DNA from: Bacteroidetes bacterium GWB2_32_14
GTDB taxonomy: Bacteria > Bacteroidota > Bacteroidia > Bacteroidales > UBA12077
Direction: 5' to 3'
Length of the DNA stretch: 52,240 nucleotides
Assembly: GCA_001768235.1 (NCBI GenBank)
Contig: MENK01000010.1
Coordinates: forward strand, 5,540 to 57,779
Part shown: positions 1-52,240 of the stretch, piece after piece
Layout of the letters: each line of letters opens with the position of its first letter
Numbering within the stretch: the stretch's first letter is position 1
Position numbers and translations under genes: made by a program
The notes under the pieces: generated by a model
Seen by the model: the letters and a program-made list of their open reading frames with translations, nothing else
The model's database searches: none
Told to the model about the DNA's origin: nothing

Positions 1-1
1 A

Positions 2-1201
2 AGCAGAAAAATTCATAGAAAATTATTAGAACTAATAGATATTTCGCAGGTAAGTTGCAGAAATATTAACAAACCTAAAACAGATATTGAAAAATCATTA
101 ACTGAAATTTGGTCAGAAGTGTTGAATATTTCTCAAGAAGAAATAAGTGTAACGGCTAACTTTTTTGCCATAGGGGGGCATTCATTAAAAGCTTCGTCTT
201 GTATCAATAAGTTAAAAAAATATTTTGATGTAAATATTTCATTAATTGAAATATTTAAAAATCCAACAATTATTCAATTGGCTGCTTTTATTCAAATGAA
301 TGAATCAAAAAAAATTATAGAAGATGATAATTTAGTATTGTTGAAAGAAGGCGATGTTAATGCGACAAATATATTCCTGATACATGATGCCGGCGGAGAA
401 GTGGATGGTTATATTGAATTTTGCAAACAAGCTAATGATAGAATCAATTATTGGGGAATTAGAGCAGGAAGTCTTAAAAAATATGAGCCCGTTAATATTA
501 CTGTAGAACAACTTGCTAATAGATATATTAAATGCTTAAAAAAAGTACAAAAACATGGAGAATATAATATAGCAGGATGGTCCTTAGGGGGAACAATTGC
601 TTTTGAAATGGTTAGGCAATTGGAACAAGAAAAGAAAAAGGTTCGATTTCTTGGAATTATAGATTCTATGCCACCAAGTATAAATGAAGATATTAAAGTG
701 AAAGAATTTTCAGTCGAATCCGAATTAAGCTGGATTCGAAATTATTTTGATGATGTTGAAATCATAACAGGATTTAATATCAAAATAAACCTTGATGATT
801 TCTGGTTTAATGTAATTAATTATTTAAAAAATGTAGATGGGGCAAGCGAGATAATAAAGGGAGAAATTATGAAAAATATTGGGTTTGATATTAAAGAATA
901 CCAAAAAGTGTCAATTGAAGAATTGGTAAAATATATGAATTTTACACGAAGCTTAGGTAGAGCATGTAATTATTATATCCCGGGTAATGTTATTAATTCA
1001 CAAATAAATTATTTTGCAGCAGGATGTTCTAAAAGCAGAATAATTGTTGCCTGGCAAGGCTTTTCTTCGAAAAATATGATCGTAAAAGAAGTAGAAGGAA
1101 ATCACTTTTCAATATTTACTCAACCGAATGTTAAGAGTCTATATAAGAAGTTTTTTGAATGTTTTATTAGCCGTGAAAATATGGTCTTATTTGAAAATTA
1201 G
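2..1201 (+). CDS. NRPS C-terminal fragment: carrier protein plus type I thioesterase (partial)
   Basis: This is the end of a nonribosomal peptide synthetase. The frame is open to the left edge of the window, so the 5' part lies outside and no start codon is visible. A peptidyl carrier domain comes first; its FFAIGGHSLKA motif places the phosphopantetheine serine at codon 182-184. A thioesterase domain follows, with the nucleophile motif GWSLGG (Ser codon 581-583), a downstream IDSMPP segment that may hold the acid, and a C-terminal GNHFSIF histidine (codon 1103-1105). A C-terminal thioesterase is what releases or cyclises the finished peptide in this family, so this should be the last module of the assembly line. 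The PPTase at 12043 could activate the carrier and the type II thioesterase at 10505 could edit it. The peptide cannot be predicted because no adenylation domain is visible. Confidence 0.93.
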   Translation, partial: SRKIHRKLLELIDISQVSCRNINKPKTDIEKSLTEIWSEVLNISQEEISVTANFFAIGGHSLKASSCINKLKKYFDVNISLIEIFKNPTIIQLAAFIQMNESKKIIEDDNLVLLKEGDVNATNIFLIHDAGGEVDGYIEFCKQANDRINYWGIRAGSLKKYEPVNITVEQLANRYIKCLKKVQKHGEYNIAGWSLGGTIAFEMVRQLEQEKKKVRFLGIIDSMPPSINEDIKVKEFSVESELSWIRNYFDDVEIITGFNIKINLDDFWFNVINYLKNVDGASEIIKGEIMKNIGFDIKEYQKVSIEELVKYMNFTRSLGRACNYYIPGNVINSQINYFAAGCSKSRIIVAWQGFSSKNMIVKEVEGNHFSIFTQPNVKSLYKKFFECFISRENMVLFEN

Positions 1202-1256
1202 TATCTAATAAAGCACGAATAACGAATTTGTATAAATATAATACCTGGTATAAATT

Positions 1257-4200
1257 ATGAAAAAAAAAATGTATCAATATGTGTTTGTCGTAATATCTGC
1301 ATTTTTAATATCAAGCGGTTCATTATTTGCTCAAGCAAATATAGGTCAGGATTCATATGAGGATATATATGAAAAAATTGAATCCGTTCTGAAAAAAGCA
1401 GATATTCCCGGATTATCTTTCACGCTTGTTGATAAAAATAATGTTTATATAAAGAGTTTTGGATATGCAGATATTGAGAATAAAATTCCTGTTACTTCAA
1501 AGACTTTGTTTGAATTAGGTTCTACTTCAAAGGCTTTTACTGCATTGGCAATACTGCAAATGGAAAAAGATAGCTTAATTAGACTGGATGACTTCGTGTC
1601 TTATTACCTTCCCTGGTTTAAACTGATATATGATGGAGCTGAAGTTCAAATAACCATAAAACAATTATTACATCATACTTCAGGAGTTCCAATGGAAGCA
1701 ATTTCAGGAATCCCCCAGGGAGAGAGTGATGATATGCTTGAAAAAACTGTTCGTATAATTAATGAATTGAAATTAAAAAGACTGCCCGGTAAAAAATACG
1801 AGTATTCAACAATCAACTACGATATTCTGGGATTAATAATAGAGAAGGTTAGCAATCTTTCATTCGAAGAGTATTTAAGAGAACATATTTTTGCCCCTCT
1901 AGAGTTAGAATCTACTTCTGTAGGAAAACCTGTAAATAATTATTTCGCGAAGGGGTATAAAATAAGTTTTTTTTCACCAAGGGAGTATTATGCTCCAAAA
2001 TACAGGGGAAATAACCCTGCTGGATACGTAATATCAAATGGAGATGATATGGCTAAATGGTTAAAATATCAACTCTCCATTGATACAAATAGTTTTGATG
2101 GCATAATAAATAAATCTCATCTTCCCGATTTAACTGTTACTCCCCATGGATTAGCATCTTATGCTTCAGGTTGGATGGTGGAGCCCTATGGTGACATTAA
2201 AATATACCACGAGGGTTTAAACCCTAATTTTTCTTCATTTGTTGGATTCCTTCCTGATAAAAAAATAGGTATTGCAATATTAGCAAACTCTAATAGTAAC
2301 TATGCTGCATATTTAGGAAATATTATCCTGAAAACTTTAAATAATGATGAAATTTCAGAAATCTCGGAACCTGAAAATAGTCTTGATAAGATTTTTTCAC
2401 TGATTTCTATTATTCTTATTGTATTTCTAACGGGAATTTTTGTTTTGTTAGCATGGATAGTAAAAGGAATTATAAAAAAAGAAAGACAGTTTAAGGTACC
2501 TGATTCCAAGTCTGTTTTTAAACTTATAGGATATTTACTTCTTACTTTTCCCTTTATTTATGGAATATATTTACTCCCTGGAGCATTAATGAATTTTTCA
2601 TGGAAAGCTGCTGTTGTTTGGGCACCGAATAGCTACTATATAGGATGTGTTTTGTTCATATGCGCAGTACTTGGAACCTGGATTTTAAGCATAATATCTG
2701 CTATAATTCCTACGAGAAGTCAATACTACAGATCGTTACCCACGATTGTTGTGCTTAGTATAATGTCTGGATTAGCTAATATGATCATAATTTTATTATT
2801 AATTAATGCCATAGGAAGTGAAGCAAAACTCGCTTACCTTTTATATTATTTTATCTTAGTATTGGTATTCTATATTTCAAGCAGAAAGGTTGTTCAGGTA
2901 AAATTAATAAATATATCCTTGTCTGTTGTTTATGAATTACGCATGAAATTAATAAACAAGATATTTTTATCATCATTTCAGAAGTTTGAGAAAATAGATA
3001 ACGGACGTGTGTATGCTACATTAAATCAAGATACAGCAACAATATCTAATTCTGTAAATATAGTAATAAGCCTGATAACTAATATTATAACAATAGTTGG
3101 AGTTTTTGTTTATTTGGGAACAATATCATTAACTGCAACAGTAATAATTCTTACGGTTATAGCTTGCATAGCAATTTTGTATTTTGTGGTTAGTAAAAGA
3201 ACAATGATTCTGTTTGAGCAAGTTAGAGATACAGCAAATATATTTTCGGGCTTGATTGATGGTTTGTTATATGGGTTTAAAGAGTTAAGCTTATCGGGTT
3301 TGAAGAAAAATGAATACACCAATGAAATAGAAGCTTCTTGCTCAGAATTAAAAAATAAATCCGGGTTAGCATTCTTAAAATTTGTAAATTCATTTTTGAT
3401 AGGTGAAACTCTTCTCATTATGGTTTTGGGTACTGTAAGTTTCCTTATTCCATTTTTATTTCCCGAAATACCAAATTATAAATTACTTGGATTTATTATG
3501 ATTGTATTGTACCTGATAGGGCCTATAAACGGGGTCTTAAATTCTATACCTAATATTTTGCAGATTAAAGTGTCGTGGAAAAGAATAAAAGGCTTTATCG
3601 ATGAAATAAACCCGGATTTGAGAATAACAGACATTTTGAAAGTAAAAAATACAAGTTTAATTGTTAAAAACCTATCAGTTCATGGATTAGTTTTTGAGTA
3701 TAAAAATAGTGAAGAAGAAAGTCCTTTTAAGGTTGGCCCAATTAATTTAAATGTTAATAGCGGAGAAATTCTATTTGTTATCGGAGGAAATGGTAGTGGT
3801 AAATCTACATTAGCAAACCTGCTAACAGGCTTATATACTTCCGATGAAGGTTTTATAGAGATTAATAACAAAAGAGTCAATAATAATGAACTTGGCGATT
3901 ATTTTTCAACAATATTCAGCAATAATCACATTTTTAAGAAGCTTTATGGTGTTAATACAGATAATAAAAAAGAAGAACAGGATTATTTACTCAAATTATT
4001 GCGATTAGAAGAAAAGGTTAGTATTAATAATGGTTCATTTTCAACCATTGATTTATCTAACGGGCAACGTAAAAGATTATCATTAATGAAGTGCTTTTTA
4101 GAGAATTCGCAGATATTCCTTTTCGATGAATGGGCTGCAGATCAGGACCCGGAATACAAAAAAATATTTTATAGAAAATTACTCCCCGAGATGAAAAAAC

Positions 4201-4322
4201 AAGGTAAAATAATTATTGCAATTACCCACGATGATAATTATTTTGATGTTGCTGATCGAATAATAAAAATGAATAATGGTGAAATGAAGGAGTTGATTCA
4301 TCAGGAGTATATAAATTTATAG
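1257..4322 (+). CDS. ClbP/ZmaM-like periplasmic serine peptidase fused to a cyclic-peptide (PvdE/SyrD) ABC exporter
   Basis: A 1021-aa fusion. Residues 1-25 look like a signal peptide ending in LFAQA. Residues 35-360 form a serine beta-lactamase/penicillin-binding-like domain with S89-T-S-K92 (SxxK), Y183-S-T (in place of Y-x-N) and H318-E-G320 (the KTG position). About three membrane helices follow (381-405, 422-445, 462-485), then a SyrD/PvdE-type transporter: further membrane segments from 495, Walker A GGNGSGKST (843-851), signature LSNGQ (933-937), Walker B with the family-typical DEWAADQDP (957-965) and H-loop His991. In colibactin and zwittermicin systems a peptidase of this type removes an N-acyl-D-Asn prodrug group in the periplasm, and ZmaM carries the peptidase and exporter in one chain. 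That role is inferred here; the domain calls are clear. The gene starts 55 bp after the NRPS stop and is probably co-transcribed with it. Confidence 0.9.
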   Translation: MKKKMYQYVFVVISAFLISSGSLFAQANIGQDSYEDIYEKIESVLKKADIPGLSFTLVDKNNVYIKSFGYADIENKIPVTSKTLFELGSTSKAFTALAILQMEKDSLIRLDDFVSYYLPWFKLIYDGAEVQITIKQLLHHTSGVPMEAISGIPQGESDDMLEKTVRIINELKLKRLPGKKYEYSTINYDILGLIIEKVSNLSFEEYLREHIFAPLELESTSVGKPVNNYFAKGYKISFFSPREYYAPKYRGNNPAGYVISNGDDMAKWLKYQLSIDTNSFDGIINKSHLPDLTVTPHGLASYASGWMVEPYGDIKIYHEGLNPNFSSFVGFLPDKKIGIAILANSNSNYAAYLGNIILKTLNNDEISEISEPENSLDKIFSLISIILIVFLTGIFVLLAWIVKGIIKKERQFKVPDSKSVFKLIGYLLLTFPFIYGIYLLPGALMNFSWKAAVVWAPNSYYIGCVLFICAVLGTWILSIISAIIPTRSQYYRSLPTIVVLSIMSGLANMIIILLLINAIGSEAKLAYLLYYFILVLVFYISSRKVVQVKLINISLSVVYELRMKLINKIFLSSFQKFEKIDNGRVYATLNQDTATISNSVNIVISLITNIITIVGVFVYLGTISLTATVIILTVIACIAILYFVVSKRTMILFEQVRDTANIFSGLIDGLLYGFKELSLSGLKKNEYTNEIEASCSELKNKSGLAFLKFVNSFLIGETLLIMVLGTVSFLIPFLFPEIPNYKLLGFIMIVLYLIGPINGVLNSIPNILQIKVSWKRIKGFIDEINPDLRITDILKVKNTSLIVKNLSVHGLVFEYKNSEEESPFKVGPINLNVNSGEILFVIGGNGSGKSTLANLLTGLYTSDEGFIEINNKRVNNNELGDYFSTIFSNNHIFKKLYGVNTDNKKEEQDYLLKLLRLEEKVSINNGSFSTIDLSNGQRKRLSLMKCFLENSQIFLFDEWAADQDPEYKKIFYRKLLPEMKKQGKIIIAITHDDNYFDVADRIIKMNNGEMKELIHQEYINL

Positions 4323-4363
4323 TGTGATATTGTATAATTTGATTCTAAAGTAAAGTTTATACT

Positions 4364-5452
4364 ATGGATAGTTATAAAAATGTAGAAACAACAGCAAACC
4401 CAGACAATTTGGGTGTTAAAATTGAAAGGCCTGTAGTGATATCTGGCCCGTGTAGTGCAGAATCCAGAGAACAGGTTATTAATACGGCGTTACAACTTCA
4501 TAAATTGGGAATTAAAATTTTTCGGGCAGGGATATGGAAACCTCGCTCTAGACCTGGGAATTATATGGGTAGTGGCAGTGTTGGTCTGGAATGGTTAAAA
4601 GAAGTAAAGCAGCTTACCGGTATGTTGACAGCTGTTGAAGTGGCAACAAAAGACCATGTGGAGGAAGCTTTAAAAAATGATGTTGACATTTTATGGATAG
4701 GAGCCAGAACAACTGTAAACCCATTTGCTGTTCAGGAATTAGCAGAAAGTATGAAAGGTACTAATAAGCAAGTTTTAATAAAAAATCCAATTAATCCTGA
4801 TTTAGATTTATGGATTGGAGCAATCGAAAGACTTGTTAAAGTTGGAATTTCTAATATTGGGGTTATTCACAGAGGATTTTCTTTATATAAAAACAAAAAA
4901 TATAGAAACGAACCTTTATGGCAAATACCTTTAGATCTTAAGGAGTGTTTTCCTAATTTATTTATGATATGTGATCCTAGTCATATTTGTGGAAATACAG
5001 AACTTATTTATGAAGTTTCACAAAAGGCTTTAGACCTTAACTTTGATGGACTAATGATAGAGTCTCATATTAATCCATCCAAGGCATTAAGTGATGCTAA
5101 ACAGCAGATTACTCCATTAGAACTCGATACACTTTTAAAAAAATTAAGGATTCGTAAGCAGAATTTGGATTTCAGCTATTCTCTCGATAATTTAAGAAAA
5201 ATAATAGATGAAAAAGATTTTGAGCTAATTAGAATTTTATCTGATCGAATGAACGTTGTAAAAAAAATCGGAGAAATAAAAAAAGAAAATAATATTTTAA
5301 TTTTACAGAGAGACAGATGGGAAAGTATTTTACATAACATAAAACTTTTTAGCGAAGAATTTGATGTCAACACGGAATTTTTAACGAATGTTTTTAAATT
5401 AATTCATCAAGAATCAATTAATCAGCAGTCTATTTTAATGAATAAAGATTAA
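4364..5452 (+). CDS. bifunctional 3-deoxy-7-phosphoheptulonate synthase / chorismate mutase (type II)
   Basis: Makes DAHP from phosphoenolpyruvate and erythrose 4-phosphate, and converts chorismate to prephenate. Residues 22-262 are the DAHP synthase domain, with GPCSAES (28-34), WKPRSRPG (58-65), IKNP (139-142), IHRGFS (168-173) and DPSHICG (204-210). Residues 272-350 are an AroQ-type chorismate mutase helix bundle with R278, D282, R295, K306 and R318 in the expected pattern. The synthase-first fusion is common in Bacteroidota. The gene sits 41 bp after the exporter and 12 bp before the next gene, inside the NRPS run and away from other aromatic-pathway genes. It may therefore be a dedicated copy that feeds aromatic building blocks to the peptide, but it could equally be the only housekeeping copy; the window cannot tell. 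Confidence 0.93.
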   Translation: MDSYKNVETTANPDNLGVKIERPVVISGPCSAESREQVINTALQLHKLGIKIFRAGIWKPRSRPGNYMGSGSVGLEWLKEVKQLTGMLTAVEVATKDHVEEALKNDVDILWIGARTTVNPFAVQELAESMKGTNKQVLIKNPINPDLDLWIGAIERLVKVGISNIGVIHRGFSLYKNKKYRNEPLWQIPLDLKECFPNLFMICDPSHICGNTELIYEVSQKALDLNFDGLMIESHINPSKALSDAKQQITPLELDTLLKKLRIRKQNLDFSYSLDNLRKIIDEKDFELIRILSDRMNVVKKIGEIKKENNILILQRDRWESILHNIKLFSEEFDVNTEFLTNVFKLIHQESINQQSILMNKD

Positions 5453-5464
5453 TGTAATTATAAA

Positions 5465-6172
5465 ATGCATCCTGTTGAATTAAAGCCTGTATTTCTGTTT
5501 GCTGATAGTCAATTCCTGTTTTATTGGAACGAGTCAGGGTTGTTTTTAGATAAAATCAAATATTTTTTGCCTAAGGAGATTAATGGTGATGAAATAAAAG
5601 CAGCATATATTGGAGCTTCAAATGGAGATGATCCGCAGTTTTATGAAATATTTGAGATAGCAATGCAGCAAATTGAAATTAGGAATTGCCGGATGATTAA
5701 ATCCAATCCTGATAAAGATGATAATGAATTTCTGAAAAGAGCTGATATAATATTGCTGGCCGGAGGCAATACTGAAAAAGGCTGGGATGTTATAAAACGC
5801 AATGGCTGGGATGATATAATTACCTGCAAGTATTTTACAGGTGCTATTCTGATAGGAATATCCGCAGGAGCTATTCAATTGGGGGCAAAAGGATTCCAAG
5901 AAAGCAATGATGAAAAAATAAAGGGATTCAATACTTTACAATTAGTCCCATTTATAATTGATGTACATGCAGATGATAATTGGCTTAATCTAATTAAGCG
6001 AGTTGAGTCTGAGAAAGGTCAATTTAAAGGGTATGGAATTCCATATGGCGCAGGAATTATTTATTATCCCGATATGTCATTAGAAACTGTTCAGTTTTCT
6101 TGTATTGAAATAATTAAAAATGGGGAAAATACATTAAAATCAAAAGTTTTACTTTCATCAAGCTTGTATTAA
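5465..6172 (+). CDS. peptidase S51-like protein (cyanophycinase / PepE superfamily)
   Basis: A 235-aa cytoplasmic protein with no signal peptide. The segment LLAGGNTEKGWDVI (97-110) followed by GISAGAIQLG (131-140) is the oxyanion and nucleophile-elbow signature of the S51 family, with Ser133 as the likely nucleophile. IDVHADD (165-171) supplies a plausible catalytic His168. Members include cyanophycinase, which cleaves beta-Asp-Arg, and alpha-aspartyl dipeptidase PepE. The length fits PepE-like enzymes, but overall similarity to either looks low. It is only 12 bp downstream of the DAHP synthase gene and so probably in the NRPS operon. A role in processing or detoxifying the peptide inside the cell is an inference from position. 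The substrate is unknown. Confidence 0.72.
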   Translation: MHPVELKPVFLFADSQFLFYWNESGLFLDKIKYFLPKEINGDEIKAAYIGASNGDDPQFYEIFEIAMQQIEIRNCRMIKSNPDKDDNEFLKRADIILLAGGNTEKGWDVIKRNGWDDIITCKYFTGAILIGISAGAIQLGAKGFQESNDEKIKGFNTLQLVPFIIDVHADDNWLNLIKRVESEKGQFKGYGIPYGAGIIYYPDMSLETVQFSCIEIIKNGENTLKSKVLLSSSLY

Positions 6173-6546
6173 GTAAATATTAAATATGAGTCATGTGGCG
6201 TAAGTTATTGATATTCATCTATTAATATAGATCGAAAAGCCTGATTAAATTTCAGAATTATAAAAACTATTGCTGGAAATATTGAAGAGACGGAAAGACA
6301 ATAGAAATTTATCTTATCAGTTTTAAATACAAAATTAAGATAAATTATTGGGGCTCTTGGCAACCATAATTTATGGATGTTTCCCGGTTAAATCACGAAA
6401 AGTTTAAAAGGAATTGAAAAATATAGTTGGTTAGTGTTAATATTCCAGGAGTTGTTACAAAAAAATGAATAATAAACTTGGGTAATGAATTTAGGTTACA
6501 GACAGAAAAATAAGAAAACAAATAAAATTAGTAAAGAAAACGTAAT
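6173..6546. other. 374-bp non-coding gap before htpG
   Basis: No open frame with recognisable similarity was found on either strand. The most regular feature is a perfect inverted repeat of AATTTATCTT (6306-6315) and AAGATAAATT (6337-6346) around a 21-nt spacer. It could be a protein-binding site or a weak hairpin, or chance in such AT-rich DNA. No CIRCE heat-shock operator and no clear TAnnTTTG promoter box was seen. This is the longest gap in the NRPS region, so htpG probably has its own promoter here. Confidence 0.5.
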
Positions 6547-8511
6547 ATGTCCCAAAAAACAGGAAGTAAAAAAGTTTGTACTTTTCAAGCTGAAACAAAG
6601 GAGTTGTTGAATTTAATGATTAACTCTTTATACACACACAGAGAGATATTTTTAAGAGAATTAATTTCAAACGCTTCTGATGCTATAGATAAAATTCATT
6701 TTCAATCTTTAACCGATCATGAATTATTAGGTGATGATGTGGAACTTAAGATTGAAATAGAAGTAGATAAGCAGAATAAGACGCTTATAATTTCTGATAA
6801 TGGAATTGGGATGACTTATGATGAAGTAATAGAAAATATTGGAACTATTGCTAAATCAGGGACAAAAGCATTTGCCGGGAGATTAAAAGAGAGTGATAAA
6901 ATAGATTTAATAGGCAAGTTTGGAGTTGGTTTTTATTCATCTTTTATGGTTGCCAAAAATGTTGAAATTATAACACGATCAGCAAAAGCGGAAAAAGGAG
7001 TAAAATGGGTTTCAGAAGGAGATGGAAGCTATACTATTGAAGAATTTGATACAAATACAAGAGGCACAAAAATTACTTTATTTTTGCGAGATGATGCAAC
7101 CGATTCATCGAATCCGGAAGAAGATTTCTCCAATCAATATACAATCCAAAATTTAATAAAAAAATATTCGAATTATATCAGTTACCCTATTCACATGGAT
7201 TTCTACAGGGAAGAAACTCCGCGTGATAAAGATGGAAAAACAATAGAAGGTGCTGAACCGGAAACAATAATTGATAATAAGGTACTGAATTCTATCACTC
7301 CAATTTGGAAGAAAGATAAGAAAGAAATAACTAATGATGAATACTTCCAGTTTTATAAACATCATTTCCATGATTGGAACGAATTTGCCGATGTTATTCA
7401 TTTGAATTTGGAGGGAAAGATCGAATTTACAGCCTTGCTATTTATTCCGTCAAAAGCATCTTCTGATTTATATGACAGAGATTTTTCAAAAGGAATTCAT
7501 CTGTATTCAAATAATGTCTTTATAATGAATGATTGTAAAGATATTTTACCCGAACACCTGAGATTTGTTCGCGGATTGTTGGATTCTCCTGATTTTTCTT
7601 TAAATATTTCAAGGGAGATTTTGCAACATGATGCACAGCTCAAAGTTATTGGCAAAACCCTTGAAAAAAAAATTATTGAAGCCTTAAAAAAACTTCTAAA
7701 GGAGAATAGGGAAAAGTATGAAGAGATTTGGCCGGAATTTGGGAAAGCTTTAAAAGGAGGAATTTATATGGAGTATAAAAATAAGGAAAAGCTTGAAGAT
7801 TTGTTGTTATTTTATTCATCAGGCAATGATAAAATGACTACTTTAAATGAATATATTGAGCGTATGCCTGAAGGTCAGAAAGAGATTTATTATGCTGCAG
7901 CAAAAGATATTAATACAATCAAAAGAATGCCTCAACTAGAGATTTTTAAAGAAAAAAATATTGATGTATTATATTTCGTGGATAAGATAGATGAATTTTT
8001 GACTCAAAATTTAGATAAATATAAGGATATTAAACTTCAATCAGTTACAAGAGAGGATTTTAACTTGGATGGAGTGCTTAAAAAAAATGAAAATATTGAA
8101 CCAAATGAGAAAGCAGAAGATGATAAAAATATAGAGTATAAGGATTTACTTGATGCAATAAAAAAACAACTTGATGGTAAAGTATCAGATGTTAAAATGA
8201 GTAAACGACTGAAATCAAGCCCCGTGTGTTTTGTCAATTCCAATTCTGGTGCTTCATTCAATATGGAGCAGTTACTTAAAGGAGTGAACCAGTTTGCACC
8301 AAAGGCGACAAAAATATTAGAAATCAATCCGAAACATTCAATATTTCCCATAATTGAAAAGGTGTATAAAAACCGAAATGCCAACAATGAATTAAAAAAC
8401 ATAAGCGAAATTCTTTATAACCAAGCTTTATTAATTGAAGGATTTGAATTAGAAAACCCTGTAGATTTCTCTAATTCACTCTGCGAACTCATAACAAAAG
8501 CTTACAACTAA
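6547..8511 (+). CDS. htpG: molecular chaperone HtpG (Hsp90 family)
   Basis: Cytosolic ATP-dependent Hsp90 chaperone of 654 aa, slightly longer than E. coli HtpG. The N-terminal GHKL ATPase shows LISNASDAIDK (about 39-49), DNGIGM (about 88-93) and GKFGVGFYSSFMV (about 122-134). The middle-domain segment HLRFVRGLLDSPDFSLNISR and a C-terminal dimerisation region are complete. It lies between the NRPS-linked genes and the small-protein trio, all on the same strand. HtpG is known to be needed for colibactin, yersiniabactin and albicidin production in Proteobacteria, so its place in an NRPS locus may be functional; that is inference. An internal AAAAGGAGG followed by an in-frame ATG (7768) would give a C-terminal fragment if it were used. 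Confidence 0.98.
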   Translation: MSQKTGSKKVCTFQAETKELLNLMINSLYTHREIFLRELISNASDAIDKIHFQSLTDHELLGDDVELKIEIEVDKQNKTLIISDNGIGMTYDEVIENIGTIAKSGTKAFAGRLKESDKIDLIGKFGVGFYSSFMVAKNVEIITRSAKAEKGVKWVSEGDGSYTIEEFDTNTRGTKITLFLRDDATDSSNPEEDFSNQYTIQNLIKKYSNYISYPIHMDFYREETPRDKDGKTIEGAEPETIIDNKVLNSITPIWKKDKKEITNDEYFQFYKHHFHDWNEFADVIHLNLEGKIEFTALLFIPSKASSDLYDRDFSKGIHLYSNNVFIMNDCKDILPEHLRFVRGLLDSPDFSLNISREILQHDAQLKVIGKTLEKKIIEALKKLLKENREKYEEIWPEFGKALKGGIYMEYKNKEKLEDLLLFYSSGNDKMTTLNEYIERMPEGQKEIYYAAAKDINTIKRMPQLEIFKEKNIDVLYFVDKIDEFLTQNLDKYKDIKLQSVTREDFNLDGVLKKNENIEPNEKAEDDKNIEYKDLLDAIKKQLDGKVSDVKMSKRLKSSPVCFVNSNSGASFNMEQLLKGVNQFAPKATKILEINPKHSIFPIIEKVYKNRNANNELKNISEILYNQALLIEGFELENPVDFSNSLCELITKAYN

Positions 8512-8576
8512 ACAATTATAAGCCTGAAAAGTAAAAATGAAATATAAAAAATTATTAATCCTAAAAATTGACTATT

Positions 8577-8858
8577 ATGGTACAAATTGGAAATGTTCCT
8601 GAAATTAAGGCAGTAAAAAAACATTTAGAAGAACTAAAAGAAAAAGGTCTTGTTTCAGAATGGGAGCTACCCTATGAAAATATCTTAACAAGACTTACAG
8701 CAGCAATATTTTTTTTATCCCCAACAGATGATTCTAAACTTGATGAAATATGGAATGAGTTGGAAGCACATAAAATGTTAACATATAGATTAAATGAAGA
8801 GAAAAAATTATCTCAATTGACTTGGAGAGTAGAATTTAATAAAGGATTTGAATTATAA
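8577..8858 (+). CDS. uncharacterised small protein (NRPS-linked trio, first)
   Basis: About 93 aa, not recognised. The ATG at 8577 is preferred over a TTG nine bases upstream because the protein then starts MVQIGNVPEIKAVKKHL. The sequence alternates a short strand, an acidic and basic helix (EIKAVKKHLEELKEKG), strands and another helix, which suggests a compact alpha/beta fold of the ferredoxin-like kind. There is no signal peptide, no membrane segment and no cysteine. It lies 65 bp after htpG and 24 bp before the next small gene, so the three small genes are probably one transcript. The function is unknown, and membership in the peptide locus is inferred from strand and spacing. Confidence 0.75.
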   Translation: MVQIGNVPEIKAVKKHLEELKEKGLVSEWELPYENILTRLTAAIFFLSPTDDSKLDEIWNELEAHKMLTYRLNEEKKLSQLTWRVEFNKGFEL

Positions 8859-8882
8859 TTATAAATAAAAAAACTAAAAATA

Positions 8883-9245
8883 ATGGAAAAAAAACTTAAC
8901 GAATTAGTAGAAAGATTAACACAAGAACATGAGGTAGAATGTACTCGTCCTGAAAAAACAGCAGAAGCATTAAAAGAATGTATTGACAGAAATTATGTTC
9001 ATGTAATGTTTAAAAAAACAGGAACAGAGCTGGGAATTCAGTTAGATCGCAGGTTTTGTAAGTTTGAAGAAGCGGATTTTGAGAATGCAAAAGGGAAAGT
9101 TAATCTGGTTGGTGGTTTAACCTTGAACTATGATAAAGTCAGGTGTATCGCTGAAGTTGATTTGTCAACTTGTGAAGGTAAAGGTTATCTTGAGCCAGTA
9201 AGTGATGAAGATTATAAAGTAATGATGGCGCAGAGCGATAAGTAA
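8883..9245 (+). CDS. uncharacterised five-cysteine cytoplasmic protein (trio, second)
   Basis: A 120-aa protein, not recognised. An N-terminal helix is followed by a strand-rich core that includes TGTELGIQLDRRFCKF and VNLVGGLTLNYDKVRCIAEVDL. It has five cysteines (20, 33, 59, 88, 97) but no CxxC or zinc-knuckle spacing and no signal peptide, so disulfide or metal roles are not supported by a motif. It is not an MbtH homologue, although size and location invite the comparison: the MbtH tryptophans and SLWP-type motif are absent. The gene is placed 24 bp after the first member of the trio and 30 bp before the third. Confidence 0.78.
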   Translation: MEKKLNELVERLTQEHEVECTRPEKTAEALKECIDRNYVHVMFKKTGTELGIQLDRRFCKFEEADFENAKGKVNLVGGLTLNYDKVRCIAEVDLSTCEGKGYLEPVSDEDYKVMMAQSDK

Positions 9246-9275
9246 TATTTTAAGTAAAAAATAAAATAATGTATT

Positions 9276-9722
9276 ATGAATCCAATTTTTAATGAAAGAG
9301 TGATTAAACATGAAGTTTATCACAAAGATTACAATTTAGATAAAAAAGACAATATCGATAAATTACCGGAAGAACCTGCTGTGTTTGGAATTTTTGGCAT
9401 TATTCATGAAACTCCTGTCCATCCGAGATATATAGCTTCAACTGATAATTTGAGAAAAGCAGTTCGTGATGTTTTTGAGAACCCCGAAGGAGAAGGAATG
9501 AAAAAATTTATGCAGGGTCCTTGGATACAGATGTTATGCTATGAGTTACTTCCAAATTTAACGGAAAAAGAAAGAAAAGCCAAGGAAGAAGCTTGGATTG
9601 ATGAGTATAAACCTGGAATTAATGAAGATGGTGAATATCCAGAATATAATTATGAATGGCCATATGATGATGACGGAAATATGAAACCGGAATATGTAAT
9701 GCCTCCTAAAGCAAGGGTTTAA
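9276..9722 (+). CDS. degenerate GIY-YIG-like domain protein (trio, third)
   Basis: A 148-aa protein. Residues 36-115 resemble the GIY-YIG nuclease fold: VFGIFGII stands where GIY is expected and RYIASTDNLRKAV stands where YIG-x-T-x-NLR-x-R is expected. KEEAWIDEYKPGINEDGEYP matches the late helix that normally carries the catalytic glutamate and the KPxxN motif. The YIG glycine is alanine and the arginine after NLR is displaced, so nuclease activity is doubtful. The C-terminus is acidic and rich in Tyr and Pro. A binding or structural role in the NRPS locus is possible but unproven. The fold call is tentative; the gene itself is well supported by its codon pattern and by tight spacing to its neighbours. 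Confidence 0.7.
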   Translation: MNPIFNERVIKHEVYHKDYNLDKKDNIDKLPEEPAVFGIFGIIHETPVHPRYIASTDNLRKAVRDVFENPEGEGMKKFMQGPWIQMLCYELLPNLTEKERKAKEEAWIDEYKPGINEDGEYPEYNYEWPYDDDGNMKPEYVMPPKARV

Positions 9723-9821
9723 TTACAACAGGATACGCAAATTTTTAAAAACACAATTATTAAAGCGGTTAATTTACATGCTTATGTTTATTAACTGCTT
9801 CATATTTTAGTATTAAAGTAT

Positions 9822-10493
9822 ATGGTTAAAATAACATTATTAGGTCATTCCGCTTTTAAAGTTGAAACAAGTAAATACAAGTTCTTTATTGATCCGTGGA
9901 TATCAGGTAACCCTGCTAGTCCTCACAAAAGTTATAAAGATATTGATAAGGCCGATTTTGTTTTAGTAACACACGATCATGCCGATCACGGATTTAAAGA
10001 TGCAGTAAAAATATGTAAAAATACAAAAGCAACTTTTATTGGAGTTTATGAGTTGGCTCAGTTAGCAGGGAAAAAGGGTTGTAACTTTTTTGGGGGAAAT
10101 ATTGGAGGTGAAATACAAAAAGGTGACATAAAGATATATTTTACTCCTGCAATTCATTCATCGCATGTTGCATCGCCATGCGGGTTTATTGTTAAAACTA
10201 ATGATGTTTGTTTTTATCATACAGGTGATACAGCTTTCTATAGTGACATGGAGTATCTTTCTCGATTGTATGAAATTGACATAATGATGATTCCAATTTG
10301 TTCAAATTATATGATGGGGATAACAGAAGCTGTTTGGGCAATTGAAAAAGTTAAACCAAAATTTGTTATTCCTTGCCATTATGATGCTATTCCTGTATTA
10401 AACTCAAATACAGGCGATTTTAAGGAAAAAGCTTCTTTCTTTTCTAAGGTCGAAATACTGGAATCAGGAAAAGAAAGATCATTTGAAATATAA
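9822..10493 (+). CDS. metallo-beta-lactamase-fold hydrolase (UPF0173 / YtkL type)
   Basis: A 223-aa cytoplasmic metal-dependent hydrolase. The metal ligands are THDHADHG (H51, H53, D55, H56), a later histidine in AIHSSH, the aspartate in HTGDTAFY and the histidine in VIPCHYD. This pattern and length are those of the UPF0173 family, whose substrates are mostly unknown. It is 99 bp after the small-protein trio and 11 bp before the type II thioesterase gene, so it probably belongs to the same transcription unit. It could hydrolyse a precursor, a shunt product or the product itself. Homologues also occur as free-standing housekeeping genes, so the link to the peptide is only positional. Confidence 0.88.
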   Translation: MVKITLLGHSAFKVETSKYKFFIDPWISGNPASPHKSYKDIDKADFVLVTHDHADHGFKDAVKICKNTKATFIGVYELAQLAGKKGCNFFGGNIGGEIQKGDIKIYFTPAIHSSHVASPCGFIVKTNDVCFYHTGDTAFYSDMEYLSRLYEIDIMMIPICSNYMMGITEAVWAIEKVKPKFVIPCHYDAIPVLNSNTGDFKEKASFFSKVEILESGKERSFEI

Positions 10494-10504
10494 TATTTTA
10501 GAAT

Positions 10505-11224
10505 ATGAAATTATTTTTTTTCCCCTATGCGGGAGGATCTTCTATGGTTTATAACAGCTGGAAGCCCTTTTTATTGCCAGGATTAGAAATTAAAACCATT
10601 GAATTGGCAGGACGAGGTAAACGTATTCATGAACCCTTTTATGATAATTTTGACCAATTAATTCAAGATGTGTTTTCTATGATTGAAAGCGAAATCATAT
10701 CTGATGATTATATTTTCTTTGGGCATAGTATGGGTGCTAAGATTGCATATGAGTTAGCTCAGGCGATTTTGAGTAAAGGTTTACCCTTGCCTGAACATAT
10801 CTTCTTTTCAGGCAGAGGAGCTCCGTATATTACTGGCAATGATGAAAAGGAGTATCACAAACTACCCGATGAAGAATTTAAGGAAAAAGTTCTAAATTTA
10901 GGAGGAACGCCAAAAGAATTCTTTGAACACCCGGAGTTATTAGAGGTTTTTTTACCCTTGTTAAAAAATGATTTTAGATTAGCTGCCAGAGACTATTCTA
11001 AAAAAGAAATAAATCCATTACCCTGTAAATTTACCGTATTTATTGGTAAAAATGAAGAGTTAACTCCTGCACAGATTGACGGGTGGAAAAACTACACATC
11101 AGAAAATTGTACTATTTATTATTTTAACGGGGGACATTTTTTCATTAATGAAAAAGTTCAAGAGATTGTACAAATAATCAATAGTACGATACAAATAAAT
11201 ACTGTAAAAACGAATTATAAATAG
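10505..11224 (+). CDS. type II thioesterase (NRPS editing)
   Basis: A 239-aa alpha/beta hydrolase of the SrfAD/GrsT family. These enzymes remove misprimed or stalled acyl groups from carrier domains and so keep an NRPS working. FFPYAGGS (5-12) is the oxyanion region, GHSMG (73-77) holds nucleophile Ser75 and GGHFF (209-213) holds His211. At the usual acid position (G-x-x-D) the sequence has GKNEE, which suggests that glutamate 184 replaces aspartate. Together with the carrier-thioesterase fragment at the left edge and the PPTase at 12043 it identifies the region as an NRPS locus. Confidence 0.93.
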   Translation: MKLFFFPYAGGSSMVYNSWKPFLLPGLEIKTIELAGRGKRIHEPFYDNFDQLIQDVFSMIESEIISDDYIFFGHSMGAKIAYELAQAILSKGLPLPEHIFFSGRGAPYITGNDEKEYHKLPDEEFKEKVLNLGGTPKEFFEHPELLEVFLPLLKNDFRLAARDYSKKEINPLPCKFTVFIGKNEELTPAQIDGWKNYTSENCTIYYFNGGHFFINEKVQEIVQIINSTIQINTVKTNYK

Positions 11225-11257
11225 AAAATATAGATATTCTGTACAAACAAAAAATGT

Positions 11258-11264
11258 AAAGGAG
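11258..11264 (+). promoter_or_regulatory. canonical Shine-Dalgarno sequence, rare in this window
   Basis: AAAGGAG lies seven bases before the ATG of the ABC ATPase gene. Nearly every other gene in the window has an A/T-rich leader without such a motif, as is usual in Bacteroidota, so this site stands out. Confidence 0.6.
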
Positions 11265-11271
11265 AATAATT

Positions 11272-11955
11272 ATGATTAAAACAAATCAACTTGTTAAAGT
11301 ATTCAGAACAGACGAAATTGAAACAACTGCACTAAATAAGGTAAATATTGATGTTCAAAAAGGCGAATTTGTGGCTATAATGGGACCATCAGGATGTGGA
11401 AAATCAACTTTGTTAAATATTATTGGATTACTCGATAATCCTACAAGCGGAGAACTTTGGTTTGATGGGAATGAAGTATCAAAGTTTAAAGAAAAAGACA
11501 GAACAAATTTACGAAAATCAAATATTGGCTTTGTCTTTCAGAGTTTCAACTTAATTGATGAGCTTACTGTATATGAAAATGTTGAATTACCACTTTTATA
11601 TTTAAAGATTTCTGCGAATGAAAGGAAAGAAAAAGTCGAAGCAGTACTCGAAAGAATGAAAATATCACATCGAAGGAAACATTTTCCACAACAATTATCA
11701 GGAGGACAACAGCAAAGAGTTGCTATTGCAAGGGCTGTTGTAGCGAATCCTAAATTAATTCTTGCGGACGAGCCAACTGGTAATCTTGATTCTGCAAATG
11801 GAGAAGAAGTTATGAAATTATTAAAAGAACTAAACAAGGATGGGGCTACAATTGTTATGGTTACTCACTCACCATCGGATGCAGAATATGCTCATCGCAT
11901 CATTCAACTATTTGACGGACATGTTGTTATTGATGATATTAAAAAGATTTTGTAA
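11272..11955 (+). CDS. ABC transporter ATP-binding protein (LolD/MacB type), orphan
   Basis: A 227-aa ATPase of the lipoprotein/MacB export class. It shows Walker A GPSGCGKST (38-46), Q-loop Q90, signature LSGGQ (142-146), Walker B ILADEP with D166 and E167, and H-loop H199. No permease gene adjoins it. In Bacteroidota such ATPases usually sit with FtsX/MacB permeases and a two-component pair. A pair of such permeases without an ATPase occurs at 38440-43156 in this window, so the two could form one transporter encoded at separate loci. Alternatively it pairs with permeases outside the window, or adds to export or resistance for the NRPS product. It follows the type II thioesterase gene by 47 bp and precedes the PPTase by 87 bp. 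Confidence 0.95.
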   Translation: MIKTNQLVKVFRTDEIETTALNKVNIDVQKGEFVAIMGPSGCGKSTLLNIIGLLDNPTSGELWFDGNEVSKFKEKDRTNLRKSNIGFVFQSFNLIDELTVYENVELPLLYLKISANERKEKVEAVLERMKISHRRKHFPQQLSGGQQQRVAIARAVVANPKLILADEPTGNLDSANGEEVMKLLKELNKDGATIVMVTHSPSDAEYAHRIIQLFDGHVVIDDIKKIL

Positions 11956-12042
11956 TAGAGCATATAATTTTATATTGAATTAATCCGAATAAACCGTTTT
12001 TTGATTTTAAAAATGTTTTTTATAAGTAATATTTCGAAATAA

Positions 12043-12738
12043 ATGGAAGTATATGCTATTAAGTTATTAAACAAATTAGATGAATTAACTTCCCAAAACC
12101 TCTTATCTTCAATTGATGAAAAAAAAAGAGAACGCCTCTTAAAGTTCGTTTTTTGGCAAGATATGCACAGAAGTTTATTTGCAGATTTACTTGTAAGAAA
12201 AATAATAATAGATACATTTAATCTGGCTAATGAAGAAATATACTTTTCCATTAATGAATTTGGAAAACCATCTTGTGAGTTTCTTCATGATTTTCATTTT
12301 AACGTATCACATTCAGGAGATTGGATTGTTTGTGCAATAGATAAAGATCCTGTAGGCATTGATATAGAAAAAATTTCTACAATAGATATTGATGTTTCAA
12401 AGAATTTCTTTTCAGAAAGTGAGCACAATGATATATTATTAAGTAACGACCCGTTTGATTGCTTCTTTGCTCTATGGTCTTTAAAAGAAAGTTATATTAA
12501 GTTTATTGGTAAGGGTTTATCCCATCCATTAAATAGTTTCTCAATGAAGTTATTAAATAATAAAATCTGTATTGAATCTTACAATCAGGTTTTGGAAAAC
12601 ATTTATTTTAAACAATATTTTATTGATGAAGGTTATAAAATGGCTGTCTGTAGTTTAAATCCAAATATTCCTGAAAAACTATTTACATACACGATTAAGG
12701 ATGTGATTAATACGTTTATTGTTCCTGGTATATTATAA
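12043..12738 (+). CDS. 4'-phosphopantetheinyl transferase (Sfp type)
   Basis: A 231-aa enzyme that attaches the phosphopantetheine arm of CoA to carrier-domain serines. The diagnostic motifs are FNVSHSGD (86-93), VGIDIE (104-109, with magnesium ligands Asp107 and Glu109) and WSLKESYIK (145-153, with Glu149). Sfp-type length and the location at the end of an NRPS run indicate that it activates the assembly line whose last carrier is at the left edge. It may also serve other carriers. It is the last gene on this strand before the strand switch, and a strong terminator follows at 12836. Confidence 0.95.
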   Translation: MEVYAIKLLNKLDELTSQNLLSSIDEKKRERLLKFVFWQDMHRSLFADLLVRKIIIDTFNLANEEIYFSINEFGKPSCEFLHDFHFNVSHSGDWIVCAIDKDPVGIDIEKISTIDIDVSKNFFSESEHNDILLSNDPFDCFFALWSLKESYIKFIGKGLSHPLNSFSMKLLNNKICIESYNQVLENIYFKQYFIDEGYKMAVCSLNPNIPEKLFTYTIKDVINTFIVPGIL

Positions 12739-12753
12739 TTCATATTCAATTTG

Positions 12754-12761
12754 TATCTTTG
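12754..12761 (+). promoter_or_regulatory. Bacteroidota -7 promoter box for the putative small RNA
   Basis: TATCTTTG matches the TAnnTTTG -7 element of Bacteroidota primary-sigma promoters. It begins 16 bases after the PPTase stop codon and just before the GC-rich structured stretch. A good TTG -33 box is not present at the usual spacing, so the promoter is suggestive only. Confidence 0.5.
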
Positions 12762-12767
12762 TTCCAA

Positions 12768-12862
12768 AGTAAGGCTTAAAAATAGCCGCCACAAGGGGTG
12801 CTCTGGCACGCGGATGGGAGTTCCGCCGGTTTAAAAGGGCCCGGGAAATTACCCGGGCCTGT
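12768..12862 (+). ncRNA. putative structured small RNA, family unknown
   Basis: About 95 nt of GC-rich sequence in otherwise AT-rich DNA, framed by a TAnnTTTG box and an intrinsic terminator. Predicted stems are GGCT/AGCC (12773-12776 with 12784-12787), GTGC/GCAC (12798-12801 with 12806-12809) enclosed by CCGC/GCGG (12786-12789 with 12810-12813), the alternative GCGGA/TCCGC (12810-12814 with 12822-12826), then the terminator stem. The two stems that use 12810-12813 are mutually exclusive, so a switch is conceivable. No gene lies downstream on the same strand, so a cis riboswitch is unlikely. It lacks the SRP RNA apical motif, the TPP CUGAGA box and tRNA features. It could also be just the 3' end of the PPTase transcript. 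Confidence 0.5.
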
Positions 12863-12866
12863 TTTA
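12836..12866. terminator. strong bidirectional intrinsic terminator
   Basis: GGCCCGGG (12838-12845) pairs perfectly with CCCGGGCC (12852-12859) around the loop AAATTA, followed by TGTTTT on the + strand and CCTTTT on the - strand. It ends the NRPS-side transcript or the small RNA, and on the other strand the gene whose stop codon overlaps it at 12864. Confidence 0.88.
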
Positions 12867-13976
12867 TATAAGCTCTGAATTTCCCGAGAAATGATCGATC
12901 AGCTCGTTCTCAGTTGAAAGATATCCTCTCATCAAGTTAGCAGTCATACAGGAATGAACAGGAATAATTCCAACCAAATCGCCAATTTTAATCGAGTTTA
13001 TAAAATCGTCAGTTGCTTTAATTGTACCATGTTCCTGCGAGAGTTTTGATAAATAACAATCGGTTTCAGGTTTTTTCCAACCAGAATCATTTAAAAGAAC
13101 AACCTGCCCGAAATTTTTATTTTCAGCAGTTTCAAGTGATTCTTTCGAGAAATGTACTCCTCCACCATAAATAACAACTTCATTTCTTTCTTTATGAATA
13201 GCAACAACAGGGCAGGCCATACATACAGCAACCTGGTCGAAATGGCATGAACCCAATTGATATTGTATCAGATCATAAAATATAAAATTACCTGGCCGGA
13301 TTTCATCAATACCCTTTAGGTTTTCAATAATACTACACGAAGGAGTATCTCCTGCAGACAGAATCAAATCGGGATAGCTGGGAATGAATTTATTTTTAAG
13401 ATGTGTTAATTGTTCGGTTGTATTATTATAAATCTGAATAATCTCTTCCCTTGTTTTAGCCTGATAAGTGTTTCCCGAGTGCGTTAAAAAACCTTTAAAC
13501 TGGAGTTTCTCGTGACACACTTTTTCTAAAATGGTGTCAATAACCTGGTAATTATCAGAAAGTAATCCTGTTCTATGATATCCGGTATCTATTTTTATAA
13601 ATAAACCAACCGGGAATTTCAGTTTTTTATTTAAATAGTCAACAGATTCTATATTTTCAATAGCGATATTCAGTTGAATTTCTTCGGCAAGTTCATTTAT
13701 TTTCTCTATCTCACGGATATTAACAGGAAAGGCAACAGTAATATCATTCCAGCCATCATTAGCAAAATAGGAAGCCATAGACAAAGATGAAACTGTAATT
13801 TTATTTACACCGGCTTTTTTGAACCATTTTCCAATTATACGTGATTGATGAGTTTTGAAATGTGGCCTGAAAATAACTTTGTTTGATTTTGCTTTTAGTG
13901 CCATAAGCTCAATATTCTTACAGCACTTTTTTTTATCGAGTAACAGGGTTGGTTTTACAATATGATTCAGATTCAT
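12864..13976 (-). CDS. PLP enzyme of the D-threonine aldolase / D-serine dehydratase-like family
   Basis: A 370-aa fold-type III PLP enzyme with an alanine-racemase-like barrel at the N-terminus. RPHFKTH (37-43) carries the PLP lysine, Lys41. IDTGYHRTG and the PGNFIFYD segment are typical of the family. PVHSCMTANL near the C-terminus holds H341 and C343, which correspond to the zinc-binding His-x-Cys pair of metal-dependent D-threonine aldolase and eukaryotic-type D-serine dehydratase. It probably cleaves or deaminates a D-hydroxy amino acid; aldolase and dehydratase cannot be separated by eye. It is the last gene of a - strand run, 19 bp after the CBS membrane protein gene, and ends in the bidirectional terminator. 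Confidence 0.88.
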   Translation of the reverse strand: MNLNHIVKPTLLLDKKKCCKNIELMALKAKSNKVIFRPHFKTHQSRIIGKWFKKAGVNKITVSSLSMASYFANDGWNDITVAFPVNIREIEKINELAEEIQLNIAIENIESVDYLNKKLKFPVGLFIKIDTGYHRTGLLSDNYQVIDTILEKVCHEKLQFKGFLTHSGNTYQAKTREEIIQIYNNTTEQLTHLKNKFIPSYPDLILSAGDTPSCSIIENLKGIDEIRPGNFIFYDLIQYQLGSCHFDQVAVCMACPVVAIHKERNEVVIYGGGVHFSKESLETAENKNFGQVVLLNDSGWKKPETDCYLSKLSQEHGTIKATDDFINSIKIGDLVGIIPVHSCMTANLMRGYLSTENELIDHFSGNSELI

Positions 13977-13995
13977 GCAGTAAGTTATTTTGAGA

Positions 13996-15039
13996 TTATA
14001 TTAATCCCAGTTTTTTAGCTCTTTTTTCCCAGTTTTTCTTGGCCTGATCCTGCATATCTTCAATATTGTCGAACTCGTCCATAATTTCGGTTCCAAGAAG
14101 GGTTTCAATTAAGTCCTCCATAGTAACAATGCCCACCATTTCGCCATATTCTCCAACTACCATTGCAATATGCTCTTTTTGGCCAATAAGCTTGTAAAAC
14201 AACCTGATTATTGGCATCCGTTCGTTTACAACTGTTATGCCCCGGGAAATAGATTTTAATGGAGAATCCGTATTTTTTTCAATCATATTCTGCATCAAAT
14301 CGTCTTTGAGAATATAACCGGTAATGTTATCAATATCATCCTTGTAAATTGGAATACGAGAGAAACGTATTTTTTCGTGCATCTCGAAAAAATCCTGAAT
14401 GGTAGTTTCTTCGGGAGCAGCTAGTACAACTGTTCGGGGTGTCATTATACTTTCAACAACAATATTGTTAAAAACCATCAGGTTGGTTAGTATTTTCGAT
14501 TCTTCTTCTTTGAAGAGGCCTTCTTTAATTCCAATCTCGGCCATTGCATGAAACTCGGAACGGCTAAGGGTGTTTTGGTTTTTATCTTTTTTAAGTGCCG
14601 AAGTAACAAACTTGGCTAAATAAATAATTGGAAAGAATGGTGAATAAATCATTATATTTAACATCAGGGGAATATAAGGAGCAATCCTTTTCCAATGTAA
14701 TGCACCGATAGTTTTTGGAACAATTTCGGAAAAAATTAAAATGGTAAGCGTTAATAAACCGGAAACAATACTTAAATATTCATTTCCCCACACGGCTTGT
14801 GCCTGAACACCAACACCAATAGCTCCAATAGTGTTGGCAATTGTGTTGATTGTTAAGATTGCGGCGAGCGGAGTATCAATTTTATCTTTAAATTTTTTTA
14901 TTGCCTTGGCATAAGCTTTATTTTCATTAATTTTTCCTGCAATAAAACTTGGAGTTATGCTAAGTAAGGCTGCTTCAAGAAGAGAACAAGTAAATGAAGT
15001 TAAAATCGTGAGCAAAAAATAGATAACAAGTAATCCCAT
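13996..15039 (-). CDS. CorC/CNNM-like membrane protein with DUF21 and paired CBS domains
   Basis: A 347-aa inner-membrane protein. About four hydrophobic helices within residues 1-140 form the DUF21/CNNM membrane domain (GLLVIYFLLTILTSFTCSLL at the start). Two CBS repeats span about 195-320, beginning at ESIMTPRTVV and including a GEYGEMVGIVTMEDLIE stretch. The short tail lacks the CorC_HlyC C-terminal domain of full-length relatives, so this is the compact form. Members are linked to magnesium or cobalt homeostasis. GldE, a gliding protein, is a relative, but nothing here is specific to GldE although gldF and gldG lie 2-5 kb away. Confidence 0.9.
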   Translation of the reverse strand: MGLLVIYFLLTILTSFTCSLLEAALLSITPSFIAGKINENKAYAKAIKKFKDKIDTPLAAILTINTIANTIGAIGVGVQAQAVWGNEYLSIVSGLLTLTILIFSEIVPKTIGALHWKRIAPYIPLMLNIMIYSPFFPIIYLAKFVTSALKKDKNQNTLSRSEFHAMAEIGIKEGLFKEEESKILTNLMVFNNIVVESIMTPRTVVLAAPEETTIQDFFEMHEKIRFSRIPIYKDDIDNITGYILKDDLMQNMIEKNTDSPLKSISRGITVVNERMPIIRLFYKLIGQKEHIAMVVGEYGEMVGIVTMEDLIETLLGTEIMDEFDNIEDMQDQAKKNWEKRAKKLGLI

Positions 15040-15075
15040 GTATATTTATGTTGATGAATTGTACAATTATATAAA

Positions 15076-15651
15076 TTATTTTTCATAAAAATGCATTTGA
15101 GTAATATAATCATAAACAGGTTTGGATAAGAAAAACCGGATATCTTTTCCTTCTTTTACAGCTTCCCTTATAAAACTTGATGATATTTCAATTCGTGGAG
15201 CATTTACCGGTTTTACATTTTTATGATTTTCGTAATTTCCTAATCCATGTCCCGGCCTGGGGTAAACATAGAGCGAGTAGTTATTTAATATGATTTCATA
15301 GTTTTTCCATTTATGAAAAAATTCAAGGTTATCTGAACCGATAATTAATACAAATTCTTTAGCCGGATATTTTTCAGCAAGGTAAGTGAGCGTATCAATT
15401 GTATATGAAGGTTTTGGTAATCTGAATTCAATATCTGTTGGTTTTATTTTGTAATCGGCTTCAACAGCAAGTTCAACCATTCTAAGCCTTTCGTTCTCGT
15501 TAACAAGTTTTGTTTTTGATTTAAATGGATTTTGAGGGCTAACAACCAACCATATTTCAGATAAATCAGTAAACTCGAGCATATAATTAGCTATGGCCAA
15601 ATGCCCTATATGTATCGGATTGAACGAACCAAAAAACAAACCCACTTTCAT
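15076..15651 (-). CDS. nadD: nicotinate-nucleotide adenylyltransferase
   Basis: A 191-aa enzyme that adenylates nicotinate mononucleotide in NAD synthesis. GSFNPIHIGHLAIA (8-21) is the nucleotide-binding (H/T)xGH motif, and ISSSFIREAVKEG near the C-terminus is the second signature (SxTxxR-like). Length fits NadD. Its start is 2 bp after the gmk stop codon, and yicC precedes gmk, so yicC-gmk-nadD form one operon. This cluster order is common in Bacteroidota. Confidence 0.97.
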   Translation of the reverse strand: MKVGLFFGSFNPIHIGHLAIANYMLEFTDLSEIWLVVSPQNPFKSKTKLVNENERLRMVELAVEADYKIKPTDIEFRLPKPSYTIDTLTYLAEKYPAKEFVLIIGSDNLEFFHKWKNYEIILNNYSLYVYPRPGHGLGNYENHKNVKPVNAPRIEISSSFIREAVKEGKDIRFFLSKPVYDYITQMHFYEK

Positions 15652-15653
15652 TT

Positions 15654-16223
15654 TTACCGGTTAATAAAATTTCTTACAATATTTTCAGCTTCAGCTATTG
15701 CCTTATTTAGATTTTCATTCAGTATAACAACATCGAATTTACCGGCATACTCAATTTCTTTTTTTGCTTTAGCAATCCTGGTTTCAATATCTTCATTACT
15801 ATCAGTAGAACGAAGACGCAACCTTTTCTCCAGTTCATCGATGCCGGGAGGCATAATAAAGATTGATAATGCCTGGTCAGGATATTTTTTTTTAATATTT
15901 AATCCACCAACAACATCGACATCGAAAATTACATGGTTTCCTTTGGCCCATATACGTTCGACTTCGCTTTTTAATGTGCCATAAAACCTGTTTTCGTAAA
16001 CCTGTTCCCATTCAACAAATTCGTGCTTTGCAATTTTTTGCTTAAACTCATCAGCAGGTATAAAGTAGTAATCTTTTCCGTGAATTTCATTTGAACGTAT
16101 TGGGCGGCTTGTTGCAGATATCGAGAATTCAAGGTTTAAATTTTTATTGAGTAAGTTATGAACGATTGTTGTTTTGCCTGCACCCGATGGGGCAGAGAAT
16201 ATGAGCATTTTCCCTTGCATCAT
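15654..16223 (-). CDS. gmk: guanylate kinase
   Basis: A 189-aa kinase that converts GMP to GDP with ATP. The P-loop is FSAPSGAGKTT (9-19), followed by SATSRPIRSNEIHGKDYYFI (GMP-binding region) and GNHVIFDVDVVGG. The start MMQGKMLIFSAPSG allows ATG at codon 1, 2 or 6; the upstream one is kept because it leaves a 16-bp spacing to yicC. It is in an operon with nadD and yicC. Confidence 0.97.
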   Translation of the reverse strand: MMQGKMLIFSAPSGAGKTTIVHNLLNKNLNLEFSISATSRPIRSNEIHGKDYYFIPADEFKQKIAKHEFVEWEQVYENRFYGTLKSEVERIWAKGNHVIFDVDVVGGLNIKKKYPDQALSIFIMPPGIDELEKRLRLRSTDSNEDIETRIAKAKKEIEYAGKFDVVILNENLNKAIAEAENIVRNFINR

Positions 16224-16239
16224 TTTAGAATTAAATTCG

Positions 16240-17115
16240 TTATAAAATATTCAATCCCTGTTCTTTAATTTTTTCCAGTTCGTCCTTCATCAGGACAACG
16301 ATTTTTTGAATATCATAATCGTTTGCTTTTGAGCCAATGGTATTTATTTCGCGTCCTATTTCCTGGGTAATAAAACCCAGCTTTTTACCTGAAGGTTCTG
16401 CTTCGTTTACAACTTCTTTAAAATATTTACAATGATTTGTTAATCGCACTTTTTCTTCGGTAATATCGAGTTTTTCGAGATAGTAAATGATTTCCTGTTC
16501 GAAACGGTTTTTATCAACATCTTTTTCGTCGATGGTGTTTCGTAAACTTTCATTAATTTTCTCTTTTATTTTTACTGTTCGGGCAAGTTCAAACGGGGTA
16601 ATCTCGTTTTTATATTTTTCAATAATTTCGATTCTCGAAATAAAATCATCCAACAAATGTTTTCCTTCCTGAATTCTGAAGTTGTCAAGTTGCTCAATGG
16701 CTTGTTTAATGGTTCCCTGGATTTTTTCCCAATCTGCTTCATCAATTTCTTCGCGTTCAATATTTAAAGTATCGGGCAATCGCATGGCAATCTGTAAAAG
16801 TTGTTCCTGTGAATTGATACTTAATTCGTCGGAAATGCTTTTAAGCTGATGTATATAATTACGAACAACGCCTGAATTTATCGTGGTAGCCTTACTATCG
16901 TCGGTATATTCATAAAACAGGATGAATTCAATTTTACCCCGTTGTAAACTTTTTGAAAGTTCGTTCCGTATTTCAAGTTCTTTTTGACGATAAATGCCTG
17001 GTATTTTAGTGTAAATATCAAGGGTTTTGCTATTTAACGATTTTATTTCCACAGAAATTTTTCTTGTTGCAAGTTCACATTCGGCTTTTCCAAAGCCTGT
17101 CATTGATTTTATCAT
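16240..17115 (-). CDS. yicC: YicC family endoribonuclease
   Basis: A 291-aa protein of the YicC/YloC family, now known in E. coli as an endoribonuclease that acts on the sRNA RyhB. The start is placed at the ATG giving MIKSMTGFGKAE, the conserved N-terminus of the family; an in-frame ATG 21 bases upstream is less likely. The C-terminal GKKLGFITQEIGREINTIGS stretch is the conserved DUF1732 region. It is 16 bp upstream of gmk and probably co-transcribed. Confidence 0.95.
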   Translation of the reverse strand: MIKSMTGFGKAECELATRKISVEIKSLNSKTLDIYTKIPGIYRQKELEIRNELSKSLQRGKIEFILFYEYTDDSKATTINSGVVRNYIHQLKSISDELSINSQEQLLQIAMRLPDTLNIEREEIDEADWEKIQGTIKQAIEQLDNFRIQEGKHLLDDFISRIEIIEKYKNEITPFELARTVKIKEKINESLRNTIDEKDVDKNRFEQEIIYYLEKLDITEEKVRLTNHCKYFKEVVNEAEPSGKKLGFITQEIGREINTIGSKANDYDIQKIVVLMKDELEKIKEQGLNIL

Positions 17116-17242
17116 TATTATATATGTTTTATCCAACTAAAGTTAGGAAATATAAGCCAAAGGTAAGTAAAAAAATTACAAGAATATCCAGTAATGATTT
17201 ACAGGTTGTACTAAATATAGATTTTTTATTAATTGGGTAAAA

Positions 17243-17328
17243 GCCAGAAGCCAAGAGTCGGTAAATTGTATTTCAAAGCTATTCACAATTCGTAGATTTT
17301 TAAACCATAAATCGTAAATCGTAATTCT
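17243..17328. repeat. degenerate 7-bp tandem repeats 3' of gldG
   Basis: GCCAGAA-GCCAAGA (17243-17256) and TAAATCG-TAAATCG-TAATTCT (17308-17328) are short, decayed arrays of 7-bp units in the gap between gldG and yicC. They share the 7-bp period and the 3'-flank position with the clean array at 21823. The last unit overlaps the gldG stop codon. Confidence 0.5.
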
Positions 17329-19024
17329 ACATGTATTTTCTTTTCCTGATATAGAGCAGAATGAATCCAAAAAGCAAAATACTAACAACAGGTAAAACGG
17401 TATTAATTAGTTGCCATTTGGTTTTTTTAGTAATTAATTTTGATTTATCGAGTAATCGAAGTTTAAAATCACGTGAACGAATATCGAGAATACCATTTTT
17501 TTCAACCAAATAATGTACTGTATTCATAACAAATTCTTTATTTCCAAAAGATTGTTTCGTGTATCTGTCGTATCCGAGTGGTGATAGAAAAACTCCATCG
17601 GCCCGTTGGCGAACATCGTTTCGAATAATATCAGCATCAGAAATTACAATCATTTGAGTAGGAAGGCTTTTGTTTTTGAATTCAAATGGTTGATTCCCTG
17701 TGTATTCATTAATAAGCCTGTTAGTAAATACAGATTCAAACTTACCTTCTAAAAGTAAAGCAACAGGTTTATACGACTGGTTAAAAGTATAAGGGTCGAT
17801 TTGTTCACGAACCTGTTCAAGGCTTACCAGCTGAGGTACAGTTAAAACCCTGCAGTTTTGTGATGATGTCAGAATTATTTTTTTCCTGATATCCGGATTA
17901 TTTCCAACAGTATCTATAACACTTGGAAATTCTGCTTTAATCATGTTCAGGTTTTTGGTAATCGGGTTATTGGATGGAGGATTTAATAAAGGGAAATAAA
18001 CCCAGGGAGCAGGGGCAAAGCGTGGCTGATTTCCTGTTATTGCAGTATTTACAGGAATAACAGCACATTGAATATCCTGAATTATGTCCGGATTTACTCT
18101 TACCCCGTATTTAAATAACTGATCACCCAGGTTTGGATCGTTATAAAATGCAAAGGTAGCGCTTCCGGTTGAAAGGCTGTCCATATCTGCTTTTACAGCA
18201 TCGATAAGCCACAATATTCGCCCGCCTTTCATAAGATATTGATCGATTATAAATTTGCTTTTTTCAGTATATTCTTCTGTTGGTCCGGCAATAATTATTG
18301 CATCGTAAGGTTCAAGAATGGTAATGAAATCTTTAATTGTAACCCTGTCAATATCGTAATACTCAGATAATGCTTTTGTTATATCACCTGTCTGAAATTC
18401 GTCCAGTTCGCCTTGTCCTTCTATAAAAGCTATTCTCTTTCGCTGTTTTACTGTTATTTTTCGAATCGCGTCAATAAATTCATATTCTAACGATTCAATC
18501 GAATTATTCAGGTTTTCGTCGGCAGATAAACCCGGGTTATTCTTTAATAAATTCACAGGAGTTTCTTTTCCCTGGTAAGCAATTATTGCACCCGGGAAAA
18601 GCATTTTTTCTGCCATTCCGCCTTCGGTATCCCGATCTTTAACATTTGTGGGATTTAATCCCCTGTCGTATAAATCCTGAAACAGGACATTTCTTTTTTT
18701 CTGATCGGCCGATTCGGATGGATTAATAAACGAAAATTGGATGTTGTCATTGGCTATAACCCTGAATTCATCCATCAATTCCCTTACAGATTTTTGCATT
18801 CTTTGAAAACCTACAGGCATTTCGCCATCAAGATAAATCTCTATATAAACAATATCGTTTAACGAATCAAGGATTTCTCTTGAAGATTTATTCAATGTAT
18901 ATCGTTTATCGGCTGTTAAATCTAACCTGAAATAAGCATTTGACGAAATGTAATTTATCAGTAAAACAATGATTAATGCAAGTGTCAGCTGAATTATATT
19001 TTGTTTTTTAAGATTTTTTTTCAT
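17327..19024 (-). CDS. gldG: gliding motility-associated ABC component GldG
   Basis: A 565-aa membrane-anchored protein. One N-terminal helix (about 12-28) is followed by a large periplasmic GldG-type domain (NSSREILDSLNDIVYIEIY region, and FIEGQGELDEFQTGDITKAL) and ends with a C-terminal helix (about 540-558). With GldF and the ATPase GldA it forms an ABC-type complex required for gliding in Flavobacterium. In Bacteroidia that do not glide the pair is often retained with unclear purpose. It starts 3 bp after gldF, a clear operon. gldA is not in this window. Confidence 0.94.
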   Translation of the reverse strand: MKKNLKKQNIIQLTLALIIVLLINYISSNAYFRLDLTADKRYTLNKSSREILDSLNDIVYIEIYLDGEMPVGFQRMQKSVRELMDEFRVIANDNIQFSFINPSESADQKKRNVLFQDLYDRGLNPTNVKDRDTEGGMAEKMLFPGAIIAYQGKETPVNLLKNNPGLSADENLNNSIESLEYEFIDAIRKITVKQRKRIAFIEGQGELDEFQTGDITKALSEYYDIDRVTIKDFITILEPYDAIIIAGPTEEYTEKSKFIIDQYLMKGGRILWLIDAVKADMDSLSTGSATFAFYNDPNLGDQLFKYGVRVNPDIIQDIQCAVIPVNTAITGNQPRFAPAPWVYFPLLNPPSNNPITKNLNMIKAEFPSVIDTVGNNPDIRKKIILTSSQNCRVLTVPQLVSLEQVREQIDPYTFNQSYKPVALLLEGKFESVFTNRLINEYTGNQPFEFKNKSLPTQMIVISDADIIRNDVRQRADGVFLSPLGYDRYTKQSFGNKEFVMNTVHYLVEKNGILDIRSRDFKLRLLDKSKLITKKTKWQLINTVLPVVSILLFGFILLYIRKRKYM

Positions 19025-19027
19025 GAT

Positions 19028-19759
19028 TTACCATCTTCTGCTTTGAAGAATTGTTTTTGTTATTAAAAGAAAAAATGCAATAACACTTATAAAATAAATA
19101 ATATCGCGGCTGTCAATTACCCCCCGGCTCATTGATTTGTAATGTTCGTTTATTCCTAAATTGATTATTAACGAGTTAACTGATTTAAACAGTTGCAATT
19201 GACTGGCAAAATCGAAACCAATATAGATAAGAAAACAAAGCAACATTCCAATAATAAAAGCTATAATCTGGTTATCGGTAATTGATGATGATAAAATTCC
19301 AATAGCAACATATATGGATGCCAGGAAAAATAACCCGATAAATGAACCCCATGTTCCACCCATATCAATATTTCCAACCGGATTTCCCAGTTGATAAACC
19401 GAATAAAAATAGATGAGCGTGGGGATTAAAGAAAATAATACAAGAACCAGTGCGGCAAGGTATTTCGCGAAAATAATCTGGAAATCAGACAAAGGCCTTG
19501 TTAAAAGCAATTCGATTGTGCCTGATTTTTTTTCATCGGCAAACACACGCATGGTAACCGCGGGAGCAAGAAAAAGAAAAACCCACGGGGCAATTGAAAA
19601 CAATGTATCTAAAGAGGCATATCCACTGTCAAAAATATTGTATGCCCCCGGGAAAATCCACATGAATAAGCTATTTACAATTAGAAATATTACAATAACT
19701 ACATACCCTGTTATTGTGCTGAAAAAACTGCTTATTTCTTTTTTTAAGAGTGAGTACAT
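19028..19759 (-). CDS. gldF: gliding motility-associated ABC permease GldF
   Basis: A 243-aa ABC-2 type permease with six predicted helices, starting at residues 14-35 (TITGYVVIVIFLIVNSLFM). The conserved segment FADEKKSGTIELLLTRPLSD lies after the second helix, as in GldF and its NosY-like relatives. It is followed directly by gldG. The 5' region is A/T-rich with no recognised promoter, and the divergent gene starts at 19930. Confidence 0.94.
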   Translation of the reverse strand: MYSLLKKEISSFFSTITGYVVIVIFLIVNSLFMWIFPGAYNIFDSGYASLDTLFSIAPWVFLFLAPAVTMRVFADEKKSGTIELLLTRPLSDFQIIFAKYLAALVLVLFSLIPTLIYFYSVYQLGNPVGNIDMGGTWGSFIGLFFLASIYVAIGILSSSITDNQIIAFIIGMLLCFLIYIGFDFASQLQLFKSVNSLIINLGINEHYKSMSRGVIDSRDIIYFISVIAFFLLITKTILQSRRW

Positions 19760-19882
19760 TCGTTGTTTGGTTTTATTGAATCACAAATTTAATTTTTAAT
19801 ATTTAGATTCAAAATTCTCAATATATTTAACTTTTAGGATTTTAATTGTAAAAGTTATTTTTCAGATATTTTTCTATTCAAC

Positions 19883-19912
19883 TTGATCAATCTAAATCAT
19901 TCCTTATTTTTG
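19883..19912 (+). promoter_or_regulatory. Bacteroidota-type promoter for the lipid A deacylase gene
   Basis: TTG (19883-19885), a 19-bp spacer and TATTTTTG (19905-19912) match the -33 TTG and -7 TAnnTTTG consensus with ideal spacing. The start codon is 17 bases after the -7 box, so the leader would be short. Confidence 0.72.
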
Positions 19913-19929
19913 TTTTTTATTTTTCACGA

Positions 19930-21033
19930 ATGTTATTTAAACGATACAACCTGGTTATAATTGTTTTCTTATTTCCCATTTTGGTATATGGGCAAGACAG
20001 ATGGAATTTTACAAACAATTCATATTTAGAAACAAATTATGGGTATGGGGCTATTATGCCTCATCACAGCTCAATTAAATACCTGCTCGAAGATCATATC
20101 CGAACAGTTGATATTAAATATGTAAAATCGAGTACTGGCGAGAAATACTGGAATCAGTTGTTCCGGTATCCTGATTTTGGATTGGGTTTTTATCGTTCAA
20201 ATCTTGGGAATAATGATGTTTATGGGTATGCAAATGCAATTTATGGATTTGCAAAAATTCCTGTTGCACGTTTGGTAAATGGATCAGGAATCAGCTACCA
20301 GATTGCTGTTGGAGCTTCATACATTACAGATTGCTTCGACATAAATGAAAATTACAGCAATTTGGCTATTGGAACACATATCAATATTTATATCGATTTT
20401 AGTTTACATTCTTATATTGCATTATCCGAAAAAATCGGACTGACAAATAGTATTCGTTTTACTCATTTTTCAAACGGGAATATACAAAATCCAAATTACG
20501 GGCTAAATATTATTTCCGGATCAATAGGCCTGGCCTATCATTTTAATTCAAATTACCTGGAAAAGAAGGCAATGGAGTTGCCAAAGGTTGATTCAAAAAA
20601 TGAATACCGGATAACATTTTCGGGTGGTGCAAAATCAATCAACCACTATGTCGAAGGTACTTATTTTGCTTCATCTCTGATTTTTGATTACAACCGGGTG
20701 TATAGCTTAAAAGGCAAATGGGGTGTTGGAACCGATATTTTCTTTGATGCAACCTATAGGCAGGAATCAGCAAACACCAATAAAAATGATATTGTAAATA
20801 CAGATTTGTACCAGGTTGGTGCTCATGTTATGCACGATTTTGTTATGAACAGGCTGGCTTTTACGGTACAACTCGGGGCTTACCTTTATGCGCCTATTGA
20901 ACCCGAAGCGCCATTTTATTCGAGAATAGGGTTGCGGTATAAGGTAAACAGAAACTGGTACGCAAGTATGACTTTAAAATCGCACTACGCGATAGCAAGT
21001 TTTATTGAATGGGGGATAGGGTATTCAATTTAG
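19930..21033 (+). CDS. PagL-like acyloxyacyl hydrolase / lipid A 3-O-deacylase
   Basis: A 367-aa protein with a signal peptide (residues 1-21, ending VYGQ) and an alternating beta-strand pattern ending in an aromatic-rich strand, typical of an outer-membrane barrel. RFTHFSNGNIQNPNYGLN (176-193) contains the His-x-Ser-Asn signature of PagL, with catalytic His179 and Ser181. PagL removes the 3-O acyl chain from lipid A. The protein is about twice the length of Pseudomonas PagL, as is usual for Bacteroidota members, with a C-terminal half of unknown purpose. lpxB and an LpxL-type acyltransferase gene elsewhere in the window make a lipid A role coherent. Confidence 0.88.
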   Translation: MLFKRYNLVIIVFLFPILVYGQDRWNFTNNSYLETNYGYGAIMPHHSSIKYLLEDHIRTVDIKYVKSSTGEKYWNQLFRYPDFGLGFYRSNLGNNDVYGYANAIYGFAKIPVARLVNGSGISYQIAVGASYITDCFDINENYSNLAIGTHINIYIDFSLHSYIALSEKIGLTNSIRFTHFSNGNIQNPNYGLNIISGSIGLAYHFNSNYLEKKAMELPKVDSKNEYRITFSGGAKSINHYVEGTYFASSLIFDYNRVYSLKGKWGVGTDIFFDATYRQESANTNKNDIVNTDLYQVGAHVMHDFVMNRLAFTVQLGAYLYAPIEPEAPFYSRIGLRYKVNRNWYASMTLKSHYAIASFIEWGIGYSI

Positions 21034-21041
21034 GATTAAAA

Positions 21042-21797
21042 ATGATGAATAATGATTTAAGAATGAAAAGCAACACGGGGATAACTATTTATATAATCTT
21101 GTTATTATTTATTGTAACAGGTTGTGACAATACTTTATTTAATTCAGGTGATATTTCACGTTTAGACACGCCTGTTGAAGAATTTACCGAGGTTTATATA
21201 AACGACATATTTGAAGTATATCTGTATCAGGATACAGTTTGTAAACTAAGTATTGAAGGAGGCAGCAATTTATTGCCAAATATTGAATACAAAGTTGTTG
21301 ATGGCAAATTATCAGTTTCAGATAATAACTCTGCTCAATGGAGCCGGAATTATGATAAAATGAAATTGCATATTTCTTCAAAAAAGCTATTGTACATGGA
21401 TATTCACGAATCGTCAAGCATACAATGTATTGATACATTAATAACTCCCCAGCTAAAAGTATTTTCAATAACCGATTATTCTGATATTTCTTTATTGATT
21501 CAATGCGATAATTTTTATTTTGTAAACGAAGGAACCTCAGGCGCATATCTCGAAATCAAAGGAACTGCTAAAAATGTTGGTATGTGGGCAAGAGCATCTG
21601 CTATTATTAAAGCCGATGAATTCATTTCTGAAAATATGACCTTTGAAACAGAAAGCATTGGAAATAGCTATATACATGTAAAAAACAAGCTGGTTGTTGA
21701 AATATTGAATTCGGGTAAAGTATATTATAAAGGCAATCCTGAAACTATCGAGTATTTGAACGAAGGTGCTAAATCGAAGCTGATTAAAATTGACTAA
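21042..21797 (+). CDS. lipoprotein with head-GIN (DUF2807) domain
   Basis: About 251 aa. The segment YIILLLFIVTGCDN is a lipoprotein signal with the lipidated Cys after VTG. The rest is a beta-helix-like DUF2807 domain: VEEFTEVYINDIFEVYLYQD at its start and short repeats of charged residues alternating with small ones. The start is uncertain. 21042 (MMNNDLRMKSN) and 21063 (MKSNTG) both leave a normal signal, while the longest frame would overlap the upstream gene. Proteins of this family are surface or periplasmic and mostly uncharacterised. Likely co-transcribed with the deacylase gene, which ends 9 bases before. Confidence 0.85.
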   Translation: MMNNDLRMKSNTGITIYIILLLFIVTGCDNTLFNSGDISRLDTPVEEFTEVYINDIFEVYLYQDTVCKLSIEGGSNLLPNIEYKVVDGKLSVSDNNSAQWSRNYDKMKLHISSKKLLYMDIHESSSIQCIDTLITPQLKVFSITDYSDISLLIQCDNFYFVNEGTSGAYLEIKGTAKNVGMWARASAIIKADEFISENMTFETESIGNSYIHVKNKLVVEILNSGKVYYKGNPETIEYLNEGAKSKLIKID

Positions 21798-21822
21798 AAA
21801 AAATCTTCTTGAAGTTATATTT

Positions 21823-21871
21823 TGAATCCTGAATCCTGAATCCTGAATCCTGAATCCTGAATCCTGAATCC
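21823..21871. repeat. seven perfect copies of a 7-bp repeat (TGAATCC)
   Basis: TGAATCC is repeated exactly seven times with no mismatch, between the convergent ends of the head-GIN lipoprotein gene and lpxB. The array ends six bases before the lpxB stop codon. Such perfect arrays can change in copy number by slippage. Confidence 0.97.
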
Positions 21872-21876
21872 TTCTA

Positions 21877-22995
21877 TTAAACCAGATAACTATAAACTCT
21901 CTTAGCTACCCGTTCAGAAGCACCTGTACCACCCAGTATTTCTTGTAAGTTGGTATAATCCTTTAGCATTTTTTCACGGTAACCGGTGTGATGTAAGATT
22001 TTATCCAGTTCCGATGACACGTTTTCCTGAGTCATATCAAACTGAATCAGTTCTTTAACAACTTCTCTGTTCATTATCAGATTAACCAATGAAATGTATT
22101 TTACTTTTACAAATCGTTTGGCAATATAATATGAAAGATTTCCTGCCCTGTAACAAACCACCTGGGGTACATTGAATAAAGCAGTTTCGAGTGTTGCTGT
22201 TCCTGATGTAACCAATGCTGCTGTTGAAAACTTCAACGTGTCGTAGGTTTGTTTGAAAACTACTTTAACATGGTGCCCCTGAATATATTTATTGTAAAAT
22301 TCAGGTTCAATGGATGGTGCTGCAGCAACTACAAACTGGTATTTTGCAAATTTCGGAATAATTTTTAACATGATTTCCAGGTTACGGTCGATCTCCTGTT
22401 TTCGGCTACCTGCTAAAACTCCTATTATGGGTTTGTTTTCAAGCGAATTTTTTTGAATAAATTCATCAATACTGTTTTTTTCGATTAATTTTTCATTCAC
22501 GGCATCGAGCAACGGGTTTCCATCAAAGTCAACAGGATAATCGAATTTCTTAAAATAATCTACTTCAAAAGGAAAGATAACAAACATCTTATCTACAAAA
22601 GCTTTAATCTTCTTAATTCTCGATTCTTTCCATGCCCATATTTTGGGTGATATATAATAAAAAACTTTATATCCAGCTGATTTTACAAATTCAGCCATTC
22701 GCAGGTTAAAGCCGGGATAATCGATAAGAATAACCACATCAGGGTTGAAATCCAGGATATCTTGCTTGCATAACGTAAAAAAGGATTTTATTGTTCGGAT
22801 ATTGGCCAGAACTTCTACAAATCCCATGATTGCAGTTTCGCGGTAATGTTTAACCAGTGTTCCGCCTTGTTCTTGCATTAAATCGCCACCCCAGAACCTG
22901 AATTCAGGATTGGGATCAACCATTTTTAAACCTTTCATGAGGTTTGAACCATGCAAATCGCCCGATGCTTCGCCTGCAATAATGTAATATTTCAT
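21877..22995 (-). CDS. lpxB: lipid-A-disaccharide synthase
   Basis: A 372-aa family GT19 glycosyltransferase that joins UDP-2,3-diacylglucosamine and lipid X. Diagnostic features are IIAGEASGDLHGSNLM at the N-terminus, FWGGDLMQEQGG, YYISPKIWAWKESRIKKIK, GVLAGSRKQEI and the donor-site region TSGTATLETAL. Complete length. It is 1 bp downstream of the small membrane protein gene, which overlaps surE, so surE, the small gene and lpxB form one operon. Confidence 0.97.
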   Translation of the reverse strand: MKYYIIAGEASGDLHGSNLMKGLKMVDPNPEFRFWGGDLMQEQGGTLVKHYRETAIMGFVEVLANIRTIKSFFTLCKQDILDFNPDVVILIDYPGFNLRMAEFVKSAGYKVFYYISPKIWAWKESRIKKIKAFVDKMFVIFPFEVDYFKKFDYPVDFDGNPLLDAVNEKLIEKNSIDEFIQKNSLENKPIIGVLAGSRKQEIDRNLEIMLKIIPKFAKYQFVVAAAPSIEPEFYNKYIQGHHVKVVFKQTYDTLKFSTAALVTSGTATLETALFNVPQVVCYRAGNLSYYIAKRFVKVKYISLVNLIMNREVVKELIQFDMTQENVSSELDKILHHTGYREKMLKDYTNLQEILGGTGASERVAKRVYSYLV

Positions 22996-22996
22996 C

Positions 22997-23290
22997 TTAC
23001 AATGCGAACTTGGTTATAAATACAAAGACTGCAAAAAGAATAGTTGCCATTAGCACTCCGCGGGCAGAATATAGATAGTTTAAACGGATAAATATGAAAA
23101 ATAACAGGAGGTTTGGAATAACACAAAGACTAACCAGTTTTGTAAATACATTTTTTCCTACTAAGTAGGAAATAAGCTCGTTAATCCCGAAAGCATTAAA
23201 ATTTATAAAGTAAACAATTATCATGGTTAGAATTGGAGCAATTATTCCCAACATGAGTCCAAGATAAAGCTTGTCGAATTTAGATTTCAT
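22997..23290 (-). CDS. small membrane protein between surE and lpxB
   Basis: About 97 aa with three hydrophobic segments (LGLMLGIIAPILTMIIVYFI, then LVSLCVIPNLLLFFIFI and VLMATILFAVFVFITKF). The ATG at 23288-23290 is chosen because it gives MKSKFDKLYLG. It overlaps the last codons of surE by 11 bp, whereas an upstream ATG would overlap surE further. The family is uncharacterised. The strict overlap suggests translational coupling. No function can be given beyond membrane location. Confidence 0.82.
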   Translation of the reverse strand: MKSKFDKLYLGLMLGIIAPILTMIIVYFINFNAFGINELISYLVGKNVFTKLVSLCVIPNLLLFFIFIRLNYLYSARGVLMATILFAVFVFITKFAL

Positions 23291-24053
23291 AGGTCCATTT
23301 TTTAAAATGATCGAATTTATCGTAAGCGGTAAAATCAATTTCTACAGGTACTATCGAGATGTAATTATTTGCTAACGCCCATTCATCGGTATCGGTAGAA
23401 CCGTTTTCGGTGTTCTCGAAAAAACCTGTAAGCCAGAAATATTCTCCATTACGTGGATCGAGACGTTTTTCAAATTCTTCTTTCCAAAATCCCTGAGCCT
23501 GTCGGCAGATTTTTACTCCTTTTATTTCGTTTTGTGCAATTACCGGGAAGTTAACATTCAGGCAGGTAGCCTTTGGCAGGCCGTTTTTTAACACATTCTC
23601 AACAATTTTTTTCCCATGGTCGATTATTTGTGAAAAATCAGCATCAATAGAATAATCGAGTAAAGAAAATCCAACAGAAGGAACATCGTTTATACAACCT
23701 TCAATAACAGCAGCCATTGTTCCTGAATAAATAATACTAACCGAGGCATTTGAACCGTGGTTAACACCGGAAACAAGCAAATCTGGTTTTCTGTGCAGGA
23801 TTTCACTTAATGCCAATTTTACAGAATCAACAGGAGTACCACTGCATCCGTAAACTTTAACATTTTCCTGTTCTTTAATCTTTTTATACCGGATTGGAAT
23901 TTTTACAGTTATCGCATGCGACATTCCCGAGTTTCCATGCAATGGAGCTACAACAACAACATCCCCAAATGGTTTTACAATTTCAACCAATGCTGCAATA
24001 CCTTTTGCATTTACCCCGTCATCATTGGTTACCAATATTAAAGGTTTACCCAT
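23280..24053 (-). CDS. surE: 5'/3'-nucleotidase SurE
   Basis: A 257-aa metal-dependent nucleotidase that removes phosphate from nucleoside monophosphates, associated with stationary-phase survival. TNDDGVNAKGI (9-19) carries the acidic metal ligands (Asp11, Asp12), and SGVNHGSNASVSIIYSGTM is the second conserved block. Complete. The first gene of an operon with the small membrane protein and lpxB. The divergent pheT gene starts 161 bp away. Confidence 0.97.
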   Translation of the reverse strand: MGKPLILVTNDDGVNAKGIAALVEIVKPFGDVVVVAPLHGNSGMSHAITVKIPIRYKKIKEQENVKVYGCSGTPVDSVKLALSEILHRKPDLLVSGVNHGSNASVSIIYSGTMAAVIEGCINDVPSVGFSLLDYSIDADFSQIIDHGKKIVENVLKNGLPKATCLNVNFPVIAQNEIKGVKICRQAQGFWKEEFEKRLDPRNGEYFWLTGFFENTENGSTDTDEWALANNYISIVPVEIDFTAYDKFDHFKKWTYEI

Positions 24054-24214
24054 CTCTATTTATTCTTTTTTATCATTGCAAAGATATTCAATTCCAGATT
24101 ATTTATATAAGTATATTTTGTTTTTAGTTTGGAGTGATTAAAATACTGTCAAGTTACATTTTTTTAATATTTTTGTTTCTTTATTTAAAAGCGATTAAGC
24201 AAACAAAAAGCATT

Positions 24215-26662
24215 ATGAAAATATCTTACAACTGGCTCAAACAATATATTAACACGGATTTAAATCCTGATGAAATAGCTAAAATCCTAATTAATACTGG
24301 TCTTGAGGTTGAAAATATAGAGAAATTTGAAACTGTAAAAGGTGGTTTGGAAGGGCTTACTATTGGTAAAGTACTATCATGTAAAAAACATCCCAATGCT
24401 GATAAACTGACTTGCACAACAGTAGATATTGGTAAAGGCAATGTATTGTCTATTGTTTGTGGGGCATCAAATGTAGCTGAAGGGCAAAAAGTGGTTGTGG
24501 CTACTGAAGGTACTAAGCTTTATATTGGTGATAAAGAAATTACTATTGCTAAAACAAAGATGCGTGGCGAACCATCGGAAGGGATGATTTGTGCCGAAGA
24601 CGAAATCGGGCTTGGTACTTCTCATGCAGGAATTATGGTTCTTGATGAAAAGGCTCAAACAGGTACTCCTGCAAAAGAATATTTCAAAGTTGAGTCGGAT
24701 ACAGTATTTGAAATAGGAATAACTCCAAACCGTATTGACGGGGCATCGCATATTGGAACAGCCCGCGACGTGGTTGCATTCTTAAATCAAACACGAAAAA
24801 TTGAACTTGTTAAACCTTCTGTAGATAAGTTTAAGGTTGATAATCAGAATTTCAAGATTGACATTGTTATTGAAAACCCTGAAGCCTGCCCTCGTTATAC
24901 GGGTATTACGGTTTCAAATGTAAAAGTTGAGAAATCGCCTGCATGGTTGCAAAACAGGCTTAAAGCTATTGGTTTAAACCCGATTAATAATCTGGTCGAT
25001 ATATCAAACTATATTCTTCACGAAACCGGCCAGCCACTTCACTTCTTTGATGCTGATAAAATTGAAGGTAAGAAAGTGGTTGTAAAAACATTAACCGAAG
25101 GCACTTCGTTCCAGACTCTCGATGAACAGGAAAGAAAGCTGTCACCAGATGATTTAATGATTTGTAATGAAAACGGGGGAATGTGTATTGCAGGTGTTTT
25201 TGGTGGCCTTAAATCGGGGGTTACAGAAAATACAAAGAATGTATTTATCGAGAGTGCTCATTTTAACCCGGTATATATAAGAAAAACAGCTAAACGGCAT
25301 GGATTACATACCGATGCATCGTTTCGCTTCGAACGCGGTACCGATCCCAATGCTACTGTTTATGTGCTTAAACGTGCTGCTTTATTAATAAAAGAGATTG
25401 CCGGAGGTGAAATTTCTTCTGAAATAATTGATGTGTATCCAAAACCTGTTACAAATCAAATTGTTGATTTGACTTTTAAAAATTTAAAACGATTAATTGG
25501 TAAGGAGATTGAGAAAGAAAAAGTAAAGAAAATATTGAATTCACTTGATATTAAGATTATTTCCGAAGATTCAGAAAAACTTAATCTCGAAATTCCTACA
25601 TACCGTGTTGATGTTACCCGCGAAGCTGATGTTATTGAAGAAATTCTCAGGATTTATGGATATAACAATGTTGAAATTTCTGAGCATGTAAATTCAAGTT
25701 TATCGTATTCAAATCACCCCGATAAAGAAAAAATTCAAAATTCGATTTCAGATTTCCTGTCATTTAATGGATTTAATGAAATTATGTGCAATTCCTTAAC
25801 AAAAGCTGATTATTATAGCGATTTAAATACCATGCCTGAATCGAAGCTTGTAAAGATAGTCAACCCATTAAGCAGCGATTTGGGTGTTATGCGACAGTCT
25901 TTATTGTTTGGCGGCCTTGAGTCGATTGAACATAACCGGAACAGGAAAAATAAAGACCTTAAATTGTACGAATTCGGGAAATCATACTATTTGAAAGAAT
26001 CGAAAAGTGAAAATCCTTTAAAAAAATACGCTGAAGATTTCCAGTTAGCTCTGCTAATCACAGGCAATAAAACAGGCGAGAGCTGGATTGCAAAAGAAGA
26101 ACCTGCAAGCTTTTACCAGTTAAAATCGTATGTTGAGAATATCCTGGAAAAGCTGGGATTCGATTTGGATGCTATTGAACTGTCAGAAATTGAAAACGAT
26201 ATTTTTATTGAAGGGCTTAAATATGAACTTAATAAAAATCAGATTGTTGAATTCGGAATCCTGTCGAAAAAAATATTGAAACGTTTCGATATTGATTCAA
26301 GTGTTTACTTTGCTTGTTTTAATTGGGATAACGTGTTGAAAGTTGTAGCGAAACATACTGTAAGATATAAAGAGATTCCAAAATATCCCGAAGTGCGCCG
26401 CGACCTTGCACTTCTACTGGATAAAGATGTTCGATTTGAAAAAATAAAAGCACTGGCATACAAAACAGAAAAAAGTTTGCTTAAAAAAGTTTCATTATTC
26501 GATGTTTTCGAAGGTGAAAAATTAGGCAAAGATAAAAAATCGTACGCGGTAAGCTTTATTCTTCAGGACGAAACCAAAACCCTTACCGATAAGCAAATCG
26601 ATAAAATAATGAATAATTTTATCAGGGTATTTGAACAGGAATTAAGTGCAAAAATTCGTTAA
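24215..26662 (+). CDS. pheT: phenylalanine-tRNA ligase beta subunit
   Basis: An 815-aa subunit of the alpha2-beta2 synthetase that charges tRNA-Phe. The start is the ATG giving [13 protein letters not shown], the conserved beginning of the family; 27 in-frame codons upstream are not conserved. The domains in order are the EMAP/OB tRNA-binding domain (about 40-150), B3/B4 editing region (about 210-390), B5 (about 400-475), the catalytic-like core, and the C-terminal anticodon-binding domain starting near [18 protein letters not shown]. pheS is not adjacent, as is common in Bacteroidota. Confidence 0.97.
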
Positions 26663-26667
26663 TACAA

Positions 26668-27180
26668 ATGAAATCGAGTATTGAGCTTGTTCAGGGAGAT
26701 ATTACCACATTACATGTTGATGCAATTGTAAATGCAGCAAACAAAACCCTTTTGGGTGGTGGCGGAGTCGATGGGGCTATTCACCGTGCTGCAGGCCATC
26801 AATTACTTGAAGAGTGTAAAACCCTGAATGGCTGCGAAACAGGAGAAGCAAAAATTACAAAAGCATATAATTTACAGTCAAAATTTGTAATACATACTGT
26901 TGGCCCGGTATGGCATGGAGGCATGGCTAATGAGCCGGAACTGCTTGCAAATTGTTATAAAAGCAGTTTAAACCTGGCTGTGGAAAATAAAATTAAAACT
27001 ATAGCTTTTCCGAATATCAGTACAGGGATTTATCGTTTTCCAAAACACATGGCAGCGGGAATAGCTTTACGAACTGTAACAAGTTTCTTAGTTCACCATA
27101 AAAAAATTGATAAAGTGTATTTTGTTTGTTACGACGATGAAAATTACTCTATTTATAAAGAAAAGCTAGATTCATTGTAA
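26668..27180 (+). CDS. macro-domain O-acetyl-ADP-ribose deacetylase (YmdB type)
   Basis: A 170-aa single macro domain. [20 protein letters not shown] (21-40) is the ADP-ribose-binding and catalytic loop of the MacroD/YmdB class, including Asp35. [14 protein letters not shown]-like and [12 protein letters not shown] segments complete it. Such enzymes hydrolyse O-acetyl-ADP-ribose or remove ADP-ribose from proteins. It starts 5 bp after the pheT stop codon and is co-transcribed with pheT and the UbiA gene that follows by 10 bp. Confidence 0.95.
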
Positions 27181-27190
27181 CTACTGTATA

Positions 27191-28075
27191 ATGTATAAAA
27201 AGACATCCAAGAAAGTAAAAAATTACCTTTCGCTTGTAAAATTCAGCCATACCATTTTTGCAATGCCATTTGCATTTATTGGTTATTTTTTGGCACTCTA
27301 TCAAACAGATTCCATAATTGATTGGAAACTCCTGTTATTAGTAGTTTTATGCATGGTATTTGCCCGAAATGCTGCAATGGCATTTAACCGGTTTATCGAT
27401 CGTGAAATTGATATTAAAAATCCCCGAACAGCAATCCGCGAAATACCTGCAGGGATACTTAAAGCCAAATCGGTATTTATTTTTGTAATAATAAATTCAA
27501 TACTTTTTATTGCAACAACTTATTTTATTAACAAGCTTACTTTTCATTTGTCACCTGTTGCATTAATCATTATCCTAGGTTATAGCATAACCAAAAAGTT
27601 TACGGCTCTTTGTCATCTGATTTTAGGATTAGGATTATCTCTTGCCCCCATTGGTGCATATTTAGCCGTAACCGGAGAATTTGCGCTCCTGCCCGTCTTA
27701 TACTCGCTTGTTGTTTTGCTATGGGTTAGTGGTTTCGATATTATTTATGCATTACAGGATTTGGATTTTGATAAAGAAGAAGAATTGAAATCGTTACCTG
27801 TATTTTTTGGAAGAAAAGGTGCTTTACAAGCTTCATCATTATTGCATCTTGTATCTGCAATCCTGACAATTTATGCAGGATATTATGCAGAGTTTGGATT
27901 GTTTTACTGGATTGGATGTTTATTTTTTATAGGACTCTTATTTTATCAACATACACTGGTAAAACCCGACAATTTGAGCAAAGTAAATGTAGCTTTTTTT
28001 ACTACAAATGGAATAGCCAGTGTAATTTTTGCAGTATTTACCATTACTGAACTTATTCTTAAAATCTGGCATTGA
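27191..28075 (+). CDS. UbiA-family polyprenyltransferase (menaquinone pathway likely)
   Basis: A 294-aa integral membrane prenyltransferase with about eight helices. The first Asp-rich motif is N66-x3-D70-x3-D74 (AFNRFIDREIDIKNPRT) and the second is D190-x3-D194 (YALQDLDFDKEEE), both required for magnesium-diphosphate binding. The sequence type resembles the 4-hydroxybenzoate polyprenyltransferase-like enzyme (MqnP) used in the futalosine route to menaquinone, but no other mqn gene is visible here. The precise acceptor is therefore inferred. Confidence 0.9.
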   Translation: MYKKTSKKVKNYLSLVKFSHTIFAMPFAFIGYFLALYQTDSIIDWKLLLLVVLCMVFARNAAMAFNRFIDREIDIKNPRTAIREIPAGILKAKSVFIFVIINSILFIATTYFINKLTFHLSPVALIIILGYSITKKFTALCHLILGLGLSLAPIGAYLAVTGEFALLPVLYSLVVLLWVSGFDIIYALQDLDFDKEEELKSLPVFFGRKGALQASSLLHLVSAILTIYAGYYAEFGLFYWIGCLFFIGLLFYQHTLVKPDNLSKVNVAFFTTNGIASVIFAVFTITELILKIWH

Positions 28076-28206
28076 AAATAATTGACAAAATGGCATAATT
28101 AGTTCAGGGTGAGTATGTTGGTATGATCTTTGAAAATTAGCATATTGAAATTTTTACAGGATATTTAACAGGTAAAAATCAGGTTTTTATAATTTCAAAT
28201 AGTATT

Positions 28207-28413
28207 ATGGCAATAAGAGAAGCATTTTTTAAACCAGCTCCGCAAGTTCTTGGCGGGTATTATATTCCGGTTAGAAACGACTGGAATAATAAAATATCCA
28301 GGCGTCATATCTCCGAAAATGAGAAAGAATTATATGAACAGCAATTTGGAGAAGAAATTTTAAATGAAGATGAATTTTTTAAATGGTGGAAAAATAATCA
28401 TCAATCAAAATAA
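28207..28413 (+). CDS. small conserved-looking hypothetical protein
   Basis: A 68-aa soluble protein, not recognised. It is basic and aromatic in the first half (FFKPAPQVLGGYYIPVRNDW) and acidic toward the end, finishing with FFKWWKNNHQSK. No cysteine, signal or membrane segment. It follows the UbiA gene by 131 bp and precedes the secreted protein at 28433 by 19 bp, so those two are probably one transcript. Confidence 0.65.
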   Translation: MAIREAFFKPAPQVLGGYYIPVRNDWNNKISRRHISENEKELYEQQFGEEILNEDEFFKWWKNNHQSK

Positions 28414-28418
28414 TTTTT

Positions 28419-28428
28419 AAAAGGAGGT
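28419..28428 (+). promoter_or_regulatory. perfect Shine-Dalgarno sequence, rare in this window
   Basis: AAAAGGAGGT is complementary to the 16S 3' end and ends four bases before the ATG at 28433. It is the strongest such site before any gene in the window, where most genes have none. Confidence 0.65.
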
Positions 28429-28432
28429 ATAT

Positions 28433-28978
28433 ATGAAAAAAATCTTAAAAAAAATAGCCCTTACTTTTTCAATTATTACCCTGATTAGCCTGTTTACCTT
28501 TGCTTTTTATAACAAAGGAATACTTAATTTTAATACCAAAATCGCAAATATCTCAGAACCGGACACTAACTATGTAAATCCCAGGGTGGATGTTAAAGTA
28601 AACAAACAATACGACGAGAAAGGAAATATTATTCGTTACGATTCTTCTTATACTTATATTTATACATACCCGAATGGGAAATCCAAAGAAATAAATATCG
28701 ACAGCCTTTATAATTCATTCAAACCTTATTTTTTTGACAAAGGTTTTGACATGATGCATAAACCATTTAACGATTTTTTCGAAATGGATTCAACTTTTCA
28801 ACAGCATTTTTTCGATGAAGATTATTTTATGAACCAATTTGAAAGGGAAATGTTTCGGTTCGATGATTTAATGCGTGAAATGGATTCTCTCAGGAATATA
28901 TTCCTGAAAGAAATCTATCCAAATATTGAGTTAGAGAAAGAACCGGCTGATAAAACGATTAACACCATTGAGATTTAG
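28433..28978 (+). CDS. secreted or membrane-anchored hypothetical protein
   Basis: A 181-aa protein with a basic start and a hydrophobic helix (about 9-28), so exported or tethered to the inner membrane. After that comes VDVKVNKQYDEKGNIIRYDS and YTYIYTYPNGKSKE, then a region unusually rich in Phe, Met and Asp (DFFEMDSTFQQHFFDEDYF). That pattern suggests an amphipathic, extended protein. The family is not recognised. A strong hairpin terminator follows at 29004. Confidence 0.75.
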   Translation: MKKILKKIALTFSIITLISLFTFAFYNKGILNFNTKIANISEPDTNYVNPRVDVKVNKQYDEKGNIIRYDSSYTYIYTYPNGKSKEINIDSLYNSFKPYFFDKGFDMMHKPFNDFFEMDSTFQQHFFDEDYFMNQFEREMFRFDDLMREMDSLRNIFLKEIYPNIELEKEPADKTINTIEI

Positions 28979-29003
28979 AGCGAATACAAATTGTTGTGTT
29001 TTT

Positions 29004-29045
29004 TTAAGCCAGAATATTTTTAAAAATATCCTGGCTTTATTTTTA
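29004..29045 (+). terminator. intrinsic terminator after the secreted protein gene
   Basis: AAGCCAG (29006-29012) pairs with CTGGCTT (29031-29037). The inner A/T stem continues the pairing, and TATTTTT follows. It closes the 28207-28978 transcript. Confidence 0.85.
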
Positions 29046-29240
29046 AGAATTACCCCTGAAAGATTCTGCAAACTTTGGAATATTAAAAAAAATGAAATTA
29101 TATTTGTATGATTTTTAATCATTTATTTTGTTTGGTTTAACCTTTATTATGAGTTAATCATCATAAATTACAGGTAAAAAAAAGATGATATAGAAAATAA
29201 TATTAACTTAGTAAGAGCTTGTGATATTCAAAAAATAAAA

Positions 29241-29651
29241 ATGAAAAACATTCTGTTAGTTTTTATTGTACTCGTTTGTGTAATTCTAAAACCAGCCTAT
29301 GCTTTTGAACCGGAGGTAAATTCAACAAATTCAATTCTTGTAAATTCTATTTATGAACCTCAACTTTCTATTGATCAAAATTATCAGCAATTTATGGTTC
29401 AGCTTGTAAACCTTGAAAATAATACTTACAATATTCCATCAGGTTTATTAAAAAAGAAAAAAAAGAATGAAAACTTAATGCTATATGTTGCAGGAGGCTT
29501 ATTGGTTGCAACAGGAATATTGATTTTAACAAATAACCCCGATAATTTTGTTTCAAACTCAGCTACAGATGCTAACTTGGGAATTGCAGTAGGAGGTACG
29601 GTTGCTTCAGGAATGATTGTCGCCAAGTTTTTTATAGATCGGAAGCGCTAA
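29241..29651 (+). CDS. exported hypothetical protein with one C-terminal membrane helix
   Basis: A 136-aa protein. Residues 1-21 are a signal peptide (ILLVFIVLVCVILKPAYA). A short polar region is followed by a lysine run (LLKKKKKNEN, about 69-78) and a hydrophobic helix (LMLYVAGGLLVATGILIL, about 79-96). A second weakly hydrophobic glycine-rich segment (GIAVGGTVASGMIVAKFF) precedes the basic C-terminus. Not recognised. It starts 262 bp after the previous gene, past the terminator, and is 39 bp upstream of the acyltransferase gene. Confidence 0.75.
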   Translation: MKNILLVFIVLVCVILKPAYAFEPEVNSTNSILVNSIYEPQLSIDQNYQQFMVQLVNLENNTYNIPSGLLKKKKKNENLMLYVAGGLLVATGILILTNNPDNFVSNSATDANLGIAVGGTVASGMIVAKFFIDRKR

Positions 29652-29690
29652 TATTTCTTTTTCATAATTTCTCTCAATATCCTGATATAC

Positions 29691-30572
29691 ATGCAGTTTA
29701 TTATTTATATTGTTTTTTTCATTTCTATCTATTTTATAGCAATTATCCCTTTTTGGTTTTTATATGGATTTTCTGATTTTTTAGCTTTCTTGTTGTATTA
29801 TGTTTTTTCATACCGCAAAAAAACAATACTTAAAAATTTAAGAAATTCATTTCCCGGGAAATCTGAAAAAGAAATTAATTCAATTGCCTGGAAGAACTAT
29901 AGAAATCTGTCTGATATTGTGATTGAAAGCATAAAAGCATTTACTATTTCAAGCAAGAGAATTATCAGGCGATTTAAAATTGTAAATCCCGAATTACTCG
30001 ATGAGTATTACAATAAAAATCAGAGTATAATTGGTGTTGCTGGTCATTATGGAAACTGGGAGTGGGGTGCGCTTGCCGGGGGATTGCAAATAAAACACAA
30101 AGGAATAGCAGTATATAAACCGCTATCCAATAAATATATCGACAAATTTTTACGAAGAACAAGGGCAGCTAATGGTGCAACCTTAGAATCGATAAAATTT
30201 ACAAGTAATGCTTTTGAAAAACATATTCACGAGGTTTGTATATTCATGTTGGTAGCCGATCAAAGTCCCACGAACATGAAAGAAGCTATCTGGACAACTT
30301 TTCTTAACCAGGAAACAGCTTGTTTACATGGCCCGGAAAAATACGCGAAACGATACAATTACCCGGTTGTATTTGTAGATATTCAGCGTGTTAAGCGTGG
30401 ATATTACGAACTGGAGTTTTCAAAACTGGTTGATGAACCATTAAAGACTTCCGAAGGAGAGATAACACGATTGTATATGTCAAGGCTGGAGAAAATAATT
30501 AATGCGAAACCTGAAAACTGGCTTTGGTCGCATCGCCGATGGAAACGAAAAAGAAAAAAAGCAAAGGCTTAA
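29691..30572 (+). CDS. LpxL/HtrB-type lipid A acyltransferase
   Basis: A 293-aa inner-membrane acyltransferase. An N-terminal hydrophobic helix pair (about 2-40) is followed by the catalytic H119-x4-E124 motif in GHYGNWEWG. VADQSP and WLWSHRRWKRKR at the C-terminus are the other family marks. It adds a secondary acyl chain to lipid A, although ornithine-lipid or flexirubin-type acyltransferases look similar. The rare HX4E form is accepted in this family. Convergent with the DUF3078 gene. Confidence 0.92.
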   Translation: MQFIIYIVFFISIYFIAIIPFWFLYGFSDFLAFLLYYVFSYRKKTILKNLRNSFPGKSEKEINSIAWKNYRNLSDIVIESIKAFTISSKRIIRRFKIVNPELLDEYYNKNQSIIGVAGHYGNWEWGALAGGLQIKHKGIAVYKPLSNKYIDKFLRRTRAANGATLESIKFTSNAFEKHIHEVCIFMLVADQSPTNMKEAIWTTFLNQETACLHGPEKYAKRYNYPVVFVDIQRVKRGYYELEFSKLVDEPLKTSEGEITRLYMSRLEKIINAKPENWLWSHRRWKRKRKKAKA

Positions 30573-30592
30573 AAACAGGCCTATTATTGTAC

Positions 30593-32122
30593 TTAATGAT
30601 AAAATTTATAGATAAAACCAATACTGAAAATTTCTTTCCATTGTAAGTTTTTAGTTATTCCTGTTTTCGTTTTTATGCCATCAATTTCTTCATAAACGGG
30701 GATTTCAACATCATCATCGTAAATTGCATGACCGTTTAATGAGAATTTAATATATTCGTTCAACTGGAAATTTAAAGTAGCTTCCCAGTCAATATCAATG
30801 TTTTGTGGATTGTCTATATAATTTGTAAAAAAGTTTACTTTGTTTTCGAGTACTATATTTTTTCCAATTTTTAGTAATGAAACAGTTTTAATATATGCAC
30901 CAATTTCTTTTTTTATTTTTTCATCAATGCCAACTCCAAACCGGGTTTGATCGTAATTTGATGTATCGGTAAACAATGTAAATTTTGATGTTATCGGCGA
31001 AATCAAAAACGTGAGATTTTTATTTGGTTTATAATCAAGGCCAAATGAGAAAACGAGATATCCCGGCGATAAAAAACCTGATATCGGGATTGAGTCGTTG
31101 GGGTAATCATAACCTCTTAAAAATTGGGTTTTAAAATTGAATAAAAAACTGTAATACCAGTTGTTAAATGCTACATGTCCATATTTTGAATTTATCTCTA
31201 ACTTATCTTCATTTTTTTGCAAGGGACCCTCACCAGCTTTTATATAACCCAACTTATACTCAAAATCATTATCCCAAATACGCTTTCCATATACAAGGCT
31301 TTTATTATATTTTAAAACAGAGAGCGCGGTTAAACTGTTTTCACCTCCGGCAACCCAGTCAGACAAATAACTCTGGCTAAACTGAATATTGGCACTCCCG
31401 TTTGATTTCCACATGGGAACATCAATTGAAACGGGGGTTATCTTTTTTAAAGCAACAATTGTTTTATCGGTATCAATTTTTTTATTTAAAGATTTTTTCT
31501 GTTTTGTTTTCTCAAAATAAAACCCGTCTTCCAGCGAAATATCAAATGAATTTCCCCTGCTTTTTTTAATCCATAGTACTACATACTCTCCCCGGTGATC
31601 ATAAAGTTTTAAGTGTAATGAATCGGTCTTGTTTTTTGTAGTTTCTAACAAAATTGTATCGTGCAGATTATTCTTGAAAACAAATGTTACCGAATCATTC
31701 GAAATAAAGCTTAATAAATAATGCAAGGCAAAACGTAAACTATCTTCGTATTCCGAATTATATAAATTGGTTGAATCAAATATGGAATTAGTATTGTTGA
31801 GCTTTATTTGAATGTGTTTTAGTGCAGGTTCAATATTCCTGTTTTCAACATAATTGATTAATTGTTTAATGGCATTAGCTGTTGTATCATTTTTATTTAT
31901 AGATATCTTATTTAAGATATAATTTAATTGATTTACAAATACTTGTAATGAATCGGTATTTGGAACTGGTTGTATTTCATACTTTTCTGTATTTAATCCT
32001 GAGATTATAGTTTTTATTGTATCCTGAATAGCAATGTATTCAATTGAATCAGCTTTTTCTTCCTGCGAGTAGGACAGGTTATAAGTTAAAAGTAGTAAAA
32101 AAAACAGTATTGCTTTTTTCAT
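30593..32122 (-). CDS. DUF3078 outer-membrane-type protein
   Basis: A 509-aa exported protein with signal peptide 1-19 (FFLLLLTYNLSYSQ). Residues 20-200 are a polar, mostly unrecognised N-terminal region. From about 220 the DUF3078 domain begins (WKSNGSANIQFSQSYLSDWV, then WAGGENS-like GGENSLTALS). Alternating strands continue to a terminal aromatic FIYKFYH, typical of an outer-membrane beta-barrel. Function unknown; the family is largely restricted to Bacteroidota. It is transcribed alone, divergent from tryptophanase. Confidence 0.88.
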   Translation of the reverse strand: MKKAILFFLLLLTYNLSYSQEEKADSIEYIAIQDTIKTIISGLNTEKYEIQPVPNTDSLQVFVNQLNYILNKISINKNDTTANAIKQLINYVENRNIEPALKHIQIKLNNTNSIFDSTNLYNSEYEDSLRFALHYLLSFISNDSVTFVFKNNLHDTILLETTKNKTDSLHLKLYDHRGEYVVLWIKKSRGNSFDISLEDGFYFEKTKQKKSLNKKIDTDKTIVALKKITPVSIDVPMWKSNGSANIQFSQSYLSDWVAGGENSLTALSVLKYNKSLVYGKRIWDNDFEYKLGYIKAGEGPLQKNEDKLEINSKYGHVAFNNWYYSFLFNFKTQFLRGYDYPNDSIPISGFLSPGYLVFSFGLDYKPNKNLTFLISPITSKFTLFTDTSNYDQTRFGVGIDEKIKKEIGAYIKTVSLLKIGKNIVLENKVNFFTNYIDNPQNIDIDWEATLNFQLNEYIKFSLNGHAIYDDDVEIPVYEEIDGIKTKTGITKNLQWKEIFSIGFIYKFYH

Positions 32123-32203
32123 GTGTATTTACAATCTAATTTGGTATTACTTTAAAATATTCTCAAAAATATTGAAAAATGATTTTTAAAATCAAGAAAC
32201 TTG

Positions 32204-32211
32204 TATATTTG
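32204..32211 (+). promoter_or_regulatory. -7 promoter box upstream of tryptophanase
   Basis: TATATTTG matches TAnnTTTG, about 190 bp before the tryptophanase start. The -33 region is T-rich but lacks TTG at the best spacing. It would give an mRNA leader of roughly 185 nt that contains a short reading frame. Confidence 0.45.
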
Positions 32212-32242
32212 TATAACATAAATTTTTTTAATAATGAGTTGA

Positions 32243-32326
32243 ATGAAAAAAACTTTCAACATGTTATTTTCCGCGAAGTATATTTTCTTAAATATTAAGA
32301 AAAGGGATTCTTTTTATACCCGTTAA
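32243..32326 (+). CDS. possible 27-codon leader peptide upstream of tnaA
   Basis: A short frame beginning MKKTFNMLFSAKYIFLNIKK, in the untranslated leader of tryptophanase, ending 75 bases before its ATG. E. coli tnaA is controlled through the TnaC leader peptide, which needs a tryptophan codon and a critical proline. This frame has neither, so it is not a TnaC homologue. The long leader does suggest some post-initiation control. It may also be a chance frame. Confidence 0.22.
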   Translation: MKKTFNMLFSAKYIFLNIKKRDSFYTR

Positions 32327-32401
32327 GTTTTCATACAGCTTTTTAAATAAAGCAAATCAAACAAATAAATAAATAAAATATTAATTTAAAAACACATAGC
32401 T

Positions 32402-33778
32402 ATGGAATTACCATTTGCAGAATCTTATAAAATAAAGATGGTTGAAACCATCAAAAGAAGTACACGCGAAGAACGCGAAAAATGGATTAAAGAAGCAAAG
32501 TACAATTTATTTAATTTAAGGAGCGAGCAGGTTTTTATCGACTTGCTGACTGATTCAGGAACCGGTGCCATGAGTGATAAACAGTGGGGTGCTATAATGT
32601 TAGGCGATGAAAGTTATGCTGGAGCATCATCATATTATAATTTAAAAAATCAGATTAAAGAATTACTTGGTTTCGAATATTTTTTACCAACACATCAGGG
32701 TAGAGCCGCAGAAAACGTTTTATTTTCTGCTTTAGTTAAGGAAGGTGATATTATTCCGGGAAACTCTCATTTCGATACAACAAAAGGACATATAGAATTT
32801 CGTAAGGCAAAAGCTGTTGACTGTACAATTGATGAAGCTTTTGATACCGAAATAGATCATCCTTTTAAAGGGAATGTAGATATTGAGAAGCTTGAAAATA
32901 CACTAAAAAAATACCCTGTAGAAAAAATCCCTTTTATTATTCTCACTGTAACTTGTAATTCATCGGGCGGACAGCCTGTATCAATTGAAAATATGAAAGC
33001 TGTTCGTAAAGTTGCCGATAAATATGGTATTCCTGTAATATACGATTCGGCAAGGTTTGCAGAGAATGCTTATTTTATCAAGATTCGTGAAAAAGGGTAT
33101 GAGAATAAATCGATAAAAGAAATTGTTCATAAAATGTTTTCTTATGCTGACGGAATGACCATGAGCAGTAAGAAAGATGCTATCGTTAACATTGGAGGAT
33201 TTATTGCTTTACGAAGCGAGGAGTTGTTTAAGAAAGCAACTGTTTTTAATATCATGTTCGAAGGATATATTACTTATGGTGGTATGGCGGGTCGCGATAT
33301 GAACGCTCTTGCACAGGGCTTAGATGAAGGTACCGAATTTGATTATCTTGAAACACGAATCAAACAGGTTGAATACCTGGGTAAAAGGCTTACAGATTTT
33401 GGTATTCCTGTTCAGAAACCATATGGAGGACATGCAATTTTTGTTGATGCCAAAAAATTCCTTCCAAATTTACCTAAAGAACAATTTATTGCACAAACAT
33501 TGGGTGTTGAACTGTACCTGGAAGCAGGAATTCGTGGGGTAGAAATAGGTACTTTACTTGCCGACCGCGATCCGGAAACACATGAAGAGAGATACCCGGC
33601 ACTTGAGTTATTGCGCCTGGCAATTCCTCGAAGGGTGTACACCAACAATCACATGGATGTTATTGCTGTTGCTTTAAAAAATGTGTTCGATCGTCGTGAT
33701 AAGATTACTAAAGGATTCCAAATTCTTAGCGAAGCACCTATCATGCGCCATTTTACTGTTGAATTGAAAAGAGTTTAA
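32402..33778 (+). CDS. tnaA: tryptophanase
   Basis: A 458-aa PLP beta-eliminating lyase that splits tryptophan into indole, pyruvate and ammonia. TMSSKKDAIVNIGG holds the PLP lysine (Lys257 or Lys258). The close relative tyrosine phenol-lyase must be excluded. The residue in HFDTTKGH is Asp125, as in tryptophanase (Asp137 in E. coli) and not Thr as in tyrosine phenol-lyase. LEAGIRGVEIGTLLADRDP also follows the tryptophanase pattern. There is no tryptophan permease next to it, unlike in E. coli. It is preceded by a 279-bp leader region and followed by a bidirectional terminator. Confidence 0.92.
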   Translation: MELPFAESYKIKMVETIKRSTREEREKWIKEAKYNLFNLRSEQVFIDLLTDSGTGAMSDKQWGAIMLGDESYAGASSYYNLKNQIKELLGFEYFLPTHQGRAAENVLFSALVKEGDIIPGNSHFDTTKGHIEFRKAKAVDCTIDEAFDTEIDHPFKGNVDIEKLENTLKKYPVEKIPFIILTVTCNSSGGQPVSIENMKAVRKVADKYGIPVIYDSARFAENAYFIKIREKGYENKSIKEIVHKMFSYADGMTMSSKKDAIVNIGGFIALRSEELFKKATVFNIMFEGYITYGGMAGRDMNALAQGLDEGTEFDYLETRIKQVEYLGKRLTDFGIPVQKPYGGHAIFVDAKKFLPNLPKEQFIAQTLGVELYLEAGIRGVEIGTLLADRDPETHEERYPALELLRLAIPRRVYTNNHMDVIAVALKNVFDRRDKITKGFQILSEAPIMRHFTVELKRV

Positions 33779-33795
33779 TACTAAACTTATAAATT

Positions 33796-33844
33796 AAAAA
33801 GGTGATTCGTGATATAAATTTTAGCTTTCATTAATCACCTTTTT
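33796..33844. terminator. bidirectional terminator between tnaA and a convergent small gene
   Basis: AAAAAGGTGATT (33796-33807) pairs with AATCACCTTTTT (33833-33844), with T-runs on both strands. The stop codon of the - strand gene lies within the right arm. Confidence 0.8.
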
Positions 33845-34185
33845 AATATGACTGTTTTTTCTGATTTATCCAGGAAATCATCAGGACAGGTGTTTCTCCC
33901 GGTAATTCCTCCAATAGTACAAAACCGGTTCCCGTTACAGTCGAAAATTTCGGTCATGCTATCGGGGCAGCCAGGGCAGGGATTTAATGCTAAATATTCA
34001 GTTTCGTTGTAAATAAATTTCATTATTTCAATTTTCTCGGAATTTTCAACTCTCACTTTTAACCATTCAATATTTTGTATTGGGTCTTTAATTCCGCAGA
34101 AAGTGCTTGTTTTGCTATTATCGCATTTTGAGCCTGTAATCATAGTAAAAATGAATATAATATAAATTGATAAACTTAATCGCAT
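33835..34185 (-). CDS. small exported cysteine-containing protein
   Basis: A 116-aa protein with a hydrophobic N-terminus (LSIYIIFIFTMITGSKC), a signal sequence that may be processed as a lipoprotein although the residues before Cys are not a good lipobox. The mature part contains CGIKDPIQNIEWLK, then LNPCPGCPDSMTEIFDCNGN, FCTIGGITGRNTCPDDF. This Cys-rich pattern with a CGxxDPxxxxxWLK opening recurs in small Bacteroidota lipoproteins of unknown role. Disulfides are likely in the periplasm. Convergent with tryptophanase. Confidence 0.78.
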   Translation of the reverse strand: MRLSLSIYIIFIFTMITGSKCDNSKTSTFCGIKDPIQNIEWLKVRVENSEKIEIMKFIYNETEYLALNPCPGCPDSMTEIFDCNGNRFCTIGGITGRNTCPDDFLDKSEKTVILKR

Positions 34186-34314
34186 TGTAATTGTTATTGA
34201 TTAATTATCAAATGTAGTGATAATTAGATTATTAAAAAAACGATTATTATACATGAATAAAATTTTGATTCCCGCTTATTTTTATTCAGCTTTGTACTGT
34301 TTTTTTACTTCTCC

Positions 34315-35643
34315 ATGAAAGATTTAACCAAAGGTAAAGAGAGTTCGCTTATCTTAAAGTTTGCAATGCCAATGTTGCTGGGTAATGTGTTTCAACAATT
34401 GTATAATGTTGTTGATAGCGTAGTTGTTGGTAATTTTATAGGTAAAGAAGCCCTTGCTGCTGTGGGATCATCATTTCCGATAATCTTTGCTTTCCTTTCG
34501 TTAATTATTGGAATTGCTACAGGAAGCACTATTGTTATTGCCCAGTACTTTGGAGCGAAAGATATTGAAAAAGTTAAGAGAACAATAAACACGTTATTTA
34601 TCTTCCTGATTATCGCTTCAATTACAGTAAGTATTATATCTATTTATTTTAGTGAAGATTTATTCAGGTTATTGAAATTACCTGATGAAATAATACCCCA
34701 GGCAAAAATCTATTTCAATATTTTTATGGGAGGTATTCTCTTTTCGTTCGGGTTTAATGGCATAAGTGCCATATTAAGAGGTTTAGGCGATTCAAAAACA
34801 CCACTCTACTTTTTAATAATATCTACACTTGTTAATATTGTTTTAGATCTGTTATTTGTTTTGGTTTTTAAATGGGGTATAGCAGGAGTGGCTATTGCAA
34901 CAGTAATTTCGCAGTGTGGTGCATTTGTAAGTGCAGTTATCTATCTAAATCGTACACACAAAATTATCAGGTTCAGCATTAAAAATTTAACCTTCGATCG
35001 CGATATTTTTTTCAAAAGTATTCGCATAGGCTTGCCAACAGGCATACAACAAACATTTGTAGCTGTAGGAATGATGGCATTAATCAGCATAGTTAACCGG
35101 TTTGGTACCAATGTTATTGCTGCTTATTCTGTTGCTACACGAATAGATTCTCTGGCATCGATGCCGGCAATGAATTTTTCTGCTGCATTATCAACTTTTG
35201 TTGGTCAGAATATTGGGGCTAAAAAAATTGACAGGGTAAGATCCGGATTTTTAGCCACACTTAAAATGTCGTCTATTTTATCTGTTATAGTTTCAGCAGT
35301 TGTATTAATTTTTGGTGATTTTATAGTACGATTATTTACAACCGACCCCGAAGTTATTCGCATTGGTAAAGAATACCTGGTTATTGTAGGGGCGTTCTAT
35401 ATTGTTTTTTCATCAATGTTCGTTATTGCAGGTGTGATGCGTGGTGCAGGTGATACATTAATACCCATGTTTATTTCGCTCATTGCACTCTGGGTAATTC
35501 GAATACCTGTTGCATGGGTACTTTCAAGAGAAATTGGTGAAGCTGGTATTTGGTGGGCTATTCCTATAGGCTGGAGTGTGGGTATAATTTTATCCTATAT
35601 TTACTATAAAACAGGTAACTGGAAGAAAAAATCAGTTATATAA
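34315..35643 (+). CDS. MATE-family multidrug efflux transporter
   Basis: A 442-aa protein with twelve membrane helices in two six-helix halves, beginning SSLILKFAMPMLLGNVFQQL and QLYNVVDSVVVGNFIGKEAL, the opening of NorM/DinF-like MATE transporters. The second half repeats the pattern from about 235 (IGLPTGIQQTFVAVGMMAL). It exports cationic drugs or metabolites using a sodium or proton gradient. It is transcribed alone. A substrate cannot be named. Confidence 0.94.
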   Translation: MKDLTKGKESSLILKFAMPMLLGNVFQQLYNVVDSVVVGNFIGKEALAAVGSSFPIIFAFLSLIIGIATGSTIVIAQYFGAKDIEKVKRTINTLFIFLIIASITVSIISIYFSEDLFRLLKLPDEIIPQAKIYFNIFMGGILFSFGFNGISAILRGLGDSKTPLYFLIISTLVNIVLDLLFVLVFKWGIAGVAIATVISQCGAFVSAVIYLNRTHKIIRFSIKNLTFDRDIFFKSIRIGLPTGIQQTFVAVGMMALISIVNRFGTNVIAAYSVATRIDSLASMPAMNFSAALSTFVGQNIGAKKIDRVRSGFLATLKMSSILSVIVSAVVLIFGDFIVRLFTTDPEVIRIGKEYLVIVGAFYIVFSSMFVIAGVMRGAGDTLIPMFISLIALWVIRIPVAWVLSREIGEAGIWWAIPIGWSVGIILSYIYYKTGNWKKKSVI

Positions 35644-35668
35644 TTTGTAATTGAGTTGCTATGTCAAT

Positions 35669-36196
35669 TTATTCAATTGCATATTCAATGGTTTCCTGTT
35701 TATTGATTTCACGTTCTGAACAATTTATTTCGTCCCAAATACAATACAAATAATCCACTTCGTTGCAGCCGTTTAATAAACATTCCTTTTTGTAATCGGT
35801 AAGTTCAAAAAATTCTTTTTCGCCTGTTTTTACAATCATAACTTCTTGTCCAACCATATCAACAAATAATTTTATTTTTGATTTTAACTTAAATTCATTA
35901 AGAATTTTATTTACAAATTCTTCTGAAATTTCTATCGGGAATATACCAATACTCATTGCCTTGACACAAAAAACATCGGGAAATCGGGATGATATTATGA
36001 TTCTGAAACCAGCTTCGTACATTGATTGAACTGCAAAATCATAATCAGAAACAACACCGGTAGAATTTTCAAGAACTAAAATTTTATCTAATCTATTCGA
36101 ATTGATATTCCCGGGATTAAAATGCTCAACTTCGAAGTTTTCCATTTTAGATGCTAAAATACCTGATGTCAGTGTAGAATATTTATCAATGCTCAT
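35669..36196 (-). CDS. LeuD-like aconitase-swivel protein lacking the active-site motif
   Basis: A 175-aa protein that aligns by eye with the small subunit of 3-isopropylmalate dehydratase along its length. DKYSTLTSGILASKMENFEV matches the LeuD N-terminus, YEAGFRIIISSRFPDVFCVK matches the DYGFRAVIAPxFADIF block, GIFPIEISEEFV matches GLLPVxLSEEEV, and FELTDYKKECLLNG matches the C-terminal FxIxxFxKxxLLxG block. The substrate-binding NFGCGSSREHA motif is replaced by NSTGVVSDYDFA (44-55), so catalysis as a dehydratase is unlikely. No leuC is near. It may be a repurposed paralogue (a regulator or binding protein) or a decaying copy, but the frame is intact. Confidence 0.7.
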   Translation of the reverse strand: MSIDKYSTLTSGILASKMENFEVEHFNPGNINSNRLDKILVLENSTGVVSDYDFAVQSMYEAGFRIIISSRFPDVFCVKAMSIGIFPIEISEEFVNKILNEFKLKSKIKLFVDMVGQEVMIVKTGEKEFFELTDYKKECLLNGCNEVDYLYCIWDEINCSEREINKQETIEYAIE

Positions 36197-36505
36197 GATT
36201 CAATTTGTGTTGATTTTAAATAAAAATTCAAAACAAAGAAGCAAATTTGGTAAATTAGAAATCATCATGTTTAAAGCGGAAATAAATCCAATTAAGAATA
36301 ATGAATCAAATTCCTTTTTTTGCTTACATTTGTTTTGAATTACTTTCCAAAAATAACCGACCAAAAGTATTTTTTGTATCTTAACAAGAAAAACAAAATA
36401 TTTTATGATTTACGATGCCCAGTGAATTTTTTTATCCATAGTATAAACGCGTAAATTGCAGATTTACTATGGATTATAATAGCATAAACTAAAATTTTTA
36501 TTACA
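36197..36505. other. 309-bp intergenic region with a 10-bp inverted repeat
   Basis: No gene is supported here. TACATTTG (36325-36332) resembles a -7 box for the gene at 36506. ATCCATAGTA (36434-36443) and TACTATGGAT (36465-36474) form a perfect inverted repeat around 21 nt, ending 31 bases before the start codon. It could be an operator or a leader hairpin. Confidence 0.5.
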
Positions 36506-38062
36506 ATGTCTAACAAAAATTCCGATCCGCTTTTCCAGTTAATAAAATCGCTAACCAAGGCAGAGAAGAGATATTTTAAATTGTATGTTACCCGCCGGAG
36601 AAGCGCCGAAGATACTTTGTTCATAAAACTTTTCGATTTAATTGATAAGCAAAAGGATTATGATGAGATAAAAATTCTGGAAAAGGAAAAATCAATAAAA
36701 AGTCAGCAGTTATCAAATTTAAAAGCACATTTATACCGTCAAATACTTAAAAGCCTGAGAAGCTTTAATCCCGATGAGGATATTGAAATCAGAATACGCG
36801 AACTTCTTGACCATTCGACCATATTATATAACAAATGTCTTTATGAACAGTGTGTTAAAACCCTCGAGAAGGCAAAACAATTGACCGAAAGTAATGATAA
36901 AAGCACGTTGTTGTTCGAAGTTGTAGAATTTGAAAAGCGCCTGGTAACAAAATTCATTCGTACAAATATCGAAGACAAAGTAAGTGAGATTATTAAAATA
37001 TCAGATCAGATAAAGGAGAAAATTAGCAATATCAGTACTTTCTCGAATTTAACTATAAAGCTCTATTCTTTTTACCTTAAAATTGGATTCTTACGAAATC
37101 ATAAAGATTTTGAGCTTGTTAACAGTTTTCTGTACTCTACCCTTCCTGTATTTCAGGAAGATAAACTTTCGTTCGATGAGAAAATGTATCTCTACAATTC
37201 GTTTGTAGGGTATTATTTCTTTATACAGGATTTTGAACGTGGACATGAATATGCCAAAAAATGGGTAGCACTTTTCGATGAAAATAAACAGTTTATACCA
37301 TCGAAGATTGAAATGTACATTAAAGCCATAAATAACCTTTTGGTTTCACAATCAAAGCTTCATGGTTACGATGAATTTATTGCAACAACACTAAAGTTAG
37401 ATTCCATAAAAGATTTCCCGGAATTAAAACTTACTGAAAATGTTAAATTACAGCTTTTTAAATATTCATCAACTCATAAAATTAACAGGTATTTTTTGTT
37501 GGGAAAATTTACCGAAGGTTCCAAAATAATCCCGGAGATAGCCGAAAGTCTTGAGAAATATGAACATCTTTTAGATACGCATTATATTACTATTTTTTAT
37601 TACAAATTTGCATGCATGTATTTTGGTGATGATAATTACCATAAAACCATCTTCTGGCTGAATAAGATTATAAATATGAAAGATGTGGATATACGTTCCG
37701 ATATCCATGGTTTTGCAAGAATTCTGAATCTTATTTGCCATTATGAATTGGGTAACTTTGATTTGGTTGATTATTATTTACGGTCAACCTATCGTTTTCT
37801 GATCAAGAAAAATGATTTGCATGTATTTCAAAAGATATTACTTCGCTTTGTTCGAAAACTAAGCTCCATTACACGAGATCAGCTAACAGATGCTTTTAAA
37901 GAATTACGCGAACAATTACTGCCTTTAAACGAGAAGTTCTACGAACGCCGCCCGTTTATATACTTTGATATTATTTCGTGGCTCGAAAGTAAAATTGAAA
38001 ACAGAAGTAACCAGGAAATAATTCGTGAGAAAGTTCTACGAAAAATTAGTAATAATCAATAA
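36506..38062 (+). CDS. large alpha-helical repeat-like protein (TPR-like), unknown function
   Basis: A 518-aa soluble protein without signal or membrane helices. It opens with SLTKAEKRYFKLYVTRR and LFDLIDKQKDYDE and is then almost entirely helical, with many charged residues. It resembles degenerate TPR or helical-repeat scaffolds that are widespread but unnamed in Bacteroidota. No enzymatic motif. It follows the leader region with an inverted repeat described separately. A binding or assembly role is likely only by analogy. Confidence 0.85.
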   Translation: MSNKNSDPLFQLIKSLTKAEKRYFKLYVTRRRSAEDTLFIKLFDLIDKQKDYDEIKILEKEKSIKSQQLSNLKAHLYRQILKSLRSFNPDEDIEIRIRELLDHSTILYNKCLYEQCVKTLEKAKQLTESNDKSTLLFEVVEFEKRLVTKFIRTNIEDKVSEIIKISDQIKEKISNISTFSNLTIKLYSFYLKIGFLRNHKDFELVNSFLYSTLPVFQEDKLSFDEKMYLYNSFVGYYFFIQDFERGHEYAKKWVALFDENKQFIPSKIEMYIKAINNLLVSQSKLHGYDEFIATTLKLDSIKDFPELKLTENVKLQLFKYSSTHKINRYFLLGKFTEGSKIIPEIAESLEKYEHLLDTHYITIFYYKFACMYFGDDNYHKTIFWLNKIINMKDVDIRSDIHGFARILNLICHYELGNFDLVDYYLRSTYRFLIKKNDLHVFQKILLRFVRKLSSITRDQLTDAFKELREQLLPLNEKFYERRPFIYFDIISWLESKIENRSNQEIIREKVLRKISNNQ

Positions 38063-38165
38063 AATACCTGTGTATAACCTTTTGATTATTACTAAGTTTC
38101 GCTATTGTGCCTTTTGTTGAATAATCTCTAATAAACACAGAGTTTTACAATGCATAGAACATTCT

Positions 38166-38396
38166 TTAATCGTTAACACATTGTAAAACGTTTAATAAAT
38201 CCCTCTCTCTTGTTGTTAAACAGTATTGATGTGATGACAACAATTCTAATATCTCTTTACCCGAAAGAGTTTCAATAAAAACTATACGGTCTCTGATTTC
38301 TATTTCCCTAAGTGTTTTAAATGGGCAATTTTCAATTTCAATTTTAAATGGGCAATTAAATATTAAACCAAATAAGTACGACTTGCATTTATCCAT
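38166..38396 (-). CDS. small protein with a duplicated NCPFK motif
   Basis: A 76-aa protein, not recognised with certainty. NCPFK occurs twice, nine residues apart from start to start (FNCPFKIEIENCPFKTLREI), and the rest reads FIETLSGKEILELLSSHQYCLTTRERD, a helix pair ending in a cysteine. The pattern (NCPFxxLREI, HxxCLxxRE) looks selected and not random. It lies 43 bp downstream of the FtsX permease gene on the same strand, but codes in the low-complexity gap after it, so expression is uncertain. Confidence 0.5.
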   Translation of the reverse strand: MDKCKSYLFGLIFNCPFKIEIENCPFKTLREIEIRDRIVFIETLSGKEILELLSSHQYCLTTRERDLLNVLQCVND

Positions 38397-38439
38397 ATTT
38401 AATCCATAACACTAAAACAATGATTCATATTAAAAATAT

Positions 38440-40785
38440 TTATTCGTAACGTAAACTTTCAACCGGGTTTTTGGATGCAACCCTATAGCTTTGCCAACTT
38501 ACTGTTAATAAAGTTATTACAAGCACGATAATGCCTGACAGAACAAAAATCCACCATGAAAGCTGGGTTCTGTAAACAAAGTTCTGCAACCATTTTGTTG
38601 CTATATAATAAGCTACAGGACATGCAATGATGTAGGCTGTTACAACCCATTTAATAAACTCACTAGTAAGCATGTTTACAATGTTACTTGATGATGCTCC
38701 AAGAGTTTTGCGAATACCAATTTCTTTGGTTCGTTGTTCTGTTGCAAAAACACTTATCCCGAATAAACCCAGGCATGAGATAAATATTGCCAGGAAGGAA
38801 AAATAACAAAAAAGCTTACCTGTTCTAACTTCTGAATAATAAAGTTTATCGAATCGTTGGGCAAGAGTTGAATACTCAAAGGCTCTGTCGGTAACGATCT
38901 TTTTATATTCTGACTCTATATAACTTATGATTTCTGCCATACGCTCACCTTTTACTTTTATTAAAAGCTGATATGTTGGCTCATTAAAAAATGCGGCTAA
39001 CTTAATATCTTCAGAGAAATGATGTGAATGAAAATTTTCGGTTATCCCTATTATCTCATAAGGTTTCTCTCTATAAAAAATTCTTTTACCTATAATATTT
39101 TCCTGTCCTATATATTCCGCGAATTTCTGATTAATGACTATTGATGAATTATTGATGTTTTCATCATAAAAAAATCTGCCCTTTAAGAGTTTTATTTTCA
39201 ATGTATTTAAGTAATCAGAATCTGAATTAATTCGTATTACTTTTAAATTATTTGAAGTGTTTTTACTATCCCACGACCATGAATCAGGCCATCCTCCGCC
39301 AATTGGATCGTTTCCATTTGTAACAGATAGTATATTTGCATTTTTTAGAATTTCATGTTTAAATATTTTTACATTATCGCCAAGATACGAGGAGTTAATC
39401 ATGATAACATTTTCTTTATCGAAGCCAAGGTTCTTGGAGTAGATGTAGTTTATCTGCTTTAAAATTATACTGGAAAAGATGATAAGAATAATAGAAATTA
39501 TAAATTGAAAAATTACCAGAAACTTTCTTGGAGATATTCCCCTGGGTTTGTATTTTGTACTCCCTTTAATGATTTCATGCTGATATGAAGTTATGTATAA
39601 ATATGGATAATAAGTCGAAATAAAGCTGGTGATACTAATAATTGCAATTGCAACAAGTAAAAATTGTGGTTCGAAATAATGAATTCTTATATTTTTCCCG
39701 GTAAGATTGTTAAATACCGGACGGATAACTTCGATTAAAATAATAGCTATGTAAAATGATATTAATGTAAATACTATTGCTTCGGTTAAGAAGTTGGAAA
39801 ATAATCTTTTACGACTTATCCCAAGAACTTTTTTAATACCAATATCTTTAATTTTTTTAACCGATCGGGCTGTAGTAAGGTTCATATAATTAATACTGGC
39901 AATAAGTAAAATCAATATGGCGATAAATACAAGAATATATATGAGCTTACGATTACCATGGTTCGGATTATTAAAGAATGTTAAATTTGAATTCAGATGA
40001 AGTTTTACCAATGGAAACAAATAGGAAGAATATTGACTTTTATTGAGTACATCTTTAAATATGGTTGAAACTTTTTTATTAATCAGCTTTAAATCAGAAT
40101 TTTTATCCAGAAGTACAAACGTAACATATATTGAAACATTCCAATTGTCAAGGTAGTTTTTTTCTTCGAGCAAAAAAGGAACAATAAAGTCGAGTTTTAT
40201 CGTGGAGTTTTTTGGAAAATCCTTGTAAACGCCTGTTATTGTAACGGTTTTAAAAACATTACCAGAAGCTTTGATTTTTAAAATTTCACCAACAGGATTC
40301 TTATCTCCAAAGTACCTGTTAGCCATATTCTCTGAAATAACAATAGATTCAGGATTCGTTAATGCATTGTTTTTGTCTCCCTGTATAAAAGGGATTTTAA
40401 AAATATCAAAGAAAGAAGCATCTGCCGAAGCTCCTTTCTCTTTAAAGGAATCATTTTCTTTTTGTATTAACCCTCCGGTATAAAAATATTCAACGCGGAC
40501 TGCTTTTTCGATATCAGGAATGTTGTTTACAAGATAATCAGCCATTGGGGCAGGGCTTTCAACAAAGTCTATACTGTTTCCCTGATCGTCATAATTTTTA
40601 TTAATAAGCATGTAAATGTTACCTGCATTTTCATAAAACCGATCATAGCTTAGTTCGTCCCATACCCATAGCATGATAAGGATTGTAGCCGTTAACCCCA
40701 ACGATAAACCAAATATATTTATAAATGAAAAGAATTTATTTCTAAAAACATTCCGGAGTATTATTTTAAATTCATAGAGGAACAT
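38440..40785 (-). CDS. FtsX/MacB-type ABC transporter permease (second of pair)
   Basis: A 781-aa permease. One N-terminal helix (about 20-42), a large periplasmic MacB_PCD domain, three helices (about 285-305, 335-355, 380-400) and a second periplasmic and three-helix unit end in ASKNPVESLRYE. EQRTKEIGIRKTLGAS is the coupling-helix region that contacts the ATPase. Such proteins move substrates from the periplasm by mechanotransmission, or respond to envelope stress, with a LolD/MacB-type ATPase. No ATPase gene adjoins. It is 46 bp downstream of its paralogue and probably in the same operon. Confidence 0.93.
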   Translation of the reverse strand: MFLYEFKIILRNVFRNKFFSFINIFGLSLGLTATILIMLWVWDELSYDRFYENAGNIYMLINKNYDDQGNSIDFVESPAPMADYLVNNIPDIEKAVRVEYFYTGGLIQKENDSFKEKGASADASFFDIFKIPFIQGDKNNALTNPESIVISENMANRYFGDKNPVGEILKIKASGNVFKTVTITGVYKDFPKNSTIKLDFIVPFLLEEKNYLDNWNVSIYVTFVLLDKNSDLKLINKKVSTIFKDVLNKSQYSSYLFPLVKLHLNSNLTFFNNPNHGNRKLIYILVFIAILILLIASINYMNLTTARSVKKIKDIGIKKVLGISRKRLFSNFLTEAIVFTLISFYIAIILIEVIRPVFNNLTGKNIRIHYFEPQFLLVAIAIISITSFISTYYPYLYITSYQHEIIKGSTKYKPRGISPRKFLVIFQFIISIILIIFSSIILKQINYIYSKNLGFDKENVIMINSSYLGDNVKIFKHEILKNANILSVTNGNDPIGGGWPDSWSWDSKNTSNNLKVIRINSDSDYLNTLKIKLLKGRFFYDENINNSSIVINQKFAEYIGQENIIGKRIFYREKPYEIIGITENFHSHHFSEDIKLAAFFNEPTYQLLIKVKGERMAEIISYIESEYKKIVTDRAFEYSTLAQRFDKLYYSEVRTGKLFCYFSFLAIFISCLGLFGISVFATEQRTKEIGIRKTLGASSSNIVNMLTSEFIKWVVTAYIIACPVAYYIATKWLQNFVYRTQLSWWIFVLSGIIVLVITLLTVSWQSYRVASKNPVESLRYE

Positions 40786-40831
40786 AGATTTACTATTTTA
40801 AGTTATTAAATATTCATGTTTTTATTATATA

Positions 40832-43156
40832 TTATTCGTACCGTAAACTTTCAACCGGGTTTTTGGATGCTGCTTTGTAAGCCCGGTAAAATACAGACAT
40901 GGAAGAAATAACTATGGCTATTAGTATTGATACTGCAAATACCCACCATGATATTTTGACTGGATAAGCAAAATTCTGCAACCATACAGACAGAATATAA
41001 TATGAAAGTGGTGTAGCTATTATACCCGAGATAAGAATTAATTGAATAAACTCTTTCGAAAATAAAGAAATAATGCTCCTGATATTTGCCCCATGTGCTT
41101 TCCGTACGCCAATTTCTTTTGTTCGTTGCTCTGCCATAAAACTTATAAGTCCAAATAAACCCAGGCAGGCAATAAAAATGCTAAATGCTGCAAAGTATCC
41201 TAGTAATTTAGTCAGGCGTTCTTCATTTTTGTAATGGGAATCGAATATTTCATCTACGAATTTATATTCAAATGGGAAATTTGAAGTCATGCTATTCCAA
41301 ACTTCTTCAATCTTTTTAAGCGTTTCCGGCATTCCTATTGGAGATATTTTTATACTTATATTTGATTCTTTATTACCAAAGAGCATAAGAAGAGGTTCAA
41401 TGGCTCCTTGCTGAGAATTATATATAAAATCATTAACAATTCCAATACATCTATATCCATTAAAGTTTTTTTCAAATAAATTATCAAAACCCATATATTT
41501 AACTGCTGTTTCATTTAAAAGAAATTTCTTTTTATTCGTTTCAGGATTGTTTTTTGAAAACCCCTCTCCATCAATAATATGAATCCCGTAAAAATCAGCA
41601 TAATTGGCATCAATGGTTACATATCTTACCTTTATCTCTCTTCCATCAATTATAAAATTTAATCCTCCACCAAAACCACCCGGAGCTCCCGTACCCATAC
41701 AAACATCTTCAACAGATGGAATTCTGGAAACTTTTTCTGAAAAAACAGAAGCATTATCATATACTTCGGCACTAAGATTTATTGACAATATATGATCTTT
41801 ATTTATTCCAAGATCCATATTGCGCCAATAGTTTAATTGCTGATATACTACTATGGTTCCTGTAATTAAAGCAATAGTGATTATGAATTGAAAAACCATT
41901 AATCCTTTTTTGAATAACCCAATTCCTTTAATATTAGCCAGTTTGCCTTTAAGCACTTTTATAGGAGAAAGTTTTGTTAAATAAAATGCAGGATATATGC
42001 CGCTGATAAATGCTATTAATACAGCTGTCAGTATGGAGATAATATTAAACGGGTAGGCATAAAAAGTTTTTACCTGCAAACTATATTGCAGCATATTATT
42101 AAAAGCTGGGATAAATAATTCTGCAAGAATATAACCAAAAACTAATGCCAGAATACAAATTAGAACTGTTTCAACCATAAACTGAATTATAAGGCTTCGA
42201 CGGTGAGCCCCCAGGGTTTTATAAATGCCAATACTTAATGCTCTTTTTGCAGACATTGATGTTGACAGGTTTATATAATTAATCATTGCAATTATGATTA
42301 TAATTAAGGCAATTGCTAAGAATAGGTACACGATTTGCTTTTTACCATGTCTTACATAATCATCGTTAATTTCGTTGTTAAAATAGATGTCTGAAAATTC
42401 CTGAAGATAAAATTCTGACTCTCCTTCAAATCTTTCGTCTAAATCTTTTCTTAACCTTTCGTCAAGCTCCTTTTTGTTTATATTTTCGTTTAACATGATC
42501 AATGTTGAAAAAGACCCGTTACCATCATCAATTGTAACATCATATTCAGGAAATCCCCATAAAAATTTTATTGAAGGGAAATTCGCAATTACATCATGTT
42601 TAAAACTTGAATTGGAAGGGTAATCTTCAAATACACCTTCTACAATGTAGTCGTGTGTATTCTCAATCCTCATTATTTGACCCAAAGGATTGGTATCTCC
42701 AAAAAGTTTCTGCGCAATTTTTTGCGATATAATAATGGATTGATTTGTACATAATAATTTATTCGTATTTCTTTTTATTATGTTAATCGAAAACATATTT
42801 AGGAATGAAGAATCAAGGAAAGCAACATTTTCGATTTTTATAGATTGACTATTATTATATTGGAATATGTTTTCCGTTTTAAAATATTGCGATACATATT
42901 TTACTTCGGGGTATTTATTAATAATATATTTGCCATAGGTGGCTGCAGTATAAGCACTTTTATCCTTGTTTTCGACCAACCGGTATAAACTGGTTAAATT
43001 TTCCTGATTATTATCTACAGTAAGCTCATTATAAACATACAAGAGAATTAATATTGCTATGGCAAAACTTAAAGCTAAGCCTCCCAAATTAATAAATGTG
43101 TATAACTTATTGTTAGATAGTCTTTTAATTGATAGTTTGATATTCTGTAGCAACAT
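40832..43156 (-). CDS. FtsX/MacB-type ABC transporter permease (first of pair)
   Basis: A 774-aa paralogue of the preceding permease with the same layout of periplasmic domains and helices, ending in the same SKNPVESLRYE. The start is placed at the ATG giving MLLQNIKLSIKRLSNNKLY, the usual N-terminus. The ATG 24 bases upstream would fall at or before the transcript start predicted from the sigma-54 promoter at 43188. EQRTKEIGVRKAHGAN is the coupling motif. It is divergent from the NtrC-type regulator gene and likely under its control. Confidence 0.93.
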   Translation of the reverse strand: MLLQNIKLSIKRLSNNKLYTFINLGGLALSFAIAILILLYVYNELTVDNNQENLTSLYRLVENKDKSAYTAATYGKYIINKYPEVKYVSQYFKTENIFQYNNSQSIKIENVAFLDSSFLNMFSINIIKRNTNKLLCTNQSIIISQKIAQKLFGDTNPLGQIMRIENTHDYIVEGVFEDYPSNSSFKHDVIANFPSIKFLWGFPEYDVTIDDGNGSFSTLIMLNENINKKELDERLRKDLDERFEGESEFYLQEFSDIYFNNEINDDYVRHGKKQIVYLFLAIALIIIIIAMINYINLSTSMSAKRALSIGIYKTLGAHRRSLIIQFMVETVLICILALVFGYILAELFIPAFNNMLQYSLQVKTFYAYPFNIISILTAVLIAFISGIYPAFYLTKLSPIKVLKGKLANIKGIGLFKKGLMVFQFIITIALITGTIVVYQQLNYWRNMDLGINKDHILSINLSAEVYDNASVFSEKVSRIPSVEDVCMGTGAPGGFGGGLNFIIDGREIKVRYVTIDANYADFYGIHIIDGEGFSKNNPETNKKKFLLNETAVKYMGFDNLFEKNFNGYRCIGIVNDFIYNSQQGAIEPLLMLFGNKESNISIKISPIGMPETLKKIEEVWNSMTSNFPFEYKFVDEIFDSHYKNEERLTKLLGYFAAFSIFIACLGLFGLISFMAEQRTKEIGVRKAHGANIRSIISLFSKEFIQLILISGIIATPLSYYILSVWLQNFAYPVKISWWVFAVSILIAIVISSMSVFYRAYKAASKNPVESLRYE

Positions 43157-43187
43157 ATCGTGAAATTTTTGGGTTTGCAATAATCAA

Positions 43188-43203
43188 ACCAATACGTGTG
43201 CCA
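43188..43203 (-). promoter_or_regulatory. sigma-54 (-24/-12) promoter for the permease operon
   Basis: Read on the - strand: TGGCAC, five bases, TTGGT. The consensus is TGGCAC-N5-TTGCW; the -24 element is perfect and the -12 element differs only in C to G. The predicted start site, near 43177, leaves a 21-nt leader to the ATG at 43156. The neighbouring NtrC-type activator gene supports it. Confidence 0.72.
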
Positions 43204-43270
43204 TTGTTTAATAACTAGTTGTTTATTAAAGTTTTAATAGTTCTGTATTCATTCGAAATTCAGATAAATT

Positions 43271-43311
43271 GTTCAGAAACTGAACGATTGTTTTTAATTA
43301 TTGAACAATAA
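43271..43311. promoter_or_regulatory. two palindromes, likely activator (enhancer) sites
   Basis: GTTCAGAAACTGAAC (43271-43285) and TTATTGAACAATAA (43298-43311) are perfect palindromes that share the half-site TTGTTCA/TGAACAA. Their centres are about 100 and 127 bp upstream of the predicted sigma-54 start site, the usual distance for an enhancer-binding protein. They also lie upstream of the regulator gene itself, so autoregulation is possible. Confidence 0.62.
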
Positions 43312-43350
43312 CATGTAATTTTATCGAAAATAGCTTATAAATCATACAAA

Positions 43351-44724
43351 ATGAAAACCAAAGCAGGAAATATTTTAGTTATTGATGATAACGATTATGT
43401 TTTAAAAACAATACATCAACTATTAAAATACGAATGTGAAGCAATACATACTATAAAAAATCCTAACCAGATACATTCCATATTATTAAAAGAAAGTTTT
43501 GATGTTATCGTGTTAGATATGAATTTCAAAGCAGGTGTAAATTCAGGTAATGAAGGTTTATTTTGGCTCGATGAGATATTAAAAATTGATAAAAACGCAG
43601 TTGTCATAATGATCACTGCTTATGGTGATATTGAACTGGCTGTTAAAGCAATTAAAAAGGGGGCAACTGATTTTATTACCAAACCCTGGGAAGCCGAAAA
43701 GTTTATTACTACAGTACTCAATGCAATTAAAATAAGCCAATCAAAACGCAAAAATGAAATTCTTGAAATCAGGCAGGAACAATTAAATAAGGATATAAAT
43801 AAACCTTTCGAAAATTTTATTGGCTCATCTGAAAAAATGAAAGATGTTTTTTCGTTAATTGAAAAAGTTTCTAAAACGGATGCCAATATTTTGATTTTAG
43901 GAGAAAATGGTACAGGAAAAGAGCTTATTGCAAGAGAAATTCATAAAAGATCGGAAAGAGCTACAGAGATTTTTATGACTGTTGATATTGCTTCGATGAG
44001 TGAATCGATTATTGAAAGTGAACTTTTTGGTTACGTTAAAGGGGCTTTTACCGATGCCAGGGAAGATCGAATTGGCCGTTTTGAATCAGCATCGGGAGGA
44101 ACTTTATTTCTGGATGAGATTGGCAACCTTTCATTATCGATGCAGGCCAAATTGCTTAATGTTTTGCAAAGCAGAATAATTTATAAAGTTGGAAGCTCAA
44201 AGGAAATTCCGATAGATGTGAGATTGATTTGTGCTACCAATAACAACATTGAAAAAATGATCGAGCAGGGGGAATTTAGAGAAGATTTGTATTACAGAAT
44301 TAATACTATACAAATTCAGTCGCCTCCATTAAGAGAACGAGATCTTGATATCCTCGAACTTGCACAATTTTACCTGAATAAATTTACCGATAAGTATAAT
44401 AAAGGGAATATGCAAGTTTCTAAAGATGCTCAATCAGAATTGTTAAGTTACCCGTGGAAAGGGAATGTGCGTGAGCTAATGCATACAATTGAAAAAGCGG
44501 TTATTTTATCGGATAAAGAAGAATTAAACAGTACTGATTTTTATTTAAAATCATCACAAGAAATTGATACTAAAAATAGATCGAATAAGCTTGAAGATGT
44601 TGAAAAAAGAATTATTGAAGAAGTTCTTGAAAAACACAAATGGAATTTAACAAAAACGGCAAATGAATTAGCTATATCACGTACAACGCTTTATTTAAAG
44701 TTAAAAAAATATGAAATCCAATAA
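43351..44724 (+). CDS. sigma-54-dependent response regulator (NtrC family)
   Basis: A 457-aa activator. The receiver domain (about 5-125) has IDDND and phosphoacceptor Asp56. The AAA+ domain (about 155-390) has GENGTGKE (Walker A), the sigma-54-contacting GAFTDA loop, LDEIG and an R-finger region. A Fis-type helix-turn-helix ends the protein (KTANELAISRTTLYLKLKKY). It activates sigma-54 promoters by ATP hydrolysis. Its gene overlaps the kinase gene by 14 bp, and it diverges from the permeases, whose promoter at 43188 fits its action. Confidence 0.96.
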   Translation: MKTKAGNILVIDDNDYVLKTIHQLLKYECEAIHTIKNPNQIHSILLKESFDVIVLDMNFKAGVNSGNEGLFWLDEILKIDKNAVVIMITAYGDIELAVKAIKKGATDFITKPWEAEKFITTVLNAIKISQSKRKNEILEIRQEQLNKDINKPFENFIGSSEKMKDVFSLIEKVSKTDANILILGENGTGKELIAREIHKRSERATEIFMTVDIASMSESIIESELFGYVKGAFTDAREDRIGRFESASGGTLFLDEIGNLSLSMQAKLLNVLQSRIIYKVGSSKEIPIDVRLICATNNNIEKMIEQGEFREDLYYRINTIQIQSPPLRERDLDILELAQFYLNKFTDKYNKGNMQVSKDAQSELLSYPWKGNVRELMHTIEKAVILSDKEELNSTDFYLKSSQEIDTKNRSNKLEDVEKRIIEEVLEKHKWNLTKTANELAISRTTLYLKLKKYEIQ

Positions 44725-46096
44725 GTTTTATATCAATATTTTTTTAAGGATAATATGCATTGTATTAACCTGTATGTTGTTCGTATATTTAATCTATAGA
44801 GATGATTATATATTTACCACAGGATTTATCGTATTCCTTATTATAGCTCAAACATTTTCACTAATTAAATATGTTAACAGAACAAACAGAGAATTGGCAG
44901 AATTCTTGATTCATCTGCAACAAGGCGATACATCTGTTGTGTTTAGTAAAGATAATATTGAAAAAACATTTAAGGGGCTTAGGGATAGTTTTGAGAGAAT
45001 TAATACAGATGTAAAGCAGGTTATAAAAGAAAAGGAACAAAAAGAACATTACTTAAACTATGTAATTGATAATGTAAAAACAGGATTAATCGCTTTTAAC
45101 GAATCAGGTAGTATCGAATTTGTAAATAATCAGGCCAAAGTATTTTTAAATAAAAAGAACTACAGCTTATTGAACATAAATAATTTAGATGATGAATTGA
45201 TTGATATTTTTACTAATACTAAAGCATCTGAATCGAAGATTATTAAAAAATCGATTAATAACGATTTATATTATCTTTCTTTTTCTTCATCCGAATTTAA
45301 AATAGGAAGCAGGAGATTTAAATTATTTACTATTCATGATGTAAAGCAGGAAATTGAAGCAAACGAAATAGAATCCTGGCAAAAACTTACACGTGTTTTA
45401 ACACACGAAATGATGAATTCTATTACTCCAATAACATCTTTGGCTCATGCTATTAAGCGTTATCTTAAAAACAATGACAAATTGAAGAGTCAAATAGAGA
45501 TTAGTAATGAATTAATTTCTGACATTGTTGAAAATGCTGATATTATTGAAAACAGGGGGAAAGGTTTATTAGAATTTATTGATAACTACCGTACAATAAC
45601 CAAACTGCCAAAACCTAAATTTGAAACACTTGAAATAAGTAAAATTTTGAAAAATAGTGTTCAATTGTTTGATGATGACATAATAAACAAGGATATAAAA
45701 ATTAAGTTAAGTGTAATCCCGGAGAATCAAACCCTGTTTGCCGATAAAGGCATGATTGAACAAGTAATTATCAACTTAATCAAAAATTCTATAGATGCAC
45801 TAAATAGTACTGCAAATCCTGAAATTGAATTAAATTCGTTTATTGATGAAAATAAAAAGATAAAGATTCAGGTAATTGATAATGGTTCGGGAATAACTCC
45901 CGAAGAAATTGAAGATATATTTGTCCCCTTTTATACAACAAAAGAAAACCTGCCTGACGGCAAGGCAGGAGGCTCCGGTATTGGGTTAAGCCTTTCTCGT
46001 CAAATTATGCACCTGCATGGTGGTAATATTTCTGTGAAATCTGCTCCCGGACAAGAAACAGTTTTTAGTTTACATTTTAATATGCCGGGCATATGA
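44711..46096 (+). CDS. sensor histidine kinase (NtrB/PAS type) of the sigma-54 system
   Basis: A 461-aa membrane kinase. Two N-terminal helices (about 8-26, 32-50) are followed by a linker and PAS-like region (IDNVKTGLIAFNESGSIEFV), a DHp H-box LTHEMMNSITPITSL and a HATPase_c domain with N, G1 (DNGSGI) and G2 boxes. Just before the G2 box (GSGIGLSLSRQIM) is an insertion LPDGKAG that is absent from ordinary family members. The DNA under it is a 21-bp palindrome, described separately. The kinase is otherwise intact, so the insertion is probably tolerated. It is the partner of the preceding regulator. Confidence 0.95.
   Translation: MKSNKFYINIFLRIICIVLTCMLFVYLIYRDDYIFTTGFIVFLIIAQTFSLIKYVNRTNRELAEFLIHLQQGDTSVVFSKDNIEKTFKGLRDSFERINTDVKQVIKEKEQKEHYLNYVIDNVKTGLIAFNESGSIEFVNNQAKVFLNKKNYSLLNINNLDDELIDIFTNTKASESKIIKKSINNDLYYLSFSSSEFKIGSRRFKLFTIHDVKQEIEANEIESWQKLTRVLTHEMMNSITPITSLAHAIKRYLKNNDKLKSQIEISNELISDIVENADIIENRGKGLLEFIDNYRTITKLPKPKFETLEISKILKNSVQLFDDDIINKDIKIKLSVIPENQTLFADKGMIEQVIINLIKNSIDALNSTANPEIELNSFIDENKKIKIQVIDNGSGITPEEIEDIFVPFYTTKENLPDGKAGGSGIGLSLSRQIMHLHGGNISVKSAPGQETVFSLHFNMPGI
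45949..45969 (+). repeat. 21-bp palindromic in-frame insertion in the kinase gene
   Basis: CCTGCCT (45949-45955), loop GACGGCA (45956-45962) and AGGCAGG (45963-45969) form a perfect 7-bp stem. Excising exactly these 21 bases gives KEKGSGIGLSLS, the usual sequence at this place. It resembles small protein-coding palindromic elements such as Rickettsia RPEs. No second copy was seen in the window. Confidence 0.78.
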
Positions 46097-46315
46097 ATAT
46101 TTTCAAATCAGATAAAAAACGGGTAAAAAGAGTTCCTCCAAATTTTAAACCCGCGATTTGACATATTAAAGCTGTTAGTCATTAGCAAATAAACTGAAAA
46201 TGATTTGTTCGATTTCTCATTCGATTTAATTTAAAGGCAAACAGAAGAAAATTAAACGAATTATTTATTAACTTGTCAAAGTAATTGTATTCAAAAATAC
46301 TTAAAACAAGGAACC

Positions 46316-48007
46316 ATGGAAAGATCATTTTTTTTATTCCTTATAACATCATTAAGCATAAATTATATGTGTGCACAAGACCGAATTACAGGTAAAACCT
46401 TTGCGACCCGTTCCGAAGTAATTGCAGTACATGGAATGGCTGCAACGAGTCAGCCTTTAGCTACTCAAATTGCTCTTGATATTCTTAAAGAAGGCGGAAA
46501 TGCCATTGACGCTGCTATTGCAGCAAATGCTGCTTTAGGTCTGATGGAACCTACCGGTAATGGAATAGGTGGCGATTTGTTTGCTATTATCTGGGACGCA
46601 AAAACCCAAAAGTTATATGGATTAAATGCAAGCGGGCGATCACCCAAATCGCTTACTCTCGAATATTTTAAGCAAAACGGATATTCAAAGGTGCCTTCTC
46701 ATGGGCCGCTTTCGGTTTCTGTTCCCGGTTGTGTCGATGGTTGGTTCGAAATGCACAAGAAATTTGGCTCAATGAAAATGACCGATATTCTTAAACCCGC
46801 AATTGATTATGCCCGCGAAGGATTTCCGGTAAGCGAACTTATTGCATACTATTGGAACAGCAATTCACGATTTTTAAAAGATTTTGCCGGATTTAAAGAA
46901 ATTTATATGCCCAATGGCAATGTACCACAAAAAGGGGAAATATTTAAAAACCCGTATTTGGCAAATACCCTGGAAAAGATTGCAAATGGCGGGCGCGATG
47001 TTTTTTATAAAGGCGAAATCGCCAGAAAAATTGATGAGTATATGAAACGTCAGGGGGGATTTTTATCATATGATGATCTTGCCAGCCATACATCGGAATG
47101 GATAGAACCAGTTTCTACGAATTACAGAGGATATGATGTTTGGGAATTACCACCAAACGGACAGGGTATTGCTGCTCTTCAGATATTGAATATTCTTGAA
47201 CAGTACGATATAGCATCAATGGGTTTTGGCAGTGCTGAATATCTTCATGTATTAATTGAAGCCAAGAAACTGGCATTCGAAGATCGTGCAAAATATTATG
47301 CCGACCCTTCGTTTGCAAATGTGCCTGTAGAACAATTAATATCAAAGGAATATGCCCTGAAACGTAAAGAGCTGATAAACCCGAATCGTGCAGCCAGAAG
47401 TTATACTCCCGGCGAACTGGAACAGGGAAATACTATTTACATGACAGTTGCCGATCAATACGGGAATATGGTTTCACTAATTCAAAGCAATTACCGCGGA
47501 ATGGGTTCGGGAATGACACCGGAAGGTCTTGGATTTGTTATCCAGGATCGTGGCGAAATGTTTACCCTTGAAGAAGGACATGCAAACTGCTATGCTCCGG
47601 GGAAACGTCCTTTTCATACTATTATTCCTGCTTTTGTTACTAAAGATGGCAAACCATTTATGAGTTTTGGAGTAATGGGTGGAGCCATGCAACCTCAGGG
47701 ACATGTTCAGATTGTTGTAAATATGATTGATTTCGGGATGAACCTTCAGGAAGCAGGAGATGCTCCACGTATGCAACATTTGGGAAGTTCAGAACCAACC
47801 GGTGAAAAAATGACTGATGGAGGAACCCTGGTTCTTGAATCAGGATTTGATTACGAAGTTATTCGTGAATTGATGAAAAAAGGACATAAAATTGCTTACG
47901 ATTTAGGTGGTTATGGAGGTTACCAGGCAATTCTGTGGGACGAGAAAAACGGTGTTTACTATGGTGCTTCCGAATCGCGCAAGGACGGACAAGCTGCAGG
48001 TTATTAG
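46316..48007 (+). CDS. gamma-glutamyltransferase (GGT family)
   Basis: A 563-aa exported enzyme (signal peptide about 1-20, ending MCAQ). It is made as a proenzyme that cleaves itself; the N-terminal threonine of the small chain is Thr373 in QGNTIYMTVADQYGN. Other family marks are GGNAIDAAIAANAALGLMEP and GNGIGGDLFAIIWD (large chain), and PFHTIIPAFV with GVMGGAMQPQGHVQ (small chain). It transfers or hydrolyses the gamma-glutamyl group of glutathione or related peptides in the periplasm. Complete. The cassette-like element begins within 4 bases of its stop. Confidence 0.95.
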   Translation: MERSFFLFLITSLSINYMCAQDRITGKTFATRSEVIAVHGMAATSQPLATQIALDILKEGGNAIDAAIAANAALGLMEPTGNGIGGDLFAIIWDAKTQKLYGLNASGRSPKSLTLEYFKQNGYSKVPSHGPLSVSVPGCVDGWFEMHKKFGSMKMTDILKPAIDYAREGFPVSELIAYYWNSNSRFLKDFAGFKEIYMPNGNVPQKGEIFKNPYLANTLEKIANGGRDVFYKGEIARKIDEYMKRQGGFLSYDDLASHTSEWIEPVSTNYRGYDVWELPPNGQGIAALQILNILEQYDIASMGFGSAEYLHVLIEAKKLAFEDRAKYYADPSFANVPVEQLISKEYALKRKELINPNRAARSYTPGELEQGNTIYMTVADQYGNMVSLIQSNYRGMGSGMTPEGLGFVIQDRGEMFTLEEGHANCYAPGKRPFHTIIPAFVTKDGKPFMSFGVMGGAMQPQGHVQIVVNMIDFGMNLQEAGDAPRMQHLGSSEPTGEKMTDGGTLVLESGFDYEVIRELMKKGHKIAYDLGGYGGYQAILWDEKNGVYYGASESRKDGQAAGY

Positions 48008-48010
48008 GAA

Positions 48011-48770
48011 GTTATATGCCGGCTTTATAAAAATGACAGCTATGAATAGAAACGAACAAGAATACTTATTCAAACTCAGACAGAAAGTTTTTGACCAAAT
48101 TTTGAATGATATTAATAAAAGTACTATTGATGAAATTGTTAAGAAAGACCTTGTAAAATCACATCTTGACAATAAAGCTTCATCAGACTTTCAGAATTAT
48201 TACTTTTTTACTCTGGACAATGAAGAACATTATTTCAACTCGAATGACTTTTTTAAGCAATTTAAGAAACGCTATGCGCTACAAGGTATTGACAACAACT
48301 TTCTTTACAAGCTTGAAGAAAATAAAAAAGTAATTTTAAATAGTATTAGAGCAGATAATTTAGCGCAGCTTTATTTTGACACTTTTAATAAAGCAGTAAT
48401 AAAACATGGAAACGATTTTAAAGAAAAAGACCTTGGTTCATTTTTCTCTAAGCTTGTACATACTTTTTGCCCTGATAGATATTGTGCTTTAGACAACCCA
48501 ATTAAAAATTATTTTGGACTAAAAAAAGAAAGTTTTTTTATTGCATTCTTTATAATCAGTGACGAATATATACATTGGGCAAAAGAAAACAAAAATTTGA
48601 TAAAAATTATAAAAGAAAAATTTAGGCAGGAAGACAAGAAAGGTGTTTTACAATTTGAAAAATTAACTGACCTGAAACTCTTAGACTTAATATTTTGGAC
48701 TAAAGCAAACAGACAATAAAACTAAAGCCGGCACACTTTTCTTATGCCGAGACCGTTAAAAGTTTGTTAG
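48011..48770 (+). mobile_element. cassette-like insertion with 11-bp inverted ends around one gene
   Basis: TGCCGGCTTTA (48017-48027) and TAAAGCCGGCA (48723-48733) are perfect inverted repeats around the unknown gene at 48042. Outside them, GTTATATGCC on the left and GTTAGTG on the right resemble the GTT-beginning core sites of integron cassettes. The right end can fold as an imperfect hairpin: CGGCA/TGCCG nested within AAACT/AGTTT. No integrase is present. A single-gene attC-like cassette is inferred. Confidence 0.5.
48042..48719 (+). CDS. cargo gene of the cassette: hypothetical protein
   Basis: A 225-aa soluble protein, not recognised. ATG at 48042 is chosen over 48033 and over upstream starts that would overlap GGT. 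It is rich in Lys, Asn and Phe, mostly helical, with a core SFFSKLVHTFCPDRYCALDN followed by PIKNYFGLKKESFFIAFFII. That pattern (a helical region, then a P-x-x-x-CALDNPI turn) suggests a DNA-binding or defence-type fold only vaguely. It differs from the surrounding core genes in codon use and in lacking a partner gene. It sits inside the inverted repeats. Confidence 0.8.
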   Translation: MNRNEQEYLFKLRQKVFDQILNDINKSTIDEIVKKDLVKSHLDNKASSDFQNYYFFTLDNEEHYFNSNDFFKQFKKRYALQGIDNNFLYKLEENKKVILNSIRADNLAQLYFDTFNKAVIKHGNDFKEKDLGSFFSKLVHTFCPDRYCALDNPIKNYFGLKKESFFIAFFIISDEYIHWAKENKNLIKIIKEKFRQEDKKGVLQFEKLTDLKLLDLIFWTKANRQ

Positions 48771-48831
48771 TGATATACTTATTTTACTTTACATAGTCTT
48801 TAGAAAAACATTAAAAATAAAAATTGATGTT

Positions 48832-49068
48832 ATGATGTTTAATTTGTTTAAAAAGAAAAAAAGGAAAATCCAACTCAAAGATTTAAACGGAAATCCATTG
48901 AATGTTGGTGATAAAGTTGAGTCTCTCCGCTATGAGCTTGGAATTTGTACCCTCATTGAATCGGAGAATGGATTCGAATACCAATCTGAATCAACAGGAC
49001 AAAAAGTAAGCTATGCAAAGATGATAGATGCTGCAACTACTTTCCAAAAGGTGAAAAAACTGGATTAG
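48832..49068 (+). CDS. small hypothetical protein
   Basis: A 78-aa basic, soluble protein. A lysine-rich start (FKKKKRKIQLKDLNG) is followed by a small SH3-like strand pattern (NPLNVGDKVESLRYELGICTLIES and FEYQSESTGQKVSYAKMID). This is compatible with a tiny beta-barrel domain. Not recognised. It is 15 bp upstream of yidD and likely co-transcribed with it. Confidence 0.75.
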   Translation: MMFNLFKKKKRKIQLKDLNGNPLNVGDKVESLRYELGICTLIESENGFEYQSESTGQKVSYAKMIDAATTFQKVKKLD

Positions 49069-49083
49069 AAAATTTAAAAAACA

Positions 49084-49404
49084 ATGATTTTAAAAACAAT
49101 ATTCAGCATTTTAAAGTTACTCACAGGTTATATCTTCTTAATACCAATTTATTTTTATAAATGGGTGATATCACCATATACACCGGCATCGTGCAGGCAC
49201 ATACCAACATGTTCGCAATATGCTGTTGATGCTATTAAAATGCATGGGCCATTTACGGGTGGCTGGTTAGCTATTAAACGTATTTCAAGATGTCATCCCT
49301 GGGGTACACATGGCTACGACCCTGTTCCAAAGATTATCGTGAAAGAATACAGAACAAAAGAAAAATCGTTTTTTCCTATTTTCAAAAAAAATAAGTTGTC
49401 ATAA
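49084..49404 (+). CDS. yidD: membrane protein insertion efficiency factor YidD
   Basis: A 106-aa protein. After a hydrophobic helix (about 6-26) comes [20 protein letters not shown] and then [20 protein letters not shown], the invariant YidD pattern with conserved cysteines. It assists YidC-dependent insertion of inner-membrane proteins. In many bacteria it lies in the rnpA-yidC operon; here it is separate, as is usual in Bacteroidota. A terminator follows. Confidence 0.96.
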
Positions 49405-49406
49405 TA

Positions 49407-49438
49407 AAAACTCTACCCGATTATTGAGGCAGAGTTTT
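49407..49438. terminator. bidirectional terminator between yidD and the TonB receptor
   Basis: AAAACTCT (49407-49414) pairs perfectly with AGAGTTTT (49431-49438). T-rich sequence follows on both strands. It separates the two convergent genes. Confidence 0.8.
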
Positions 49439-49449
49439 CTAATTAAAAG

Positions 49450-51693
49450 TTACTTTATTCGATAACGTAACCCCAGGTAAATTATTCTCCCCATAACAGG
49501 GCCCCATATCAATGAGCTATCGAAATATTCACCAAACGGATTTTCATTAGCAAGAATAGGGTTTGGTTGCATATAATTTAGCAAGTTTTCTCCACCCAGG
49601 TAAACTTCAAATTTTTCATTCCAGGTTTTACTTACCTGGGCATTCATTAAATAAAACGAAGGTGAAAATTCATTTAATTGATACTCTGAAGGATTCGACC
49701 CGGTAAACGGTATTCGTTTTCTTCCCTGCCAGTTAATGGTATAATCGAACTTCCAATGTTTTCTGGTCTCGTAAGCCAGGTTAATAAATGCCCTGTGAGA
49801 AGCAACCAATGGCTTATCTTCAAGATTTCCATTGTATGTTGTTTTTACATCATACCAGCGGTAAGCCAAACGCACATCAAGCCGCTTTATCAACTCATAA
49901 TCGAATTGAGCCTGAAAGCTGTTGGCAAAGGATTTTCCTTCCAAATTATAAAAATTGACTTCCTGTGGGTTTTGATCCAAATCAATGATTACCTGTTTTG
50001 AAAAGTCAGTTCTGTAAAAATCGATACTTATGCTCCCATCGCGGTAATCCAACGTGAATTTTTGAGTAAAATTCAATCCGTAATTCCAGGCAACTTCAGG
50101 CTCCAGGCCATAAGGATTATCGTTGTTCTTTCCCTGAATTATAAGTTGACGTGAGCTGGCTAATAATCCGCTGTTTTCAGATAAAATGCTTGCAGTTCTT
50201 TGGCCTCTGCCTGCTGATGCACGCAAAACCGTCTTCTCTGTAATAGCGTATCTTAAATGCAAGCGCGGGGTTAAAAAAGTACCAAAAATATTATGGTAAT
50301 CAGCCCGTAAACCTGCAACTAAGCTAAATTTATCGAGATGCGTGTAGGTGTATTCGAAATAGGCTCCCGGAACCATTTCATTTCTCTTAAAAACAGTATC
50401 GTTAAAATGCTCGTTATAGTTGTCGTACTGAAAACTGGCCCCGGTTCTGAACTTATGGTTTGTGTTACCAATAATTCCCTGGTAAAGCAAATTTGCATAG
50501 GCCATATTTTGTGATGCGTCATATGTATTTAAACCAAAGTAGCTGTTTTGTTCGTGTGTTGTCCACGATAATTGCAATCCGACAGAACGGCCGGGAAAAT
50601 CTTTAAATACTTTTCCTATCTTGGCCCATCCTTCATACCGATTTACATTTACCTGCATACCCCAGGAATTGGTTGTCAATGCATCAGTTTCCGGATCAAA
50701 TTTTAACTGTCCTCCTGTATTGTCAATAAACGTACCTTTAACGCCAAGCTGGGCTTCTAACCCATTTGGATTTTGGTATTTCCACCTGTTTAACCCAATA
50801 TAATAGGTAGATAATGGATTATCGACAAATCCATCCATGTTCTGATCGTGTTTGAAAGAGTTGTTTTTGGTGTGCAATAACAACCCCGTTGACCACTTAT
50901 CATTCACTTTTTGCATTAGATGAAGATTACCTTCAATGTTACCTTCCTGATTCGCATATAAGTTAAAGTACAACCTTTCTGCTTTTTCAGGCTTACGCAA
51001 TTCAACATTTATCTGGCCGGTAATACTTTCGAAACCATTTGCTACAGAACCAGCGCCCTTATTCAATTGAATACTCTCAATCCAGGTTCCTGGCACATAC
51101 GAAAGGCCCGAAATGGCAGATAATCCACGGATATCGGGTATGTTCTCACGGGTAATCTGGACGTATGGCCCGGCTAATCCCAACATCTGAATTTGTTTTG
51201 TTCCGGTTACTGCATCAGTAAATGATACATCAACACTTGGACTGGTTTCAAAACTTTCAGACAAATTACAGCAAGCTGCTTTTTGTAATTCTTTTTCGCC
51301 TAAAACTTCAACTTTTAAAGGTTCTAACAATGAAATCTCTGTTGTTTTTCTTCTATGTACAACAGTAACTTCATCCAGTTTAACTGATGATTTCAACGTA
51401 ATATCAATATTGCTTTTACCAAAAGTCTCAATGGTGTCGTTTTGAAAACCAATAAAACTAACTACCAATAGGTTTGTTTGTTTTAATCGGTAAATACTGA
51501 AATCTCCGTTTTCATCAGTAGTAGTTCCAACAGTGGTTCCTGACCAATAAACATTAGCACTAAAAAGCGGGTGCTTAGTTCCATCTTCGGTTTGCTCATA
51601 TACTTTTCCTTTCAAATATTCCGGACTTTGCTGTGCAAAAATGTTAAATGAAAGGAAAAGCATGAAACATGCTATCCATATAAATTTCTTCAT
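49450..51693 (-). CDS. TonB-dependent outer-membrane receptor, probably for a metal
   Basis: A 747-aa receptor. Signal peptide 1-20 (LFLSFNIFAQ) is followed by a carboxypeptidase-regulatory-like domain (about 25-110), a plug domain (about 125-235, with SESFETSPSVDVSFTDAVTG and QIQMLGLAGPYVQIT), then a 22-strand barrel that ends with an aromatic-rich strand (GRIIYLGLRYRIK). The CarboxypepD_reg-plus-plug layout is typical of Bacteroidota. The HMA-domain gene that precedes it on the same strand points to a metal ligand, likely copper, but a TonB receptor ligand cannot be read from sequence alone. Confidence 0.93.
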   Translation of the reverse strand: MKKFIWIACFMLFLSFNIFAQQSPEYLKGKVYEQTEDGTKHPLFSANVYWSGTTVGTTTDENGDFSIYRLKQTNLLVVSFIGFQNDTIETFGKSNIDITLKSSVKLDEVTVVHRRKTTEISLLEPLKVEVLGEKELQKAACCNLSESFETSPSVDVSFTDAVTGTKQIQMLGLAGPYVQITRENIPDIRGLSAISGLSYVPGTWIESIQLNKGAGSVANGFESITGQINVELRKPEKAERLYFNLYANQEGNIEGNLHLMQKVNDKWSTGLLLHTKNNSFKHDQNMDGFVDNPLSTYYIGLNRWKYQNPNGLEAQLGVKGTFIDNTGGQLKFDPETDALTTNSWGMQVNVNRYEGWAKIGKVFKDFPGRSVGLQLSWTTHEQNSYFGLNTYDASQNMAYANLLYQGIIGNTNHKFRTGASFQYDNYNEHFNDTVFKRNEMVPGAYFEYTYTHLDKFSLVAGLRADYHNIFGTFLTPRLHLRYAITEKTVLRASAGRGQRTASILSENSGLLASSRQLIIQGKNNDNPYGLEPEVAWNYGLNFTQKFTLDYRDGSISIDFYRTDFSKQVIIDLDQNPQEVNFYNLEGKSFANSFQAQFDYELIKRLDVRLAYRWYDVKTTYNGNLEDKPLVASHRAFINLAYETRKHWKFDYTINWQGRKRIPFTGSNPSEYQLNEFSPSFYLMNAQVSKTWNEKFEVYLGGENLLNYMQPNPILANENPFGEYFDSSLIWGPVMGRIIYLGLRYRIK

Positions 51694-51705
51694 GACAGAA
51701 TAATC

Positions 51706-52065
51706 TTAATGAGATTCGACTCCGTCACGGTACAGGCAGCATTTGGGAAGTTTATTATATACTTCATCAGCAGCCTTTACTTTTTCAGTATCGTGGCCTG
51801 CTTCTGCAACTGCCTTGTGAATATCATCGAGAGTTACTTTTTCCGGAACAAAAATAACCTTTAGCATTTGAGTTTGTTTATTCCACTCAGCAAGTTTAAC
51901 CCCTTTTATGAGTGCAGCATTTTCAATTCTGGCTTTACATTGTCCGCAAACTCCCCATACTTTAAATTCGGAAGTTTCTGTTTTTTTCGCATTTTCCTGC
52001 GCGAATACAGAATTAGCAATTAAAATAATTGCAATAATTGAAATTAGTAATAATCTATTTTTCAT
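51706..52065 (-). CDS. exported heavy-metal-associated (HMA) domain protein
   Basis: About 119 aa. The start is the ATG giving MKNRLLLISIIAIILIANSV, a clean signal peptide cleaved near FAQ; an upstream in-frame ATG adds a polar leader and is less likely. The mature part is one HMA fold with the metal-binding CGQC in VWGVCGQCKARIEN, matching the GMxCxxC loop of copper chaperones. A second cysteine pair lies in KCCLYRD near the C-terminus. It is 12 bp upstream of the receptor gene and so probably the first gene of a two-gene metal-handling operon. Confidence 0.92.
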   Translation of the reverse strand: MKNRLLLISIIAIILIANSVFAQENAKKTETSEFKVWGVCGQCKARIENAALIKGVKLAEWNKQTQMLKVIFVPEKVTLDDIHKAVAEAGHDTEKVKAADEVYNKLPKCCLYRDGVESH

Positions 52066-52102
52066 TTCAGTAAATTTTAAATTAAACAAGTGATTAATAG
52101 TT

Positions 52103-52116
52103 GCCTGAATACAGGC
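52103..52116. repeat. short leader hairpin of the metal operon
   Basis: GCCTG (52103-52107), loop AATA, CAGGC (52112-52116): a perfect hairpin 38-51 bases upstream of the HMA start codon on the - strand. It may shape translation or be a protein site. Confidence 0.4.
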
Positions 52117-52167
52117 TGATTAAAACTTACCAAAATGCTATGCGTAGTATGTAAGAGAGCAATTTAT

Positions 52168-52189
52168 CAACCAGGCTGGTTGTTTTTTT
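52168..52189 (+). terminator. terminator-like hairpin at the right edge
   Basis: CAACC, loop AGGCT, GGTTG, then seven T bases form an intrinsic-terminator shape on the + strand. No + strand gene precedes it in the window. The core AACCAGGCTGGTT is also a near-perfect palindrome and could instead be an operator for the divergent metal operon. Confidence 0.5.
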
Positions 52190-52240
52190 GGCGGGGGGAT
52201 TTCAATTTGAAGTGTATTGTATTCTTTTGATTTTTAGCTA

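Follow-up and report, generated by a model that had tools for sequence, protein, structure and literature searches.

The protein studied here is encoded directly behind a nonribosomal peptide synthetase (NRPS) in Bacteroidetes bacterium GWB2_32_14 and joins a serine peptidase to an ABC exporter, which raises the question of whether the product of the neighbouring assembly line is made in a masked form and activated on its way out of the cell. The window, meaning the whole stretch of 52,240 nucleotides that was analysed, corresponds to C10:5540-57779 of a genome of 36 contigs, and its main features are given in Table 1. With a probability of roughly 0.88, we consider that the fusion would act as a prodrug-activating exporter, uncapping an N-acyl-D-Asn-masked product during export.

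Table 1. Features of the peptidase-exporter locus, in window positions unless a contig is named; aa, residues of the encoded protein.
Feature	Position	Strand	Evidence and remarks
First NRPS, FAAL-T-C-A-T-E	C1:302434-308871		2145 aa
End of last NRPS, T domain and thioesterase	2..1201	+	PF00550 aa 33-97, PF00975 aa 123-285
Peptidase-exporter fusion, type II layout, ClbP/ZmaM-like	1257..4322	+	1021 aa, ATG start
Signal-peptide-like N-terminal helix	1281..1337	+	aa 9-27, hydropathy scan
S12 serine peptidase domain	1377..2300	+	aa 41-348; PF00144, alignment to ClbP 7mdc
Three ClbP-like transmembrane helices	2391..2696	+	aa 379-480, hydropathy and alignment
Six-helix exporter membrane domain	2745..3539	+	aa 497-761; TIGR01194, hydropathy scan
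ABC ATPase core	3738..4136	+	aa 828-960; PF00005
DAHP synthase-chorismate mutase	4364..5452	+	PF00793 and PF01817; 41 bases past fusion
S51-family peptidase, GISAGA motif	5465..6172	+	PF03575, 57.5 bits

Domain architecture of the fusion protein

The fusion was matched by the Pfam models PF00144 (aa 41-348, 208 bits against a cut-off of 27) and PF00005 (aa 828-960, 88 bits against 25), and by the NCBIfam cyclic peptide exporter model TIGR01194 (aa 495-1010; score 338 bits, curated cut-off 286), which represents the PvdE/SyrD family. Catalytic residues of the peptidase are intact (SxxK motif S89-T-S-K92, tyrosine Y183), and the ATPase carries a Walker A motif GGNGSGKS, a signature LSNGQ and a Walker B motif LFDEW. 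The three-helix region was placed at approximately residues 379-397, 423-441 and 462-480 by a hydropathy scan, in which overlapping segments were interpreted by eye. Full-length ClbP (PDB 7mdc) aligns with aa 41-461 of the fusion, including the membrane domain, with an E value of 1.9e-48, which puts the match far beyond chance.

The sequence-only reading had described an SxxK peptidase, three helices and a PvdE/SyrD-type exporter in one chain, likened to ClbP and ZmaM. Both statements hold: the open reading frame spans exactly the positions in Table 1, with Pfam, NCBIfam and hydropathy in agreement, and the likeness is seen in the type II layout, in the alignment of ClbP through its membrane domain and in the retained pocket residues. 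According to the available text of PMC4234257, in which the definition is credited to Reimer et al. 2011, type I proteins consist of a signal peptide, a peptidase and three helices, and type II proteins have nine helices and a presumably cytoplasmic ABC domain; by its predicted layout the window protein is type II.

Genomic context

The last NRPS runs upstream of the window (C10:1718-5557), with half a C domain and two A domains followed by 14 N (C10:5526-5539) and then the part inside the window. Its T and thioesterase frame stops 55 bases upstream of the fusion, which thus directly follows the last NRPS module, as had been proposed. C10 itself starts inside an NRPS; its first 66 bases are identical to the last 66 of C1 and the reading frame runs on, and 21-mers sampled from this overlap occurred once each in the C1 and C10 segments read. 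From this 66-base in-frame overlap we infer that the two contigs are adjacent. A large NRPS/PKS cluster occupies C1:302434-379564. With the overlap counted a single time, 77 kb of C1 and 9.9 kb of C10 add up to about 87 kb between the first base of the cluster's opening NRPS gene and the last base of the fusion gene, and the first NRPS ends about 77 kb before the fusion. An UpxY-type antiterminator lies immediately before the first NRPS (138.7 bits against a cut-off of 100), and the middle of the cluster holds 3-amino-5-hydroxybenzoate (AHBA) genes.

On the 3' side, the DAHP synthase-chorismate mutase has a second copy of similar length on contig C15 of the same genome, and a similar gene is also found 3' of the fusion in an Aminicenantes locus (L037). 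The S51 peptidase gave weak matches to PDB sequences (best E value 0.021), and an HtpG gene lies beyond it. Neither promoter-like sites (31, against 32.8 in shuffled sequence) nor terminator-like sites (2, against 2.4) were in excess at positions 900-6700, and because both scans were at the shuffled level, any operon claimed here is one of gene spacing only.

Cap-building module of the first NRPS

The first domain of the first NRPS is FAAL-like: it was matched by 12 PDB sequences, among them a fatty acyl-adenylate ligase, FadD32 and, as the best, McyG (312 bits), and the NCBIfam fatty acyl-AMP ligase model, with 427 bits, fell short of its cut-off of 600. For the last domain, ten PDB sequences, from PvdL and the synthetases of tyrocidine, gramicidin S and bacitracin, scored 233-273 bits in parts that we take to be E domains, and the next match, a surfactin synthetase, had 50 bits. 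The A-domain code, read from motif spacing under our assumed assignment of positions, is DLTKIGEVGK (final K assumed, not read), and DLTKxGEVGK presumably stands for Asn rather than Asp. In the available text of PMC12283262 the code is treated under Asp/Asn and also fits a beta-cyano-alanine moiety. Of the 49 A-like domains from nine stretches, a count that takes in FAALs, 10 start with DLTK, and DLTK-type codes were also found in modules in which no E domain was detected.

Loading of D-Asn upstream, one of the checks proposed together with the sequence-only reading, was found, by way of the contig overlap, as the Asn-type code and the epimerisation domain of this protein. These results support the first NRPS as the probable builder of an N-acyl-D-Asn cap, with Asn as the predicted substrate and the fused FAAL as the predicted source of the acyl group.

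Relatives and co-occurrence

Genomes of 84,980 species were scanned with six short peptide patterns taken from one protein, and the scan therefore catches close relatives only. It returned seven loci, two of which matched only over the peptidase part (26% identity). The other five are full-length fusions, from Bacteroidetes GWF2_33_16 (76% identity), Bacteroidales PL23b_bin.85 (65%), Flavobacterium jejuense (47%), Candidatus Aminicenantes Ww63 (46%) and Clostridium zeae (44%). Genome searches found the fusion in 3 of 39 relatives. In three further sets, for which scoring was limited to the top two candidates of each genome, it was present in 1 of 395 genomes sampled from the phylum (the genome of the window itself), in 2 of 393 genomes of the order (that genome and one relative) and in 1 of 398 genomes from the phylum to which C. 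zeae belongs (that of C. zeae). The fusion is rare. Of the 20 genomes of the genus, three have the fusion, and the FAAL-Asn-E gene and the S51 peptidase were found in exactly these three.

An Asn-E NRPS module, with E motifs seen in every case, was present in all six fusion-bearing genomes. The proposed search for the same fusion beside NRPS genes in homologues thus gave all five other full-length fusions in genomes with such a module, on one contig in two of them; in the two relatives from the genus, module and fusion are on separate contigs. In F. jejuense the FAAL-Asn-E gene (code DLTKIGEIGK) and the fusion lie about 51 kb apart on one contig, and a second Asn-E module is also present. In C. 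zeae a C-A-T-E gene without a FAAL, having the same code as the first NRPS of the window's cluster, stops 28 bases short of the fusion. In the Aminicenantes genome a single Asn-E module was found; it sits at the edge of a contig that does not hold the fusion, and no FAAL was matched next to it. Since this genome has 54 NRPS-like matches, the co-occurrence says little there. The pairing of fusion and Asn-E module recurs in F. jejuense and C. zeae and, less securely, in the Aminicenantes MAG.

Twenty-four cluster and flanking proteins were compared with the relatives' stretches using tblastn. The fusion was found in each lineage compared, and the UpxY and FAAL-Asn-E genes were found together in genomes G003 and G012 and in F. 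jejuense, the UpxY match in G003 covering only 59 residues because the sequence stretch ends there. AHBA genes were not found in the relatives' stretches, an absence that is provisional, since these do not span every cluster fully. Provisionally, the related clusters appear to share cap-and-uncap ends and to differ in their middles. A search of plasmid records with the whole fusion gave 77 matches and one with the peptidase part 1578, all of them below 80% query coverage; the best 40 of the 77 were exporters and the best 30 of the 1578 were S12 enzymes, some of them unannotated, and a full ZmaM was not found among the plasmid matches listed.

Substrate pocket and alternative functions

To compare pockets, the window protein and its five full-length relatives were aligned in ClbP numbering with seven other S12 proteins, namely FLP, four proteins from the window's genome and two from other species. 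All six fusions have the S12 triad (SxxK and Tyr) and share with ClbP the residues E92, S95, K98, Y186, K240, F243, N331, P451, W460, W466 and P468. The window counterparts of E92, position 188, position 257 and N331 are E86, T185, N252 and N322, and those of P451, W460, W466 and P468 in the membrane domain are P441, W449, W455 and P457. Position 188 is Thr in five of the six fusions and Asn in one (relative L035), and position 257 is Asn in all six. The Asn at position 188 of L035 is the family-wide state. ClbP K235 is kept in none of the six (F, P, L, M, M and M), N331 is absent from all seven comparison proteins, and E92 is also present in two of those seven.

In ClbP, N331 reads the amide of D-Asn, E92 orients N331 and K235 braces E92. 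The available text of PMC9889268 describes N331 as strict in prodrug peptidases, with Ser or Thr at position 188 and His or Asn at 257; it also reports that N331A or W466A abolishes ClbP activity, that H257A keeps it and that cleavage at D-Asn persists in the S188N variant. The primers given in PMC9889270 decode to a stretch of ZmaM that corresponds to TLFELGSTSKAFTALA of the window, with agreement at 15 of 15 positions once the engineered serine is set aside.

The most serious alternative is that the fused peptidase is an FLP/DD-peptidase-like or esterase-like S12 enzyme, serving wall protection or cutting another bond, so that the exported lipopeptide would keep its acyl-D-Asn. FLP (4gdn) does have the top PDB score for the peptidase part, ahead of ClbP (191 against 170 bits; by profile 281 against 261), a small tree does not firmly separate ClbP and the fusions from FLP (70/62), and lipopeptides that retain their lipid are common. 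At the positions selective for D-Asn, however, the alignment places the fusion with ClbP and apart from FLP and the six other S12 proteins, which is the outcome that the sequence-only reading had anticipated, although FLP scores higher overall. In FLP, positions 331, 257 and 240 are Leu, Asp and Glu, and its chain has no membrane domain. The FLP-like signature of Asn at 188 and no N331, which FLP shares with the other S12 proteins compared, was not found in the window protein, which has Thr and Asn there. All six fusions keep N331, E92 and W466, the six other S12 proteins compared lack N331, and each fusion genome has an Asn-E module, which together make this alternative improbable.

A further possibility follows pyoverdine, in that a FAAL-started lipopeptide would be exported by a PvdE-type transporter and lose the fatty acid alone in the periplasm, as with PvdQ, while D-Asn stays. 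The exporter does match TIGR01194 and the first NRPS opens with a FAAL-like domain, as PvdL does. PvdQ, however, is an Ntn hydrolase rather than an S12 enzyme and removes only the fatty acid, and the fusion conserves the ClbP residues that read the D-Asn side chain, for which an enzyme removing the lipid alone would have no use; we regard this scheme as very improbable. That the fusion is a penicillin-binding-protein-type thioesterase releasing or cyclising the peptide is hardly credible: S12-related enzymes of this type do sit beside NRPS genes, but this NRPS has its own thioesterase (Table 1), the fusion has the pocket and the membrane tryptophans of the ClbP type, and the signal-like helix and membrane helices are predicted to place the peptidase in the periplasm.

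The prodrug-activating function is thus the preferred one. The alignment supports a D-Asn-selective pocket matching that of ClbP, and the predicted reading of D-Asn by the fusion is drawn from the retained E92, N331 and W466, the upstream Asn-E module and the co-occurrence of the two genes.

Proposed mechanism

A fused FAAL and carrier open the assembly line, and a C-A-T-E module with an Asn-type code follows. Together they would build an N-terminal fatty-acyl-D-Asn cap, to which the remaining NRPS/PKS modules would add the payload, leaving the compound masked in the cytoplasm. Judging from the exporter family and the predicted topology, the six-helix ABC part would carry the masked compound over the inner membrane. 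The periplasmic peptidase, given its ClbP-like pocket, would then cut after D-Asn, yielding acyl-D-Asn and an active compound with a free amine outside the cytoplasm. By analogy with the colibactin, zwittermicin, xenocoumacin and amicoumacin pathways, the cell would be expected to gain self-protection.

For the wider idea of a portable cap-and-uncap kit in the Bacteroidota, we see an even chance. Such a kit would have UpxY and FAAL-T-C-Asn-T-E at one end, the peptidase-exporter (with the S51 peptidase in the window's genus) at the other and varied payloads between; as the payload genes in this genome include those for AHBA, the product here would be a lipid-D-Asn-masked, AHBA-based hybrid compound. 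The AHBA genes point to an unusual payload, and the fusion can be used to flag clusters that keep their product masked until it is exported. With the published inhibitors of ClbP and ZmaM (PMC9889270), such masked products could be exposed directly, for which F. jejuense offers a named strain.

Comparison with known systems

In the pyoverdine system, the FAAL start and the PvdE-family exporter resemble the locus described here, and PvdQ is an unrelated hydrolase. ClbP (colibactin), XcnG (xenocoumacin) and AmiB (amicoumacin) likewise have an S12 peptidase, three helices and a D-Asn pocket, but are of type I and, unlike the window protein, have no fused exporter; ClbP further has His257 and K235 where the window protein has Asn and Phe. 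In ZmaM (zwittermicin) and PamJ (paenilamicin) the domain order is that of the window protein (PMC9889268 and PMC4234257, available text), and the differences lie in the host, which here belongs to the Bacteroidota, in the cap NRPS starting with a fused FAAL and in the payload genes.

According to the available text of PMC9889268, prodrug peptidases are commonest in Firmicutes and occur to a lesser extent in Proteobacteria and Actinobacteria, and NRPS neighbours occur only in those network clusters that contain known prodrug peptidases. The terms prodrug, asparagine and colibactin are absent from the main text of a survey of Bacteroidetes natural products (PMC9248904). Among the open-access literature matches listed, titles and abstract starts contained no report of a cap-and-uncap system in Bacteroidota, and no report of the combination of UpxY, FAAL-Asn-E, peptidase-exporter and AHBA was found among the literature matches listed. 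The present sequences suggest that the N-acyl-D-Asn prodrug strategy extends beyond the phyla named in the main survey, to the Bacteroidota and possibly to Aminicenantes. The masking strategy itself is known from the systems above; what is new here is the phylum, the FAAL-started cap and the AHBA payload genes.

Architecture and possible regulation of the cluster

The first NRPS gene of the cluster (FAAL-Asn-E, on contig C1) lies beside a gene of the UpxY antiterminator family, and a similar gene adjoins its counterpart in the same-genus relatives G003 and G012 and in F. jejuense, a Flavobacterium relative carrying the fusion, which suggests that the long cluster is under processive antitermination. 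In four NRPS genes the opening condensation domain is represented by its second part alone (profile matched from about position 158–195 onward), possibly as a docking or chain-transfer device. In the last NRPS, upstream of the fusion, two adenylation domains follow one another, and no carrier domain was called between them.

Features of the cluster and of the fusion's neighbourhood (C1 and C10, contigs of the window genome; L031 and L032, stretches of C1; L037, the Aminicenantes fusion locus)
Feature	Location	Remark
UpxY-family antiterminator	C1:301887-302405	directly upstream of FAAL-Asn-E gene
B12-type radical SAM gene + U32-family gene, two pairs	C1:324456-327352; C1:344097-349449	with a further B12-binding gene
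Partial condensation domain at NRPS start	C1:327501, 349492, 359929; C10:1757	profile search
Five adjacent AHBA-pathway-like genes	C1:337888-342636 (L032:16888-19580, L031:89-2133)	family matches
Adjacent adenylation domains, last NRPS	C10:2969; C10:4613	
DAHP synthase-chorismate mutase	window 4364-5452; L037:8270-9418	adjoins fusion in both
S51 peptidase	window 5465-6172	GISAGA serine motif retained

Enzymes beside the fusion and possible precursor supply

The S51 peptidase was found in 3/20 genomes of the genus, precisely those with the fusion, and is a possible cleanup or protection enzyme. DAHP synthase-chorismate mutase neighbours the fusion in Aminicenantes as in the window genome, and each genome holds a further copy of similar length elsewhere. 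Speculatively, this enzyme and the U32-family genes of the cluster might together provide prephenate for oxygen-free hydroxylation. The B12-binding gene additional to the two radical SAM pairs also matched a radical SAM family.

Comparison with the AHBA pathway

By family matches, five neighbouring genes fit the 3-amino-5-hydroxybenzoate (AHBA) roles RifL, RifN, RifJ, RifK and RifM, as listed in PMC8788734; no RifG-like or RifH-like gene was seen among the five. The phosphatase had AHBA_synth_RP as its top NCBIfam match, scoring under the cut-off, and the top PDB match of the aminotransferase was AHBA synthase (1b9h) at 332 bits, against 256 for the protein ranked next.
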